NCBI GenBank assembly: GCA_913056125.1
Contig: CAJXNC010000002.1
Span: 62,001-126,000, forward strand
Direction: 5' to 3'
Source: an uncultured Altererythrobacter sp.
GTDB lineage: Bacteria > Pseudomonadota > Alphaproteobacteria > Sphingomonadales > Sphingomonadaceae
DNA length: 64,000 nt
Shown here: positions 1 to 64,000 of the stretch, piece by piece
How positions within the stretch are numbered: the first letter of the stretch is position 1
Layout of the letters: each line of letters starts with the position of its first letter
Program-made: the position numbers and the translations under genes
The notes under the pieces: generated by a model
Told to the model about the DNA's origin: nothing
Databases searched by the model: none
The model's input: only the letters and a program-made list of their open reading frames with translations

Positions 1-2
1 TC

Positions 3-836
3 GAAATCACCGAGGGTGTATTCCTCGGCGAAGCCAAGCAGGTGGACAAGACCTTCGACAAGCTGGGCAAGATGGGTGTCCACCTCGCGCTTGACGATTT
101 CGGGACCGGATATTCCTCGCTTGCCTATTTGCGCCGTGCGCCCTTTGACAAGATCAAGATCGACCAGAGCTTCGTGCGCGACTGTGCCGAAGAAGGCAAT
201 TCCAACGCTGCCATCATCACAGCGATCGTCAGCCTGGCAGGCGCGCTCGACATGGAAACCACGGCAGAAGGCCTGGAGACGCTCGACGAACTCAAGCTGG
301 TCATCGAGCGCGGGGCAACGCAGATTCAGGGCTTCATTTTTTCCATGCCCGTGCCGCAGGACATGGTTATGGAGAAGCTGGGCAGCGGCGATTTCATCTA
401 CGAACCGATCGGGCCCCTGCGCCATCGTGCCGAGCGAAGGAAAGTGTTCAAGCGCATCGGTGTGATCCATGAAGACCACCGCTATGACGCGGTGCTGCGC
501 AACATCTCGCGCACGGGTGCGCTGATCGAGGGGATTGTCGGCGTCCCGGTGGGGACGGACCTCGTGCTCGATCTGGGCGGGGGGCAGCTGGCCGTGGCTA
601 CCGTTCGCCGGACCGAGGAGGCGATGCAGGGCGTCGAATTCGAGGAGCAGCTCGTCAGCGACGGGGCCAACGGCCTCTGTACGCGGCACCGTGTTTCGCC
701 CTATGCGCTGGCGCAGGCGGGCATGCCGCTGGCCTCGCTTGATGCTGGCGACAGCACGCCTGCGACCCATGTGCCCAGTACCAAGCCGCGCTTCCTGCAG
801 GTAGAAGTAGCACTGGGGACAAAGCGCGAGAACTAG
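3..836 (+). CDS. EAL-domain c-di-GMP protein with C-terminal PilZ domain (5' truncated by window)
   Basis: The gene enters from the left edge, so only its C-terminal part is visible. The first ~120 residues are the second half of an EAL phosphodiesterase domain: the DDFGTGYSSL loop (metal/catalytic acidic pair), then KIDQSFV and the late TTAEGLE and QGFIFSMP segments. It is followed by a PilZ-like domain from about residue 140, with the NISRTGA box. The upstream arginine motif reads RRKVFKR, so the strict RxxxR spacing is not met and c-di-GMP binding by PilZ may be weakened. The family hydrolyses c-di-GMP to pGpG. Whether the N-terminus carries sensor or GGDEF domains cannot be seen. The tail after PilZ is low-complexity. 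lepA follows 53 bp downstream. Confidence 0.9.
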   Translation, partial: EITEGVFLGEAKQVDKTFDKLGKMGVHLALDDFGTGYSSLAYLRRAPFDKIKIDQSFVRDCAEEGNSNAAIITAIVSLAGALDMETTAEGLETLDELKLVIERGATQIQGFIFSMPVPQDMVMEKLGSGDFIYEPIGPLRHRAERRKVFKRIGVIHEDHRYDAVLRNISRTGALIEGIVGVPVGTDLVLDLGGGQLAVATVRRTEEAMQGVEFEEQLVSDGANGLCTRHRVSPYALAQAGMPLASLDAGDSTPATHVPSTKPRFLQVEVALGTKREN

Positions 837-889
837 GCGGCAATTCGATCGCTGCTGACAGGGGGCGCGGACATCGCTAAAGGCGCGCG

Positions 890-2707
890 ATGACCGAACT
901 CGCGAATATCAGAAATTTCAGCATCATTGCGCATATCGACCACGGCAAGTCGACGCTTGCCGACCGGCTGATCCAGTTCACCGGCGGCCTGACCGACCGC
1001 GAGATGTCCGAGCAAGTGCTTGATAACATGGATATCGAGCGCGAGCGCGGCATCACCATCAAGGCCCAGACCGTCCGCCTCAACTACACCGCCAAGAATG
1101 GCGAGACCTATGAGCTAAACCTCATGGATACGCCCGGCCATGTCGACTTCGCCTATGAGGTCTCCCGCAGCCTTGCCGCATGCGAAGGCGCGCTCCTCGT
1201 GGTGGACGCCGCGCAAGGCGTGGAGGCGCAGACGCTCGCCAATGTCTACCAGTCGATCGAGCACGACCACGAGATCGTCCCCGTCATCAACAAGATCGAC
1301 CTGCCCGCCGCCGAGCCCGAACGCGTCAAGGAAGAGATCGAGGAGGTCATCGGCCTCGACGCCAGCGAAGCCGTGCTCACCAGCGCCAAGTCGGGCATCG
1401 GGATCGAGGACGTGCTCGAAGCCGTGGTCGCCAAGATCCCGCCGCCCAAGGGCGATCGCGACGCCCCGCTCAAGGCCATGCTGGTCGACAGCTGGTACGA
1501 TCCCTATCTCGGCGTGGTCATCCTCGTGCGCGTCATCGATGGCTGGCTCAAAAAGGGCCTCGAGGTCAAGTTCATGCAGGGCGGCACCACCCACCTGGTG
1601 GACCGCGTCGGCTGCTACGGCCCCAAGCGGATGGACCTGCCCGAGATCGGCCCGGGCGAAATCGGCTTCATCACCGCGCAGATCAAGGAGGTCGAGCAGG
1701 CCCGCGTCGGCGACACCATCACCACGGTGAAGAACGGCGCGCCCACGCCGCTCAAGGGCTATAAGGAAGTCCAGCCAGTGGTGTTTTGCGGCCTGTTCCC
1801 GGTCGATGCGGCGGATTTCGAGAAGCTGCGCGAAAGCATCGGCAAGCTGCGCCTCAACGATGCCAGCTTCAGCTACGAGATGGAAACCAGCGCCGCGCTC
1901 GGCTTCGGTTTCCGCTGCGGCTTCCTCGGCCTGCTGCACCTCGAAATCATCCAGGAACGGCTCAGCCGCGAATATGATCTGGACCTGATTACCACTGCGC
2001 CGTCAGTGGTTTACCGCGTGCACCTCGCGCACACCAAGACCGAGAATGCCGCAGTGATCGACATCCACAATCCGGCCGACTGGCCCGACGTCAACCGCAT
2101 CGAGATGATCGAGGAGCCGTGGATCAAGGCGGTGATCTACACACCTGACGAATATCTCGGCGCGATCCTCAAGCTGTGCCAGGACCGGCGCGGCATCCAG
2201 ACCGACCTCACCTATGTCGGCGGCCGCGCGCAGGTGACCTACGAGCTGCCCCTGAACGAAGTGGTGTTCGATTTCTACGACCGCCTCAAATCGATCAGCC
2301 GCGGCTATGCCAGCTTCGATTACGAGCAGATCGGCCTGCGCGAGGGCGACCTCGTCAAGATGAACATCCTGGTGAATGCCGAACCCGTCGACGCGCTCAG
2401 CCTGATCGTCCACCGCAGCGTGGCGGAGGAGCGCGGGCGCGGCATGTGCGAGCGGCTCAAGGACCTGATCCCGCGGCACCTGTTCAAGATCCCGATCCAG
2501 GCCGCGATCGGCGGCAAGATCATCGCCCGCGAGACCATCGCCGCCCTGCGCAAGGACGTCACCGCCAAATGTTATGGCGGCGACATCACCCGCAAGAAAA
2601 AGCTGCTCGAGAAGCAGAAGAAGGGCAAGGCGCGTATGCGGGAATATGGCAATGTGTCCATCCCGCAGGAGGCTTTTATCGCTGCGCTGAGGATGGGTGA
2701 GGAATGA
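890..2707 (+). CDS. lepA: Elongation factor 4 (LepA), translational GTPase
   Basis: The full-length 605-residue protein starts at an ATG encoding [10 protein letters not shown]. The G1 box AHIDHGKST, the G2-region RGITIKAQT, the G3 box DTPGHVDF and the G4 NKIDLP are all present, followed by EF-G-like domains and the LepA-specific C-terminal domain ([15 protein letters not shown]). The length matches the family (about 600). LepA is a ribosome-associated GTPase that acts on stalled or misplaced translocation states, usually without being essential. It is transcribed in the same direction as the EAL-PilZ gene. Downstream lies a structured intergenic stretch rather than a second operon gene. Confidence 0.98.
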
Positions 2708-3035
2708 TGAGGCCCCGCGCCTAGCGCAGGCGATTGCCGCGCAATCGACAAGCTAGAAGCGAGAGGCCGTAATCACGGCCGGGGGCCGACGGGCCTCAGC
2801 CCGTCCGAGCCCTTCGACGTCACGCGGCGCATGGAGCGTTTGCCCAGCAAACGCGGAACGGCGCGTGGCGGTAGGGTTGACTCTTCGTTGCGTAATAGAA
2901 GGCACCATACGCAAAGCGTTTTGCCCCAATTACCAAGCACCTAACAGACGAAGAGATATATTACTCTGCATTGACTGTAGGGTTGCGTAGTTAAAGGAAA
3001 TATGTTCGTTCTTACGAGAACGAGGGGATAATTCT
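2708..3035. other. 328-bp intergenic region: GC-rich hairpins, then AT-rich leader of the DUF262 gene
   Basis: I see no gene here. The left half is GC-rich and holds three perfect short inverted repeats: GGCCGT-AATC-ACGGCC (2765-2780), GACGGGC-CTCA-GCCCGTC (2788-2805) and GCGTTTG-N5-CAAACGC (2836-2854). The last sits inside an outer CACGCG...CGCGTG pair (2821-2826/2862-2867). They could end lepA transcription, although no T-run follows. From about 2880 the base composition turns AT-rich, matching the next two genes. A near repeat TTGACT-N5/6-TTGCGTA occurs at 2877-2894 and 2971-2989. Confidence 0.6.
3006..3028 (+). promoter_or_regulatory. Inverted repeat next to the Shine-Dalgarno sequence of the DUF262 gene
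   Basis: TCGTTCT-TACG-AGAACGA (3006-3023) is a perfect 7-4-7 palindrome whose last base begins the purine-rich Shine-Dalgarno stretch (GAGGGG, about 3022-3028). It lies 12 bp before the ATG at 3036. It can be read as a regulator operator or as an mRNA hairpin that limits ribosome access. The palindrome is seen; its role is inferred. Confidence 0.45.
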
Positions 3036-4961
3036 ATGTCTAGCGGTATCCGAATTTCTGAACTCTCGATCAGCGAGGTTCTAGACAATCTGCGCGAGAG
3101 GAAGTGGCAAATCCCGCGCTTCCAGAGAGAGTTCGTGTGGGACACTTCTGCGGTGGCTGGCTTGGCGACATCCGTCATTGATGGATATCCAATCGGGATG
3201 GTCACCTTATGGGAGCAGCCAACCGAATCCCACATAGAACTTGAGCCCCTCTCCATTGATGATTGGGATACCAAGGCAAAGGCAAAGGTAACGCGAGAAT
3301 TTGGTCACGAAGACTCAAATCCATCGACTGTGAAGGCAATCCTTGATGGGCGGCAAAGAAGTACTGCGTTGGCAATGGCCTTCGCGGGCTTCGCACCGAC
3401 CTTCGGCCTCAACAAGTATGCAGGCAAGTACTTCCTAAATGCATCTCTTAAAGACCCGCTGGAGAGGGTGATCTTTAAGAAGAAGTCGGCGATAGAAAAG
3501 GAGGGTCTTACAAATTTAAACGCTTGTATATCGAAGGGCTATTTTCCACTGGCCAGTTTTGAGAAGGACCAGTCGATACTGAAGCAATGGTACGGTTACA
3601 TACAGCTATTGCGTGATGAGAAAGTTTACCCAGAAGGAGAGTATCCCGAGGCGGAAGAACTCGAACGCCGAGATGAAATCCTTCAAAAAGCTTTTGAAGG
3701 CATTAGTGAAACAAAATTGGGGGCCTGCACAGTCCCGCAACGGTATGACTTGGGTCAGATTTGCGAGATATTCGAAACCCTTAATCTCACGGGAATGAAG
3801 GTATCTACTGTTGATTTGATCAACTCTTGGCTCCTGCGTGATACAGACGACCAACTCCACCTTCGCGAATGGATGGATACATTGGCGGAAGAAGACGGAG
3901 CGGTTGGCTGGTCGGTTCCGAAGAAACGGCCAGAATTGGTCGCCCAGTTAGCCACAGCGTGCTTCGTTGCCCTCACGGACTTGCCGACGAAACCAGACGC
4001 GAGGCGAGTAGCGGGGGCGAGCAAAACAAGAAGTATTACGACCGTAAAGTCCTCAGATTTGCTCGCAACTCCCACTCAACATTGGATAAATGTCACCAAT
4101 CACACAGACGAATTTGCTAGTTATATCGGTGCTTTCCAAAAAGTCGTAGGGGACGGCCCATTTGGCTATCAGCAATGCCCCTACCCGATTTCTTCGGGCA
4201 TTTATGTAGGCCTGAGGTGGCATAAGAAATTCGATCCTGAACACACTCACGGTAGTTGGCAGGTCGGCGATCTGGATCGCATTTACCGCGCATTCTTTTG
4301 GCGCAATGCACTTTCGACGCGATACGATCAGGGCTTCCTCAGCCAAATGGGGACGGACCTTGTCACCTTGAAAGCTCTACTCGCGACAAAAGGGGTTTAT
4401 GACACTGAGGTAGAATGGCTCGATCAAGTGGAAGGCCAATTCCAAAAGGAGATACGGCCGGTAGACATCCCATCGCGTGAAGATCTGATCGACTACCTCA
4501 CCAACGGGCGGCCTGGTGGCGCTTTGCAGTCAGCTCTGATGCTGCCGATGGTGGCCCGTAGCACCGTTGATTTTGGCGGAAATCAACTGATTGGCGATAC
4601 GGATACACGAACTGAAATCCACCACGTCTATCCAACGCGCTGGTGTCGCGAGAACGCATCCAATGAGTACAAAGAACTCTTAAGCCAGGATGGTGAAGGA
4701 CCCAATTTTGCAAATTCGATAGCCAACTTGATGCCTCTTTCGCGCGAACTCAATTCGGAATGGAGTTCGAAGAGTCCAGCCACATTCTTTGCCGCGAAAG
4801 GGGTACAATATGAAGGTGCTGTCGCGGAAGCTTTGGGCCAGGTTTTCATAGATAAGGAAGGCTTTGAGTTGCTGCGCCAAGGCTTGCCTTCAATAAAGAA
4901 GTTCTGGCTTCATCGAGCCGGATTGATTGCCGACCACCTGCTCGAACAAACCAAGCTCTGA
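3036..4961 (+). CDS. DUF262 / DUF1524 (GmrSD-like, HNH nuclease) protein
   Basis: This 641-residue protein has the two-part architecture of GmrSD-type enzymes. The N-terminal DUF262 (ParB/sulfiredoxin-like NTPase) region shows IPRFQREFVW (26-35), DGYPIGMVTLW (49-59), the signature DGRQRSTAL (104-112, the DGQQR-type motif) and the LTGMKVSTVDLI segment (251-262). The C-terminal DUF1524 region carries the HNH-type motif EIHHVYP (527-533) with NSIANLMPLS (560-569). Relatives include type IV modification-dependent restriction enzymes (GmrSD) and BREX-associated BrxU, which cut modified phage DNA with NTP hydrolysis. The gene is AT-richer than its neighbours and uses codons rare elsewhere in the window (AGA, ATA), suggesting acquisition. 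It overlaps the next gene by one base. Function in defence is inference from family. Confidence 0.88.
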   Translation: MSSGIRISELSISEVLDNLRERKWQIPRFQREFVWDTSAVAGLATSVIDGYPIGMVTLWEQPTESHIELEPLSIDDWDTKAKAKVTREFGHEDSNPSTVKAILDGRQRSTALAMAFAGFAPTFGLNKYAGKYFLNASLKDPLERVIFKKKSAIEKEGLTNLNACISKGYFPLASFEKDQSILKQWYGYIQLLRDEKVYPEGEYPEAEELERRDEILQKAFEGISETKLGACTVPQRYDLGQICEIFETLNLTGMKVSTVDLINSWLLRDTDDQLHLREWMDTLAEEDGAVGWSVPKKRPELVAQLATACFVALTDLPTKPDARRVAGASKTRSITTVKSSDLLATPTQHWINVTNHTDEFASYIGAFQKVVGDGPFGYQQCPYPISSGIYVGLRWHKKFDPEHTHGSWQVGDLDRIYRAFFWRNALSTRYDQGFLSQMGTDLVTLKALLATKGVYDTEVEWLDQVEGQFQKEIRPVDIPSREDLIDYLTNGRPGGALQSALMLPMVARSTVDFGGNQLIGDTDTRTEIHHVYPTRWCRENASNEYKELLSQDGEGPNFANSIANLMPLSRELNSEWSSKSPATFFAAKGVQYEGAVAEALGQVFIDKEGFELLRQGLPSIKKFWLHRAGLIADHLLEQTKL

Positions 4962-5734
4962 TGCCTGGCCCGCTCCTTGATTTTTTGTTTCGCGCATATA
5001 GGGACGGCGCGGAATGCACGCTCGCGGAGCTTAGAGCGTATGAGGAATTCGAAGGACTTAGCCTTCTCCAGTCTCTCACGGCAATCGATGAGCGATTGCA
5101 AGGTGAGGGGCTCTGTATCGTTCCGCCAATCGATGAAGGTGAAATGGACCAGGCACGAGTCGTGAGCCGGGCTGTCAGAGATGAGACATTCGAGGCTGCT
5201 TATAAGCGAGCTTTGGATGAAGATGAGAGCCAGGAAGTAGAGTATAAAGAAAGTCTATACCTCAAGAAAAAAGTCTACGGGAATGAGAAGGTTCCTAAGG
5301 ATGCCTGGGTGGGCGAAGAGATTGTTTTCGAGGTCGTATCGACGATTTGCAGCTTCCTAAACAGTGATGGTGGTATCTTGCTTATTGGTGTGGCGGACGA
5401 TGGAAGTAGTCCAGGAATTGATTGCGAGTTGTCATTCATTCCTGGAAACAAAAATGACCTCGATCAGTGGCAATTACACTTATCCAACTGCCTGAAGAAA
5501 TACATCTACGACTTCACCAGCATCATAGGCTATATCAAGCGCAAAATTATTCAGACCGATGATGGGAATCACGTTTGCGTGGTCATTGTGAGTAAGCGGA
5601 CTTCATCTTTGACAGTTTGCCAAACACCCAGCGCGCCTGGCTCCGAAGTTGTTTACGTTCGCAATGGGAATGGAAAGGCGGAAATAAAAGCTAGAGCAAT
5701 CGAAGAGTTGATCCGCTCGCGTCTTACCAACTAG
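4961..5734 (+). CDS. AlbA_2 (Schlafen-type) putative ATP-binding protein
   Basis: This 257-residue protein starts at an ATG sharing the A of the upstream TGA (TGATG), so translation is probably coupled. An N-terminal ~80-residue helical part precedes an AlbA_2 domain: EVEYKESLY (92-100), the helix and turn SFLNSDGG (131-138) and IGVADDG (142-148), then a YVRNGNGKAE segment near the end. The AlbA_2/Slfn domain occurs in putative transcription regulators and in Schlafen-like nucleases; many are annotated ATP-binding. Base composition matches the upstream gene and differs from the chromosome. The tight overlap suggests the two proteins act together. I do not know a named system with exactly this pair. 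Confidence 0.82.
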   Translation: MPGPLLDFLFRAYRDGAECTLAELRAYEEFEGLSLLQSLTAIDERLQGEGLCIVPPIDEGEMDQARVVSRAVRDETFEAAYKRALDEDESQEVEYKESLYLKKKVYGNEKVPKDAWVGEEIVFEVVSTICSFLNSDGGILLIGVADDGSSPGIDCELSFIPGNKNDLDQWQLHLSNCLKKYIYDFTSIIGYIKRKIIQTDDGNHVCVVIVSKRTSSLTVCQTPSAPGSEVVYVRNGNGKAEIKARAIEELIRSRLTN

Positions 5735-5814
5735 ATCGGATAGGTCATTTGAATCACCACAATTGCTTGTTCATTTCTTGAATGGCGAACCTCCACCCGA
5801 AATTCGAACTATCC

Positions 5815-6558
5815 TCAATCCCACCGCTCATCCTTCACCGTCCTGACCCTCGGTCCGTCATCTTCCTCAACCTCCTCACGATAGCCGGGCAGCAGCTTCT
5901 TCATTTCCTCCGAGGGTTGCGGGAGGTTGGCAGGATCGAACTCCGCGTCGCCTGAACCGTCCGCCGGTCCCTCCAGCATCATCCGCTGGGCCTCTTCCTC
6001 CCGCCGTCGCATCTGGTCGATCTTGGCGTTGAGACTGCCCAGCACGCTATCCTCCTCGCGCACATCCTGCGCGGCGCGCTCGGCCTCCCATTCCTGGCGC
6101 CATTCCTTCTTCAGCCGCGCGAGCATCTGCCGGTCGACCGCGCTGAGGCCCTTGGCGCCGTCCGCCGCAAAGCGCTTGGGTGCGCGGTTCCTCAGCATGA
6201 ACATCAGCAGCCGGTCATTATAGACGCGGCGCGTACCGATGATCTTGCCATAGGCATAGACGGGCACCTCCACGCCGTTGAGCGCGCGGTCCATCGCAAC
6301 ATCCTCGATTTTCTGGATGCCGAGGTCGAGCGCGGCCTCCCACGCCTTGCGGAAGCTTTTCGCCTCCGGGTGGCGGCGCAGCTGGTAGGCGCCGTTTGAA
6401 CTGCGACTGACGCGGCGGCAGGCGGCCTCGACGCTGCCCGTATCGGCCAGCGCCTCGATAAAGGCGTGCTGGACGGTGTCGCTCCAGCCGTTCGAGCGCG
6501 CCTTCTTGCGCGGGACGGGGGTGAAGGCGGGAAGGGTGGAGGCGGCTTTCCTGGTCAT
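5815..6558 (-). CDS. Conserved protein of unknown function with terminase-small-subunit-like HTH region
   Basis: The reading frame could start at 6597, but the ATG at 6558 (MTRKAAS) has a GGAG nine bases upstream and is preferred (247 residues). Residues ~25-70 resemble the helix-turn-helix of phage small terminase subunits (ALADTGSVEAACRRVSRS, then AYQLRRHP). A conserved central part includes RALNGVEVPVYAYGK and RRVYNDRLLMFMLR, and the C-terminal half is a charged coiled coil ending in an acidic tail. No other phage genes are nearby, so this is probably a chromosomal protein common in sphingomonads rather than a prophage gene. Function is unknown. Confidence 0.75.
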   Translation of the reverse strand: MTRKAASTLPAFTPVPRKKARSNGWSDTVQHAFIEALADTGSVEAACRRVSRSSNGAYQLRRHPEAKSFRKAWEAALDLGIQKIEDVAMDRALNGVEVPVYAYGKIIGTRRVYNDRLLMFMLRNRAPKRFAADGAKGLSAVDRQMLARLKKEWRQEWEAERAAQDVREEDSVLGSLNAKIDQMRRREEEAQRMMLEGPADGSGDAEFDPANLPQPSEEMKKLLPGYREEVEEDDGPRVRTVKDERWD

Positions 6559-6625
6559 GGCGGCAAGCTCCGGAGATGGAGTGGAGCCTGCCGCCATGCC
6601 CCCCGGTTATGGCAGTAGGAAAGCC

Positions 6626-6802
6626 CTAGCTATTGGCGCCGTTGAGTATGTCGGCGACATAGTCGAGCAGGGCCACCACCTCATTGCCGACCGAAATCAG
6701 CGCGGCGATGATGGCGACGGCGATCAGCGCGGCGATCAGCCCGTATTCGATGGCGGTGGCGCCGCTCTCGTCATCGAGAAGCTGCGCAAGAAAACTGGTC
6801 AT
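6626..6802 (-). CDS. Flp/Fap-type (type IVc) pilin
   Basis: This is a 58-residue prepilin. The ATG at 6802 follows a strong GGGGGGA Shine-Dalgarno. A short basic/acidic leader ends in ESG, followed by ATAIEYGLIAALIAVAIIAA, which fits the Flp cleavage rule G|xxxxEY with the invariant Glu-Tyr and a long hydrophobic helix. Flp subunits are cleaved by a TadV/CpaA-type prepilin peptidase and assembled by the Tad machine. None of those genes is in the window, so the gene is an orphan here. It lies downstream of a large exported protein gene in the same orientation. Confidence 0.9.
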   Translation of the reverse strand: MTSFLAQLLDDESGATAIEYGLIAALIAVAIIAALISVGNEVVALLDYVADILNGANS

Positions 6803-6916
6803 GACGATTCCCCCCTGTGTGCGGGGGATGATTGCGCCGCGCGGGTTTGCGAGGGACTTGCGATATGGCGTTAACCGCAAATTAGGGCTGTTGGCGCGTC
6901 CGATACACCCGCGCGC

Positions 6917-9112
6917 CTAGGGGATTTCCTCGCTGTCCTCGATGATGGCGAATGCCTCCGCATTTGCCTGTGCGCGCAGGGATTCGAAGATCGAACGGGC
7001 TTCCGGCGCGTTGAGAAGGTCGAGATTGACCACGTCCTGGTGGTAGGCAGCCGGGATCGCTTCCTCCATGCGATAGCCGTATTTCTGCGCCGTCCAGTTG
7101 ATCGCCACTTCGCAGAATTTGACCGACTGGTCGGGGCAGCGCGGCAGCCATTCTGCGCGGAAATCGCGTTGCCATTGCCAGATCAGCCGCTCGGGCTCGG
7201 TCGCGGGCGGAGTGGGGTCCTCGTCCTCTTCCTCCTGTACGTCGGGCGAATAGTTGTAAGTGCGCCCGCAGATAGTCTGGGCATGGCAGGTGAAATCCTT
7301 GCCATCCGGGGGCAGGGAAATGGTCATTTGCGGGAACCACACATCCCACGGCCATTCGTGGCGCCACAGCGCGACATCGACAAAGGCGATGGCAGTTACG
7401 CCCGGCGTCAGTTCGAAACCGATATTGTAGACCGGATCGCCGATAGTGAAGCTGCTGGCATTCCCGATCGGATCGACTTCGAGGTCGAAGCGCTGGCCTG
7501 GCTGGGAGATGGTGTAATCGCGATCGGCCAGATTGTCCGTCAGCGTCAGCTCCAGCCGGTCGGAGACCATGGAAACCTTGACCGACGGGTGCACCGTGGC
7601 CCCCGCGAACCAGAAGTTCGCGCGTCCGCCGAGAAGGTCGATGTTGCGGAAAACGTGCTCTGCCGGCGGAGTGGACTGGCCGGCCGCAGGCGGGGTGAAC
7701 TGGCCGTTGGCGAAGGGTGCAGGCAGTCCTTCGGTGAAATCGTGCGAGACGCTGGCCCCGACCGAAGATGAGCCGATCGCCGGTATCTTGTAGGCAAACC
7801 CGGCATGGGCGCCGACCTGTGCCACCAGTTCCTTCCCTTCGAGGACCTGGTCCGCGGGCAAGGCGGTCGATTCGAAATCGGCGATCGATCCATTGATCGG
7901 ATGGAAGTCGGCAGTGAAAGTCGCACGGCCATCGTCGAAATTGTAGGTCCCGCCGACTTCGAGTGGCAAGCGCAGGCCGAAATCGTATGTGAAGCCGGCA
8001 TTGGCCTCGATGTAATAGGTCTTCTTGCAGCCCACGACGCACCAGCTGATCGTGATCGAAACGCGCTTGCGCCACTCGTTCTCGCGTCCGAGCGTGAAGC
8101 CCGCAAGGAATACGCGATCAGAGACGTCATGTTGCGCGGTGACGGTCTCTACCGGTTGCGGCACGAACAGCGCCCGCGTCGCCAGGCCCGGCTGTGCCAT
8201 CTGCAATTGCGCCAATCCTGCCAGTGCGAGTTGCGGCCGCTGCCGAGTCGGGAGGAACATCACTTCCTCGATCTGTATCTCGCCCGCATTGACCAGCTCG
8301 GCCTCGAGCTGTTCGTCGGTCAGGCGGGCATAACGCGCGGCGGCATCGGCGCCGATTTCGCGTTCGATCGCTGCGCGCTGGACGGGGTCTTCAAGCATCG
8401 TGCGCAGACTGGCGATGTCGTCGGCGATTTCCCTCTGCTGTTCCTCCCGCCTTGCGGGCAGGGTACGATCGGGCCGTTGCAGGCTGCCGCCGGCAAAGCG
8501 CGAGCTAGCCGGATCGGCGCGTTCGGCGGCACGTTGCTCGTCGCTCATGCGCGTGAAGCAGGAGGCTCCGACGCGTGTGAGCGCCATACGCCTCACGCGG
8601 TCCGAACAGGCGCCGGGCACCATGCGGTAGGAGAGGAACTGGCGCACCAGCAGGCCGCGGTCGGTCTCGATCACTTCCATCGCATCGCGCACGTCCTGCG
8701 CCACGCCGGGGGCATCGCGCAGGCGGCTGGCCACGTTCGCGGGGGATTGCGGGTTCTGCAGCACAGGCCGCATATCGGTGCGAACCTCGCCCAGCTGGAT
8801 TTGCGGATTGCGGCGGAGGGTTTCGAGATCGAACCTGCGTACGACTTGGAGGGAGCTCATGACCTGGCTCGATGCACCCGTCCTGAGGGTGACGGACTGG
8901 GGATCGTCATAGGCTTCCAGATCGGCGGGCGGCACGATCTCCGTGGCCAGTATCTCCGGCCGAATTTGCGCTTCCTCGACCTGAAGGCTGGGACGCAGCG
9001 CGGGTCGAAGCACCGGGCGCGGTTCGATATCCTGCGCTGCTGCGCCGGTTGAGGCCAAGGCCACGGCAATGGCGGCAAGCGATGCGAAGGGGCCGGGGAT
9101 ATTGGGGGACAT
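6917..9112 (-). CDS. Large exported protein of unknown function
   Basis: The ATG at 9112 has an excellent GGAGGT 7 bases upstream and begins a clear Sec signal peptide (MSPNIPGPFASLAAIAVALA, then an AAAQ cleavage site), giving 731 residues. The mature N-terminus is proline- and arginine-rich (RPVLRPALRPSLQ). The middle is helical and charged, with AERADPAS and repeated Ala/Glu/Arg stretches. The C-terminal ~400 residues look beta-rich, with a VVGCKKTYY Cys segment and later CHAQTICG. An acidic EEEDEDPTPP linker precedes a final helical region containing CPDQSVKFC. I recognise no family. It sits between two Flp pilin genes on the same strand, which may mean a surface or pilus-related role; that is only context. 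Confidence 0.8.
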   Translation of the reverse strand: MSPNIPGPFASLAAIAVALASTGAAAQDIEPRPVLRPALRPSLQVEEAQIRPEILATEIVPPADLEAYDDPQSVTLRTGASSQVMSSLQVVRRFDLETLRRNPQIQLGEVRTDMRPVLQNPQSPANVASRLRDAPGVAQDVRDAMEVIETDRGLLVRQFLSYRMVPGACSDRVRRMALTRVGASCFTRMSDEQRAAERADPASSRFAGGSLQRPDRTLPARREEQQREIADDIASLRTMLEDPVQRAAIEREIGADAAARYARLTDEQLEAELVNAGEIQIEEVMFLPTRQRPQLALAGLAQLQMAQPGLATRALFVPQPVETVTAQHDVSDRVFLAGFTLGRENEWRKRVSITISWCVVGCKKTYYIEANAGFTYDFGLRLPLEVGGTYNFDDGRATFTADFHPINGSIADFESTALPADQVLEGKELVAQVGAHAGFAYKIPAIGSSSVGASVSHDFTEGLPAPFANGQFTPPAAGQSTPPAEHVFRNIDLLGGRANFWFAGATVHPSVKVSMVSDRLELTLTDNLADRDYTISQPGQRFDLEVDPIGNASSFTIGDPVYNIGFELTPGVTAIAFVDVALWRHEWPWDVWFPQMTISLPPDGKDFTCHAQTICGRTYNYSPDVQEEEDEDPTPPATEPERLIWQWQRDFRAEWLPRCPDQSVKFCEVAINWTAQKYGYRMEEAIPAAYHQDVVNLDLLNAPEARSIFESLRAQANAEAFAIIEDSEEIP

Positions 9113-9229
9113 GCTACCTCCAGGCAAAATCACGACTAGGATGCGATGAGGCCACGCGAAGGCGTTGCGGTCATTGTCTTGCATCAAGCGAGGCGCGATA
9201 TCCCCACCCGTTCGCGAAGTCGCAGCAGG

Positions 9230-9415
9230 TCAGCCCTGTCCGTCGGCGCCCCGCACAGCCGCGTCGATACCGTCATAATGCGAGCCGACTTCGCTGCCGA
9301 GCGAGGCGAAGGCACCGGCCGCGGCGACCGCGATCAGCGATGCGATCAGCGCATATTCGGTGGCGGCGATACCGCGCTCGTCGCGCGAGATGCGATGCGC
9401 AATGGGCTTGAGCAT
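9230..9415 (-). CDS. Flp/Fap-type (type IVc) pilin
   Basis: This 61-residue prepilin begins MLKPIAHRISRDERG, followed by IAATEYALIASLIAVAAAGA. The G|xxxxEY processing site and hydrophobic helix are those of Flp pilins. The C-terminus is short and hydrophilic. It is upstream of the 731-residue exported protein gene and in the same orientation, so a pilin - exported protein - pilin order is seen on the minus strand. It differs clearly from the other pilin after the first 25 residues. Confidence 0.88.
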   Translation of the reverse strand: MLKPIAHRISRDERGIAATEYALIASLIAVAAAGAFASLGSEVGSHYDGIDAAVRGADGQG

Positions 9416-9513
9416 GTCTGTCTCCCTGGCTGCGCGGCTCTTGGCCCGCGACCCGGGGTGCTCCTAGGGAAGGGAGCTGAGGACAGCCCTTATCCGGAGC
9501 TACGTATCAGGCC

Positions 9514-10536
9514 CTATGGCTTGGTGGCGCTGACCAGCGAGTAATATCCGCCGCCCGTGCGCACGGCCTGGACGTCCGTGAAGCCCGCGCTTTCGAGGAT
9601 CTCGCGGAATTCGGGCAGCGAGTACTGCTTGCCGAGCGTACCCCACAGCATCATCAGGCTGAATGCGGCGGCCTGCCAAGGGCCGGTTCCGTCATCGTCC
9701 ATAAGCACTTCGGAGAGCAGGATCTTGCCGCCGGAGGGCAGGGCCTCGAAGCTCTTGCGCGCGAGCAGCTTGTTGGTTTCCTCCGACCAGTCATGGAAGA
9801 CATTGGCAAAGAAATGCGCGTCATGCCCGGTTGGCCATTCTTCCTCGAACATGTTGACGCCGGCGGTATGCACCCGTCCTGTCACTCCCGCGTCTTCGAC
9901 ATATTTCTGCGCCTCGGTGCACATTTCCTTGAGGTCGAGCAGCGTAACGGTGAGGCGCGGATTGGCCTTGGCGATCTCGATCCCGTAAACGCCCGAACCG
10001 CATCCGACATCCATGAGGCTGGAGATCTGCCCGAATACCGATTGCTGAGCCGCACCGCGCGCCGGAGCCATGGAATGGGCATGCATGAACTTGGCGATCC
10101 GCTCCGCCACTTCTTGGCTCATCGTGCCGCGTTCCCATTCCGGGCCTCCGGCAACCTGGTTCTCAGGGCGCTTGCCGGTCTTCAGGGTTTCGAGCAGCTG
10201 CGCATGCATGGGCACGGTTTCGCGGTAACGAAACAGGAAGCCCCCCCAATAGCCTTCCGCATCGGGATGGAGCCAGGTCCGCGCTGCCGGGGTTGCGGTC
10301 CACCTGCCGTCGTGCTTGTCGACCAGCCCGCTCGAGGCCAGCGCACCCAGGTGGATGCTTAGTGCACGTGCATCGACCTTGAGTTCCACGGCCAGCTCCT
10401 CCGTCGTCATCGGTGCATTGCCGAGTGCGCGGAACGTGCCGACCTCGTCCGCCACGGTTGCCACGGGCAGACGGAATTGCGATTCCCACATGTCCCAGAT
10501 CAGCCGGTCGTCTGCGCTTGGCGGTAAAGGCCCCAT
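9514..10536 (-). CDS. SAM-dependent O-methyltransferase (Methyltransf_2 / acetylserotonin-type)
   Basis: The 340-residue protein has the plant-caffeate/bacterial small-molecule O-methyltransferase layout. A winged-helix dimerisation domain (about 15-90, TTEELAVELKVDARALSIHL) is followed by a Rossmann methyltransferase with MDVGCGSGVYG (175-184) and the HDW motif (248-250) holding the family's catalytic histidine. Substrates in this family are usually phenolic or other hydroxylated secondary metabolites; this one cannot be predicted. It is divergent from the CmcJ/NvfI-like oxygenase gene, with 124 bp between starts, which suggests a shared metabolic task. Confidence 0.88.
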   Translation of the reverse strand: MGPLPPSADDRLIWDMWESQFRLPVATVADEVGTFRALGNAPMTTEELAVELKVDARALSIHLGALASSGLVDKHDGRWTATPAARTWLHPDAEGYWGGFLFRYRETVPMHAQLLETLKTGKRPENQVAGGPEWERGTMSQEVAERIAKFMHAHSMAPARGAAQQSVFGQISSLMDVGCGSGVYGIEIAKANPRLTVTLLDLKEMCTEAQKYVEDAGVTGRVHTAGVNMFEEEWPTGHDAHFFANVFHDWSEETNKLLARKSFEALPSGGKILLSEVLMDDDGTGPWQAAAFSLMMLWGTLGKQYSLPEFREILESAGFTDVQAVRTGGGYYSLVSATKP

Positions 10537-10660
10537 ACTCTTCCTCCCTCTCTATTCCCGCGATCCGGAATAGGACGCATGCTTGCTTAGCGCCAGTACC
10601 TCGTGCCAAGATTATAACGATTGTTAGAGTCGCGCGAGCGGCCGATGGGAGAGAACTGCA
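10537..10660. promoter_or_regulatory. Divergent promoter region with TAAC-N4-GTTA palindrome
   Basis: The region separates the methyltransferase and oxygenase genes and must hold both promoters. A short imperfect dyad TAAC-GATT-GTTA sits at 10615-10626 in an AT-rich patch. It is the only operator-like element I see. No regulator gene adjoins it. Confidence 0.35.
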
Positions 10661-11569
10661 ATGGCGACAGCTGCAGCCACCAATATCGAAGACGAAGCGC
10701 GCCAGGTCCGCGCCAGCATGCGTTATGTCGACGAAGGCGATTTCGTCACCCGCCGTTATGTCAGCCAGGGTGAGGAACTGAACACAGGCACCTATTCCGA
10801 TCACGAGGTGGTGATCCGCGACGGCATGCCCATTCGCGACCATTTTGCGCTCGACACGCATGGCTTCATGATCGCCAAGAGTGAAAGCGCGATTGCCGAT
10901 TTCCACGACAAGGACGAAGTCGAAGCAGGCTATGAGCGCGAAGTCGAACGGGAGGTCCTGCGGCTGACCGGTGCGGACAAATGCGTGGCGCGTGGCTGGA
11001 TGTTGCGCACCAGCGCCGACCTGACCGAACATGCGCGCAACAAGTCGGGTAATTACAAGCATGCGGGCGGAATCCAGCCCACTGCGGGTGAGGCACATGT
11101 CGATACAAACGAAGCCACGGCGCTGCGCATGGCCGAAATGACCTATCGCCAGGCCTTTCCCGACGGGCCGGGTTTCAAGCGTTTCCTGGTCAGCAGCTTC
11201 TGGCGCACTTTCTCGCCGCCGCCGCAGGATATCCCCCTGGCGCTATGCGATGGGCGCACCAGCTTTGGCGGGCAGGAAAAGAACAACACGCTGCTGATCG
11301 TCGACGAGTTTCCAACCGGAGATGCGCTGACAGCACCGGTCGAGGGCGAGGAGAACATGCTCGCCGCGACGATCTTCTCTTACAATCCGGAGCATCGCTG
11401 GTGGTATTTCAAGAATATGCAGCGCGACGATGCCCTGCTGTTCAAGTTCTACGATAGCGACCACTCGGTGACATGGCGCTGTCCGCATTCGGCTTTCATC
11501 GACAATTCGGCAAGCAATCCGAATATACGGGAGAGTATCGAATGCCGCAGCGTGGCCTTCTGGGAATAG
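10661..11569 (+). CDS. CmcJ/NvfI-family putative Fe(II)/2-oxoglutarate-type oxygenase
   Basis: The 302-residue protein matches the CmcJ/NvfI (asaB-like) family: PLALCDGRT (192-200), NPEHRWWYFKNM (242-253), DALLFKFYDSD (257-267), WRCPHSAFID (272-281) and RESIECRSV (290-298). A possible metal-binding triad is seen: HVD (His146, Asp148) and His276, with Arg290 as 2-oxoglutarate partner. CmcJ works with the methyltransferase CmcI to install the 7-alpha-methoxy group of cephamycins, and NvfI is a fungal oxygenase. Here the neighbour is likewise a methyltransferase, of a different fold class, so a hydroxylation plus O-methylation pair is plausible. The substrate is unknown. It converges with the MFS gene (7 bp apart). 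Confidence 0.82.
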   Translation: MATAAATNIEDEARQVRASMRYVDEGDFVTRRYVSQGEELNTGTYSDHEVVIRDGMPIRDHFALDTHGFMIAKSESAIADFHDKDEVEAGYEREVEREVLRLTGADKCVARGWMLRTSADLTEHARNKSGNYKHAGGIQPTAGEAHVDTNEATALRMAEMTYRQAFPDGPGFKRFLVSSFWRTFSPPPQDIPLALCDGRTSFGGQEKNNTLLIVDEFPTGDALTAPVEGEENMLAATIFSYNPEHRWWYFKNMQRDDALLFKFYDSDHSVTWRCPHSAFIDNSASNPNIRESIECRSVAFWE

Positions 11570-11576
11570 TGGCTCG

Positions 11577-12938
11577 CTAGTTTACCCGGGCGGGGATTTC
11601 CCCTCCTAGCGCCTCGTCGATATCGGCCCTTTCCTCGACTTGCTCGGCCTTGGGCATACGCAAGAGCGCATAGCCGATGGCCGAGAGCACCCACAGGCTG
11701 CCCGCCACACCCAGGGTCAGCTGCAGGTTTTCGCTGCCACCAAGCCAGCCGAGCATTGCGGCGCCAAGCGCAACCGGCAAATTGGCCATTGAGTTATAGA
11801 TGGTGAACTGCGTCGCTCCGACGCGCTTGTCCGATAACTGCATGCGCAGAGGATTGGAGCAGATGCTGCTCAGCAATGTGAACATCGACCAGCAGACCAG
11901 CGCGCCGAGGAAGACAGGGTGCTGCACCCAGAATTCCTGTCCGAGCATCAGGAACAGCATGAGCAAGGCATATGCGGCCATCACCGCGAAAGTGGCCCAT
12001 CGTGCGCCAAGCTTGATGGTCAGCCAGCTGCCGATGACCAGGCCTGTGAATGCCGTGATGAGGTCGATCGTTCCGATCGTCGAAGTGTATTCAGCCGTGC
12101 TCATCATGACGAAAGAGGTGCCGAGAATGGGTATCATCGGGGTCATGATGCCGCCGGCGGTACGGCCAAGGCTTTGCGCGAGGATGAACCACAGGCTCGA
12201 ACCCTTCAGGAGTGAGCGCATGGTGATCATGAACTGGCCGTCCATACCGAAATATTTGGGTACGAAATTGTCTGCTGCGTCTTCCGATGCCTTGCCCGCG
12301 GTCCATGGCAGCAGCTTTTCGCCTCGCCTTTCCCGCATGATCACGGCGTATATCGTCGGAATCAGCAGGACCGGGATGAACAGCAGGAAGGTCGTCTGCG
12401 CGCCGAAAGTCTGTAGGCCGTAGCCGGCAGCCGCGCCTGATGCAGCGATGCCGACAGCCTGGCCGCCAAACATGAAGCCGCTGGCTGTGCCTTGCTCCTT
12501 CTCGGGCAGGACATCGACCGCGAGCCCGTCCACCGCAACATCCTGCGTCGCCCCGCCAGTCATCACCAGCATGGTGACGATGACCAGCACGGCATAGTCG
12601 GTCGGTCCGGGATCGAGCGCGGCAGCACCCAGGAATCCGCCGGTCATCAGGACCTGCGCGCCGATCAACCAGATACGTCTCTTTCCCATGGGCAGGTAAG
12701 TGAAACGATCCATGAAGGCGGCGACGACGAACTTGTAGGTCCATGCGAAATAGGCCCAGGCGACGAGATTGCCGACTTGCCCGTCGCTCACGCCATTCGC
12801 CGCCATCCAGGCCGGGAGGGCGACGACGGTAATGCCGCTGGGAACGCCTTGTGCGAAATAGAACAGGAAGAAGGAGGCCATCCGCAAATTGCGGCTCTCT
12901 GTCAGGATAAGGCCCTTTGCGCCGCTTGCTTCGCTCAA
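11577..12938 (-). CDS. MFS transporter (AmpG-like group)
   Basis: This is a polytopic protein with about 12 hydrophobic segments. MASFFLFYFAQGVPSGIT near the N-terminus and the conserved cytoplasmic loop after TM2 (DRFTYLPMGKRRIW), plus GGATQDVAVDGLAVDVLP in TM4-5, resemble AmpG-type permeases. The frame is open up to 13040, but the hydrophilic leader looks untranslated. A TTG at 12938 preceded by GGGGGA is the likeliest start (453 residues), and a later ATG is possible. An inverted repeat CCCCAGG...CCTGGGG (12947-12973) lies in its 5' leader. Convergence with the oxygenase suggests import or export of a product of that cassette, but this is inferred. Confidence 0.82.
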   Translation of the reverse strand: MSEASGAKGLILTESRNLRMASFFLFYFAQGVPSGITVVALPAWMAANGVSDGQVGNLVAWAYFAWTYKFVVAAFMDRFTYLPMGKRRIWLIGAQVLMTGGFLGAAALDPGPTDYAVLVIVTMLVMTGGATQDVAVDGLAVDVLPEKEQGTASGFMFGGQAVGIAASGAAAGYGLQTFGAQTTFLLFIPVLLIPTIYAVIMRERRGEKLLPWTAGKASEDAADNFVPKYFGMDGQFMITMRSLLKGSSLWFILAQSLGRTAGGIMTPMIPILGTSFVMMSTAEYTSTIGTIDLITAFTGLVIGSWLTIKLGARWATFAVMAAYALLMLFLMLGQEFWVQHPVFLGALVCWSMFTLLSSICSNPLRMQLSDKRVGATQFTIYNSMANLPVALGAAMLGWLGGSENLQLTLGVAGSLWVLSAIGYALLRMPKAEQVEERADIDEALGGEIPARVN

Positions 12939-13106
12939 ATCACGTCCCCCAGGAATTTTCGCGACCCCTGGGGCGTGACTATGAAGCGGATTCGCGCAGA
13001 GTCCAGCAAGCTTGCGACAAAAGCGTGACCTTGATCGCACTTATCCATCTATCTGGATGCGCACTTCACTTGGCGTTCAGTCCTGTGCTGGCTATAGGCT
13101 CATTCC

Positions 13107-13919
13107 ATGACGACTTCGATCCGCAAGATTGCCTCCATCGGCGTGCTGACCGCAACGGCCGCACTGCTTTCCGGTTGTTCCACGCTTGGCATTGGCGGCG
13201 GCAACAGTGGCCCGAGCGAGACAGCCTATGTCGCGCGTGACGTGGAATCGCTTTACACGGCGGCCAAGGAGCGTCTCGACCGGGGCGATCTCTACCTTGC
13301 CGCCGGATTGTTCGATGAAGTCGAGCGCCAGCATCCCTATTCGCCCTGGGCACGCCGCGCACAGCTGATGAGTGCCTTCGCCTATTATGCCAGCGGGGAA
13401 TACAATGCCGCCATCCAGTCGGCGAACCGCTTCCTCAGCATCCATCCGGGCAATCGTGATGCGCCTTACGCCTATTACCTGATCGGCATTTCCTATTACG
13501 AGCAGATCAGCGACGTCGAACGCGACCAGGCGATCACCCGCCAGGCACAGCGTGCACTCAACGAAGTCGTACGTCGCTATCCGCGCAGTGCCTATGCGGA
13601 CGATGCCCGCCTCAAGCTCGACCTTGTGAACGATCACCTCGCGGGCAAGGAAATGGAAATCGGCCGCTTCTACGAACGCAGTGGCAACTGGCTGGCCGCG
13701 CAATTGCGCTTCCAGAACGTGATCGAGGATTACGAGACCACCAGCCATGCGCCCGAAGCGCTGTTCCGCCTGACCGAAACGAGCCTCGCGCTTGGCTTGC
13801 CGATCGAGGCGCAGCGTTATGCGGCCGTTCTCGGCGCCAACTATCCCGGCAATCGCTGGTACGAGCGCGCCTACGATCTGATCGACGAATACGGTCCGGA
13901 AGTCGGCCTGGGCGGCTGA
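13107..13919 (+). CDS. bamD: Outer-membrane assembly lipoprotein BamD
   Basis: The 270-residue lipoprotein has a type II signal peptide with lipobox LLSGC (Cys24) and five TPR-like repeats: LYTAAKERLDRGDLYLAA, the HPYSPWARRAQLM repeat, and the AYYLIGISYYEQI and ALNEVVRRYPRSAYADDA segments. These are the hallmarks of BamD/YfiO, which binds BamA and is needed for beta-barrel insertion at the outer membrane. Length and motif order match alphaproteobacterial BamD. It is often located near recN in this group, and recN does follow here, beyond an oppositely oriented PilZ gene. Confidence 0.95.
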   Translation: MTTSIRKIASIGVLTATAALLSGCSTLGIGGGNSGPSETAYVARDVESLYTAAKERLDRGDLYLAAGLFDEVERQHPYSPWARRAQLMSAFAYYASGEYNAAIQSANRFLSIHPGNRDAPYAYYLIGISYYEQISDVERDQAITRQAQRALNEVVRRYPRSAYADDARLKLDLVNDHLAGKEMEIGRFYERSGNWLAAQLRFQNVIEDYETTSHAPEALFRLTETSLALGLPIEAQRYAAVLGANYPGNRWYERAYDLIDEYGPEVGLGG

Positions 13920-13932
13920 TAGCGACTGCGAA

Positions 13933-14268
13933 TCAGGTGGCGTAGGCTTCGCCGAGCGCGGAGCTGGCATTGCGGTTGGCCTGCAGCAATTCGGTCATTT
14001 CCGGTGCGTGGAGCGAGCGCGTGAGGCGAATCCCGGCGATTCCGTCATGCGACCAGCGGACAACGCCAAGCAATTCCTTCCCGCATGATGTGGTGACGGT
14101 AACCTCGTCGCCCATCTGGTAGCTGCGACCGGCAAGATTGCTGATCCTTGCGCCCTGCTGCGACAACTCGATCAGCAGGCCGTTTGCAGGCTTGCGGCCC
14201 TGCTTGTGAAAGGTGACAGGCAGACGCACGGCATAGCGTTTATGCGCTCTGATAGTCAGGACTGACAT
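13933..14268 (-). CDS. Single-domain PilZ protein
   Basis: The 111-residue protein is essentially one PilZ domain. It has the c-di-GMP-binding arginines RYAVR (RxxxR) near residue 11 and a second box ELSQQGAR with Glu in place of the usual Asp/Asn of (D/N)xSxxG. It ends in a short helical tail. It should be a cytosolic c-di-GMP effector, but the target is unknown. It lies between bamD and recN on the opposite strand, convergent with bamD. Confidence 0.88.
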   Translation of the reverse strand: MSVLTIRAHKRYAVRLPVTFHKQGRKPANGLLIELSQQGARISNLAGRSYQMGDEVTVTTSCGKELLGVVRWSHDGIAGIRLTRSLHAPEMTELLQANRNASSALGEAYAT

Positions 14269-14417
14269 GACCGTGCTGGATTCCTCTTGCTGCCCTCGGC
14301 CCCTATTGAGCCATGCAATGGTTAAGATTTCTTAGGTTCGATCCCAGATCATCCACGACAGGCAGGTGCGAGGCGATTGCGGATTGAACCGGCCAGCCGT
14401 ATTGCTGGAAGCCTGCC

Positions 14418-16082
14418 ATGCTGACCTCGCTATCGATCCGGAATATCGTGCTGATCGAGGCACTCGACCTGACTTTCGGGGAGGGGCTTGGCGTCCTCAC
14501 CGGTGAGACGGGGGCGGGCAAGTCCATCCTGCTGGACGCGCTCGGCCTGGTGCTGGGTAATCGTGCCGATTCCGCGCTGGTGCGCGCCGGGGAAGACAAG
14601 GCCAGCGTGAGTGCCGTTTTCGAATTTGCGCAATTGCCGCTCGACCTGGCCGAGGCGCTCGACGACGCAGGCGTGGAGGTCGAGCCGGGGGAAGCGCTGA
14701 TCATCCGCCGCAATTTGAAAGGCGATGGCGGCTCCAAGGCTTTCGTGAACGACCAGCCTGTGGGCGTGGCGCTGCTGCGCGAGCTGGCTCCTGCGCTGGT
14801 CGAACTGCACGGCCAGCATGATGATCGCGGGCTGGTCAATCCGCGCGGCCATCGCGCGCTGCTCGATCGCTATGCTTCATCGGATGTGGAGGGCGTTGCT
14901 AGTGCCCATGCCGCCTGGCGCAAGGCGGAGGACGAGCTTGGCCGGGCGCGCGGAGCGATCGAACAGGCCAGAGCGGATCAGGACCTGCTGTTGGCGCATC
15001 TTGCCGAACTGACTGCGATCGAACCGCAGGCGGGCGAGGAAGAGAGCCTCGCCAATGCCCGGGCCGACATGCAGAAAGGCGAGAAGCTTTCGGGCGATCT
15101 CGAGGAATTGCGCCTGTTGTGGGACGGTTCGGACTCGGCGCTCGCGCAGATGCGCGGGTCGGCGCGGCGGCTCGACCGGATTGCCGACCAGCATCCCCTG
15201 CTTGCCGAGGCGCTGGCCGCGCTGGACCGCGCCGTGATCGAGGCGGGCGAAGCGGAAGAGAGACTGCAGGCTGCCGCCGAGGCCTTGCAGCACGATCCGG
15301 CAGAGCTCGACCGGATCGAGACGCGGCTGTTCGAACTGCGCGCGCTCGCCCGCAAGCATCAGTGCGATGTCGACGATTTGCCCGAAACCATGCGCGCCAT
15401 CCGCGAAAAGTTGGATGCGATCGAACATGGCGAGGCCGACCTTGAGGCACAGGAGAAAGCCGCCGAGGCTGCGCGGCAGGCCTATGTCGCGCGTGCCGAG
15501 GCGCTCCATGCCACGCGCGTTTCCGCCGGAATGCAGCTGGACGAGGCGGTGGCGGCGGAACTCGCTCCGCTCAAGCTCGATGCCGCGCGTTTCCGTACGG
15601 CGGTGACCCAACTTGAGGAGGATCGCTGGGGTGCCCACGGCATGGACAGCGTCGAATTCCTCATTGCCACCAATCCCGGCGCCGATTTCGCGCCGCTCGC
15701 CAAGATTGCCAGCGGCGGCGAGCTGTCGCGCTTCATCCTTGCGCTCAAGGTCGCACTGGCCGAGCAGGGCGGGGCGGCGACCATCATTTTCGACGAGATC
15801 GATCGCGGCGTGGGCGGGGCGGTCGCCTCGGCCATAGGCGAAAGGCTGGCACGGCTGGCATCCGGTGGGCAGCTGCTCGCGGTCACGCATAGCCCGCAAG
15901 TGGCGGCGCGCGGCCTCATGCACTATCTCATTGCCAAGAGCTCCGAAGGCACGGTGACCAAGACCTCGGTGGCGCTTCTCGATGCGGCAGGGCGGCAGGA
16001 AGAGATTGCCCGCATGCTTTCCGGCGCGCAGATTACCAGCGAGGCCCGCGCCCAGGCCGACAGGCTTCTGGAGGGAGTGTGA
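14418..16082 (+). CDS. recN: DNA repair protein RecN
   Basis: The 554-residue SMC-like ATPase starts MLTSLSIRNI. It shows Walker A GETGAGKS in the first 40 residues, a Q-loop ELHGQHDD, long coiled-coil arms in the middle, the ABC signature ASGGELSRFILAL and Walker B TIIFDEIDRGVGG, and it ends with AQADRLLEG. RecN acts in double-strand-break repair together with RecA. I looked for an alphaproteobacterial LexA box (GTTC-N7-GTTC) upstream and found only a single half-site. The stop codon overlaps the next start (ATGA), so it is the first gene of a compact run leading to ligA. Confidence 0.97.
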   Translation: MLTSLSIRNIVLIEALDLTFGEGLGVLTGETGAGKSILLDALGLVLGNRADSALVRAGEDKASVSAVFEFAQLPLDLAEALDDAGVEVEPGEALIIRRNLKGDGGSKAFVNDQPVGVALLRELAPALVELHGQHDDRGLVNPRGHRALLDRYASSDVEGVASAHAAWRKAEDELGRARGAIEQARADQDLLLAHLAELTAIEPQAGEEESLANARADMQKGEKLSGDLEELRLLWDGSDSALAQMRGSARRLDRIADQHPLLAEALAALDRAVIEAGEAEERLQAAAEALQHDPAELDRIETRLFELRALARKHQCDVDDLPETMRAIREKLDAIEHGEADLEAQEKAAEAARQAYVARAEALHATRVSAGMQLDEAVAAELAPLKLDAARFRTAVTQLEEDRWGAHGMDSVEFLIATNPGADFAPLAKIASGGELSRFILALKVALAEQGGAATIIFDEIDRGVGGAVASAIGERLARLASGGQLLAVTHSPQVAARGLMHYLIAKSSEGTVTKTSVALLDAAGRQEEIARMLSGAQITSEARAQADRLLEGV

Positions 16083-16408
16083 TGACGCTGGCCGAGGGCA
16101 AAACCCGGCCGGCCTGGCTTTTTCAGCTTGTTGCAGTTCTGAATATTCTCTGCTGGATACCGCTTGCGCTCTATTCGATGTTGAGCGTGATGGCCTGCGA
16201 TGCGGGTTGCAGTGGCGCGGCAGAACGAATTCTCACGCTGCTGATCTATTTCGGCGTTCTCGGCCCGCCGGTTGCAACATATTTCGCCTTGCGCGAGGCA
16301 CGTGGTCGTCGGCGTCGATGGGTCTTTCGATTGGTTCTGTCGCCGGTAATCTATGCACTCCTCGTGGGTTGCTTTATCGGAGCGCTGATAATGATGGAGG
16401 GGACCTGA
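16082..16408 (+). CDS. Small membrane protein with CDAGC motif (paralogue 1)
   Basis: This 108-residue protein has three to four hydrophobic segments. The ATG at 16082 overlaps the recN stop and follows GGAGGG; a GTG three bases earlier is also possible. After the first helix it reads SVMACDAGCS, then a second helix with GPP, then the basic loop REARGRRRR and a C-terminal helix ending EGT. The next gene encodes the same plan, so the two are tandem paralogues. I do not recognise the family. The two cysteines predicted near the membrane face could form a disulfide or bind metal. Confidence 0.75.
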   Translation: MTLAEGKTRPAWLFQLVAVLNILCWIPLALYSMLSVMACDAGCSGAAERILTLLIYFGVLGPPVATYFALREARGRRRRWVFRLVLSPVIYALLVGCFIGALIMMEGT

Positions 16409-16728
16409 TGCGTTATATATCGGTGCGCTCTTGGCCTTCCCAGCTCGTACTGTGGCTGAACCTGCTTAGTGCGCCCGTCCAGATCATGCTGCTTTTGATC
16501 AGCGTGATGTCTTGCGATGCGGGCTGCAACCAGAGCCAGATCTGGTTGATATATGTCACCATGTTTGTTGCTGTTTGCGGACCATTGCCGGGAGCGTTCA
16601 TTGCTTGGCGCGAAGGATCCCGTCGAGGCCGAACATGGGTGCTGGCATTGGCAGTGCTTCCAATCCTTGCAACAGCGGGTCTCCTTGCCTGGATGTACAA
16701 CTTGATCGCAGCAGCGCAGGGGACTTAG
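16408..16728 (+). CDS. Small membrane protein with CDAGC motif (paralogue 2)
   Basis: This 106-residue protein starts at ATG 16408, sharing one base with the previous stop (TGATG). It repeats the layout of its neighbour: an N-terminal helix, SVMSCDAGCN, a second helix with GPLPG, the loop REGSRRGR, a C-terminal helix and the ending QGT. The conserved spacing of Cys-Asp-Ala-Gly-Cys, Gly-Pro and the basic loop shows common origin by tandem duplication, with strong divergence of the helices. Function is unknown. Both lie between two DNA repair/replication genes in one direction. Confidence 0.75.
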   Translation: MRYISVRSWPSQLVLWLNLLSAPVQIMLLLISVMSCDAGCNQSQIWLIYVTMFVAVCGPLPGAFIAWREGSRRGRTWVLALAVLPILATAGLLAWMYNLIAAAQGT

Positions 16729-16737
16729 AACCGAAAC

Positions 16738-19358
<2,621 letters not shown>

Positions 19359-19359
19359 C

Positions 19360-19563
19360 TCACTTAAACGCGTCTTCCTTGTCGAACACCTCCTCGACGC
19401 TCAAACCGAAGGCATGGGCGATGCGAAAGCCGAGCGGGAGAGACGGGTCGAACTTGCCGTTCTCGATTGAATTGATCGAGTTGCGCGACACGCCGACCTT
19501 GTCCGCCAGTTCGGCCTGGCTCCAGCCTTTCTCGGCGCGCAGCAGGCGGATGCGATTGTTCAC
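19360..19563 (-). CDS. Small XRE-family HTH transcriptional regulator
   Basis: The 67-residue protein is essentially one Cro/CI-type helix-turn-helix domain: NRIRLLRAEKGWSQAELADK, then VGVSRNSINSIENGKFDPS. It is of the kind paired with small membrane proteins. It starts at a GTG (19563) that overlaps the TGA of the upstream membrane-protein gene in a GTGA junction, with GGAGGAAG as ribosome site. The two genes are therefore translated together. It probably binds the palindromes upstream of the pair and represses its own operon; that is inferred. Confidence 0.9.
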   Translation of the reverse strand: MNNRIRLLRAEKGWSQAELADKVGVSRNSINSIENGKFDPSLPLGFRIAHAFGLSVEEVFDKEDAFK

Positions 19564-20009
19564 CGCTTCCTCCAGGTCCAGATCGCCGCGATCAGGGATT
19601 TGCCCGCCAGTTGCAGGATGACGGCGAGCACCATGCCCATGACAAAGACGCGCAGTAGGGGCGGAAATGGCGAATCCGAGGGGCCGGCCAGCACCTCGAG
19701 GAATGCAATCGCGGTATCTCGTATCGGGGGAAAGAAGTTCAGCAGCAACATCATCGTTATCGGAATGGTGACGGCCCACCTTGCACCGAAACTGGCGGCG
19801 GCCAGCTGCATCTCGTCAAGTTGTGCTTCCTTGTGCGCTTCTCTCAGCGTGTTGACGATGCCGATTCCGATCAGCGCGACGATCACCAGGCCGGTATGCA
19901 ATCCGGGTGGAAAGGCCTCCCGCCAGATGACCATGACCAGAAGGCCAAGACACAGGATTATGAGGCCTCCATCGTACAGGGCCCTTTTCTGTTTGAACGT
20001 GAGCGCCAT
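19560..20009 (-). CDS. Small multi-pass membrane protein paired with XRE regulator
   Basis: The 149-residue protein has four hydrophobic segments: LIILCLGLLVMVIW, GLVIVALIGIGIVN, TIPITMMLLLNFFP and FVMGMVLAVILQLAG. Between helices 2 and 3 is a charged cytoplasmic loop with DEMQLAAASFGARWA, resembling DUF2178-like proteins found next to YozG-type regulators. ATG 20009 is preceded by CGGAGG. The membrane partner may modulate the regulator or be its only target; I cannot tell. Confidence 0.8.
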   Translation of the reverse strand: MALTFKQKRALYDGGLIILCLGLLVMVIWREAFPPGLHTGLVIVALIGIGIVNTLREAHKEAQLDEMQLAAASFGARWAVTIPITMMLLLNFFPPIRDTAIAFLEVLAGPSDSPFPPLLRVFVMGMVLAVILQLAGKSLIAAIWTWRKR

Positions 20010-20035
20010 GGAAACCTCCGAAGCTGGCGAATCGT

Positions 20036-20098
20036 GACAAGCAAACTTGTCTCAATACCAAGCGGGCTTGTCAACGGCAAATGCAAAGCCAGCTTGTC
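20036..20098. promoter_or_regulatory. Three operator-like palindromes (xxCAAG/xxAAAG-N4-CTTGTC) upstream of membrane/XRE pair
   Basis: Site 1 is the perfect palindrome GACAAG-CAAA-CTTGTC at 20036-20051. Site 2 is ACCAAG-CGGG-CTTGTC at 20057-20072. Site 3 is GCAAAG-CCAG-CTTGTC at 20083-20098. The right half CTTGTC is identical in all three, and centre spacing is 21 and 26 bp. On the minus strand a consensus -35 hexamer TTGACA (20074-20069) lies over site 2, and the -10 position 17 bp on falls in site 1. The layout is that of an autoregulated promoter for the 20009-19360 operon. Confidence 0.75.
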
Positions 20099-20119
20099 AC
20101 CACGCTCGCTGGTGGTCCG

Positions 20120-20356
20120 TCAGTCGAGCCCTTCGCCGCTTTCGCCCTGATCGGCATCGCCAAGATCCTTGCGGCGCTGCACTTCCTCGACGCTGTCGGC
20201 CTTTGCCGGATCGAAAATGGTCATGAAGGCGAGGCCAAGCCCCATCATGATTCCGCCCGCCATTCCCTTGCGCCTGTTCTTGCGTCCGCGGCGCAGCATG
20301 CCGGGCAGCAAGGCCATCAGGCCGAGGAAGGCGATAATGGCCACGATCCACTCCAT
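20120..20356 (-). CDS. Small membrane protein of unknown function
   Basis: The 78-residue protein begins MEWIVAIIAFLGLMALLPGM, a single N-terminal helix, followed by the very basic RRGRKNRRKG. A second short hydrophobic segment (GGIMMGLGLAFMTIFDP) and an acidic tail (EEVQRRKDLGDADQGE) complete it. Positive charges after helix 1 suggest both ends face defined sides of the inner membrane. No family is recognised. It ends just before the operator region and reads in the same direction as the membrane/XRE pair. Confidence 0.6.
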   Translation of the reverse strand: MEWIVAIIAFLGLMALLPGMLRRGRKNRRKGMAGGIMMGLGLAFMTIFDPAKADSVEEVQRRKDLGDADQGESGEGLD

Positions 20357-20432
20357 CGCACCGATGTGGGAGCCGTTTGGGTCATTCCAAGCTTTCCCTT
20401 CGACGTGCTAGGGCCGTGCCCGAGGGGATTTC

Positions 20433-21803
20433 ATGGACACGAGCACCGACCAGGGCGGCTACGAGGCCGCGACCTATCGCAAGATCGCGCTGAAGCTGCT
20501 GCCGATCCTGTTCGCAGGCTATTTCCTCGCCATTCTCGACCGCGTGAATGTCGGCTTCGCCAAGCTGCAGATGGCCAGCGATTTGGCGCTGTCCGATGCG
20601 GTTTACGGCTTCGGCGCGGGTGTGTTCTTCTTCGGCTATTTCCTGTTCGAACTGCCCAGCAACCTGATCCTGCGCAAGGTCGGCGCACGGCGCTGGATCG
20701 CGCGGATCATGGTGACCTGGGGACTGCTGTCGATCTGCTTCATGTTCACCGGATCGCTGCATTGGGGGCCGGTCTCCGCCGCGTTTGGCGTCAGCGATGC
20801 CGAGTTCACCTTCTACGCCCTGCGCTTCATCCTCGGCGTGGCGGAGGCGGGCTTCTTTCCCGGCGTGATCCTGTACCTGACCTACTGGTTCCCGTCCGCG
20901 CGCCGGGCACATGTGGTGGCGCTGTTCCTGATCGCCATCCCGCTGGCGAGCGCGATCGGCTCGCCCATTTCAGGGCTGATCCTGCAATTCATGGATGGCT
21001 TGCAGGACATGCGCGGCTGGCAATGGCTGTTCCTGGTGGAGGGCATTCCGGCGGTGCTGCTCGGGCTGGTGATCCTCAAAGTGCTGCCCAATGGTCCGCG
21101 CGACGCGAAATGGCTGGACGATCGGGAGCGCGAACTGGTCGAAATGCGGCTGGCCGAAGATGAAGCGCGCAAACAGGCGGTTGGCCAGAAGAGCCATTTC
21201 GCTGCCATCTTCACCGATTGGCGTATCTGGGCGCTCGCGCTGGCCGATTTCAGCCGCGGCATCATAAACAATGCGCTCAATTTCTGGATGCCGACCCTGG
21301 TGCAGGAGATCGGCATCGACCGCGCCGATTTCCTGCAAGTGGGCATGGTGACGGCCATCCCGTGGAGCATTGCCGCCATCGGCATGGTGCTGGTGGCGCG
21401 CAATTCGGACCGCACGGGCGAGCGGCGCTGGCACGCCACGCTGGCCTTGGTCCTGTCCATGTTCGGCCTGCTTCTGCTCGCTTTCGGCTCGGGATCGGCG
21501 GTCGTCTCGATTCTTGCCCTGACCATGGTGGCGACGGGCGCCATGGCCTGGCTGGCCGTGTTCTGGACCATCCCCACCGCCTTCCTCTCGGGCGTGGCTG
21601 CGGCAGGCGGGATCGCCTGGATCAACGCGCTGTCGCAGCTGGGCGGTTTTGTCGGGCCGGACATGCTCGGCCGCATCCGCGAGGCCAATAATGGCGATGG
21701 CTCGCTGGCCTTCCTGGCCATGGCGGGCTTCGCCGTAATCGGTGCGGTGCTGACTTTCTTGCTGGCAAAACAGGCGCAAACGGCTAAAGCGCCGGCGGGA
21801 TGA
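20433..21803 (+). CDS. MFS transporter, anion:cation symporter (ACS) type
   Basis: The 456-residue protein has 12 predicted helices. The N-terminal LPILFAGYFLAILDRVNVGFAK is the ACS family signature (Asp-Arg-x-Asn-Val-Gly), and loop 2-3 has LRKVGARRW. ELPSNLIL and the AEAGFFPGVILYLTYWFP segment match ACS transporters for carboxylates such as tartrate, phthalate or hexuronates. The substrate is not predictable. Its stop overlaps the start of the DUF2946-like gene (ATGA), making an operon with the TonB receptor likely. Confidence 0.9.
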   Translation: MDTSTDQGGYEAATYRKIALKLLPILFAGYFLAILDRVNVGFAKLQMASDLALSDAVYGFGAGVFFFGYFLFELPSNLILRKVGARRWIARIMVTWGLLSICFMFTGSLHWGPVSAAFGVSDAEFTFYALRFILGVAEAGFFPGVILYLTYWFPSARRAHVVALFLIAIPLASAIGSPISGLILQFMDGLQDMRGWQWLFLVEGIPAVLLGLVILKVLPNGPRDAKWLDDRERELVEMRLAEDEARKQAVGQKSHFAAIFTDWRIWALALADFSRGIINNALNFWMPTLVQEIGIDRADFLQVGMVTAIPWSIAAIGMVLVARNSDRTGERRWHATLALVLSMFGLLLLAFGSGSAVVSILALTMVATGAMAWLAVFWTIPTAFLSGVAAAGGIAWINALSQLGGFVGPDMLGRIREANNGDGSLAFLAMAGFAVIGAVLTFLLAKQAQTAKAPAG

Positions 21804-22213
21804 TGCGTGAAACTGCCATGCGACGGCATGCCGTCTGGATGTTGCTGATTGCAGCGGCACTCATGATGCGCGCGCTCGTGCCGCAGGGCTGGATGCCCGA
21901 CAGCGATGGCGAGGGCGTCTTCGCGGTAAGGCCTTGCTCCTCTGCATGGGCGCTTCCTGAAGAGCCGATGCAGATGTCCGCTCATGCCGGCCATGAAGAG
22001 ATGGGCGGTGCGGGCGACCACTCCGAGCATCTTGCCGCCGACCCTTGCGCCTTTGCCGGTTTCGGCATGCCCGGCCTGGCGGGCGATGACTTCGCAGTCC
22101 TGACCGCGCCGCTCCTGGCGCCGCAGCCATTCGACCGCACGCGCAGCGATGCGATCGTTGTCGCCCAGCGAAGGACGCTCCCACCTGCAAGGGCGCCGCC
22201 ACTGCCTGCCTGA
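21800..22213 (+). CDS. DUF2946-like small secreted/membrane protein
   Basis: The 137-residue protein starts inside the MFS stop. An N-terminal hydrophobic helix is followed by MMRALVPQGWMPD, then Met/His-rich stretches (MQMSAHAGHEEMGG, DHSEHLAADPCAF). RALVPxGxMPD and the late CAF motif are typical of DUF2946 proteins, which accompany copper-type TonB receptors. The Met/His content suggests metal contact. The final third is proline-rich. Assignment rests on motif similarity and on the downstream copper-type receptor. Confidence 0.65.
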   Translation: MMRETAMRRHAVWMLLIAAALMMRALVPQGWMPDSDGEGVFAVRPCSSAWALPEEPMQMSAHAGHEEMGGAGDHSEHLAADPCAFAGFGMPGLAGDDFAVLTAPLLAPQPFDRTRSDAIVVAQRRTLPPARAPPLPA

Positions 22214-22265
22214 TCGAACTGCCGGCTCGTTACCGGCGCGATTCAATCCAGACAGGAATTTCCAA

Positions 22266-24362
22266 ATGCACAAGATTATTGCGTGCAGCGCATTCGCGCT
22301 TGCCGTTTCGCTTTCCCACTCCGCCATGGCCCAAGATGCCGCGGAAGATGACATCCTTACCGACGTGATCCTTGTCACGGCGGGCAGTACCCATGCAGAC
22401 GAAGATACCGATTCCATCGAGCAGCCGCGCCATATCGCGCTGCCTTCCGATGCTTCCACTATTGCTGCCCGTGCGCCGGGTGCCGGTCAGATCGGCAATG
22501 GCCCGCTGTCCGGCCAGCTTTCCTATCGCGGCCTGTTTGGCGAGCGCGTCCTCGGTCGGGTCAATGGCCAGCGTTTTGCCAGCGGCGGCCCCAACGCGAT
22601 GGACCCGCCGCTCCACTATGCGCCTTCCATCCTGCTCGACAGGATCGAGATCGCCCGCGGCGTCGCACCGGTTTCCGAAGGTCCGAGTCTTGCCGGTGCG
22701 GTCAATGCCGAACTGCAGCAGATCGATTTTGCAGCAGGTGACGGCATTACCGCGCAGGGCAGTTTCGGCGCCCAATATCGCAGTGTAGACAACAGCTACG
22801 CCATTGGCGGAACGCTCGGTGTGGCCACCAGCAACTGGCGCCTCGGCATCATCGGATCGCGCGAGGAAGGCGACGATTACGAATTCGACGGCGGCACGGC
22901 CGGCGGCACCAGCTTCGAGCGTAACCTCTATGGCGCACATGCCGGTGTAAAGCTGGGCGAGGGCGAAGTCTGGGCCGAATATCGGCGCAGCGAGACCGAT
23001 CCTTCGGGCAACCCGCCTTTCCCGATGGACATCATCTACTTCAACACTGACTTCCTGCAGGGCGGTTATCGCGGCGAAGTGGGCGAGGATATCGCGCTCG
23101 ACCTGCGGGTCGGCCATGTCGCGGTCAAGCACCTGATGGACAACCAGACCATTCGCAGCCCGGCCGCGCCCAATCCGCGTGCGACCTTTGCCGATGCCGA
23201 CACCACGACGGCGGAAGGCAGTTTGCGTTTCGGCAGTCTGACCAGGAACGTCACTATGGGTGCAGACTACCAGCAGGTGGACAAATATGTTCGCATCACC
23301 AACCCGCTGAACGCCAACTTCTTCCTCGAGGCGCAGCCGGACCTGCAGGAAGAGCGCTTTGGCGGTTTCGTGCAGATGCGCGACTCTGCGGGTGCTGCCG
23401 AGTTCGAGATCGGCGCGCGTATCGACCGCACGACGCAGGATGCCGGGATTCCTGCGCTTGGCAGTGCCGTGCCGATGGGCCCGGTTATGCTTGCCAATGC
23501 CTTTGCCGCTTCGCCGCGCGAGGCATCGGATACGACAGTGGACGTGGTGCTTCGTGCATGGCTCCCCGGTGACGTGGTGACGCCGCGCTTCACCCTGGCG
23601 CGAAAGAACCGTACGCCCAGCATGCTGGAACGGTTCGGCTGGCTGCCGACCGAGGCCAGCTTCGGCCTGGCCGATGGCAATATCTATGTCGGCAATCAGG
23701 CGCTCGAGCCGGAAACCGCATGGATCATGGAAGCAGGTGTCGATGTCGATACGGGATCTTTCAGCATTCGACCGACGCTGTTCTACCGCCGGGTGAACGA
23801 CTACATCCAGGGCACGCCTTTCGACGATACGGTGGGGGTGATCGACAGCCCGGTCGAGATGATAGCAAACATGAATGGCGATCCCACGCCGCTCATGTTC
23901 CGCAATGTCGATGCCGAGCTGTACGGCCTGGATCTCGATTTCAACGCGATGATCGGCGAGCATCTGGTGCTCGACGGCACGGCCAGCTTCGTGCGGGCCA
24001 AGCGCCGCGACATCGACGACAATCTGTACCGTGTCCCACCGGCCAGCGCACGGTTGGCAGCTTTCTGGCAGCAGGATGACTGGGCCGTGGGCGCGGAAGT
24101 CAACGCGGCAGCGGATCAGAACAAGATCTCGGCCACCAATGGCGAGACTGCGAGCGACGGCTATGCCGTGGTCGGCCTGTTCGCCCATTACCAGCTGACT
24201 TCGGAGATCGCGCTCGATGCGGGTGTCGAGAACCTGTTCGATGCCTATTACCAGCCCCATCTGGCCGGCGTGAATCGCGTCGGCGATTCAGACGTGGCCC
24301 TGGGCGAAAAGATGCCCGGGACCGGGCGCGGGGTCTGGATACGCTCCAGCGTTCGCTTCTGA
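22266..24362 (+). CDS. TonB-dependent outer-membrane receptor, copper (OprC/NosA)-like
   Basis: The ATG at 22266 with AGGAA upstream starts a signal peptide (MHKIIACSAFALAVSLSHS, cleavage near AMAQ), giving 698 residues; the frame is open further up but without a signal sequence. The plug domain includes RVNGQRFASGGPNAMDPPLH, similar to the RMDPPTAY segment of OprC, and RIEIARGVAPVSEGPS. A 22-strand barrel ends in VWIRSSVRF with terminal Phe. TonB-dependent import across the outer membrane is the expected role, with copper the likeliest cargo given the upstream DUF2946-like gene. The Cys of the OprC site is absent here. Confidence 0.85.
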   Translation: MHKIIACSAFALAVSLSHSAMAQDAAEDDILTDVILVTAGSTHADEDTDSIEQPRHIALPSDASTIAARAPGAGQIGNGPLSGQLSYRGLFGERVLGRVNGQRFASGGPNAMDPPLHYAPSILLDRIEIARGVAPVSEGPSLAGAVNAELQQIDFAAGDGITAQGSFGAQYRSVDNSYAIGGTLGVATSNWRLGIIGSREEGDDYEFDGGTAGGTSFERNLYGAHAGVKLGEGEVWAEYRRSETDPSGNPPFPMDIIYFNTDFLQGGYRGEVGEDIALDLRVGHVAVKHLMDNQTIRSPAAPNPRATFADADTTTAEGSLRFGSLTRNVTMGADYQQVDKYVRITNPLNANFFLEAQPDLQEERFGGFVQMRDSAGAAEFEIGARIDRTTQDAGIPALGSAVPMGPVMLANAFAASPREASDTTVDVVLRAWLPGDVVTPRFTLARKNRTPSMLERFGWLPTEASFGLADGNIYVGNQALEPETAWIMEAGVDVDTGSFSIRPTLFYRRVNDYIQGTPFDDTVGVIDSPVEMIANMNGDPTPLMFRNVDAELYGLDLDFNAMIGEHLVLDGTASFVRAKRRDIDDNLYRVPPASARLAAFWQQDDWAVGAEVNAAADQNKISATNGETASDGYAVVGLFAHYQLTSEIALDAGVENLFDAYYQPHLAGVNRVGDSDVALGEKMPGTGRGVWIRSSVRF

Positions 24363-24374
24363 GGCAATGAATTG

Positions 24375-24403
24375 CCGGGCGCCGTCATCGATATGGCGCC
24401 CGG
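24375..24403. terminator. Bidirectional terminator-like hairpin
   Basis: CCGGGCGCC (24375-24383) and GGCGCCCGG (24395-24403) form a perfect 9-bp GC-rich stem with an 11-base loop. It sits between the convergent TonB receptor and signal-peptidase-like genes and is followed on the plus strand by TCTATTC. The T-run is weak, but its placement supports termination from both sides. Confidence 0.7.
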
Positions 24404-24411
24404 TCTATTCG

Positions 24412-25008
24412 CTAAGGCAGCAGTTCGATCTTCCGGGTGATCTGGGAAGAAGAAACGAGTCCGAGGCCCGCGCCGGTTGCGCTGCTGGCCATGCGGCTGT
24501 CGACCGCGTCGTCGCGATTGTCGCCGAGCAGAAAGAAATGGTCTGCCGGGACAGTGATTTCGACGATATTGTCGAGATATTCCAAACCCTCGTCGAGTAT
24601 CAGGTGCGGCTGGGTTTCGCCGGGGAATTGTTCCCTGAAGGACCGGTATTGGCGAGGCCCGAAATCGGTCTGCAGGAGTACGCTCCCCACTGGTTCCTGA
24701 GCGATGGCCTCGCCATTGAGGATGACCAGACCGTCCTTCAGGGCAATGCTGTCACCGGGCAGAGCCGCAACGCGCATGAGGTAATTCACCTGCCGGTATT
24801 CGGCGACCACCACATCACCGCGCCCCAATTCGGCTGGATCGACCGAAAATCCGATCAACGTGTCGCCGGGGGCGATATTGGGCTGCATCGAATGCGACAT
24901 CGCCTCGAAGCTCTCGAACGGCATCGCCTCGCGCGCCGGAAAAGGATTGCAGGCGCCGAGCTGCAGGCAGGCAAGAGCGGCCGCAATGCGGGCTGTTCGC
25001 GGGGTCAC
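24412..25008 (-). CDS. Signal peptidase I-like (S26) lipoprotein lacking the catalytic lysine
   Basis: The 198-residue protein has S26 boxes: SHSMQPN with the nucleophile Ser40, GRGDVVVAEY (62-71), RVAALPGD (79-86) and LLGDNRDDAVDSR (160-172). In LepB/SipS the Lys general base precedes the Arg of the PGD box (KR). Here the residue is Met78 (YLMRVAALPGD), and I checked the codon (ATG). Instead of a transmembrane anchor there is a type II signal peptide with LQLGAC (Cys20), predicting a lipoprotein. It may be inactive or use another base. It is the last gene of a five-gene minus-strand run, 4 bp after the CE15 gene. Confidence 0.85.
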   Translation of the reverse strand: MTPRTARIAAALACLQLGACNPFPAREAMPFESFEAMSHSMQPNIAPGDTLIGFSVDPAELGRGDVVVAEYRQVNYLMRVAALPGDSIALKDGLVILNGEAIAQEPVGSVLLQTDFGPRQYRSFREQFPGETQPHLILDEGLEYLDNIVEITVPADHFFLLGDNRDDAVDSRMASSATGAGLGLVSSSQITRKIELLP

Positions 25009-25012
25009 GCGT

Positions 25013-26347
25013 TCAATCCTCGAAATAGCGCTCGGCGTGCCGGTAGAATTCGTCGAAGGCTGGCCAGGCTACATGGCCTTCGCCATGCTGGTACCAGCCG
25101 AGGGGATACCAGGCCTGTTCGGTGCTTTCGGAAACCGGCATCCCGCTCCGAGGTATCGGTGTCCCGAAGAGGTCCCAGGCTGGCTGCGCTGCGGCATATG
25201 CCGTCCACATGCCTGCCGGATCGACCCAGCTATCGCCCTTGTCTGCCCGACCGCTGGTGATGAAGAGGGGGCGCGGTGCGCGCAGCGCAATCAGCGAATG
25301 CGCATCGATCGGCAGATCGTGAACGCTGCGTTCCTCGGTCGAAAAATACATCGCTTGCGGTGTCAGCCAGTAGAACTCACCCGAGCCGGTAAGGTTCTCC
25401 CACCTTTCCCCGAAATCGCGGCGCATCAGCTTGGCGCCGCCTGCGCCCGAGCTGGATACCTGGGCATCGTGGAAAGCATGGTCGAAAGCAGCGGCCACCA
25501 GCACGCCCTTGCCGAAGCGCGAGTGCCCGGTGAGCGAGATGCGCTCGCCATTGATGCGCGTATCGCTGGCCAATTCCTCGCGCAATTGGCTGGCGCCCCA
25601 GGCCCATGCGCGTAGTGCGCCCCAATCGTGGCGCTCGCGCGGCCAGCGTGCGAGGCCGATCACGCCCTCTTCCATCTGCGCTGCATTGTCCGCCTGCAAC
25701 ATTTGCGGGCGGTAATCGACATAGGCCCAACCGTTATCGAGAGCCATGCGGATCGCATCGGGCGGCTGCGGTCCGTCGCCGCCGCCAAGCGCTGCCAGGT
25801 TGAAGTTTTCGGGCCAGACATAGGTGTAGCTGACAAAGGCGGGGAGATTTTCCCGGCTCTTGGGGAAGTAGATCGTGGCATCGACGACTGGGCCCGAGCG
25901 GCCATCTGGTGCGATGACGCGGCCCTTCCAATCCTCGACAAATGCGTCTTCGGCATAGTCGAGCATATCTGCCCGGACGACGGGAACCTTGTTCCACTCG
26001 ATGCGGAAGTCTTCGACCACTTCGGGGATGCGGCCGACCCAATTGTCCTCAACCAGCCGCGCCAGATCTTCGCGGCGCGCGGGCCAAGCAGCAGGAGTGC
26101 GTTGGGCTTCGCTCTCGAACAGGGGCGGGAGTGTGTAGCTGCCCACCAGCGCCTCCACTGTATTGGCGGCATTGGGCGCATCGGGATCATTGCCATTGGC
26201 GCCGGGGCGCAGCTCACCGAAGCCGAAGCGCGCACGTTCCGCTGCATGCACATCCTCGTTCGAGGACTGCGCCAAGGCGGGCAGCGTCAATGCGCCGAGC
26301 AGCAGGGCAGCAATCAGCTTCAAGCCTCTTCGGGCTGGTCGATCCAT
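25013..26347 (-). CDS. Carbohydrate esterase family 15-like (glucuronoyl esterase) exported hydrolase
   Basis: The ATG at 26347 with GGGGGAG upstream gives 444 residues with a Sec signal peptide (LKLIAALLLGALTLPALAQ). It is an alpha/beta hydrolase with the CE15 nucleophile elbow GHSRFGKGV (Ser276), SSSGAGGAKL (298-307), the SGRADKGDSWVDP region (365-377) and the late HGEGHVAWPAF with candidate catalytic His425. CE15 enzymes cleave the ester between lignin alcohols and 4-O-methyl-glucuronic acid of xylan. No other xylan genes are near, so its true substrate is open. It overlaps the DUF2459 gene by 28 bp. Confidence 0.82.
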   Translation of the reverse strand: MDRPARRGLKLIAALLLGALTLPALAQSSNEDVHAAERARFGFGELRPGANGNDPDAPNAANTVEALVGSYTLPPLFESEAQRTPAAWPARREDLARLVEDNWVGRIPEVVEDFRIEWNKVPVVRADMLDYAEDAFVEDWKGRVIAPDGRSGPVVDATIYFPKSRENLPAFVSYTYVWPENFNLAALGGGDGPQPPDAIRMALDNGWAYVDYRPQMLQADNAAQMEEGVIGLARWPRERHDWGALRAWAWGASQLREELASDTRINGERISLTGHSRFGKGVLVAAAFDHAFHDAQVSSSGAGGAKLMRRDFGERWENLTGSGEFYWLTPQAMYFSTEERSVHDLPIDAHSLIALRAPRPLFITSGRADKGDSWVDPAGMWTAYAAAQPAWDLFGTPIPRSGMPVSESTEQAWYPLGWYQHGEGHVAWPAFDEFYRHAERYFED

Positions 26348-27015
26348 TTCATCACTCCCCCGGCGAACGGCGTCCACCATCCCATTTGCACGCCGCCTTT
26401 GGCCAGCATGTTGCCGACCCAGCTATTGCAGGTTTCCGCCAGCGTATAGTGTCCGCGTGCATCGTAATAGGCGTCTTCGGGATTGACCCCGGTCAGGCGT
26501 TCGCGGATTCCGTCCGGGGCGGGCGGGGCGAGGCTGTCTTCGATCGCCGTCACCATGCGAGCATAGTCTTCCTCCGTCAGTACGAGGGGACGATGATCGG
26601 GTCCGGGGGCAGGGCGGACATAATGACTCACCCGCATGACCGGCTCTCCGCCGAACACGGCAATGCGCGTGGCGGTGGCGGCAGTCAGGTCTCCCCAAGT
26701 CGGCACGTTCATGAAGATTTCGCGCTCGCCCCAGCCAACCGAGATATGCGTAGGAAAATAGCCGTCTGCGCGCGGCTGGCCGGCGGAGGGAAAAACCTCG
26801 CGCCAGTCCTTTACGCTGGTGACCACCGGCATGATTATGCCCGTATGCGTGCCATTGCTTTCGACCATGATGGTCACGCCTTCCGAAGCGGGCGTGTCGG
26901 GACCGTTGCGCGGGATCGAGCTGCCGATCCAGCCGAGGAGCGGGAACAGCAGCACGGCCAGGACCACGCCGAGCAGGATCGCACGGATCAGCCGCCCGAT
27001 CGTGCCCAAAGTCAT
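26320..27015 (-). CDS. DUF2459 / TIGR02117 family protein
   Basis: The 231-residue protein has an N-terminal helix (RAILLGVVLAVLLFPLLGWI) and then the family core: HTGIIMPV, HISVGWGEREIFMNVPTW and CNSWVGNMLAKGGV, with conserved His, Cys and Asn. TIGR02117 proteins are of unknown function, some noted near urease genes. The His/Cys arrangement resembles NlpC/P60-like folds, which is inference. Its start overlaps the prmA stop (ATGA), and its end overlaps the CE15 start. Confidence 0.85.
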   Translation of the reverse strand: MTLGTIGRLIRAILLGVVLAVLLFPLLGWIGSSIPRNGPDTPASEGVTIMVESNGTHTGIIMPVVTSVKDWREVFPSAGQPRADGYFPTHISVGWGEREIFMNVPTWGDLTAATATRIAVFGGEPVMRVSHYVRPAPGPDHRPLVLTEEDYARMVTAIEDSLAPPAPDGIRERLTGVNPEDAYYDARGHYTLAETCNSWVGNMLAKGGVQMGWWTPFAGGVMKWIDQPEEA

Positions 27016-27917
27016 CCCTGGAACCTGTGCCTGAGCCAGAGGATCGACCAGTCTCCATTGACGATGCGTGCCTGCAGGCGGAAGCCAGCCTTGAGATAGG
27101 CCGCGCGCACGCCTGCCTCCTGCATCTGCAACAGTCCGGCAAGCAGGATATGCCCGCGCGATGCGACAGAGGCGGCGAATTCGGGTGCCAGCGCAATGAG
27201 CGGGCCGGCCAAGATATTGGCGATGAGCAGGTCGTAAGGTCCACGCTCGACGAGGAAGTCGTCATGCATTCCGTCCGCGATCACCATCGCCAGCTGGCCT
27301 GGGTCGACACCCATCGGGATGCTGTTGAGTTCCGCGTTCACGTTCACGGCTGGCAGGCAGAGCGGGTCGATATCCGATGCGGTTGCCAGCGCATGCGGCC
27401 AGAGCTCGAGCGCGGCAAATGCCAGCAGGCCGGTGCCCGTGCCGATATCGGCGACATTGCGCGCCACCACGCCGCGGCGTTTCATGTAATCTAGCATTTC
27501 GAGGCAGCCGGCCGTGGTCTCGTGCTGGCCGGTACCGAAGGCCTGCGCGGCGGGGATGCAGAAGCTCACCGAGGCATTGTCATTGGCCGATCCGTAATCG
27601 GGCGTATGAACATAGAAACGGCCCGCGCGGATCGGTTCGATCCCCTTCTGGCTTTCGACGACCCAGTCGGTGTCGGGCAGTTCCTCGCTCTTCAGCCGCG
27701 GGATGCGACCGGTGAACAGTAAACGCACGGCCTTGCGCTCTTCTTCGGTCGGCTTGCCTTCGAGATAAGCATCGAGCTGCCAGAGATCGGGCGTTTCGGG
27801 CGAGGTTTCGAAGCCGGTCAGGACGATATTTTCGTCCCAGCCAACCGTGGTCTCGCGCTTCTCCAGCGCGGCCTCGATCTCGTCTTTGCTGCCCTTGGCG
27901 GAGAGTTTCCAGCTCAT
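27012..27917 (-). CDS. prmA: Ribosomal protein L11 methyltransferase PrmA
   Basis: The 301-residue protein has PrmA features: an N-terminal substrate-binding region, then FGTGQHETTAGCLEML, the SAM-binding VADIGTGTGLLAFAALEL and the NPPF-like motif as LLIANILAGPLIAL. It trimethylates L11 on the ribosome in the cytosol. The ATG is preceded by AGGAT. It shares an operon with an SDR upstream and the DUF2459/CE15/peptidase-like genes downstream. Confidence 0.95.
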   Translation of the reverse strand: MSWKLSAKGSKDEIEAALEKRETTVGWDENIVLTGFETSPETPDLWQLDAYLEGKPTEEERKAVRLLFTGRIPRLKSEELPDTDWVVESQKGIEPIRAGRFYVHTPDYGSANDNASVSFCIPAAQAFGTGQHETTAGCLEMLDYMKRRGVVARNVADIGTGTGLLAFAALELWPHALATASDIDPLCLPAVNVNAELNSIPMGVDPGQLAMVIADGMHDDFLVERGPYDLLIANILAGPLIALAPEFAASVASRGHILLAGLLQMQEAGVRAAYLKAGFRLQARIVNGDWSILWLRHRFQG

Positions 27918-27926
27918 TGTGAAATC

Positions 27927-28637
27927 CTAGCGGACATAGCTTGCCCCATTGGCGTCGATCACCGCGCCGGTCATGCTTTCGGGCGCATAGAGCGCGCAGA
28001 AGGTCGCTACGCGGGCGATCTCCTCTGGCGTGGCGACGCGGCCAAGCGGGATATCGGCCAGCAAACCGTCGCCGCCCCGGCTTTCGAGATAGTCCCCGGC
28101 CATCGCCGTATCGGTAAAGCCCGGAGAGATGGCGAAGCTGAGGATTCCTTCCTTGGCATAGGCGCGGGCAATGGTCTTGTGCAGCGCCAGCATGCCGCCC
28201 TTGCTCGCCGCGTAATGCCAGTGGTCGGGCGAGTCTCCGCGGTGGCCGGCGCGGCTGGCAATATGGACGATCCTTCCCGGCCTGCCGCTTGCGCGCCAGT
28301 TGCGTACGGCAAAGCGCGATAGCTGTGCGGCCGCAGTCAGGTTGATGCGCAAGGTATCTTCCCAGGCATCGAGCCATTCAATGTCCGAGACGCCGATCGG
28401 GTTGGGCACGAACAATCCGGCATTGTTGATGAGCACGTCCACCTTGCCGCCGAAACGGTCGAGCGCCTGCTGCCACAACATTTGTGGAGCGATGGGCTGG
28501 GTGAAATCGGCTTCGATCGTGCTTGCATCCACCGCCGTGGTGGCATGGCCGAGCACAGTTGCACCGCTATCGCGCAGCATCTTCACCGTGGCTGCGCCGA
28601 TCCCCCGGCTGCTTCCTGTGACAAGGACGTTAGGCAT
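27927..28637 (-). CDS. SDR-family oxidoreductase
   Basis: The 236-residue classical SDR starts MPNVLVTGSSRGIGAA (TGxxxGIG cofactor motif) with NNAG (in INNAGLFVPN), the catalytic Ser/Tyr-x-x-x-Lys (HIASRAG and WHYAASKGGM) and a C-terminal motif near ANGASYVR. The Tyr-Ala-Ala-Ser-Lys order is intact. The substrate is unknown; similar proteins are called 3-oxoacyl-ACP reductases or generic NAD(P) dehydrogenases. It is the first gene of the minus-strand run and divergent from sdhC. A GCAAGG-CGT-CCTTGC inverted repeat (28710-28724) lies in the 151-bp divergent region. Confidence 0.88.
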   Translation of the reverse strand: MPNVLVTGSSRGIGAATVKMLRDSGATVLGHATTAVDASTIEADFTQPIAPQMLWQQALDRFGGKVDVLINNAGLFVPNPIGVSDIEWLDAWEDTLRINLTAAAQLSRFAVRNWRASGRPGRIVHIASRAGHRGDSPDHWHYAASKGGMLALHKTIARAYAKEGILSFAISPGFTDTAMAGDYLESRGGDGLLADIPLGRVATPEEIARVATFCALYAPESMTGAVIDANGASYVR

Positions 28638-28788
28638 GAGACGCTCTTAGCCGCAGGGCTTGCGCGGGAAAAGGCCTGCAACAATGCTGTGAACGGGCGA
28701 AATTTGCCCGCAAGGCGTCCTTGCCTCGCACGGCACAATCGCTAAGTGGGTTGCGAGCTTTCCTACGGGCAATCGAACAGGGCTGGGC

Positions 28789-29169
28789 ATGAACAACAGA
28801 CCATTATCTCCGCACCTGCAGATCTGGAGATGGGGACCGCATATGCTGGTCTCGATCCTGCACCGTGTCTCGGGTGACGGCATGGCGCTGGTTGGCCTGC
28901 CTGTCCTGCTGTGGTGGCTTGGCGCCATGGCAAGCGGGGCGCAGGCCTACGAGACGTTCCTTGGCCACGCTTCGAGCTGGTACGGCATGATTGTTCTGGT
29001 CGGCCTGTCCTGGGCCTTCTTCAATCACCTGTGTTCGGGCATCCGCCATTTCGTGCTGGATATGGGCGCCGGGTATGAACTGCACTCGAACCGTCGCTAT
29101 TCAATCCTCTCGATGATCTTCGCCATCATTCTCACCGCTGCCTTCTGGGCAGCGCTGAAGCTGCTTTAG
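28789..29169 (+). CDS. sdhC: Succinate dehydrogenase cytochrome b556 subunit
   Basis: The 126-residue protein has three helices. RPLSPHLQIWRWG begins the chain, HRVSGDG follows (quinone/heme region), and GIRHFVLDMG carries the heme-ligating histidine. It anchors complex II in the inner membrane and takes part in ubiquinone reduction. sdhD follows 12 bp later. Confidence 0.95.
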   Translation: MNNRPLSPHLQIWRWGPHMLVSILHRVSGDGMALVGLPVLLWWLGAMASGAQAYETFLGHASSWYGMIVLVGLSWAFFNHLCSGIRHFVLDMGAGYELHSNRRYSILSMIFAIILTAAFWAALKLL

Positions 29170-29181
29170 GGGAGGACGGAC

Positions 29182-29643
29182 ATGGGTAACGGTACCTCTA
29201 TCGGCAAAGTACGCGGCTTCGGTTCTTCCAGGCATGGCCCGCATCACTGGCTGATGCAGCGCTTCACCGCAGCCGGAAACCTGCTGCTCGGCATGTATCT
29301 CGTCTTTGCTTTCCTGATGCTGCCGGACTTCACCTACCCGGTGATTGCCGCGTGGGTTTCCTCCCCGGTGCAGGCGATCGCCGTGGCGCTGTTCGTCATT
29401 TCAACCTTCTGGCACGCGCGGCTGGGACTGCAGGTGGTGGTCGAAGACTATATCCACGAAGCGGGCAGCAAGTTTGCGGTAATGCTGGTGCTCAACCTTG
29501 CCTGCTTCGGCGGGGCTGCGGCTGGGTTGTTCTTCCTGCTCGCATTGGTGGTGCAGGGGACAAGCGGCGAGATCGCCGCAGCCGCTTCGCAAGGTGCGAT
29601 ACAGGAATTGATGCAGGGCATGCAGCAGGGTGGAGGTTTCTGA
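29182..29643 (+). CDS. sdhD: Succinate dehydrogenase hydrophobic membrane anchor subunit
   Basis: The 153-residue protein has a GGGGAGGAC ribosome site. [17 protein letters not shown] is the typical SdhD start. Three helices follow, and [16 protein letters not shown] contains the conserved His and Asp-Tyr. The C-terminus is longer than usual, with a Gly/Gln-rich extension ([14 protein letters not shown]) after the third helix. It pairs with SdhC as the membrane anchor. Confidence 0.93.
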
Positions 29644-29644
29644 G

Positions 29645-31465
29645 ATGAGCGACAAGACTGCACCTCCTGCATACAAGATTATCGACCATACCTATGACGT
29701 CGTCGTCGTGGGCGCGGGCGGCTCCGGCCTGCGCGCGACCATGGGCGCGGCAGAATCCGGGCTGAAGACCGCCAACGTCTCCAAGGTCTTCCCCACGCGT
29801 TCGCACACCGTGGCGGCGCAGGGCGGCATTGCCGCATCGCTCGGCAACAACACGCCCGATCATTGGTCCTGGCACATGTACGACACCGTCAAGGGATCGG
29901 ACTGGCTGGGCGACCAGGACGCCATCGAATACATGGTTCGCGAGGCGCCCGAGGCGGTTTACGAGCTCGAACATGCCGGCGTGCCCTTCAGTCGCAACGA
30001 GGACGGCACGATCTACCAGCGCCCCTTCGGCGGCCACATGCAGAATATGGGCGAAGGCCCGCCCGTGCAGCGCACCTGCGCCGCAGCGGACCGTACCGGT
30101 CACGCCATGCTTCACGCGCTTTACCAGCAGAGCCTGAAATATTCGGCGGATTTCTACATCGAGTATTTCGCCATCGACCTGATCATGAAGGACGGAAAGT
30201 GCGTCGGCGTAATTGCGCTGTGCATGGATGATGGCTCGATCCACCGTTTCCGCGCACAGGCCGTGGTGCTGGCGACGGGCGGCTATGGCCGCTGCTATTT
30301 CACCGCCACATCCGCGCATACCTGCACCGGCGATGGCGGCGGCATGGTGCTGCGCGCCGGTCTGCCGTTGCAGGACATGGAGTTCGTGCAATTCCACCCG
30401 ACCGGCATTTACGGCGCGGGCGTGCTCATTACCGAGGGTGCGCGCGGCGAGGGCGGCTACCTGACCAATTCCGAAGGCGAGCGCTTCATGGAACGCTATG
30501 CCCCGTCGGCAAAGGATCTGGCTTCGCGCGATGTCGTCTCGCGGTCGATGGCGCTGGAAATGCGTGAAGGCCGCGGCGTCGGTCCGGACAAGGACCATAT
30601 CTACCTGCATCTCGACCATATCGATCCGAAGGTGCTGGCGGATCGTCTTCCGGGCATTACCGAGAGTGGAAAGATCTTTGCCGGCGTCGACCTGACGCGC
30701 CAGCCGCTGCCGGTCACGCCGACCGTGCATTACAATATGGGCGGCATTCCCTGTAACTATCACGGCGAAGTCGTGACGCTCGGCCCGGATGGCAATCCGG
30801 ACACGGTCGTACCGGGCCTGTTTGCAGTAGGCGAGGCAGCCTGTGTGAGCGTCCATGGCGCCAATCGACTCGGCTCGAACTCGCTGATCGACCTCGTGGT
30901 GTTCGGCCGTGCAACCGGCCATCGCCTGAAGGAAATCCTGACCCCGCAGGGCAAGCAGGACGAACTGCCCAAGGACAGTGCCGACCTCGCGCTCAGCCGA
31001 CTCGATCATTTCCGCAATGCCAAGGGCGGCTCGCCCACCGCCGAAGTGCGCAAGGAAATGCAGCAGACCATGCAGAAGCATGCGGCAGTGTTCCGCGACA
31101 GCGAGTTGATGGCCGAAGGCGTCAAGCTGCTGGCCGAGACCAATAAGCGCCTGCAGGACGTCCATGTCACCGATCGCTCGCTGATCTGGAATTCGGACCT
31201 GATCGAAACGCTCGAACTCGACAATCTCATGGCGCAAGCCGTGGTGACGATGAATTCGGCCGAGAACCGCAAGGAAAGCCGCGGTGCGCATGCGCATGAG
31301 GACTTCCCCGATCGCAACGATGCCGAATGGATGAAGCACACCATCGCATGGTTCGATGGCTGGGGCGGTTCAGGCGGCGATGTGAAGATCGATTATCGAC
31401 CGGTGCACGAATATACGCTCACCGACGATGCCGAGTACATCAAGCCCAAGGCTCGTGTGTATTGA
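29645..31465 (+). CDS. sdhA: Succinate dehydrogenase flavoprotein subunit
   Basis: The protein is 606 residues from the ATG at 29645 ([11 protein letters not shown]), which follows GGAGG overlapping the end of sdhD. The FAD-binding [12 protein letters not shown], the flavinylation site SHTVAAQGG (His), the substrate loop [10 protein letters not shown] and [19 protein letters not shown] are all intact, and it ends KPKARVY. It oxidises succinate to fumarate in the TCA cycle. No iron-sulfur subunit gene follows: the next gene is an acetyltransferase. Confidence 0.98.
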
Positions 31466-31508
31466 TCGTGGGCGGGTTCGCGGCCGCGATCGCGGAGGTG
31501 CAGGAGGG

Positions 31509-32276
31509 ATGAACGCCCCGGCTTCGCGTCAGGTCGAAGAACTGGGCCGGGACATGGGGCGCTATTTCGGCTTGTCGCCCAAGCTTGTCTGCCGCACCTT
31601 GCCGCACGGGGCCATCGTGCTTTCCGGCTTTCCGACGGCGGACCTCAACTATGTTGTCCTGACCAGTGACGCCCAGGCAGCCGAACTGCAGGAAGCCCTC
31701 GAGGCTGCGTCTGTCGCCGAGGTCAATGCCATTCTGATAATCGAGGAAACCGCGGAACAGATCTGCCGACTGGCGGAGGAAGCGGGAGCTGCCAAGGTGG
31801 GGCAGATGCCATTGATGCGGCGTGCCGCTGCACCTGTTTCACTGGCAAGCGGCCCGGTTGCCAGGCTTGCTCGGCCCGAAGACATTGATTCAGCGAACAG
31901 GGCCATGGCCGATGCCTTCTCACTTGAACTGGCCGAGGTGGAAGCCTGTGTGCCGGCAGCGCATTACGCCGGGGAAAGCGTCGATCTCTGGATCGTCGAG
32001 GAGGACCGCGAAGTTGCCGGTTGCGGTGCCTTCATCCGCGAAGGGGATAGAGTCGGTATTTATGCAATGGCGACTGCTCCGGATCATCGTCGCAAGGGCG
32101 TGGGTACGGCAGTGCTTGCTCACGCCATGGCACATTATCAGGATGCAGGGGTGAGTTGTTTCACCCTGGGCGCAACCGAACAGGGATTTCCCCTCTACGA
32201 AAAAGCGGGATTTGCGGTCTCTTCGCAGCCCTTCGTCTTCGTGATCGGCCATTCGACGCAGTTCCCCGGCGATTAG
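31509..32276 (+). CDS. GNAT-family N-acetyltransferase
   Basis: The 255-residue protein starts at ATG 31509 with GGAGGG. The C-terminal GNAT domain holds VAGCGAFIREGD (beta4), IYAMATAPDHRRKGVGTAVL (acetyl-CoA-binding R/QxxGxG/A motif as RRKGVG) and FTLGATEQGFPLYEKAGF. The N-terminal ~110 residues are not of the GNAT fold and look helical. The substrate is unknown. It follows sdhA by 43 bp and may be co-transcribed with it. Confidence 0.85.
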   Translation: MNAPASRQVEELGRDMGRYFGLSPKLVCRTLPHGAIVLSGFPTADLNYVVLTSDAQAAELQEALEAASVAEVNAILIIEETAEQICRLAEEAGAAKVGQMPLMRRAAAPVSLASGPVARLARPEDIDSANRAMADAFSLELAEVEACVPAAHYAGESVDLWIVEEDREVAGCGAFIREGDRVGIYAMATAPDHRRKGVGTAVLAHAMAHYQDAGVSCFTLGATEQGFPLYEKAGFAVSSQPFVFVIGHSTQFPGD

Positions 32277-32342
32277 GGCCGGAATTCCGGACGGTTCCGG
32301 GACAGCTTGACCATTTCCGCGTCTCGCGGCAGCTTGCTGCGA

Positions 32343-33347
32343 ATGGGACGGGGGATCATCTGCAGATCACTGGTCATCGCTGCCGCCATGCTGACGGGCG
32401 TCCCCGCTCATGCGCAGGACGTTCCCGAACCGCTCGAGCCGCCGCCGCACATCTCTGCCTTTCCCGATCTTGCTACCGGCCAGACGCCGGCCATGCGCGA
32501 TCTCAGCCTCAGCCTCGGGCCGGAAATGGAGCGCGGGCGCTCGGCGCGCGAAATGCTGCGCGACAGGCGTCGGCTGGACGAGGCGCTGGACAGTCTAGAG
32601 CCGCATCGGCCTGGCAGGATCGATGCTTTCGTCATTGCCATTGCGCTCGACAGCGATCCGGTCTTTGCCCGTGAGGCGCGCGAGGCGGGCAATGTCCTCT
32701 CTCGGCGCTACGATGCGGAGGGGCGGACCCTGGTTCTGGCTGGACCGGATGGGCGCGAGGCGGGCCTGCCTCGCGGATCCATAGAATCGCTTACCGTGGC
32801 ACTGGCGCACATGGCCGAGATCATGGACCCGGCCGAGGATGTATTGGTGCTCTACACGACGAGCCACGGGACTCCGCAGGGCCTCGCCTACCAGTATGGC
32901 GACACCGGTTTTGGCCTGCTTTCGCCGGAACGCTTGCGCTCCATTTTTACCGAATTGGGCCTGCAAAGGCGCATATTGCTGCTGAGCGCCTGCTTTTCGG
33001 GTGTCTTCGTCCCGCATCTGGCGAGCGCGGATACCGCGATCATTACTGCCGCTGCACATGACCGCACCAGTTTCGGATGTCAGGCGACCAATGACTGGAC
33101 CTTTTTTGGCGATGCGCTGGTCAATCGTGCCATGCGCAAGCCTTTGCGACTGAGCGATGCAGCGCAGGAGGCACGCATTTCCGTTGCCGGATGGGAACTG
33201 GAAAACATGCTCCAGCCCTCGCTGCCGCAGGTCGAAATCGGCACCGGGGTCCTCGGCTGGCTGCCGCAACTCGAAGCGCGCATGCCGCAAGACGCAACCG
33301 AGCCCGTGGGACGGCCCGCAACCGGCTTCCAGACCGCCGGCGGTTAG
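32343..33347 (+). CDS. Exported C13 (legumain/caspase-like) peptidase
   Basis: Clan CD cysteine peptidase of the bacterial C13 type. The His site is VLYTTSHGTPQGLAY (His175) and the Cys site LLLSACFSGVF (Cys217). The ATG at 32343 begins a good Sec signal (GIICRSLVIAAAMLTGVPAHA); a TTG at 32307 would add 12 residues and cannot be excluded, as neither start has a strong Shine-Dalgarno. The length is 334. Similar bacterial proteins are of unknown role. It overlaps the cyclophilin gene tail-to-tail by 4 bp. Confidence 0.85.
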   Translation: MGRGIICRSLVIAAAMLTGVPAHAQDVPEPLEPPPHISAFPDLATGQTPAMRDLSLSLGPEMERGRSAREMLRDRRRLDEALDSLEPHRPGRIDAFVIAIALDSDPVFAREAREAGNVLSRRYDAEGRTLVLAGPDGREAGLPRGSIESLTVALAHMAEIMDPAEDVLVLYTTSHGTPQGLAYQYGDTGFGLLSPERLRSIFTELGLQRRILLLSACFSGVFVPHLASADTAIITAAAHDRTSFGCQATNDWTFFGDALVNRAMRKPLRLSDAAQEARISVAGWELENMLQPSLPQVEIGTGVLGWLPQLEARMPQDATEPVGRPATGFQTAGG

Positions 33348-34021
33348 CTGACCGGTGTTTCTACCGGCTCGACCCGGCGCATATCGAGGATCACCACCGG
33401 ATCGGCCAGCATCTGGCCCTTCATCCAGCCTTCGCCGAGATTGGAATCGATCGGTGCGCCGTGGATCGCGTAGACCACCTCGATCCCGTCCACCACATGG
33501 CCGAAGGCGGCATAGCCGAGTTGGCGGTCCGGGTCCTCATTGTCCGGGTCGGCATCCTGCCCCGGCTGCGGCTGCAGCATGATCGAGAAGTCGCCCGTCG
33601 CCGTGCCCGGGGCGAAACGCGCCATGGATAACGCGCCTTTGGTGTGGAGCACGCCCGTCTCGTTAGTCGGTTCATGCGCGATGGGATCGAGGATGCGTTC
33701 GGGATCGTTCTGCGTCCCGCCCTGGATGAAGCCATTGGGCTGGTCGCCCCAATCGACCGAGAGCGCGCGATAAAATACCGTCCCGTCGAAGCGGTCCTCA
33801 TCGACATAGCGCAGGAAATTGTTCGCGGTGATCGGTGCGCGCTCGGTCTCCAGCGCGACGGTGAAGGTGCCGAGCGTGGTTTCGATATCAACCAGCACCA
33901 GCTCGTATTCCGGCTCGGCAGGAGTGGCTTCGGGTTCCTCCGGCGCGGCATATTCGGGCGCCTGCGCATGGGCGGGCAAGGCAATGGTCAAGGCAGCGGC
34001 AAAAGCGAATCGTTTCAGCAT
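33344..34021 (-). CDS. Periplasmic cyclophilin-type peptidyl-prolyl isomerase
   Basis: The protein is 225 residues from ATG 34021, with a signal peptide (MLKRFAFAAALTIALPAHAQ) and a Glu/Pro-rich linker (PEEPEATPAEPEYE). The cyclophilin domain begins VDIETTLGTFTVALETERAP, followed by NNFLRYVDEDRFDGTVFYR, GFIQGG, SMAR and FGHVVDG, which are the standard landmarks. It should fold exported proteins. It faces the C13 protease gene. Confidence 0.93.
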   Translation of the reverse strand: MLKRFAFAAALTIALPAHAQAPEYAAPEEPEATPAEPEYELVLVDIETTLGTFTVALETERAPITANNFLRYVDEDRFDGTVFYRALSVDWGDQPNGFIQGGTQNDPERILDPIAHEPTNETGVLHTKGALSMARFAPGTATGDFSIMLQPQPGQDADPDNEDPDRQLGYAAFGHVVDGIEVVYAIHGAPIDSNLGEGWMKGQMLADPVVILDMRRVEPVETPVS

Positions 34022-34138
34022 GATGCGTGATTGTCGCGCATTCTGCCGCCAGCGCAATCGGCTTGGGGAGGTTCATAAGACATTCAGTTCGTCGCTCACA
34101 ATGCACGACTCGTCGTAGTCAGATGAGGGAGCGAAGTG

Positions 34139-35479
34139 ATGAATCGAGAACGTAGTCCCGGAATGAAATTGCTGTTGGCGGGGCTCGTCGCCACCGTGCT
34201 GATAGTCCCCCTGATGGTGGTCTATGCCCTGGTCTATGACCGTGAGGCGCAGTCGCAGACCGCGCAGGAATCGATTGTCGCCGGCTGGGGTATGGCGCAG
34301 ACTGTGACCGGCCCCCTGCTGGTCATCCCCTATATGGCCGAGACCACCGAGACAGAGATCGTCGACAACCAGAGGCGCGACCGCACGGTGCGCGTCCGGC
34401 GCGAAGTGTTCCTCGCTCCCGCCACGCAGAGCATTGCCACCGAGATGGTTCCCGAACGCAAGGGGCGGGCGATCTACGAGACTGTGGTTTACGAGACGAG
34501 CATGTCCGGAACGGCGCGCTTCGAGATGCCCGAAGACCTCGACCGGCTTGGCGTCGATCCCGAAAGCCTGATGCTGGACCAGCTCGAATTGCGCTTCGGC
34601 GTATCCGATCCGCGCGGATTGCAGGACAATGCCGAGGTCAGCGTCAATGGCGAGACATTGCGTTTGCAGCCGGGCAATGGCCCTGCTGCGACGGGCGGTG
34701 CCGGCTTCTCTACGTATGCCAACTGGTCGGACGAGGAACCGCTCGATGTCTCCTGGCAATACGGACTGCGCGGCAGCCATTCGCTTTCGCTCATCCCGCG
34801 CGGCGGGGAGACCGAATGGCAGGTCTCCTCCTCCTGGCCGCATCCCAGCTTCAATGGCAGCTTCCTTCCCGATCCCGATCCGGAACTCACCGTGACGAGC
34901 GATGAGGGCTTTACGGCCACATATGGCGGTATCACCAATCTGGCGCTTGGCCGCGCGCTGGTTTCGCTGAGTGACGATGATCCGCGCATGGCCGCCAGCA
35001 TCGACCTGGTCGATCCGGTCGACCTCTACAGCCAGGTCGACCGCGCGGTGAAATACGGGTTCCTGTTCATCGGCTTCACCTTCGTGACCTTCCTGATGTT
35101 CGACATCGTTGGCGGCGCGCGCGTGGCTGCTGCGGAGTACCTGCTGACCGGGGCCGGACTGGTGCTGTTCTTCGTGCTGCTGCTCGCCTTTGCCGAGGTG
35201 ATAGGCTTTGTCTGGGCCTATCTCGTTGCTTCGGCGGCGGTGATCGGATTGCTGACCGCCTATAGCGCAGCGGTGCTGGGCACGTGGAGGCGGGCGAGTT
35301 TTGTCGGCGGCATGCTCGTCGGGCTCTATGCGCTGCTCTACGTGCTGCTCAATCTCGAGACCTTCTCGCTGCTGATCGGCTCGTTGCTGCTCTTCGCGGC
35401 CCTTGCCGGGATCATGTATGCGACGCGCCGGATCGACTGGTCTGCCGTGGGTCGGAGCGAGGAAGAAGTCGAGGCTTAG
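34139..35479 (+). CDS. creD: CreD-family inner-membrane protein
   Basis: The 446-residue protein has an N-terminal helix (MKLLLAGLVATVLIVPLMVV), a long periplasmic beta-rich region with TVTGPLLVIPY and NGETLRL, and a C-terminal bundle of about six helices beginning AVKYGFLFIGFTFVTFLMFD and including LTGAGLVLFFVLLLAFAE. CreD is part of the CreBC regulon in enterobacteria and affects envelope integrity and beta-lactam response. No creBC genes are seen here. The BlaI/M56 pair lies about 2.5 kb downstream. ATG 34139 follows GAGGGAG; a GTG just before is possible. Confidence 0.92.
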   Translation: MNRERSPGMKLLLAGLVATVLIVPLMVVYALVYDREAQSQTAQESIVAGWGMAQTVTGPLLVIPYMAETTETEIVDNQRRDRTVRVRREVFLAPATQSIATEMVPERKGRAIYETVVYETSMSGTARFEMPEDLDRLGVDPESLMLDQLELRFGVSDPRGLQDNAEVSVNGETLRLQPGNGPAATGGAGFSTYANWSDEEPLDVSWQYGLRGSHSLSLIPRGGETEWQVSSSWPHPSFNGSFLPDPDPELTVTSDEGFTATYGGITNLALGRALVSLSDDDPRMAASIDLVDPVDLYSQVDRAVKYGFLFIGFTFVTFLMFDIVGGARVAAAEYLLTGAGLVLFFVLLLAFAEVIGFVWAYLVASAAVIGLLTAYSAAVLGTWRRASFVGGMLVGLYALLYVLLNLETFSLLIGSLLLFAALAGIMYATRRIDWSAVGRSEEEVEA

Positions 35480-36654
35480 CGCCGGCGCAGATGATCGGGG
35501 GTGAGCTGGTCGAGCCGGCTTACCCCCATCAATTGCATGTCGCGCCTGATTTCCGCATCGAGCAGTCCGATGGCGCGTTCGACCCCCGCCTGTCCCGCAG
35601 CGGCCAGCGCATAGAGGTAGAGTCTCCCTCCGCTTGCCGCCTTGGCCCCCGTTGCCAGCGCTTTCAGTACATGGCTGCCGCGCCGCACCCCGCCATCGCA
35701 GATCACCTCGATCCGGTCACCGACGGCCTGCACGATCTCCTCCAGCTGGTCGAAGGGCGCCCGGCCACCGTCCAGCTGACGTCCGCCATGATTGGAGACC
35801 ATGATCGCATCGCAGCCCATATCCGCTGCGCGCTTCGCATCGCCGACCGACATCACACCCTTGAGGCAGAACTTGCCACCCCATTCGTCTCGCAGCCATT
35901 CGGCGGCTTTCCAGTCCATGCTCGGATCGAGCATGGTGTTGAAATAGTCCTGGATCGAGATCGAGGCATTCGATCCCGCCGCCACATGGGTCGAAAGATT
36001 GGGCAGGTCGAACTTCTCGCGGAACAGGAAATTGAGCGCCCAGGCCGGATGCGTGGCATAGGAGAGGAAGCTCGCCGGCGTGATCCTGGGCGGGGTCTGG
36101 AAGCCGGTGCGTTTGCAGCGTTCACGATTGCCCGAAACGATCGTGTCGACCGTCAGCGTGATGGCGTCGAAATTGGCTGCCTTGGCGCGCTCCACCAGGG
36201 CGGCGTTGAGCCCTCGATCCTTGTGATAGTAATATTGCAGCATCTTGGGCCCGGCATATTTCGCACCTATCTCCTCGATGCTCACGCTCGACAGGCTGGA
36301 AATGCCGAACCACAGGCCGAATTTCTCCGCCGTGGCGGCTACGGCGCGCTCCCCCTGCCAGTGGAACAGGCGTTGCAGCGCGGTGGGGCTGAGCATGAGC
36401 GGCAGCGCGCTTTTGCGACCCATGATCGTGATGGAGGGATCGAGCTTGTCGGCGCCCACGAGCACGTCTGGTACAAGGTCGACATCCTCGAAGGCCGCAG
36501 TGTTGCGATCCTTGGTGATCTCGTCATCGGCCGCGCCGTCAATGTAATGGAAGACGGGGTAGGGCAGGCGGCGCTTCGCCAGCTCGCGGAAATCCGCGAT
36601 GTTCTGGCAGTCATCGAGCCGCCTGATGCTGTAGCCGAACTTCTTCCCCATCAC
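35476..36654 (-). CDS. FMN-dependent alpha-hydroxy-acid oxidase/dehydrogenase (LldD-like)
   Basis: The 392-residue TIM-barrel protein has the family signature SNHGGRQLDG, with active-site His and Arg, in the last third. PVFHYIDGAADDE opens the chain, and the FMN-binding MLSPTALQRLFHWQGE, LQYYYHKDRGL, KGVMSVGDAKRAADMG and VICDGGVRRGSHVLKAL are present. It oxidises L-lactate, glycolate or mandelate-like acids; the substrate cannot be fixed. It overlaps creD tail-to-tail by 4 bp and is co-oriented with the SigF-NrsF operon (27 bp downstream of nrsF). Confidence 0.93.
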   Translation of the reverse strand: MMGKKFGYSIRRLDDCQNIADFRELAKRRLPYPVFHYIDGAADDEITKDRNTAAFEDVDLVPDVLVGADKLDPSITIMGRKSALPLMLSPTALQRLFHWQGERAVAATAEKFGLWFGISSLSSVSIEEIGAKYAGPKMLQYYYHKDRGLNAALVERAKAANFDAITLTVDTIVSGNRERCKRTGFQTPPRITPASFLSYATHPAWALNFLFREKFDLPNLSTHVAAGSNASISIQDYFNTMLDPSMDWKAAEWLRDEWGGKFCLKGVMSVGDAKRAADMGCDAIMVSNHGGRQLDGGRAPFDQLEEIVQAVGDRIEVICDGGVRRGSHVLKALATGAKAASGGRLYLYALAAAGQAGVERAIGLLDAEIRRDMQLMGVSRLDQLTPDHLRRR

Positions 36655-36681
36655 CCGCCTGTTAGCGGCAGGTTCGCGCGC

Positions 36682-37311
36682 TTACCAGCGCAGCAATCGT
36701 GGCCCGGCCAACCAGCCGATCCCGGCCATGGCGAAGATCGGTGCAAAGTAGAAGGCCAGCAGGTAAACCGCGCCTTCGCCGGGGCAGAAGGGGGCATAGG
36801 CGGTCATCGCCACGGCTCCGCCAAAGAAACCGGCGACCAGCCCTGCGCGGCGCAAGTTTGTCGGGGCGAGCCAGCGCATCGCCATGATCGCCCCGGCAAA
36901 GCCGATCGGGCTCATGATCCCCATGGCGAGCAGGCAGCGCTCCCACATTTCGCCCGGCCACGGATGCGTTCGCAGCACCAGGTCGGGAAGGACGAAATAG
37001 GCTGTATAGGCAAAGGGCAGGGCCAGTGCCGCCAGCATCCAGCCCGAGGGGCGCCCCGGCTTGCCGAGCAGGAGCAATGCCGCAGAGGCGATCAGCAGCA
37101 GCGAGATGGAGAAGCCCCATTTCACCACCATCGGCATCCAGCCTCGCAAGTGATAAGTGGGAAAGGCGTTGTCGAGCAGCAGTGCCGTCGCGCCAATGCA
37201 AACCGCACTGACCAGCGCGAGCGGCAGCAGGAAATGCTGCGGCATATTGCCACGCGGTACTGCACCCTCGCTCGCGAGGCGGGTGATCAACTCTTCGGTA
37301 CGTCCCATCAT
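36682..37311 (-). CDS. nrsF: NrsF/DUF1109 membrane anti-sigma factor
   Basis: The 209-residue protein has six hydrophobic segments and belongs to DUF1109. It starts within the sigma factor stop (ATGA). Two cysteines, Cys126 (MWERCLLAM) and Cys176 (APFCPGEGA), are 50 residues apart. This matches the spacing of the two cysteines I recall as functional in Caulobacter NrsF, where heavy-metal stress releases the sigma factor. It should hold SigF at the inner membrane until stress. Confidence 0.92.
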   Translation of the reverse strand: MMGRTEELITRLASEGAVPRGNMPQHFLLPLALVSAVCIGATALLLDNAFPTYHLRGWMPMVVKWGFSISLLLIASAALLLLGKPGRPSGWMLAALALPFAYTAYFVLPDLVLRTHPWPGEMWERCLLAMGIMSPIGFAGAIMAMRWLAPTNLRRAGLVAGFFGGAVAMTAYAPFCPGEGAVYLLAFYFAPIFAMAGIGWLAGPRLLRW

Positions 37312-37826
37312 TCTTTCTCTGCGACCAGTTCTTTCAGGCGCAACATCCCACGATGCACCCGCAGTTTCATGGCGGACAGTCCGATGCCGACGCGTTCGCT
37401 CGCCTCGGCACCTGTCAGTCCTTCAATATGCGTCAAACGGATCGCTTCCGCCTGCGCCTCGGGCAGCTGGTCGAGCAGGACTGCCACATCCATCCCGGCG
37501 AACTCGTCCGCTGCCACTTCATCATCTGCATCCTCCAGCACGATCGGGCTTCGGCCCTTCTTGCGCCAGTGATCGATCAGCTTGTATTTCGCGATGGCAT
37601 TGATCCAGGGCAGGACAGGGCGCCCCGGGTCGAGCGTGTGGCGCTTGTCATGCACCGCGATCAGCACTTCCTGAACCAGGTCCTCCAGATCTGCGTCGGC
37701 TCCGATCCGACGCGCCAGCGTATTGCGAATGGCGTGCGACGCTTCGGTCAGGAACTGGCCATATGCCGCTTCCTTTCCGCCGCGCACGGTAGCCATCAAT
37801 GCATCGAGGCGTTCGCCCAGATTCAA
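37308..37826 (-). CDS. sigF: ECF sigma factor of the SigF type
   Basis: The 172-residue protein has sigma-70 region 2 (LEDLVQEVLIAVHDKRHTLD then WINAIAKYKLIDHWRK) and region 4 (LPEAQAEAIRLTHIEGLTGAEAS, then GLSAMKLRVHRGM). No C-terminal extension is seen. It is coupled to nrsF by an ATGA overlap. A promoter of its own class lies just upstream, which implies autoregulation. Confidence 0.93.
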   Translation of the reverse strand: MNLGERLDALMATVRGGKEAAYGQFLTEASHAIRNTLARRIGADADLEDLVQEVLIAVHDKRHTLDPGRPVLPWINAIAKYKLIDHWRKKGRSPIVLEDADDEVAADEFAGMDVAVLLDQLPEAQAEAIRLTHIEGLTGAEASERVGIGLSAMKLRVHRGMLRLKELVAEKE

Positions 37827-37840
37827 ACTTCGTCTCTCTT

Positions 37841-37866
37841 TTCGCCCTGTTGCCTTCCGGAGTTAC
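37841..37866 (-). promoter_or_regulatory. SigF-type ECF promoter (GTAACT-N16-CGAA)
   Basis: Read on the minus strand, GTAACT (37866-37861) is followed after exactly 16 bases by CGAA (37844-37841), 14 bp before the sigF start. The Caulobacter SigF consensus is GTAACC-N16-CGAA. Only the last base of the -35 differs. The short distance to the ATG implies a very short leader. Confidence 0.75.
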
Positions 37867-37930
37867 AACAATTCTGGAAAATTCAAACCGTCGGCTGACC
37901 ACGTGTCCATGGAGTGACAAGGGAGATGGA

Positions 37931-37966
37931 TTGCATTCACTGGCCATTCAGATTACAAACGTAATC
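37931..37966 (+). promoter_or_regulatory. BlaI-type operator over a putative promoter
   Basis: GATTAC-AAAC-GTAATC (37951-37966) is a perfect 6-4-6 palindrome and resembles BlaI/MecI operators built on TACA/TGTA half-sites. A weak promoter TTGCAT-N17-TACAAA (37931-37959) overlaps it, so repressor binding would cover the -10 box. It lies 38 bp before the blaI-like gene. Confidence 0.6.
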
Positions 37967-38004
37967 GTAATGCCAATGGACGTTGCCGTTCAGGGAGGAC
38001 GAGA

Positions 38005-38409
38005 ATGGCCGACGAGGGTGGGTCGAATGCTGGAGACGCGGGTGCGGAACGCATCAGCGAGGCCGAACACGCCGTGATGGAGGCACTGTGGGCGCGCAGC
38101 CCGCAGACCGCCGCTGAAGTGTGCGCGACAGTTTGCGAGGAACGCGGATGGTCCATGCCCACGGTCAAGACCCTGCTTTCCCGCCTTGTTGCCAAGCGTG
38201 CGCTGGCAACGCAGCCTGATGGACGCCGCTTCCTCTACACTCCGATCATTGCGCGCCGCGAATATGTCGGTCATGAATCCAGGCGTCTGGTCGAACGCCT
38301 GTTTGGTGGCCGGGCCGCACCGCTCTTTGCCCACCTTGCGGAGAACGAGGCGCTGACCGAAGAGGACATTGCCGAGATCGAGCACCTCCTGAAGGAGATG
38401 CGCAAATGA
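38005..38409 (+). CDS. BlaI/MecI/CopY-family transcriptional repressor
   Basis: The 134-residue winged-helix repressor reads ISEAEHAVMEALWARSPQTA, then the recognition helix WSMPTVKTLLSRLVAK and the wing DGRRFLYTPII. The C-terminal dimerisation part ends in LLKEMRK. The family is inactivated by a partner M56 metalloprotease. That partner gene overlaps its stop (ATGA). It starts after CAGGGAGGACGAGA. Confidence 0.93.
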   Translation: MADEGGSNAGDAGAERISEAEHAVMEALWARSPQTAAEVCATVCEERGWSMPTVKTLLSRLVAKRALATQPDGRRFLYTPIIARREYVGHESRRLVERLFGGRAAPLFAHLAENEALTEEDIAEIEHLLKEMRK

Positions 38410-40244
38410 CCGCTCAACTGACATCCTGGCTGATCGACACATTCATCTATACCGGCCTGCTGATCGGTCTCGTGCTGCTGGTGCGGCGCCCGGTATCGCG
38501 CCATTTCGGACCGCAGATTGCCTATGCGCTCTGGGCCTTGCCTCTGCTGCGGCTGGTCATGCCGCCAATCGTGCTGCCCGCCAGCTTCGCTCCGGTCGAG
38601 CCCGAGCCGATGGCAGAGCCCATCTTCATCCTGATTTCCGATCCGGCACCCATTGCAGAGGCTGGCGCCATGCCGCCGCCGCAAGTGGGTTTCGAGCTGG
38701 CAGATCTGCTATTGCCGCTCTGGCTGGGCGGCGCGGCAATCTTCCTCGCCCTGCGCGTGCGAGACTATCTGCGCATGCGACGCGACTTGCTGGCAGAGGC
38801 CCGGTCCGTGGGCGAGGCAGGCAAGGTGCGCCTGGTCGAGACGCCCGCCGTGGCGTCTCCCATTGCCTTCGGCATCACGGACAAGGTGGTGGCGCTGCCG
38901 CCCTTGTTCATGGCCCATCACGATTTGAATGCGCGCGATCTCGCCATTGCCCATGAGCTGGCGCATCACCGCGGATACGATCTCGTTGCCAATGTGGCGG
39001 CCCAGCCGCTCTTGGCCTTGCACTGGTTCAATCCTCTCGCCTGGTGGGGCTGGCGAGCGATGCGAAGGGACCAGGAAGCAGCATGCGATGCGCGCGTTGT
39101 CGCGGGTCGTACCCGGTCCGAAAGGGCAGCCTATGGAGAGGTTATTGCCGGCTTTGCTGCCGGTCCGCACCTCGCCTTGGCGGCTCCGATGGCCTGTCCG
39201 GTGCTGGGCGAGAAATCGATCATTCACCGTTTAAGGAGCCTCACAATGTCCGATATCCCGTCGGGTCGCAAAAAGCTCGGCATTGCCGCCATCGCCACCA
39301 CGGCGCTGGTCGCCCTGCCGCTGACCGCATCCATTTCCTATGCACAGGAAGAACTGCCCGCAGTGCCGGAAGCGCCTGCTGCGCCCGTACCGCCTGCCGC
39401 CCCAATTGCACCCGAGGCGCCATTGCCGCCCGCCGCGCCCGAAGCACCGCAGGTGACGCGTATCGTCACTATCGATCCCGATGATGAAAGCCGCCGCGTG
39501 GTGCGCGTTCGCCGGATCCGCGAGGCAGGGGCCGAAGCGCGTGAGAGGGCTACGGAAGCCCGACAGCGCGCCGGAGAAGCACGCGAACGGGCATTCGTCA
39601 TTCGCCGCGAATTCAATCCGGGTGAGGATATCGACTTCGATTTCGAGGAATTCGACGAAGCAGAATTCGAAGCCCGTATGGCTGAATTCGAAGTGCATAT
39701 GGAGGAACTCGAAGGTCTCGACGAGGAAATGGGCCACGCCCTGGCGCTTGCCGAGGCACGTATGGAAGAAGGCCATCGCGCAATGGTCATTGCCCGCGAG
39801 AACATGCCGCGCATCGAGTATAATTGCGATGAGTCCGACCAAGTGGTCACACAGCGCAATCTCGACGATGGCCGCAAGGTCATGATCATCTGCCAGCGCC
39901 GCGTGAATGACCAGGCCATAATGGGCCTCAGCCAAGCAATCCGCTCTATCCGGATGAACCGCGAAATGTCCGCCGAACAGCGCGATCAGCTTGTCGACGA
40001 GCTTCGTGATCAGATCGAGCGGCTGGAAAGCATGGATCTTTCGGCTGTCGCGCCCGCTTATTCTCCCAAGGTGACGCCGCGCCTGCAGGCCAAGGCGGAA
40101 GCCCGTGCACCGCAGGCTCCTGCCCCTGTGCGCTCGGCTTCGGCAAGCGTTCGCATGGTGATGCCGGTCCTCGATACCGAGGAAGTGGATGAGTGCGATG
40201 AAGCGGAGGAAATGAAGAGCTTCGAAGCAGGCTGGAGTGCCTGA
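38406..40244 (+). CDS. M56-family (BlaR1-like) membrane metalloprotease with non-penicillin sensor domain
   Basis: The 612-residue protein begins with helices about 8-28 and 36-58 and 101-117, then carries the zinc motif HELAH (183-187) with Glu224 (RRDQEAACDAR) as probable third ligand, followed by a final helix near 293-312. BlaR1/MecR1 have a penicillin-binding domain after this; here it is replaced by a Pro/Ala-rich linker (~320-355), an Arg/Glu-rich helical region and an acidic coiled coil containing NCDESDQ and MIICQRR cysteines. It ends in a basic Ala/Pro tail. The sensed signal is therefore unlikely to be acylation by a beta-lactam. It would cleave or trigger cleavage of the upstream repressor. 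Confidence 0.88.
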   Translation: MTAQLTSWLIDTFIYTGLLIGLVLLVRRPVSRHFGPQIAYALWALPLLRLVMPPIVLPASFAPVEPEPMAEPIFILISDPAPIAEAGAMPPPQVGFELADLLLPLWLGGAAIFLALRVRDYLRMRRDLLAEARSVGEAGKVRLVETPAVASPIAFGITDKVVALPPLFMAHHDLNARDLAIAHELAHHRGYDLVANVAAQPLLALHWFNPLAWWGWRAMRRDQEAACDARVVAGRTRSERAAYGEVIAGFAAGPHLALAAPMACPVLGEKSIIHRLRSLTMSDIPSGRKKLGIAAIATTALVALPLTASISYAQEELPAVPEAPAAPVPPAAPIAPEAPLPPAAPEAPQVTRIVTIDPDDESRRVVRVRRIREAGAEARERATEARQRAGEARERAFVIRREFNPGEDIDFDFEEFDEAEFEARMAEFEVHMEELEGLDEEMGHALALAEARMEEGHRAMVIARENMPRIEYNCDESDQVVTQRNLDDGRKVMIICQRRVNDQAIMGLSQAIRSIRMNREMSAEQRDQLVDELRDQIERLESMDLSAVAPAYSPKVTPRLQAKAEARAPQAPAPVRSASASVRMVMPVLDTEEVDECDEAEEMKSFEAGWSA

Positions 40245-40257
40245 GGGTATCTAGATC

Positions 40258-40899
40258 CTAGTCGACATTCTGGATGACGGGGCGCGACACGAATTGCGTC
40301 CCGTCATTCGTCGTCTGGGCAGCTTCCGCCGCATAGTCGACCTCGCCATCCTCCTCGAGATAGCGCAGTCGCGCGAGCAATTCGGAGGAGGCCGGGCTTG
40401 CCGGATAGGGACAGCCCATTTGCTGGCCCATCCCCTTTAGATAGGCGCGCCGCATCAAGCCTGCGGCAATCGCTTCGCGAAACTCGTATTCGTGGCTGTT
40501 GGCGCCCGATACCTCGCGGATGATCCCCCGGAAGGGAATGAAGAAGCTTACCACACGCTGTGCGACGCCGGTCGGCGTGATCCCGCGTTCGTCAGGCGGG
40601 GCAGTGTCGAAATCGTCACCCAGAACTGCGTCCAGGTCGCCTACTTCACGGCGGATCTCGCCGCATTGGTTCAAGCCATCATTGGCATAGGGAGCCATTC
40701 GCGCGTCGATCAGAACCTGGGGAATCTCGTCTCTGTCGAGGTTGAGATCGGTCAGCGGTGTCATGGCAACATCGCGCACGCTCGGTGTGGTTTCGGTGAC
40801 ATCCTCTGCAGCCAAGACCGGGGCGGCCAGGCAGACGGCCAGCGCAGCCAGTCCGCTAGCCGCGCAAGTCCGCAAATGTATCGCACTGGTCTTCGTCAC
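40258..40899 (-). CDS. Exported protein of unknown function
   Basis: A GTG at 40899 starts a Sec signal peptide (HLRTCAASGLAALAVCLAAP, then VLAAED), giving 213 residues. The frame is open further up, but that part reads in frame through the upstream gene. The mature protein is helical and has two cysteines (LNQCGEIR and QQMGCPYP). VVSFFIPFRGIIREVSGANS is a conserved-looking core. No family is recognised. Its start overlaps the end of the metalloprotease gene by 44 bp. Confidence 0.7.
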   Translation of the reverse strand: MTKTSAIHLRTCAASGLAALAVCLAAPVLAAEDVTETTPSVRDVAMTPLTDLNLDRDEIPQVLIDARMAPYANDGLNQCGEIRREVGDLDAVLGDDFDTAPPDERGITPTGVAQRVVSFFIPFRGIIREVSGANSHEYEFREAIAAGLMRRAYLKGMGQQMGCPYPASPASSELLARLRYLEEDGEVDYAAEAAQTTNDGTQFVSRPVIQNVD

Positions 40900-41734
40900 C
40901 GGTCTGCAATCCCCTTCTGAGCCATTCCATACGCTGCGCACTTGAACCGTGGGTGAAGCTCTCGACATCGACGCGGCGCCCGGCATTGCGCATCAGCGTG
41001 TCATCGCCGATGGCGCTGGCGGCGGTCATGCCTTCCTCGAGGTCGCCGGGTTCGATGAGATTGCGGTTTCGGCTTGCCCAGACACCGGCATAGCAATCCG
41101 CCATCAGCTCCATGCGGACCTGCAACTGGTTGGCATCGGCCGGGTTCTGCTGCTGAGCACTGCGCACCTGGTCGGCAAGACCGGTCAGGTTCTGAACGTG
41201 GTGCCCGTATTCATGCGCCATGACGTAATAGCGGGCGAAATCCCCGCTTGCTCCCAGGTCGCGCGCCATCTGGTCGTAGAAGGTCGTGTCGATATAGATG
41301 CCGTGATCGGCCGGGCAGTAGAACGGGCCCATGGCCGAAGAGGCGGATCCGCAGCCCGAAGCGGTGCCACCCGAATAATAGACCAGTTCCGGCTGGGAGA
41401 ACGGAACGCCGGCCGAGGAAAAGATCGGCTGCCAGGTCTCGTTGAGCGATGCGAGAGCGTTGCAGCCTTCCATCGCGTACTGGTTGTCGTCGCAGATCTC
41501 CATCGCGCTTTCGTCGGAGCGAAAGTCTGCGGGGCCCTGCTGCTGCGGCAGGTTTTGCTGGGTCTGCTCGACCACGCCGATCATCTGCGCCGGATCGACC
41601 CCGAAGACGAGCGCCCCGATCAATACGATGACGATTCCTCCGCAACCCAGGCCTCCGGCGCGAACGCCCGTGCCGCCACTTGGGCCGCCTCGGCGAACCC
41701 TGATCGAACCGGGATTGAAGCGATTGAGCTTCAC
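40856..41734 (-). CDS. Putative neutral zinc metallopeptidase (YpfJ family)
   Basis: The 292-residue protein starts MKLNRFNPGSIRVRRG, with a Gly-rich linker and a single helix (GCGGIVIVLIGALVFGV). The zinc site is VMAHEYGHHVQNL, followed by RMELMADCYAGVWA with the third ligand Glu, as in DUF/YpfJ neutral metallopeptidases. CGSASSAMGPFYCP is another family landmark. It is anchored to the inner membrane with the catalytic part in the periplasm. The substrate is unknown. Confidence 0.92.
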   Translation of the reverse strand: MKLNRFNPGSIRVRRGGPSGGTGVRAGGLGCGGIVIVLIGALVFGVDPAQMIGVVEQTQQNLPQQQGPADFRSDESAMEICDDNQYAMEGCNALASLNETWQPIFSSAGVPFSQPELVYYSGGTASGCGSASSAMGPFYCPADHGIYIDTTFYDQMARDLGASGDFARYYVMAHEYGHHVQNLTGLADQVRSAQQQNPADANQLQVRMELMADCYAGVWASRNRNLIEPGDLEEGMTAASAIGDDTLMRNAGRRVDVESFTHGSSAQRMEWLRRGLQTGDEDQCDTFADLRG

Positions 41735-41830
41735 GGATTAGTCCCCTCTCTTGTGCACTTGCGAAATGAGGGCTGGACCTCGGGGCCAACCGCGTGGAAG
41801 CTTAGGTCATTGCACAAACAGGAGTCGAGC

Positions 41831-42586
41831 ATGTTCCTTACCGGCAAGACCGCCTTGGTCACAGGATCCACTTCCGGCATCGGGCTTTCCATTGCTCGCG
41901 CATTGCATGCCGAGGGCGCGTCCATCGTGCTCAACGGATTCGGCGATGCGGATGTCATTGCCAGCCTGTGCGAAGAACTGGGGGCCAGCCATGTCGGCAG
42001 CGACCTGACCACGACCGAAGGAGTCGAGGAACTGATGGGCGAGGCGGGCCCTGTCGATGTGCTGGTCAACAATGCCGGCATGCAGCACGTCTCCCCGGTC
42101 GAGGATTTCCCGCCGGAGAAGTGGCAGATGATCATTGCGCTCAACCTCTCGGCGGCGTTCCACACGGCAAGGTTGGCCGTTCCGCACATGAAGCAGGCGG
42201 GTTGGGGCCGCATCATCAACACCGCCAGCGCCCATTCGCTCGCGGCCAGCCCCTTCAAGAGCGCTTATGTTGCCGCCAAGCACGGCATTGCCGGGCTGAC
42301 CAAGGTCCTTGCGCTCGAACTGGCCGAATTCGGCGTCACCGCCAATTGCATCAGCCCGGGCTATGTCTGGACACCGCTGGTCGAAAACCAGATCCCAGAT
42401 ACGATGGAGGCGCGCGGCATGACGCGCGAGCAGGTGATGAACGATGTGCTCCTTGCAGGACAGCCGACAAAGCAGTTCGTCCAGCCCGAAGAAGTCGCCG
42501 CGCTCGCTACCTTCTTGTGTCGCGACGAAGCACGCAACATAACGGGCGCGAATTACACGATCGACGGAGGCTGGACGGCAAAATGA
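41831..42586 (+). CDS. bdhA: D-3-hydroxybutyrate dehydrogenase
   Basis: The 251-residue SDR has TGSTSGIGLSIAR, NNAGMQHVSPVEDFPPEKW (the signature of the 3-hydroxybutyrate dehydrogenase subfamily), the Tyr-x-x-x-Lys as AYVAAKHG, and a C-terminal GANYTIDGGWTAK. It interconverts 3-hydroxybutyrate and acetoacetate with NAD and so links to polyhydroxybutyrate or ketone body use. The stop overlaps the next gene's ATG (ATGA). Confidence 0.93.
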   Translation: MFLTGKTALVTGSTSGIGLSIARALHAEGASIVLNGFGDADVIASLCEELGASHVGSDLTTTEGVEELMGEAGPVDVLVNNAGMQHVSPVEDFPPEKWQMIIALNLSAAFHTARLAVPHMKQAGWGRIINTASAHSLAASPFKSAYVAAKHGIAGLTKVLALELAEFGVTANCISPGYVWTPLVENQIPDTMEARGMTREQVMNDVLLAGQPTKQFVQPEEVAALATFLCRDEARNITGANYTIDGGWTAK

Positions 42587-42921
42587 GGTTTAAACTGGCA
42601 GCAGCATTGGCAATTCCCGCTTTCCTTGCCGGCTGCGAGACCATCCCGGAAGACGATGCTGCCTGGACCAGCCCGGCGCAGGGCCTGTTGCTTGCCGAAG
42701 ATCGTTGCAGCTCCTGCCATGCGGTACGACAGACGGGCGTCTCTCCCAATGAGGATGCCACAGAGTTCGCCGAAATTGCCGATCTCGGCATGAGCGAGGA
42801 AGCCCTCGCTGCATGGCTCACGGATTCGCACAATTTTCCCGCGGATATGGGATTCGCTCTGAGCGATCGGGAAGCCCGCGCGTTGGCCGCCCACATCACG
42901 CATCTGCGCGGCGGCGAGTAA
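42583..42921 (+). CDS. c-type cytochrome lipoprotein
   Basis: The 112-residue protein starts inside the bdhA stop. A lipobox LAGC (Cys18) gives a short lipid-anchored protein with one heme-c site CSSCH (42-46) and a candidate axial Met89 (ADMGF). It is a small class I cytochrome facing the periplasm. Translational coupling to a cytosolic dehydrogenase gene is unexpected, and its redox partner is unknown. Confidence 0.85.
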   Translation: MRFKLAAALAIPAFLAGCETIPEDDAAWTSPAQGLLLAEDRCSSCHAVRQTGVSPNEDATEFAEIADLGMSEEALAAWLTDSHNFPADMGFALSDREARALAAHITHLRGGE

Positions 42922-42933
42922 CGTTTCCTCAGT

Positions 42934-44880
42934 CTAGCTGCACTCGACCCCGTCTTCGCCGACGGGGCGGCACCAGTCGCTCCATTCGCCGCTTTCGCGC
43001 CAGGCATCGACCATGCCCATCTCCTCGATCAGCTCGACGAATTCAGGCATTGTCCGCACGTCATCGAAGATCGGATGCCACAGCATGAAGACCAGGTTCC
43101 CGCCGGGACGCTCCATCGACAGGCGGATCAGCCGCATGGCGGCCGCATTATTGCCCAGCGCCGCCTCGGCCGTGGCATATTCCATCGCCAGCCCCTGACC
43201 GCCGACGCCCATCTGGCTGGTCAGCCATGTGCGTAGCTCTTCCATACTCATGCTGGCTTGCGGAGATCCTGCCGCGGCCGCCTCAATGCGCTGGGCCGCA
43301 GCCGGGAAATATTGCCGTGCGATCTCCATCGCCCTGTCCCGGTCCCCGCTGAGCCAATGTGCCCAAACTACGGCATCGGAGAAGCTTCCGATGGTCTGGC
43401 CCTGCCTTACCATCCGGTCGAAGCTCTCGATTACCGTGTCATAATCACGGTAGAGGATCGGCGGCCAGACGAAGAACTGGATGTTGACCAGATTGGGTTC
43501 GATTAACGCCGAGCGTCGCATGAGTTCGGCAAGCTCGTCCGAGCGTCCCATCGCCATCGGATAGAGGCCATACTGGCTGAACACGGCGAGGCTCTCCGGA
43601 TAACCGATTTCGCGCGCGCTCCGGGCATAGCGGGTCATTGCGGCAAAATCCTTCTTGGCCAAAGCCATCTGGATGCCGTTGGTCTGGCTCACGAATACGT
43701 CGGGAGCACGCTCGATGGACTGCTCCGCAATCTCGGAGATTCGCTCTATCAGCGCATCCGCCTGGTCCTGGTCTCGCAATGGCACGCCGACCAGCTGGAT
43801 TGCCAGCGCGGTTTCAAGGAGCCCGGCGGCGCGTCCAAAGTCGGGATCGAGCTCGACCGCGCGCTCGAACAGGCTGGCCGTGACAGTGAAATCGCCGCCA
43901 TTCTGCGACTGCAGGCCCTGCATGAAGACAGAGAAAGCTTCGGGATCGTTCGTTCCTTCATAGCTTGCCGAATCCGGGCCGATATCGAACGACACACGCA
44001 ACACGCCGGCAATTGAAGTGGCGATGTCTTCCTGGACGTAGAAGATGTCCTGCATCGGGCGCTCGAAATTGTCGGTCCACAGGATCTCGCCATCGCTGCC
44101 CTTGAGGGTGGCGGTTGCGCGGAGGGTCTCGCCCTGTACGCGGATATTGCCTTCCACCAGATAGGCCCCGGCAAAGCTGTCGCCCGGCACATTGCCGGCT
44201 GGATCGCTGGTGGCAATGCGCAGTTCGGGAGCGGCACGCAGTCGGATCACCAGCTCGTCGGTAATACCCTGTGCCAGGCCCATTTCGGCCGGTTCCGCTC
44301 CGGCTGAGGCGGCGAAAGGCTTGACCACCACGGCGATGCGCTCGCCCTGGGCAAGCGAGGCGCCGTCGCTATCCCGCCCCATGGTGAGATAGAGCACGCC
44401 CGCCAGTACCAGCACCACGGCGCCAATCGCGGCGAAAATGAACCTCGGTTTGTTCAATGAAATGGCTTGCGCTTCCGCCGGTGGCACAGCCTCGTCCGGG
44501 TTCAGTGACAGGGCGGCCAACATGGCCGAGGGCAAGTCGGAGGCATTGCCCGATGCCCAATCGTCAATCGGCGTGGTCTGCGTCTGGCGAAAACCGATGG
44601 GCGGCATGGTCCCGTCGATGGTGACGGGAACGAATTTGCCCTGTTCCTTGGCGATCGATGCCTCGTCGCGCACCCATTCGCTCTTCACCGAAGCGGGCGT
44701 CCACAGCACCACCACCTTGCGCGAGGCGGCAATTTCACGCTCGATCACTTCGGAGAATTGCGTGCCGCCCTCGATCTTCTGGTCGATCCACACGCTCTGG
44801 CCATGCGCCTCCAGCGCCGCGGCCAGCCTGTTGGCCAGCGCAACGTCGCTCCGCGCATAGGAAATGAAGATGTCCGCCAA
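42934..44880 (-). CDS. TIR-domain membrane protein with FlgO-like and TPR regions
   Basis: The likely TTG start at 44880 follows GGGGGGTGA, giving 648 residues; a TTG at 44895 is also possible. The TIR domain covers 1-~110 (IFISYARSD, SVWIDQKIEGG, and SEWVRDEA with the conserved Glu73). A single helix at 147-167 follows. The periplasmic part starts IAVVVKPFAASAG with GLAQGITDELVIRLRAAPEL, as in the adenylate-cyclase/CadC-like group (TolB-N/FlgO-type). TPR-like repeats run to the end (FTVTASLFERAVELDPDFGRA). Such proteins are common in Sphingomonadales, and their role is unknown. TIR domains can act as NADases or adaptors. Confidence 0.88.
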   Translation of the reverse strand: MADIFISYARSDVALANRLAAALEAHGQSVWIDQKIEGGTQFSEVIEREIAASRKVVVLWTPASVKSEWVRDEASIAKEQGKFVPVTIDGTMPPIGFRQTQTTPIDDWASGNASDLPSAMLAALSLNPDEAVPPAEAQAISLNKPRFIFAAIGAVVLVLAGVLYLTMGRDSDGASLAQGERIAVVVKPFAASAGAEPAEMGLAQGITDELVIRLRAAPELRIATSDPAGNVPGDSFAGAYLVEGNIRVQGETLRATATLKGSDGEILWTDNFERPMQDIFYVQEDIATSIAGVLRVSFDIGPDSASYEGTNDPEAFSVFMQGLQSQNGGDFTVTASLFERAVELDPDFGRAAGLLETALAIQLVGVPLRDQDQADALIERISEIAEQSIERAPDVFVSQTNGIQMALAKKDFAAMTRYARSAREIGYPESLAVFSQYGLYPMAMGRSDELAELMRRSALIEPNLVNIQFFVWPPILYRDYDTVIESFDRMVRQGQTIGSFSDAVVWAHWLSGDRDRAMEIARQYFPAAAQRIEAAAAGSPQASMSMEELRTWLTSQMGVGGQGLAMEYATAEAALGNNAAAMRLIRLSMERPGGNLVFMLWHPIFDDVRTMPEFVELIEEMGMVDAWRESGEWSDWCRPVGEDGVECS

Positions 44881-45029
44881 GCAATCACCCCCCAAAGTGA
44901 AAGCTCAGCCTAGCAGCAATTCAAGCCCGTCCAATGCCGAAAATGGGTGGAAAAGGGATGGAGGCACCACTGCATGGTCGCCTTGTGTCGGTCATGCACT
45001 AGCGAATGCCACATAGTGCGTTTACATGA

Positions 45030-46517
<1,488 letters not shown>

Positions 46518-46522
46518 GCACA

Positions 46523-46807
46523 ATGGCGTTGTTCGCTGTCTTTCGTGAACAGGGCGCCGACTGGCGCCCGGGTGGCGGCGAAGTGCAGGATGGTTTCGAA
46601 GAGCACGAGCAATTCATTGATGGGCTTGTGCAAGCTGGCTTCGTCAAGCTCGCCGGCCCGCTTGAAGACGGGCGCGCCATGCTGATCGTCGACGCGACCG
46701 ACGCTGCGCAAGTTCACGAAAACCTCGCTGCCGACCCCTGGCTGCGGTCCGATATTCTTCCGGTGACGGGCGTGATCGGCTGGACAATCCGGCTGGGCGA
46801 ATTGTGA
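46523..46807 (+). CDS. YciI-like protein
   Basis: The 94-residue protein has an alpha+beta YCII-type fold: EEHEQFIDGLVQAGFVKLAG, then DATDAAQVHENLAADPWLRSD with the conserved Asp-Pro near the end of helix 2. Function is not known in general. It overlaps the next gene by 4 bp (GTGA) and follows guaB by 5 bp. Confidence 0.8.
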   Translation: MALFAVFREQGADWRPGGGEVQDGFEEHEQFIDGLVQAGFVKLAGPLEDGRAMLIVDATDAAQVHENLAADPWLRSDILPVTGVIGWTIRLGEL

Positions 46808-47982
46808 CTCCTGCCGCGCGTATCCAGGCGGCGATCGAGATCCTCGACAGCGTCATAGAGGCTGCACGGGGGCAGGGTGCCCCGGCCGACCGGCTGATTG
46901 CCGAATGGTCGCGTTCGCACCGTTATGCGGGATCGAAGGACCGCCGCGCGATCCGCGAACACGTCTATGCCGCGATCCGCAATTGCGGGGAGATTCCGCG
47001 GACCGGCCGTGCCGCCATGCTCCTGCTCGTCGAAGAAGGGGATGTATCGGCGGAGCTGTTCGACGGCTCCGACTATGGACCTGCTCCGATCGCCGAAGGC
47101 GAAGCGGTGGCCGCAGGCGCGATCGCGCCCGAATGGCTCGAAGACAGGCTGATCGCCTCTGATGTTTCGGAGGAAGAGGCACAGGCCCTGCTTGGCCGCG
47201 CGCCGCTGGATTTGCGGGTGAACGCGCTCAAGGCCGACCCGGAAGTGCTGGAGCTTCCCGAAGCAGCGGAAGCGCTCGCCATTCCCGGCGCTTTGCGCTT
47301 GCCCTCGGGCACCAATGTCGATCAGTGGGAGGCTTATCGCACCGGGCTGGTCGAGATCCAGGATGCAGGGAGCCAGGCGGCCTGTCTCGCCGTAGGGGCG
47401 CAGCCGGGCGAAACGGTCATCGACCTATGCGCGGGAGGTGGTGGCAAGACGCTCTCGCTCGCAGCGCAGATGCAGAATCGCGGCACGCTGATTGCCTGCG
47501 ACACCGACAAGCGCCGCCTGTCCCAGCTTGCACCGCGCGCCGAGAGGGCCGGGGCGCAGGTGAACGAGATCGTGTTGCTCGATCCGGGCCGCGAATTGGA
47601 TGCGCTCAGCGCATGGCGGGGCAAGGCCGATGCCGTGCTGGTCGATGCGCCGTGCTCGGGCACGGGGACATGGCGCCGCAACCCGGAAGCGCGCTGGCGT
47701 CTCACCCCGACGGAGCTCGAGAAGTTGACGCAGCTGCAGCAGCGCCTGCTTGGCCTGGCCGCAGAGTTGGTGAAGCCGGGAGGACGCATCATTTATATCA
47801 CCTGCTCGCAGCTGGACGAGGAAGGGGCCGGGCAGATCGATCAATTCCTGTCTGCGAACCCGGCATTTTCTCCGCAGGTGCTCGATCTTCCGGTCGGCAT
47901 GCCGCGGGGGCAGGGAATGCGCCTTTCCCCGTATCATGACGGTACGGATGGATTTTTCATCGCCAGTATAGCTTCTGCGTGA
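46804..47982 (+). CDS. RsmB/NOP-family rRNA cytosine-C5 methyltransferase
   Basis: The 392-residue protein starts at GTG 46804. SAM-binding VIDLCAGGGGKTLSLAAQM, motif IV DAPCSGTGTWRRNPEARWR with one catalytic Cys, and motif VI IYITCSQL with the second Cys are present. The N-terminal part (about 1-120) is helical but does not show a complete NusB-like domain. It should methylate a cytosine in 16S rRNA; the exact position cannot be told from sequence. Confidence 0.9.
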   Translation: MTPAARIQAAIEILDSVIEAARGQGAPADRLIAEWSRSHRYAGSKDRRAIREHVYAAIRNCGEIPRTGRAAMLLLVEEGDVSAELFDGSDYGPAPIAEGEAVAAGAIAPEWLEDRLIASDVSEEEAQALLGRAPLDLRVNALKADPEVLELPEAAEALAIPGALRLPSGTNVDQWEAYRTGLVEIQDAGSQAACLAVGAQPGETVIDLCAGGGGKTLSLAAQMQNRGTLIACDTDKRRLSQLAPRAERAGAQVNEIVLLDPGRELDALSAWRGKADAVLVDAPCSGTGTWRRNPEARWRLTPTELEKLTQLQQRLLGLAAELVKPGGRIIYITCSQLDEEGAGQIDQFLSANPAFSPQVLDLPVGMPRGQGMRLSPYHDGTDGFFIASIASA

Positions 47983-48045
47983 TAGCCTGACCGCATTATG
48001 ACAGCCGAAAGCCTGTCCTGGATGACCGCGATGAAGGAGACCGTC

Positions 48046-48549
48046 ATGCGCTACGCCCCTGCAGCCATTGCCATTTCCCTGCTTGCAGCAGTGACATCGA
48101 GTGCGAGTCTGGGTGCAGGTTACGATGCCGATCCGCGCGCCGTTGCTCTCGTGGAAGAGGGGCGCATCCAGATGGAGGCTGGTGATACGCAGGGCGCCAT
48201 CGACAGTTTCGAAGCAGCCTTGGTTGTCGATCCCGGTTACTCGGACATTTACCTCGACCTGGCCGAGGTCGCTCGTATCGAGGGCCTGCAGGGCAAGGCT
48301 ATCCATTTCTACCGTGAAGCGCAGGCGCGCGATCCGGAGAATCTCGCCGCCATTTCTGGCGAGGGCGAGGCGCTGGTCGAAAAGGGTGCGCTGGCCAATG
48401 CGCAGCGCAATCTCGAGCGGCTGGAGGATTTATGCGGGTCCGACTGCATGGAGACGCTGGCCCTTGCAGCCGCTATCGATCGCGGGCCGTCCAGCCGCGT
48501 GCTAACGGCAGAAGCGGTGGCACCGGACTCGGCAGTGACTCAGAACTGA
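48046..48549 (+). CDS. Exported TPR protein
   Basis: The ATG at 48046 has AGGAGA upstream and starts a signal peptide (RYAPAAIAISLLAAVTSSAS), giving 167 residues. Two to three TPR repeats follow (LVEEGRIQMEAGDTQGAIDS and AIHFYREAQARDPENLAA). A Cys pair (LCGSDC) lies near the end. Role unknown. It converges with rppH, ending one base before it. Confidence 0.82.
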   Translation: MRYAPAAIAISLLAAVTSSASLGAGYDADPRAVALVEEGRIQMEAGDTQGAIDSFEAALVVDPGYSDIYLDLAEVARIEGLQGKAIHFYREAQARDPENLAAISGEGEALVEKGALANAQRNLERLEDLCGSDCMETLALAAAIDRGPSSRVLTAEAVAPDSAVTQN

Positions 48550-49032
48550 TCAGATCCGGTCGACAAACCCGTCGACGATTGCCTGGTAGACATCACGCTT
48601 GAAGGGCACGATCAGTTCGGGCAGCAATTGCGGCTCGATCCATTTCCATTCGCAGAATTCGGGATGCTTGTGCGCGTCGAGATCGATGTGCTTGTCCTCG
48701 CCGGTAAAGCGTACGAGGTACCAGGTCTGGCGCTGGCCGATAAACTTGCCGCCCCATAGCTTTCCCCTCAGTTCCTCGGGCAGGTCGTAGAACAGCTCGT
48801 TCTCCAATGTCCCGACGATCTCAAGGTGCTTCTTCTTCACCCCGGTTTCCTCGTGCAATTCGCGGAACATGGCCTCGTCGAGATCTTCGCCCTCGTCGAC
48901 GCCGCCCTGCGGCATTTGCCACCAGTCGCCTTCCTTGTTGTCGATGCGCTTGCCCACGAAAGCGTGCCCTTGCGCATTGATCATCATGGTGCCCACGCAG
49001 GGCCGGTAAAGGTGGGGATCGGGTGTGCTCAT
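48550..49032 (-). CDS. rppH: RNA pyrophosphohydrolase RppH
   Basis: The protein is 160 residues from ATG 49032 (MSTPDPHLYRPCVG). The Nudix box is complete (GGVDEGEDLDEAMFRE, then LHEETGV), with the RppH-type VGKRIDNKEGDWWQMPQGG before it and KLWGGKFIGQRQTWYL after. It removes pyrophosphate from mRNA 5' ends and triggers decay. The frame is open further upstream, but that extension lacks family features. Confidence 0.95.
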   Translation of the reverse strand: MSTPDPHLYRPCVGTMMINAQGHAFVGKRIDNKEGDWWQMPQGGVDEGEDLDEAMFRELHEETGVKKKHLEIVGTLENELFYDLPEELRGKLWGGKFIGQRQTWYLVRFTGEDKHIDLDAHKHPEFCEWKWIEPQLLPELIVPFKRDVYQAIVDGFVDRI

Positions 49033-49177
49033 GGGGCGTTCGATAGTCAAAGCGGTGGACCATTGCCACACAGGCATTGCGGCAGGCACAGAAAAACTTG
49101 ATTGCGACACACTGGGCACATCCCTAGGTCGCTCGCCCATATTGGTAGTTCCAGGCGCATGGCGCATACAGGATTAG

Positions 49178-51058
49178 ATGATGGCAACGCAGGCGGCTGA
49201 CAATTCGGCCCTCGATATCGAAACCGGCACCGCACCCGATGCGGTGGTGGTGCGCTTCGCCGGCGATAGCGGCGATGGCATGCAGCTGACCGGCGGTCAG
49301 TTTACCCTTTCGACCGCGCTGGCGGGTAACGACCTCGCGACATTCCCGGATTTCCCGGCGGAGATCCGTGCGCCGCAAGGCACGCTGTTCGGGGTCTCCG
49401 CCTTCCAGATCAATTTCGGCAGCCGCGAGATCAGCACGGCTGGCGACGCGCCGGACGTGCTCGTGGCGATGAACCCGGCGGCGCTGAAGACCAATCTCGA
49501 TGCACTTAAGCCCGGCGGCCTGATCATCATCGACACGGGTGAGTTCACCAAGCGTAATCTCGACAAGGCGAAATACGATGTCAGCCCGCTGGAGGATGGC
49601 AGCCTGGCCAAGTGGAAGGTGCTGGCCTTCGATATTTCCGCGCTGACCATCGAGGCGGTCAAGCCGTTCGGCCTTGGCAACAAGGATGCGCTGCGTTCCA
49701 AGAACATGTGGACGCTGGGCCTGGCGCTATGGATGTTCGACCGCGACCGCCAGCCGATCGTGGACTGGCTCAACGCCAAGTTCAAGAACAAGCCCGACAT
49801 TGCCGGTGCCAATATCGCCGCGCTCAATGCCGGACATGCCTATGGCGAGACGGCCGAGATTTCCGGCCCGCTGGAGCAGGTGCACGTGGCGCCGGTATCC
49901 AGCGAGCCCGGACTCTATCGCACGATTACCGGTGCGGAAGCTGTTTCGCTCGGCCTGGTCGCAGGCGCTCAGCTGGCCGGACTGCCAATGTTCTTCGGCG
50001 GCTATCCGATCACGCCTGCTTCCTCGATCCTGCATCACCTTGCGCGGATGAAGGAATTCGGCGTCACCACTTTCCAGGCGGAAGACGAGATTGCCGCGAT
50101 CTGCGCCGCCATCGGTGCCAGCTATGCCGGCCAGCTCGGCGTTACCAGCTCGTCCGGCCCCGGCATCGCGCTCAAGACCGAGGCGATGGGCCTTGCCATC
50201 ATGACCGAGCTGCCGCTCGTGATCGTCAATTCGCAGCGCGGCGGCCCGTCCACCGGCCTGCCGACAAAGACCGAGCAGAGCGACCTCTACCAGGCGGTCT
50301 ATGGCCGCAATGGCGATGCGCCGCTGCCGGTCATCGCCGCTTCCAGCCCGGCCGATGTGTTCGAGTGTGCTATCGAGGCCTGCCGTATCGCGGTCGAATA
50401 CATGACCCCGGTCATGCTGTTGACCGACGGCTATATCGCCAATGCCGCAGAGCCGTGGAAAGTGCCCGATCCGGAGAGCTTCGAACCGTTCGAGGTCGAA
50501 TTCCTCACCGAGACCAACAATCCGGATGGCAAGGTGCTGGCCTACAAGCGCGACGAGAAGGGTGCGCGTCCGTGGATCAAGCCCGGCACGCCAGGACTGA
50601 TGCACCGCATTGGCGGCATCGAAAAGCAGCAGGATACCGGCAATATCGATTACGATCCGGCCAATCACCAGGCGATGACCGATGCCCGCAAGGCCAAGAT
50701 CGACAACATCGCCATTCCGGACCAGGGCGTGACGTTGGGTGACGAGGGCGGCAAGTTGGCCGTGGTCGGCTGGGGCTCCACCTTCGGGCCGATCCGCCGC
50801 GCGGTGGACAATTGCCGCCGTCGCGGTCTCGACGTGTCGCACCTGCATTTCCGCCATGTCTGGCCGCTGCCGGCCAATTCGGGCGAACTGCTGCGCAAGT
50901 ATGACAAGGTGCTGGTTCCCGAGATGAACACCGGCCAGTTCAAGACCGTGCTGCGCGACCAGCTGCTGGTGGATGCGAAGAGCTACACCAAGACGAGTGG
51001 CCAGCCCTTCAAGATCGCCGAGCTTGAAGCCGCGATCGAACTGGCACTGGAGAGCTGA
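49178..51058 (+). CDS. korA: 2-oxoacid:ferredoxin oxidoreductase, fused gamma-alpha subunit
   Basis: The 626-residue protein has a gamma domain first (VVVRFAGDSGDGMQLTGGQF, INFGSREI and LVAMNPAAL), then the alpha (pyrimidine-binding) part with GGYPITPASSI, TSSSGPGIALKTEAMG, and the QRGGPSTGLPTKTEQSDL loop. This is the two-subunit KorAB type, which oxidises 2-oxoglutarate (or another 2-oxoacid) with CoA and a low-potential ferredoxin. A ferredoxin gene is not adjacent. An unusual small gene separates it from korB. Confidence 0.93.
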   Translation: MMATQAADNSALDIETGTAPDAVVVRFAGDSGDGMQLTGGQFTLSTALAGNDLATFPDFPAEIRAPQGTLFGVSAFQINFGSREISTAGDAPDVLVAMNPAALKTNLDALKPGGLIIIDTGEFTKRNLDKAKYDVSPLEDGSLAKWKVLAFDISALTIEAVKPFGLGNKDALRSKNMWTLGLALWMFDRDRQPIVDWLNAKFKNKPDIAGANIAALNAGHAYGETAEISGPLEQVHVAPVSSEPGLYRTITGAEAVSLGLVAGAQLAGLPMFFGGYPITPASSILHHLARMKEFGVTTFQAEDEIAAICAAIGASYAGQLGVTSSSGPGIALKTEAMGLAIMTELPLVIVNSQRGGPSTGLPTKTEQSDLYQAVYGRNGDAPLPVIAASSPADVFECAIEACRIAVEYMTPVMLLTDGYIANAAEPWKVPDPESFEPFEVEFLTETNNPDGKVLAYKRDEKGARPWIKPGTPGLMHRIGGIEKQQDTGNIDYDPANHQAMTDARKAKIDNIAIPDQGVTLGDEGGKLAVVGWGSTFGPIRRAVDNCRRRGLDVSHLHFRHVWPLPANSGELLRKYDKVLVPEMNTGQFKTVLRDQLLVDAKSYTKTSGQPFKIAELEAAIELALES

Positions 51059-51061
51059 GCC

Positions 51062-51418
51062 ATGTCGATCGACAATCCTGAGACGGTCGATGGTATCGGC
51101 TTCGACAAGACCACCGATGAGGTGGTGCTGATGATATCCGACCACTTCAACTGGAGCGACGAGCAGCTGCACCTTTCGATCCTGCAGAACAAGATCAACG
51201 CCTATTTCAACTTCGTCACCTCGGGCCAGCTGCATGAAATGCACCCGGAGGCGAAGGATAAGGGCCTGCGGATCGACTGTATCTGTAGCTTTCCGGCGCC
51301 CGACAGCACAGACTGGTTTGCCGAGGAAGTGCGCAAGGCGGCAGCGCCGCTCAATATCGGATTCAATTTCCAGACGCTGGCTCCCGAAGCCAGCAAGATT
51401 GCGGAACAATCGTCATGA
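51062..51418 (+). CDS. DUF6572-like small protein between korA and korB
   Basis: The 118-residue acidic protein reads VVLMISDHFNWSDEQLHLSI, then LQNKINAYFNFVTSGQL, and resembles the DUF6572 group by eye. It starts 3 bp after the korA stop and ends in an ATGA overlap with korB, so it is co-translated with the enzyme. It has one Cys-x-Cys (RIDCICSF). I know no function. Position suggests an assembly or regulatory partner for the oxidoreductase. Confidence 0.8.
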   Translation: MSIDNPETVDGIGFDKTTDEVVLMISDHFNWSDEQLHLSILQNKINAYFNFVTSGQLHEMHPEAKDKGLRIDCICSFPAPDSTDWFAEEVRKAAAPLNIGFNFQTLAPEASKIAEQSS

Positions 51419-52461
51419 ACGCTCCTGTCAAAGTCGAAACCACGCTGAAAGACTGGGAAACCGACCAGGAGGTGCGCTGGTGCCCGGGTTGCGGGGACTA
51501 CGCGATCCTGAAAGCCGTGCAGCGGACCTTGCCGCAGCTGGGCAGCGACCCGGCGAATACCGTGTTCATTTCGGGCATCGGCTGTTCCAGCCGCTTTCCC
51601 TATTACATGGAGACCTACGGCTTCCACACGATCCACGGCCGTGCGCCCGCTTTCGCCACCGGCGTGAAGCTTGCCAATCCCGATCTCGATATCTGGATGG
51701 TGACCGGCGATGGCGACGGATTATCCATTGGCGGCAATCATTTGCTGCACGTTCTTCGCAGGAACGTGAACATGCAGATCATGCTGTTCAACAATGAGAT
51801 CTACGGCCTGACCAAGGGTCAGTATTCACCCACCAGTCGCATCGGAACCAAGACGCCATCGACCCCGATCGGATCGGTCGATCGCCCGGCGCAGCCTTGC
51901 GCCTTTGCGCTGGGTGCGGGCGCCCGCTTCGTCGCGCGCGGCTTCGATGTATCGAAGAACCTGCCGGACGTACTCAAGGCCGCCCATGCACATCAGGGCG
52001 CGGCCTTCATCGAGATCTTCCAGAACTGCATCGTCTACAACAAGGACGTGTTCAACGAATTCGCCGCACCCAAGGGCGCGGAGGATCGCCAGCTCTGGCT
52101 CGAAGACGGCCAGCCCATGCTGTTCGGCTCGGAAAAGACCGGCGGTGTGAAGGGCCTCAAGTTCGACCGCCAGAATTGTTGTCTTGAAGTCGTCGACGTG
52201 GTCGATGGCGATTGGGAAGCGGCCGGCGTGCTGGTCCACGATGTTACCAACCGCTCGGCCGCGCACATGCTGGTCGAACTGCCCTTTGGCGAATTTCCCA
52301 TGGCGCTGGGCGTGATCTATGACGATCCGCGCCCGACTTATGAAAGCGGCGTGATCGAGGAGCGCAAGCGCGCCAGCGAGGGCAAGGATACTTCGATCGC
52401 CAAGCTGCTTGCCAAGGGCCAGACCTGGACGGTTTCGGGCACGGCGCAAGACCCGGTCTGA
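51415..52461 (+). CDS. korB: 2-oxoacid:ferredoxin oxidoreductase beta subunit
   Basis: The 348-residue protein has WCPGCGDYAILKAVQ near the start and the TPP-binding region WMVTGDGDGLSIGG followed by LFNNEIYGLTKGQYSPTS. ISGIGCSSRFPYYMETYGFH is another family landmark. Together with KorA it forms the catalytic heterodimer. Motif order and length match alphaproteobacterial KorB. Confidence 0.94.
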   Translation: MNAPVKVETTLKDWETDQEVRWCPGCGDYAILKAVQRTLPQLGSDPANTVFISGIGCSSRFPYYMETYGFHTIHGRAPAFATGVKLANPDLDIWMVTGDGDGLSIGGNHLLHVLRRNVNMQIMLFNNEIYGLTKGQYSPTSRIGTKTPSTPIGSVDRPAQPCAFALGAGARFVARGFDVSKNLPDVLKAAHAHQGAAFIEIFQNCIVYNKDVFNEFAAPKGAEDRQLWLEDGQPMLFGSEKTGGVKGLKFDRQNCCLEVVDVVDGDWEAAGVLVHDVTNRSAAHMLVELPFGEFPMALGVIYDDPRPTYESGVIEERKRASEGKDTSIAKLLAKGQTWTVSGTAQDPV

Positions 52462-52616
52462 TAAGGGGCGTCTTTCCTACCGGCGGCACTCATGGCATTC
52501 AGTCCGCATGATTGCCGCAAGCATCGCATTTGACGCCATTTTCTCCGCTTTCGGGACGGATGAGTTTTTCACATCAGGACAGCGTGTCAGGTGTGAGGGG
52601 TTAGGGGATCCGCGTC

Positions 52617-53558
52617 TTGGATAATCTGACGCACAGCCTTGTCGGCGCACTGCTCGGGCAGGCGGGTCTCAAGAAGAAGACCGGGCTGGCCATGCCTGCA
52701 CTGGTCCTCGGCGCGAACCTGCCCGATGTCGATGCGGCTTGCTTCTTCTGGCTCGACGGGGTGGGACATCTCGGTTTCCGCCGCGGCATCACGCACGGCC
52801 CGATTGCCTGGGTCTTGCTGCCACTGGTGCTGGCGGGCCTGCTCTACGGTTGGGACCGATGGCAGGCCAAGCGCGGCAAAAGGCCCGACAAGCGCCTGCC
52901 GGTCAGTTTCAAATGGCTCTTCCTCCTGAGCTTCATCGGTTGCTTGTCGCATCCCGCGCTCGATTGGCTTAATTCCTACGGCATCCGCCTGCTGGAGCCG
53001 TTTTCGAGCCAGTGGTTCTATGGCGATATCCTGTTCATCATCGATGTCTGGCTCTGGGCCCTGCTGATTGGGGCAACATGGTTCTCGCTGCGGCGGGAGA
53101 AGAAGGGCGGCGAATGGATCAAGCCTGCGCGGGTCGCTCTGGCGGCAATGCTCGCCTATATCGGGGTGAATGCATTCATCACTTGGTCGGCGGAGTTTAG
53201 TGCTCGGCATGATGCGCCGTATCTCCCAAATCAGATCGCGATTGCCAGCCCTGTACCGCTGGCTTTCTGGCAAAGGGAAATGATCGTCGGCGGCGACGGC
53301 CATTACTCGATTGCGGGAAGAGAAGCGGGGGATTTCGATCTTACAGAAGACGACAAGCCCGACATCGCCGCTGCCGTCCCCGAAGCTGCGCCCTTCCTGT
53401 TCTGGTCGCGTACGCCTTTGGTCCATGTCGACGAAAACAGCCGCTACTGGCTAACCGATGCCCGGTTCTTCTCGCCCGTCGGCGGGAGGTTTGCTGTCGA
53501 ACTGCCGGCGGAGCTTTGCGAGCCGACCCTTCCGCCGCCGGATTTCGGAGATGAGTGA
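52617..53558 (+). CDS. YdjM/DUF457-type membrane-bound metal-dependent hydrolase
   Basis: The 313-residue protein starts with TTG (MDNLTHSLVGALLGQAGL), which is the family start. HRR-like metal motifs appear as NLTHSLVG, GANLPDVDAACFF, RRGITHGPIAW and CLSHPALDWLNSYG, between four to five helices. The C-terminal ~100 residues are periplasmic or cytosolic beta-rich. In enterobacteria YdjM is LexA-regulated; here no LexA box is visible in the 155-bp upstream gap. It overlaps the photolyase gene (GTGA). Confidence 0.87.
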   Translation: MDNLTHSLVGALLGQAGLKKKTGLAMPALVLGANLPDVDAACFFWLDGVGHLGFRRGITHGPIAWVLLPLVLAGLLYGWDRWQAKRGKRPDKRLPVSFKWLFLLSFIGCLSHPALDWLNSYGIRLLEPFSSQWFYGDILFIIDVWLWALLIGATWFSLRREKKGGEWIKPARVALAAMLAYIGVNAFITWSAEFSARHDAPYLPNQIAIASPVPLAFWQREMIVGGDGHYSIAGREAGDFDLTEDDKPDIAAAVPEAAPFLFWSRTPLVHVDENSRYWLTDARFFSPVGGRFAVELPAELCEPTLPPPDFGDE

Positions 53559-54943
53559 TCGCTGCCCCGCAAATCGTCTGGTTACGCCGTGATCTGAGGC
53601 TTGCCGACCAGGCGGCCTTCCACGCTGCCGCGCAGGCCGGTCCGGTGATCCCGGTCTATGTGCTCGACGACGAGACGCCGGACGAACGCCGTATGGGCGG
53701 TGCCTCGCGCTGGTATCTCCACCACTCGCTTGAAAGCCTGCAGACGGACCTCGCGCGGCATCATTCGCAGCTGGTCCTGCGCCGGGGCAGGGCGGTGGAT
53801 GTGTTGTGTCAGCTCGTCGAGGAGACGGGCGCGACAACAGTCCATGCGCTGCGCCATTACGAACCGTGGTGGCGCAAAGCGGAAGAAGAGCTCGGAGGCA
53901 AGCTCGATCTCGTCCTGCATGACGGCAACTACATCCTGCCACCAGGAACGGTGACCACGGGATCAGGGACACCCTACAAGATATTCACGCCGTTCAAGGA
54001 TGCGGTCTTCGCGGCGGTGGACGGCTTTGACATCCTGCCCGAGCCAAGCCTTTCCTCTCCCGAAGACTGGCCCGCTTCGGATAAGCTTGCAGACTGGGAC
54101 CTGTTGCCGACCAAGCCCGATTGGGCGGGCGGCATGCGCGATTTCTGGAAGGCGGGAAGCAGGGCCGCGCTCGATCGTTTCGAGGAATTCGTAGAGGTGA
54201 TCGGCGATTACAAGCAGGATCGCGAGTGCCCGAGCATTGACGGTTCCTCCAAGCTTTCGCCTCACCTCCATTTCGGCGAGGTCAGCCCGCGCCAGCTCTG
54301 GCAGGTGATTGCGCAGCATCGCAGCCATGGCGCGCGCTTCTTCAAGGCCGAGCTGATCTGGCGTGATTACGCGCAGAACCTCGTGCTGCAATTCCCCAAT
54401 TATGCGGAAGAGCCCTATCGCGAGGGTTATGACGAGCGGCTCTGGCGCGATCCGGAAAGCGACGAGCAGGCGGCGGATGACCTTGCGGCCTGGCAGCAGG
54501 GGCGCACCGGCTACCCCATCGTCGATGCCGGAATGCGCCAGCTGTGGCAGACGGGCTGGATGCATAATCGCGTGCGCATGATCGCGGCGAGCTTCCTGGT
54601 GAAGCATTTGCTGATCGACTGGCGCCATGGCGAAAGCTGGTTCTGGGACACGCTGGTCGATGCCGATTATGCCAGCAACGGCACGAACTGGCAGTGGGTC
54701 AGCGGCACGGGCGTCGATTCAAACATGTTCGTGCGCATCATGGCGCCGCTCAGCCAGAGCGAGAAGTTCTCCGCCGGAGACTATATCCGCCACTACGTTC
54801 CCGAACTGGAAGATCTGGACGATCCCTATGTTCACGACCCGGAAGAGCATGGCTGCCTGCCAGCAGGCTATCCGGCCAAGATCATCGGCCACCGCGAAGG
54901 CCGCGAAAGGGCGCTGGCGGCTTATCGGGCCATCAAGGGCTGA
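53555..54943 (+). CDS. phrB: Deoxyribodipyrimidine photolyase
   Basis: The 462-residue protein starts GTG (IVWLRRDLRLADQAAFHAA). An N-terminal antenna domain is followed by the FAD domain: KLSPHLHFGEVSPRQLW, RDYAQNLVLQFPNYA, PIVDAGMRQLWQTGWMHNRV and ANGTNWQWVSGTG-type residues (NGTNWQWVSGTGVDSN). The Trp electron chain residues appear in place. It repairs UV cyclobutane dimers using blue light. It is in a run with the YdjM-like gene and the cyclopropane synthase gene. Confidence 0.96.
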   Translation: MIAAPQIVWLRRDLRLADQAAFHAAAQAGPVIPVYVLDDETPDERRMGGASRWYLHHSLESLQTDLARHHSQLVLRRGRAVDVLCQLVEETGATTVHALRHYEPWWRKAEEELGGKLDLVLHDGNYILPPGTVTTGSGTPYKIFTPFKDAVFAAVDGFDILPEPSLSSPEDWPASDKLADWDLLPTKPDWAGGMRDFWKAGSRAALDRFEEFVEVIGDYKQDRECPSIDGSSKLSPHLHFGEVSPRQLWQVIAQHRSHGARFFKAELIWRDYAQNLVLQFPNYAEEPYREGYDERLWRDPESDEQAADDLAAWQQGRTGYPIVDAGMRQLWQTGWMHNRVRMIAASFLVKHLLIDWRHGESWFWDTLVDADYASNGTNWQWVSGTGVDSNMFVRIMAPLSQSEKFSAGDYIRHYVPELEDLDDPYVHDPEEHGCLPAGYPAKIIGHREGRERALAAYRAIKG

Positions 54944-54985
54944 GGGTACTTGAGCGCGGCCCGCGCTGTTGTCATAACTGTCAGC

Positions 54986-56227
54986 ATGTCTGGGGAGGCA
55001 AAGCGGGGAGGTGCGCTGCTCGATGCAGGGCAGCGGTTCGGATCACGTCCGGGCCTTTTTGCACGCCTGCTCGCGCCGGGATTCAGTCGCATCCTCGACC
55101 GGATCGACCAAGGCCTTGAGAAGGGGGTCATTCATGCACGCCTGCCTGACGGCACGCAGCGCGTACTCGGTGGGCGCTCTCCCGGATTCGAGGCGCAGAT
55201 CAATCTCAAGGACTGGCGCGCTGTGCTGCGCCTCGCCACCGGCGGCTCTGCAGGGTGGTACCAGGCATGGGAAGCGGGCGAGTGGAGCAGCCCCGATCCG
55301 GTCCCCATCTTCGCGCTGTTCATGGTCAATGCCACAGCGCTGGGGAATACCGGCCGCGCGAAGGGACCGTGGCGCTGGGCCGCGCGGGCCTTTCACTGGC
55401 TCAATCGCAACACGCGCGTGCAGGCCGAACGCAACATCCACGCCCATTACGACCTCGGCAACGACTTTTACGGAGCTTGGCTCGATCCGAGCATGACCTA
55501 TTCCAGCGCCTATCGCGTCGGTGCGGATGGCCTGGAAGCGGCGCAGCACCGCAAGTGGGAAAGGCTGGCAGAGCGGCTGGGCAGGCCCGGGTCGCTACTT
55601 GAGATCGGTTGCGGTTGGGGCGCCCTGTCGGCCTTCTTCGCCGGGCAGGGCAGCGAGGTCACCGCGATCAGCCTGTCGGACGAACAGCTGGAATGGGCGC
55701 GGGCGCGATATCCGGACGTCAACTTCCTCAAGCAGGATTACCGCGACATCTCGGCACAGTTCGATGCCATCGTCAGTGTAGAAATGGTCGAGGCGTTGGG
55801 CCGCGAATACTGGCCCACCTTCATGGATTGCGTAGCGCGGAACCTGAAGCCGGGAGGCAGGGCGGCGATCCAGTTCATCGCCATGCGTGACGAATTGTTC
55901 GAGGACTATGCCCGCAATCCCGATTTCATCCAGGCCTATATCTTCCCCGGCGGTCTGCTCATCTGCACGAGCGAATTCCGCAATCTGGCCGAGGAGCGCG
56001 GCCTGTCATGGACCGAACAGGAAGATTTCGGTCTCGACTATGCCGAGACTTTGAAGACCTGGCGGGAAAATTTCGACCGTGCCGTCGATGCGGGAAGACT
56101 GCCCGCCGGGTTCGACCAGCGATTCTGCAATCTCTGGCGCTTCTACCTGCAATATTGCGAGGGCGGCTTTCGCGGTGGCGGGATCACCGTCAGCCAGGTC
56201 ACGCTGGTGAAGGGTCAGCTACGATAG
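54986..56227 (+). CDS. cfa: Cyclopropane-fatty-acyl-phospholipid synthase
   Basis: The ATG at 54986 (MSGEAKRGGALLD) gives 413 residues; a TTG at 54950 with a GAGGG upstream would add 12. The N-terminal lipid-binding part leads to AHYDLGNDFYGAWLDPSMTY, a hallmark, then the SAM site LLEIGCGWGALSAFFA, IVSVEMVEALGREYWP and the FIFPGG-like YIFPGGLLICTSEF. It methylenates unsaturated membrane phospholipids. It overlaps the PilZ gene tail-to-tail by 13 bp. Confidence 0.94.
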   Translation: MSGEAKRGGALLDAGQRFGSRPGLFARLLAPGFSRILDRIDQGLEKGVIHARLPDGTQRVLGGRSPGFEAQINLKDWRAVLRLATGGSAGWYQAWEAGEWSSPDPVPIFALFMVNATALGNTGRAKGPWRWAARAFHWLNRNTRVQAERNIHAHYDLGNDFYGAWLDPSMTYSSAYRVGADGLEAAQHRKWERLAERLGRPGSLLEIGCGWGALSAFFAGQGSEVTAISLSDEQLEWARARYPDVNFLKQDYRDISAQFDAIVSVEMVEALGREYWPTFMDCVARNLKPGGRAAIQFIAMRDELFEDYARNPDFIQAYIFPGGLLICTSEFRNLAEERGLSWTEQEDFGLDYAETLKTWRENFDRAVDAGRLPAGFDQRFCNLWRFYLQYCEGGFRGGGITVSQVTLVKGQLR

Positions 56228-56562
56228 ACACCATCGCCGCGATATCGGGCGAGGATATTGTCATGCACGATCGGGCTGAGCAGGTTGGAGAAGGCGCAGC
56301 CACAAAGGCCGTTTTCCCACCAGACCACTTCTGCCTGCAGCGATTGGAGCCCCGGCAGGGTCAGCCAACAGACAGACCCGGAATGCATGCGGGTGACGGC
56401 CGTTGCCGAGAAGCCAGAGAGCGAGAGGTCGTTCACCACGGTCTGGAAGGCGCGCATGCCGGACGCGCGCAGCTGCGCCGGGATGACGATCTTCGTGCGC
56501 GGAGCGCAGCGATCTTCCTGGGCAGCAATTTCGTATCGGCCTTCGACGTTCTGCAAGGTCAT
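56215..56562 (-). CDS. Single-domain PilZ protein
   Basis: The protein is 115 residues from ATG 56562 (MTLQNVEGRYEIAA); a longer start at 56613 is possible. The c-di-GMP arginines are RCAPR (RxxxR) and the second box is NDLSLSGFSA ((D/N)xSxxG as DLSLSG), so both motifs are intact. The C-terminal ~40 residues include CWLTLPGL and VVWWENGLCGCAF, the beta-barrel end. It would be a c-di-GMP effector with unknown target. Confidence 0.88.
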   Translation of the reverse strand: MTLQNVEGRYEIAAQEDRCAPRTKIVIPAQLRASGMRAFQTVVNDLSLSGFSATAVTRMHSGSVCWLTLPGLQSLQAEVVWWENGLCGCAFSNLLSPIVHDNILARYRGDGVYRS

Positions 56563-56659
56563 TGCGCAAACTCGCCTGGTTAGGGGTTTTGCCGCGCGGG
56601 TGCGGCGCTTCATTGCGCACCATGTCCCAGCCTGCTTACCGGGGACCTACCGGAATTGG

Positions 56660-57379
56660 TTAAGCTGAAATTTCCACTCTTTCGCGGTGGAGGTTTTCGA
56701 AGTCCTCGATCAGCATGTGTGCGATGCGATCGCCCACCACTTCGGGAGGCTTGACGGTCTTGGGGTCTTCGCCCGGATAGGCTCTCTCGCGCATGGCTGT
56801 GCGCGTGGCGCCCGGGTCGACTATGGCGACGCGCGTTTCGGAGATGCGCTCGATCTCCTGGCCGTGGGTCATCAGCAGATTGTCGAACGCTGCCTTGGTC
56901 GCGCCATAAGCCGCCCAATAGGCGCGCGGATTTTCGCCGACCGAGCTGGTCAACCCGATGATGCGGCCGTGCTTGCTGCGCTTGAGTAACGGGTCGAAGG
57001 CGGCAAGCAGTGCCTGCGTGGCGATGACATTGAGCGTCAGCGCCTTGTTGAATTGCTTGCCCTCGATCTGAGTCACGGGAGTCAGGACCGGGAGCATGGC
57101 GGCAGCAATCACGAGGATGTCGAGCCTGTCCCAGCGCTCTGCAATCGCGGCGGCAAGGCGACCGATCGAATCGCTTTCGGTGAGGTCCATCGGCGCGATC
57201 GTCGAAGTCCCACCATCAGCATGGATGGCATCCTCAACCGCTTCGAGCGCCTTCACATCGCGCCCGGTGATGACGACATGCGCGCCTTCGCGGGCCAGCG
57301 CCTTGGCCGTTGCCGCGCCAATACCCCGGCTGGAGCCGGTCACCAGAGCGACCCGGCCTGCAAGCGGTTTGTCGGACAT
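56660..57379 (-). CDS. SDR-family NAD(P)-dependent oxidoreductase
   Basis: The 239-residue protein has VTGSSRGIGAATAKALA, a degenerate NAG region (LVIAAAMLPVL instead of NNAG), the catalytic GLTSSVGE and YGATKAAFD (Tyr-x-x-x-Lys), and PGATRTAM. The altered NNAG is unusual for classical SDRs but common in some subgroups. The start shares one base with the purF stop (TAATG), so it is translated after purF. Confidence 0.9.
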   Translation of the reverse strand: MSDKPLAGRVALVTGSSRGIGAATAKALAREGAHVVITGRDVKALEAVEDAIHADGGTSTIAPMDLTESDSIGRLAAAIAERWDRLDILVIAAAMLPVLTPVTQIEGKQFNKALTLNVIATQALLAAFDPLLKRSKHGRIIGLTSSVGENPRAYWAAYGATKAAFDNLLMTHGQEIERISETRVAIVDPGATRTAMRERAYPGEDPKTVKPPEVVGDRIAHMLIEDFENLHRERVEISA

Positions 57380-58866
57380 TACGCTACCTTGCCAACGGGA
57401 AGGGCGAGCTGCGCTTCCTCTTCCTTCTTGTCCGCCAGGTCGGTCAACGAAGTCGGGTAGTCACCAGTGAAGCAGGCATCGCAATATTGCGGGCATGTGC
57501 TGTCGCGGCCATCGAGACCGACCGCGCGGTAGAGCCCGTCGATCGACACGAAGGCGAGGCTGTCCGCCTTGATGAAGGCGCGCATCGCGGCAAGGTCCAT
57601 CCGGCCAGCCAGCAGCTTGGACCGTTCCGGCGTATCGACCCCGTAATAGCAGCCGTGGCCGGTGGGCGGGCTGGCAACGCGGAAATGGACTTCCTTGGCG
57701 CCCGCATCGCGCATCATCTCGACGATCTTCAAGCTGGTCGTGCCGCGCACGATGGAATCGTCGATCAGCACGATCTTCTTGCCCTCCACCAGCATGCGAT
57801 TGGCATTGTGCTTGCGCTTGACGCCGGCGTGGCGCGCGCCGTCGCTGGGTTGGATGAAGGTTCGCCCGACATAGTGAGAGCGGATGATCCCGAGTTCGAA
57901 GGGAATGCCCGATTCCTGCGAATAACCGATGGCTGCGGGGACGCCGCTATCGGGGACCGGCACCACGAGGTCGGCTTCGACCGGCTCCTCCTTGGCGAGT
58001 TCGATCCCGATATGCTTGCGCGATTCGTAGACCGAGCGCTTGTTGAAGATCGAATCCGGGCGGCTGAAATAGACATGCTCGAAAATGCAGGGGCGCGGGC
58101 GGCTTTCTCCGAAAGGGCGGTGCGAGCGCACCGTTCCGTCGAAATCGACTTCCACGAATTCGCCGGGATCGACCTGGCGCATGAACTCGGCACCGACCAC
58201 GTCGAGCGCAACAGTTTCGCTGGCGAAGACGATCGCATCGCCGAGCCTGCCCATGGCCAGCGGACGAATGCCGAGCGGGTCGCGGCATGCCATCATGCCG
58301 CGCGGCGTCATCACCACCAGTGCGTAGGCCCCTTCGACAAGGCGCAGTGCATCGACCAGCTTGTCCAGCATGGTGGGATAGCGGCTGGTGGCCACGAGGT
58401 GGATGATCACCTCCGTGTCGGAGGTCGACTGGAAGATGGCACCTTTTTCGACAAGCCCTTGCCGCAGGTGGCAGGCATTCGAGATATTGCCATTGTGGGC
58501 AACCGCGAAGCCGCCCGAGGCAAGATCGGCATAGAGTGGCTGAACGTTGCGCAGGCCTGCGCCGCCGGTGGTCGAATAGCGGACATGCCCGGCGGCCATG
58601 TGGCCCGGCAATTCGGCAATCGATTCCCCTGTAGAGAAGTTCTCCGCCACATGGCCCAGGCCCTTGCGGCTATAGAATTCGGTTCCGTCGAAGCTGGTGA
58701 TTCCCACCGCTTCCTGCCCCCGATGTTGCAAGGCATGCAGCCCGAGGGCGCAGGCTGCGGCCGCTTCATTCGCTCCGATCACGCCAAAGACGCCGCATTC
58801 CTCATGCAGCTTGTCGTCAGGCAGTTCTCCGGCGGCATCGAGAAATGGATGGGTAAAATTGTTCAT
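57379..58866 (-). CDS. purF: Amidophosphoribosyltransferase PurF
   Basis: The protein is 495 residues from ATG 58866. A 23-residue propeptide precedes the nucleophile Cys24 (EECGVFGVIG), as in the Bacillus-type enzyme that self-cleaves. The glutaminase core has QHRGQEAVGI and VAHNGNISN. The PRPP site is IVLIDDSIVRGTT. The 4Fe-4S cysteines are suggested by HGCYYGVDTP and CPQYCDACFTGDYP. It makes phosphoribosylamine, the first purine step. Confidence 0.97.
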   Translation of the reverse strand: MNNFTHPFLDAAGELPDDKLHEECGVFGVIGANEAAAACALGLHALQHRGQEAVGITSFDGTEFYSRKGLGHVAENFSTGESIAELPGHMAAGHVRYSTTGGAGLRNVQPLYADLASGGFAVAHNGNISNACHLRQGLVEKGAIFQSTSDTEVIIHLVATSRYPTMLDKLVDALRLVEGAYALVVMTPRGMMACRDPLGIRPLAMGRLGDAIVFASETVALDVVGAEFMRQVDPGEFVEVDFDGTVRSHRPFGESRPRPCIFEHVYFSRPDSIFNKRSVYESRKHIGIELAKEEPVEADLVVPVPDSGVPAAIGYSQESGIPFELGIIRSHYVGRTFIQPSDGARHAGVKRKHNANRMLVEGKKIVLIDDSIVRGTTSLKIVEMMRDAGAKEVHFRVASPPTGHGCYYGVDTPERSKLLAGRMDLAAMRAFIKADSLAFVSIDGLYRAVGLDGRDSTCPQYCDACFTGDYPTSLTDLADKKEEEAQLALPVGKVA

Positions 58867-59123
58867 GCGGGTAGCAGCAACTCGCAATGTGGTCCGGCGA
58901 GGCCTCCAATGGCAATCGCTCGGGGCAAAGACAAGGTGCCAGCCGGTCTTTGCGACGATTTTGTTACGAATGTTGCCATTTCTGCCGCTTTGGAGGCGAA
59001 GGAATTTTCGGAACCATCACGCTTGTTAGACGCTGGCTGCCGGACTAGGTGGTCAGGGGGTAGGTTCCAAAATTGACAGTACAACAGCCAGATAGCCCTA
59101 CTGCGGTAGCGAAGGCGGGAAGC

Positions 59124-60401
59124 ATGGGTGAAGGATCCCTGCTCGGCCGTCGTGCCATCTTGGAGCGTTTTACTTTCGCGCTCCCTCTGCTGACCATCTT
59201 TGTGTTCCTGATCCAGTATGCGATCGCCCGATCGCTGCACCCGCAGCCCTTCACCAATCTCAATATGATCAACCCGATGGTCGGGTCGTTCTTTGTCAAT
59301 GTCATTGCAGCACTGACCTATCGCGAATTTCGACGCATTCCCGGCACGAGGCGCTTTGCCTTCATCCTGCCGTCCTACATTGCGCCGGTACTGATCCTGT
59401 TTGCGGCGTTGCTCGGCCTGCGGCTTGGCTACAACAACTATGTCCTGCTGGCGGGCATCGGTACGGGCATCGCCTTCATGTATTTCATCAGCGCGGTACA
59501 GCGACCGACTTCGGGCAGGAAAATCTATTGCGTGCCCGGTGAGAAGACCAAGGAGCTTTCGGCAGAACTGGGCGTGCTCAACACGCAGATGTTGCACAGT
59601 CCGGACGAATTGATGCTGTGCGGTGATGGCGCCGTCGTAGCCGACTTGCGGCAAAACCTTGGCTCCGAATGGGAGCGCGGGATCGCCCATGCGGTGATCA
59701 ACGGCGTGCCTGTCTACAATGTAAAGCAATTGCGCGAATCGCTGACGGGCCGCGTGCAGATCGAAACGCTGTCGGAGAACTCCTTCGGCGCGCTTGTTCC
59801 CTCGCTCAGCTATTTGCTGCTCAAGCGGGCAATCGACTTGGTCCTTAGCCTGGTTGGACTGGTCGTGCTCGCCATACCGATGCTGATCATATCCCTGGCG
59901 ATCCGCGTCACATCGCCCGGACCGGCTTTGTACCGCCATCGCCGGGTCGGTTTTCGCGGCTGCGAGTTCGAGACGATCAAGTTCCGCACCATGTATTCGC
60001 GCGTGCAGGATGATGGCGACGTGGAGAGCCAGAAGACCCGGGCGAATGACACCCGGATCACGCCCGTGGGAAGGTTCCTGCGCAAGACGCGGCTCGACGA
60101 ATTGCCGCAGCTCATCAATGTCGTGCGCGGAGAAATGAGCCTGATCGGTCCGCGTCCCGAGGCCTTGGCCCTGTCGCGCTGGTATGACGACCATCTCGAT
60201 TTCTACGAATACCGCCATGTGGTGCGACCGGGGATCACAGGCTGGGCGCAGGTCAATCAGGGCCACGTGACCGAGCTCGAGGACGTCTATCTCAAGCTGC
60301 AATACGACTTCTATTACATCAAGAATGTCTCGGGCTGGCTCGACCTGCTGATTGCTCTGCGCACGCTGGGCGTAATGGTGAGTTTCCACGGCGCGCGGTG
60401 A
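59124..60401 (+). CDS. Exopolysaccharide polyprenyl-phosphate glycosylphosphotransferase
   Basis: The protein is 425 residues from the ATG at 59124 (GCGGGAAGC ahead); a TTG at 59073 would add 17. Four to five helices ([36 protein letters not shown] and others) lead to a C-terminal Bac_transf domain beginning [20 protein letters not shown]. It contains the membrane re-entrant helix, [35 protein letters not shown] and MSLIGPRPE (Asp-Glu and Arg-Pro motifs). It transfers the first sugar-phosphate to undecaprenyl phosphate for EPS or capsule synthesis. Confidence 0.92.
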
Positions 60402-60432
60402 GGCGCTTTCGGGCTTTTCTATGCAGGTAAAA

Positions 60433-60509
60433 TGGTCGGGGAGAGAGGATTCGAACCTCCGGCCCCTGCCTCCCGAAGACAGTGCTCTACCAGGCTGAGC
60501 TACTCCCCG
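60433..60509 (-). tRNA. tRNA-Pro (CGG)
   Basis: On the minus strand the acceptor CGGGGAG pairs with CTCCCCG, with D-arm GCTC/GAGC and an anticodon stem CTGTC/GGCAG around loop TTCGGGA (anticodon CGG). The T-arm GGAGG/CCTCT contains TTCGAAT, and the CCA is encoded at the 3' end. The tRNA reads CCG proline codons. It lies between two EPS genes that read the opposite way. Confidence 0.97.
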
Positions 60510-60552
60510 ACCGGAACCTCGCGCCAAACGGCGGTCCGGAGGCAGGCGCGTG

Positions 60553-60581
60553 CCTATAGAGAGCAAGATTTGCACATGCAA
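60553..60581 (-). promoter_or_regulatory. Sigma-70-type promoter of tRNA-Pro
   Basis: On the minus strand TTGCAT (60581-60576) and TATAGG (60558-60553) are separated by exactly 17 bp. They lie about 44 bp before the mature tRNA 5' end, giving a leader of about 35-40 bases. The spacing and hexamers fit a housekeeping promoter. Confidence 0.65.
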
Positions 60582-60731
60582 GGAGGTAATCGCGCAGTTC
60601 TTGCCTTGGCTGTCGAAGCGGGGCCGGGTGGCTCGCAAGAGGCTCTGACAGGGGGCTGCCGATATCGCAGTGAAGACCTTCTGCGGGATTTGATTTGGGC
60701 CTCTTGGCGGCTTCGTTGTAAGGGATAGGAT

Positions 60732-62117
60732 GTGAGTGAGGGCAATTCCAATGTCAGCTGGTTGAAGCATGATCGCGCTGGTGCGCAACCGGCGCCTGGC
60801 TTTGCAGTGACAAAGGACGACTTGGCTTTTCTTGAGGCACTCGGCGTCCGCGCGCGCCAATACTGGAAGCTGCTGCTCGGCATCCTTGCGTTATCGCTTG
60901 CCGCAGGTGTCGCAGCTTCTCTGCTCATGCCCGAGTCCTATCGGGCAATGGCGCGGATGGAGGTCTCGCAGCAGGCGGCGCTCGCCAGCGATCCGGCCAA
61001 TGTCTCGATGGATGATGTCGAGCGTCAGCGTGTCTACCTGCAAACGCAATACGAGTTGATGCGCACTCCCTCGCTGGCGGAAAGCGTGACCGAAGCGCTC
61101 GACCTGCAAAGTGATCCTGCATTCCTTGCCGCACATGGACTGGGTGAAAATACGGAGGAGGACATCGCGTCGGTCCTGATCGAGGGGATTGTGGTCGAAC
61201 CGGTGGCCGATAGCGCGCTGGTCGATATCGGGTTCGTCAGTCCCGATCCGCTTGTCGCGATGAATGTCGCCAATGGCTGGGTCGAACAGTTCGTCATCGC
61301 CAGCCGCGAGCGCCGCACCCGCTCGATGACCGGCGAGCGCGCCAATCTCGAGAACAGGGTCGCCGCCTTGCGCGCCGAGATCGAGGAGGCCGAGATGGAA
61401 CTGATCGCCTATGCGGCGGATCGCGGCCTGCTCGGCAATGAGGCCGAGGCGACAAGCATTGCCGACCGCACGATCGGCCAGCAATTGGTGCTTGCCGAGC
61501 TGGAGCAGGCCAACGCCGATCTTGCAAGTGCCACGGCAGCGCGGATCGCCGCGCAGAGCGCCTTGGCCGCCGGTACCGGCGCGGCGCGCGAGCGCACCAG
61601 CACCAATGTCGCTGCCTTGCGCCAGCGCCGCACAGAGCTGGAGGGCGAAGTGGCGGAGCTCTCTTCCCGGTTCGGCGATGCCTATCCGCCGCTGGTCGGG
61701 CTGCGCGATGAAATCGCTGCGATCGACGAACAGGTTGACGATGCCGAGATCGCCACTTCGGAAAGTCTCGATGCCGATTTCAGGGCTGCGCAGGCGCGCG
61801 AGAACCTGCTCCGCAGTCGCGTCGACGACCTGCGCGAGCAAGTCGTCATCCAGCGAGAGGACTCGCTGCAATACAATATCCTCGAACGCGAGGTGGAAGA
61901 GCGCCGCACCCTGTACGATGCCTTGTTGAGCCGTTTGCGGGAAATGTCCCTTGTGGAGGTCGGCGCCGATCCGGTTTCCCTTGTCGAGCCTGCCAGGGTT
62001 CCCCTCGAACCCTATTCGCCCAACTGGCTGTTCAACCTTGCCGTCGCTTTCGGCCTAGGTCTCCTGATAGCGGCAGGAGCGCTCGTATTCCTTGCCCTGC
62101 GCCCGATAAGGAGCTGA
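60732..62117 (+). CDS. Wzz/GumC-type chain-length determinant protein
   Basis: The 461-residue protein starts GTG at 60732. It has a helix near 47-67 (LLLGILALSLAAGVAASLL) after a Trp/Lys-rich N-terminus, a Wzz domain (YRAMARMEVSQQAALA), a long coiled coil (about 190-390) and a second helix near the C-terminus (LFNLAVAFGLGLLIAAGALV) ending at FLALRPIRS. No Walker A motif is present, so there is no fused tyrosine kinase. It controls polysaccharide chain length and export at the inner membrane. It is 330 bp after the glycosylphosphotransferase, across the tRNA. Confidence 0.9.
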   Translation: MSEGNSNVSWLKHDRAGAQPAPGFAVTKDDLAFLEALGVRARQYWKLLLGILALSLAAGVAASLLMPESYRAMARMEVSQQAALASDPANVSMDDVERQRVYLQTQYELMRTPSLAESVTEALDLQSDPAFLAAHGLGENTEEDIASVLIEGIVVEPVADSALVDIGFVSPDPLVAMNVANGWVEQFVIASRERRTRSMTGERANLENRVAALRAEIEEAEMELIAYAADRGLLGNEAEATSIADRTIGQQLVLAELEQANADLASATAARIAAQSALAAGTGAARERTSTNVAALRQRRTELEGEVAELSSRFGDAYPPLVGLRDEIAAIDEQVDDAEIATSESLDADFRAAQARENLLRSRVDDLREQVVIQREDSLQYNILEREVEERRTLYDALLSRLREMSLVEVGADPVSLVEPARVPLEPYSPNWLFNLAVAFGLGLLIAAGALVFLALRPIRS

Positions 62118-62198
62118 CATTGACTGCAGCCATCGCCGTTGTTGGAAGCTGTGGCGACAGGCTGGAATCGGGACCGGGGCGATGATAGCCCTGACCTC

Positions 62199-63125
62199 AT
62201 GAGCGCAGACCATCCAGAACAGCAATATCTCGACCTGATGCGCCGCATCTGGGCGGAGGGGGACCAACGCGTGGACCGGACCGGCGTGGGCACGCGCTCG
62301 ATATTCGGCGCCATGCTGCGTTTCGACCTTGGCGGGGACAATATCCCGCTGCTCACCACCAAGCGTGTCTTTTGGAAGGCTGCGGCGCGAGAGATGCTGT
62401 GGTTCCTCACCGGCGACACCAATATCCGCCCGCTCGTGCTGCAGGATGTGAAGATCTGGAACGAGTGGCCGCATGCGAAATACGTCTCTGCGACAGGTGA
62501 CGAGATCTCGCTGGAAGGCTTTGTCGCGCGCATCGCTGCGGACGAGGCCTTTGCGAAGCAATGGGGCGATCTTGGCCCGGTCTATGGCAAGCAATGGGTC
62601 AATTGGGACACTTACGTCTATGGGCCGGACGGCAAGTACACCAAGGGGCCGGGCATCAACCAGGTCGCGCAGGTGGTCGAGAGCCTGACCAACAATCCGG
62701 GCAGCCGCCGTCACATCATCGAAGGGTGGAACGTTGCCGAGCTCGACCGCATGGCGCTGCCGCCCTGCCACAAGACCTACCAGTTCCACGTCGCCGGCAA
62801 CCGACTCAATTGTCTGCTCTACCAGCGCAGCTGCGACGTCGCGCTGGGCCTGCCCTTCAACCTGTTCGGCGCGAGCATGCTGACCCGGATGATGGCGCAG
62901 CAGGTCGGGCTTGAGCCAGGCGAACTGGTCTGGACCGGTGGCGATACACATCTCTACCTCAACCACGAACATTTGGTGGAGGAACAGCTTTCGCGGGAAC
63001 CGGAAGGCGCGCCAAAACTTGCAATCAAGAGGAGGCCACCCTCGATCTTCGAATATGCGATCGAGGACTTCGAGGTCTATGATTACGCGCCGCAGGGCGT
63101 GATCCGGGCTCCTGTCGCCGTCTGA
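62199..63125 (+). CDS. thyA: Thymidylate synthase
   Basis: The protein is 308 residues from ATG 62199 (MSADHPEQQYLDLMRR). RTGVGTRSIFG, the catalytic ALPPCHKTYQFHV (Cys), QRSCDVALGLPFN and THLYLNHEH are all in place. A lineage-typical insertion (VYGPDGKYTKGPGINQV) follows GPVYGKQW. It makes dTMP from dUMP with methylene-tetrahydrofolate. It follows the Wzz gene by 81 bp. Confidence 0.97.
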   Translation: MSADHPEQQYLDLMRRIWAEGDQRVDRTGVGTRSIFGAMLRFDLGGDNIPLLTTKRVFWKAAAREMLWFLTGDTNIRPLVLQDVKIWNEWPHAKYVSATGDEISLEGFVARIAADEAFAKQWGDLGPVYGKQWVNWDTYVYGPDGKYTKGPGINQVAQVVESLTNNPGSRRHIIEGWNVAELDRMALPPCHKTYQFHVAGNRLNCLLYQRSCDVALGLPFNLFGASMLTRMMAQQVGLEPGELVWTGGDTHLYLNHEHLVEEQLSREPEGAPKLAIKRRPPSIFEYAIEDFEVYDYAPQGVIRAPVAV

Positions 63126-63189
63126 TTGACGGTTGCCAGTGAAACTAATATGATTACGCCAAATTAGAACATCCTTTCGGGAGAAGGAT

Positions 63190-64000
63190 ATGGCACAAGG
63201 AAGCGACCAGGCAGGTGCGAACCGTCCGCGCCTCTCGCTTCACGTGCCCGAACCGCGCTTCCGGCCCGGCGACGATGCCGATTTCTCCCATCTCGAAATT
63301 CCCGAAGCAGGCGCGCAGACACGGCCCGACGAGGCTTGCGGGGCCGGGGAGACCTGGCCGCTCTGCACGGACCTCATCCGGGTGTTGGGAGATGATAACC
63401 AGGCGCACGGGGCCTGGGATCCGCGCCTGAACCCTGACCAGCTGCGCGAGATGCTGCGCGACATGGCGCTGGTGCGCGCCTTCGATGCGCGCATGTACCG
63501 CGCCCAGCGGCAGGGCAAGACCAGCTTCTACCTCAAATGCACTGGTGAGGAGGCGACCTCGATTGCAGCCACGCATGCGGTGGATTTCGAGGACATGATC
63601 TTCCCCTCCTACCGCCAGCAGGGCTGCCTGATCGCGCGCGACTACCCGCTGGTGGAGATGGTCAACCAGATCTACTCGAACCGGGCGGACAAGCTGAAAG
63701 GACGGCAATTGCCGATCCTCTATTCGGCCAAATCGGTCAATTTCTTCTCTATCTCGGGCAATCTCGCAACGCAGCTTCCGCAGGCGACCGGCTTCGCCAT
63801 GGCCAGCGCGATCAAGCACGATAGCAAGATCGCCATCGGCTGGGTGGGCGAGGGCTCGACCGCGGAAGGCGACTTCCATTCCGCGCTGACCTTTGCCGCA
63901 GTCTACAACGCGCCCGTCATCATCAACGTGGTCAACAACCAATGGGCCATTTCGAGCTTCTCGGGCTTTGCCGGGGCCGAACGCACGACCTTCGCCGCCC
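63190..64000 (+). CDS. Branched-chain 2-oxoacid dehydrogenase E1 alpha subunit (3' truncated by window)
   Basis: The ATG at 63190 follows GGGAGAAGGAT, and the frame is open to the window edge (270 codons). The N-terminal ~75 residues are less conserved. The TPP-dependent E1 alpha core has LVRAFDARMYRAQRQGKTSF, TGEEATSIAA, PSYRQQGCLIARDYPL, and the TPP motif GEGSTAEGDFH...VVNNQWAISS. RGKQMP-type lysine loop residues and a SAKSVNFFSISGNLATQLPQA segment are typical of BCKDH rather than pyruvate dehydrogenase. The beta subunit should follow beyond the window. Confidence 0.92.
   Translation, partial: MAQGSDQAGANRPRLSLHVPEPRFRPGDDADFSHLEIPEAGAQTRPDEACGAGETWPLCTDLIRVLGDDNQAHGAWDPRLNPDQLREMLRDMALVRAFDARMYRAQRQGKTSFYLKCTGEEATSIAATHAVDFEDMIFPSYRQQGCLIARDYPLVEMVNQIYSNRADKLKGRQLPILYSAKSVNFFSISGNLATQLPQATGFAMASAIKHDSKIAIGWVGEGSTAEGDFHSALTFAAVYNAPVIINVVNNQWAISSFSGFAGAERTTFAA

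Follow-up and report, generated by a model that had tools for sequence, protein, structure and literature searches.

Two adjoining genes for a GmrSD-like protein and a Schlafen-type AlbA_2 protein form a probable anti-phage defence unit that recurs in split and fused forms

In a 64,000-nucleotide stretch of DNA (the window, by which we mean the whole stretch that was analysed) we found two genes, A and B, that very probably cooperate as an anti-phage defence unit. Gene A is predicted to encode a GmrSD-like DUF262 NTPase joined to an HNH-type nuclease, and gene B an AlbA_2 protein. Descriptions of GmrSD-type enzymes mostly concern DNA restriction by a single protein, and Schlafens are known as antiviral RNases of animals, with reports from bacteria now appearing. 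More tentatively, the DNA sensor and nuclease may license a Schlafen-type RNase, in a design that would have been assembled at least three times, as operons and as single proteins, in bacteria and archaea. Such a recurrent joined unit would show in what way RNA cleavage can be linked to the recognition of DNA, would offer a minimal one- or two-gene system for testing this coupling, and would add a route by which Schlafen domains take part in prokaryotic immunity.

Results

The two-gene block

The block contains the following features.

2975..3035, + strand: leader, homologous by blastn to genome G177, with a likely ribosome-binding site, GAGGGGA, read by eye
3036..4961, + strand: gene A, GmrSD-like, 641 aa, with a DUF262 domain, a middle part and an HNH-type domain (ORF and Pfam)
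3072..3836, + strand: GmrSD_N / DUF262 domain of A, aa 13-267 (Pfam)
3345..3359, + strand: DGRQR motif of A, aa 104-108, putative NTP site; D104, G105, Q107 and R108 invariant in 9/9 proteins
4593..4778, + strand: HNH / GmrSD_C-like domain of A, aa 520-581, with HHVYP at aa 529-533 (sub-threshold Pfam match)
4961..5734, + strand: gene B, 257 aa, with an N-terminal region of ~85 aa followed by an SLFN_AlbA_2 domain (ORF and Pfam)
4961..5215, + strand: N-terminal region of B, of no family; alignable across the 7 split B proteins compared, with weak conservation
5225..5683, + strand: SLFN_AlbA_2 domain of B, aa 89-241 (Pfam)
5225..5242, + strand: E89 and E94 of B (ExxxxE), putative RNase glutamates; invariant in 8/8 B proteins and 18/18 AlbA_2 domains
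5396..5398, + strand: D146 of B, putative third active-site residue; present in 17/18 AlbA_2 domains aligned, N in locus L068

Both ORFs are open and have a single base in common, within TGATG, as the initial annotation of this DNA had read them. The block is flanked by lepA on one side and on the other by a terminase-small-subunit-like gene (5815-6597; phrog_4044, 1.2e-19). The AT-richness described in that annotation is evident: GC content is ~0.45-0.53 across the block and ~0.59-0.68 in either flank, and the third-position GC of A (0.54) and B (0.52) is the lowest among 37 window ORFs (median 0.74), a set of long, non-overlapping ORFs chosen mechanically, some of which are probably not genes. 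This composition fits the earlier view of the unit as acquired, while nothing at silent sites points to the pair having moved recently between the window and G177, which carries a near copy of it. Between the two, 42% of the four-fold sites of A and 40% of those of B differ. The corresponding distances (0.63 and 0.58) exceed that of lepA (0.42, a value that codon bias may have deflated), which gives no indication of a recent transfer. Since protein identity is high (94.5-95% for A, 91.4-92% for B) despite the large four-fold distance, both genes, which overlap or nearly abut and are kept paired, are by this measure under strong purifying selection.

Occurrence of the pair and of single-chain fusions

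The split form of A and B is rare. B was matched in 5 of 196 genomes of the order, the window's own included, with a near copy in G177 alone; there, blastn homology spans 2975-5726, that is, the leader and nearly all of A and B. Among 199 genomes of the family, A was matched at 1e-3 in 18 and at full length in two (the window's own and G177). At the level of the phylum it was matched at 1e-6 in 10 of 299 genomes and at full length in two, the window's own included; in this set G742 has a full-length A (38%) with an abutting B. A profile search of 385 genomes of the class at 1e-20 found full-length A in the window's own genome only. The B profile matched 13 of these 385: the window's own, a fusion in G580, a methylase-like fusion in G484 matching from profile position 38, and ten others matching from position 64 or later, so that the class set yielded no other protein that begins as B does.

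We then scanned genome contigs with patterns taken from the DUF262 part alone of an alignment of three A proteins, which yielded 80 loci. Seven of them encode full-length relatives of A (37-71% best-segment identity), in a Rhodobacteraceae genome, a Rhizobiaceae MAG, a Brevundimonas MAG, a Bauldia MAG, two Thalassovita and a MAG named as an acidobacterium. B follows directly downstream in six of the seven. At L065, in the Brevundimonas MAG, A stands directly after lepA with no B in the 21.9 kb of sequence available, which implies that A may act alone or that B can be lost. With the window and G177 added, tight A-B pairs are present at eight of nine full-length A loci, where L068 (Thalassovita mediterranea) and G742 are the same and counted once.

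At 15 of the other 73 scan loci (L071, L074, L080, L085, L086, L087, L091, L092, L093, L107, L109, L114, L116, L125 and L138), DUF262 and AlbA_2 are encoded in one ORF. By record title, archaea (both haloarchaea and other archaea) and a number of bacterial groups are represented among these loci; the DUF262 frame of L091 is broken. The remaining 58 loci, some of which are cut by contig ends, show no coupled AlbA_2, and an uncoupled AlbA_2 protein was found once (L103, at the AlbA_2 profile threshold) in 87 loci, namely these 80 and seven viral ones. Other searches added five fusion loci (L006, L037, L031, L032 and L055), from Sinorhizobium meliloti pSymA, two haloarchaeal plasmids, G580 and G847, bringing the fusions to 20. 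The S. meliloti fused protein matches 427 plasmid records, at least three of them over its whole length among the best 40 of the 427, itself included; the fusion is thus rare on plasmids. The seven viral loci are distant DUF262 matches to A in the viral_contigs set, several cut by contig ends; a profile search found AlbA_2 in none of them, and a search of the set with B gave no relative. No phage matched B at 0.01, and the seven phage records matched by the fused protein do not match over its AlbA_2 end.

Co-occurrence and gene order, which the initial annotation had named as a check on its reading of the two genes as a unit, bear that reading out: the families recur together, in tight pairs and in single chains. 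This distribution gives good support to a link between A and B, whose pairing is not accidental.

Gene A

A matches Pfam GmrSD_N (DUF262, PF03235) at 2.3e-24, its 87.1 bits lying above the curated cut-off of 33.2. The match to GmrSD_C (DUF1524) is below the curated cut-off of 23, with 19.7 bits (E 8e-4) for the window protein and 22.2 bits for that of G177. The initial annotation had picked out DGRQR and HHxxP...N..N in this gene, and both hold, the first as DG-x-QR, in all nine full-length A proteins aligned: Q30-R31, D104-G105-x-Q107-R108 and F246-x3-N250 are invariant, as are H529, H530, P533, N564 and N573 of the putative nuclease. The first Q of DGQQR is replaced by R in the window protein and by K in that of L068, and His529 occupies the place of the acidic residue in the published E/D-H-N-N motif.

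The solved chain closest by sequence to a profile of seven A proteins is 7p9k, matched at 1.2e-16 over DUF262 and weakly over the HNH part; we take this DUF262 chain to be BrxU. A matches the PADLOC model HEC-05 at 2.4e-23 at best, in two stretches. The better stretch aligns A residues 9-119 with positions 25-133 of the 600 in the profile, and A did not match HEC-05 along its whole length. Passages of PMC12988326 mention HEC-06 only. QR, DGQQR and FxxxN are given as DUF262 motifs of GmrSD proteins in parts of PMC4619093 and PMC12137116, and the closest known kin of A are described, in parts of PMC10952713 and PMC12137116, as cutting modified DNA or nicking DNA under NTP control. It is these known relatives that suggest, by analogy, a sensing of modified DNA by A.

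Gene B

The AlbA_2 domain that had been noted in the second gene is clear: B matches Pfam SLFN_AlbA_2 (PF04326) at 3.6e-13, with 50.5 bits against a curated cut-off of 25.3. Its N-terminal region matched no Pfam family. Vertebrate Schlafens have two AlbA_2-type lobes. In B, Pfam detected one AlbA_2 stretch and not this two-lobed core, and B would be classed from its domains as an AlbA_2 protein, not a vertebrate-type Schlafen.

In an alignment of eight B proteins, as little as 21% identical, 16 residues are invariant, including E89, E94, K96, N134, G137, G138 and G143, and the aspartate of the Schlafen site is kept in seven. We also aligned 18 of 28 AlbA_2 domains (7 split, 11 fused); E89, E94, K96, N134, G137, G138, G143, G152, D168 and R234 are invariant, and D146 is present in 17. 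The neighbouring D147, invariant in the eight B proteins, was considered as the third active-site residue and put aside, because it is D146 that aligns with the Schlafen aspartate and is shared by 17 of the 18 domains. All 20 fusions have ExxxxE[FY]K. A strict pattern found the Asp-stretch in 16 of them, and two of the four that it missed do carry the aspartate in the AlbA_2 alignment. The profile of the 18 domains matches SLFN11, 14, 13, 12 and 5 chains, at up to 1.9e-12, with the E....E-F-K and G-V-x-D stretches in register with SLFN11; it also matches the first Schlafen lobe weakly. For rat SLFN13, part of PMC5862951 gives E205, E210 and D248 as the putative active site and reports that mutating any of them diminished cleavage. 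By our own count the SLFN13 numbering fits the 5yd0 chain at an offset of 13, and the HMMER alignment to this chain is out of register at the glutamates.

The conservation of E..E..D, the register with SLFN11 and the SLFN13 mutants favour an RNase over an ATP-binding role, and we consider B to be probably an RNase. The initial annotation had seen in B an ATP-binding regulator, a role that these results do not support: since residues and profile match a Schlafen RNase active site, B is more likely a second effector.

AlbA_2 domains are also found on methylase-type proteins and elsewhere, suggesting that a more general nucleic-acid role is possible. B might accordingly be an adaptor that binds nucleic acid or nucleotides and serves target recognition or the restraint of A, A being the sole nuclease, which is closer to what had first been proposed. 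At L007 an AlbA_2 domain is carried by an N6 methylase, and at L038 by a protein that has a weak methylase-specificity match; for both a recognition role is conceivable. The second subunit of GrwAB is described, in part of PMC12137116, as DUF262 with domains of unknown function and no nuclease domain named. Such an adaptor, however, would have little need of the RNase-like glutamate pair and K96 that are invariant in B, and we regard it as unlikely, though it is the strongest competitor of a role for B as RNase.

Genomic setting

In G177 the pair occupies the same lepA end as in the window, inverted. Twelve other genomes of the genus match lepA, and we compared the lepA-3' interval in 10 of them (in G896 and G898, which were left out, the match is at a contig end). 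In six of these ten congeners it holds AT-rich genes (GC 0.47-0.56), different in each, which PADLOC names as PDC-M63A/PDC-M32A/HNH, PDC-M71A+B, MTase_I, SIR2+HerA, dGTPase and DRT RT_UG5-nitrilase; their Pfam domains are DUF6932, kinase, methylase, HerA, SIR2, HD and HNH, with RVT_1 below the cut-off. Ten of 13 candidate cargo ORFs were scanned, and all ten match PADLOC at 1e-3 and nine at 1e-10. A control set of 33 further long ORFs of the window gave seven protein-family matches at 1e-10, hence from no more than 7 of the 33; the control is a soft one, since the set probably includes ORFs that are not genes. No AT-rich cargo was seen in the lepA-3' stretches fetched from L171, L172 and L174; the interval of L173 contains one further HNH-like gene. 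The lepA-3' site is thus well supported as a defence hotspot, occupied in the window by the A-B pair. The outcome that the initial annotation had held to speak against its proposal, families living apart with no enrichment near defence genes, is the opposite of what we see, and congeners keep other defence systems at lepA.

Away from this site, inspection by eye revealed a tyrosine-recombinase-like ORF adjoining the pair at three loci (L063, L064 and L066), phage-like genes near L063, a TIR-like ORF near L066, and no recognisable BREX genes around five split pairs. Within 8 kb per side of the nine loci (3 kb upstream in the window; L063, L066 and L068 are short), no third gene of the system was found, the shared neighbours being lepA-region genes (window, G177 and L065) and recombinase-like ORFs (L064 and L066). 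Around the fusions (95 flanking ORFs at 18 of the 20 loci, L080 and L055 being left out), ten ORFs were picked by size and nearness for single scans. Seven of the ten match defence models at 1e-10, a count taken without a control set: Type IIG, PbeA, DrmD/BrxH, GajB-like, two MTase_I and HmaC.

The recombinase-like ORFs at three loci and the phage-like genes beside L063 would also be expected of a module for general competition between mobile elements, or of a toxin-antitoxin-like module, carried on prophages or islands and directed at plasmids or rival elements, not phages. Two observations make this quite improbable. The lepA site is common to genes that match anti-phage models, and neither A nor B resembles a known antitoxin in a Pfam search.

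Evolution of the joined unit

We built a quick tree from 93 DUF262 domains, of which 20 are fused, 8 are split and 65 are neither; it is to be read with the caution that its groups were named after the tree had been seen and that long branches are present. One clade unites L065 with the split proteins (SH-aLRT 100), and another unites 19 fusions with two fragmentary rows (SH-aLRT 96). The fusion L055 stands apart, next to an unfused protein (SH-aLRT 99). A single origin of all DUF262+AlbA_2 proteins, with the split and fused proteins constrained to one group (31 rows, including L065 and the two fragments), was 123 log units worse (AU p 1.3e-8) and was rejected, as was a single origin of all fusions (103 log units worse, AU p 4.9e-6). 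The tree and the AU tests together suggest that DUF262 and AlbA_2 were joined at least three times.

Within the eight pairs, the identity matrices of A and B correlate with r 0.947, a value reached in 4 of 40320 label permutations. That A is a stand-alone Type IV enzyme with B as its passenger, to which A without B at L065 might point, is scarcely credible given the tight pairs at eight of nine full-length A loci, the recurrent fusions and the matching matrices.

Discussion

In the alignments the motifs of A are intact (QR, DGxQR, FxxxN and HH...N...N), and B has an E..E..D set of Schlafen type. We somewhat favour a model in which A recognises and cleaves DNA of foreign origin and then gates a coupled RNase arm, B. 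The DUF262 domain of A would sense non-self, probably modified, DNA; NTP binding or hydrolysis by A would be the switch, and the HNH domain would cut or nick the sensed DNA, as in GmrSD, BrxU and SspE. B would bind A and, as a Schlafen-type RNase acting most likely on tRNA or another structured RNA, would become active only once A is engaged, adding a translation stop to DNA restriction. The single-chain versions would have both arms in one protein. It is the fusions and the tight coupling that lead us to infer a gating of B by A after DNA recognition. Of what was first proposed for this DNA, the recurrent unit and the defence setting have gained support, and the ATP-binding regulator has not.

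Several observations weigh against the model: L065 is without B, most DUF262 relatives are without AlbA_2, L068 has N at D146, the HNH match is below cut-off with a His for the acidic residue, and the split form is rare.

The unit can be compared with several known systems. Like the GmrSD/BrxU/SspE family (DUF262-DUF1524), A combines a DUF262 domain that has the QR, DGxQR and FxxxN motifs with a C-terminus of HNH type. It differs in having, in the sequences compared, DGRQR or DGKQR instead of DGQQR, and HH instead of DH, in an HNH domain below the Pfam cut-off, and in its association with a Schlafen-type domain, on a partner protein or in the same chain. GrwAB and TgvAB of Vibrio cholerae, as described in part of PMC12137116, likewise have a DUF262-nuclease protein working with a second operon gene. 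Their second proteins, however, carry a DUF262 of their own, whereas B is without DUF262 and matches SLFN_AlbA_2 alone. B also has the AlbA_2 family domain and the E..E..D set of the Schlafen RNase site, which liken it to vertebrate SLFN11/12/13/14 and perhaps to the bacterial Schlafens (a preprint cited in part of PMC12839542). In contrast to the vertebrate proteins, it has a single AlbA_2 stretch, preceded by its own N-terminal region, and is partnered by a GmrSD-like protein.

The initial annotation gave no named pair of DUF262-HNH and AlbA_2, and we found no paper pairing DUF262 with AlbA_2 among the matches listed in a search mainly of titles and abstract starts; within the literature searched, the predicted pair is without an earlier report. 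Schlafens appear, in the available part of PMC12851939, in the reference list only. GmrSD was co-mentioned with schlafen solely in the BREX survey PMC12839542. There, in the sections seen, GmrSD-type DNases and Schlafen RNases are both extra effectors of BREX loci, yet separate ones, whereas A and B would form one unit, the split and fused forms of which are ready comparisons.

Cargo and its neighbour on the lepA 3′ side

On the 3′ side of lepA, in six intervals from congeners (L165–L170), one site carries genes that differ from congener to congener and match defence models in PADLOC. By these matches the cargo is a DRT reverse transcriptase of 1033 aa in one congener and a SIR2-HerA pair in another. 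In the window and in all six of these loci, the cargo is adjoined by a terminase-small-subunit-like gene, which in the window is as follows:

5815–6597, minus strand, terminase-small-subunit-like gene, match to phrog_4044

This gene was looked for and not found in four further lepA-3′ intervals (L171–L174) or in the stretch from G177, the second close carrier of the DUF262/HNH and AlbA_2 pair. Matches to it are present in each of 13 genomes of the genus (1 to 8 per genome), and AT-rich genes also occur near other copies, at L175, L177 and L179; the L178 copy has no AT-rich genes nearby, and none were flagged at L176 and L180. The terminase-small-subunit-like gene may mark accessory cargo, or may help it to spread.

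AlbA_2 domains in other contexts

On Sinorhizobium meliloti pSymA (L006:3817–19589), the annotated neighbours of the gene that fuses DUF262 to AlbA_2 include a DUF2384/RES pair, a recombinase, a type I methylase, an abortive-infection protein and a type I R subunit. AlbA_2 is also joined to other domains:

L007:5945–8296, Pseudoalteromonas plasmid, AlbA_2 fused to an N6 DNA methylase
L038:3038–4696, minus strand, genome G484, AlbA_2 fused to a protein whose methylase-specificity match is weak

The solved protein CbCash (PDB 9ylu, 9ylv, 9ylx) matches the AlbA_2 profile (4.5e-6). In an AlbA_2 protein from another genus of the family (L009:7934–8671), the N-terminal part looks membrane-spanning by eye.

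A TIR-like reading frame

Elsewhere in the window, the start of the ORF at 42937–44895 (minus strand) resembles a TIR-domain protein by eye; some member, not named, of an ORF batch that includes it matches TIR-type PADLOC models.
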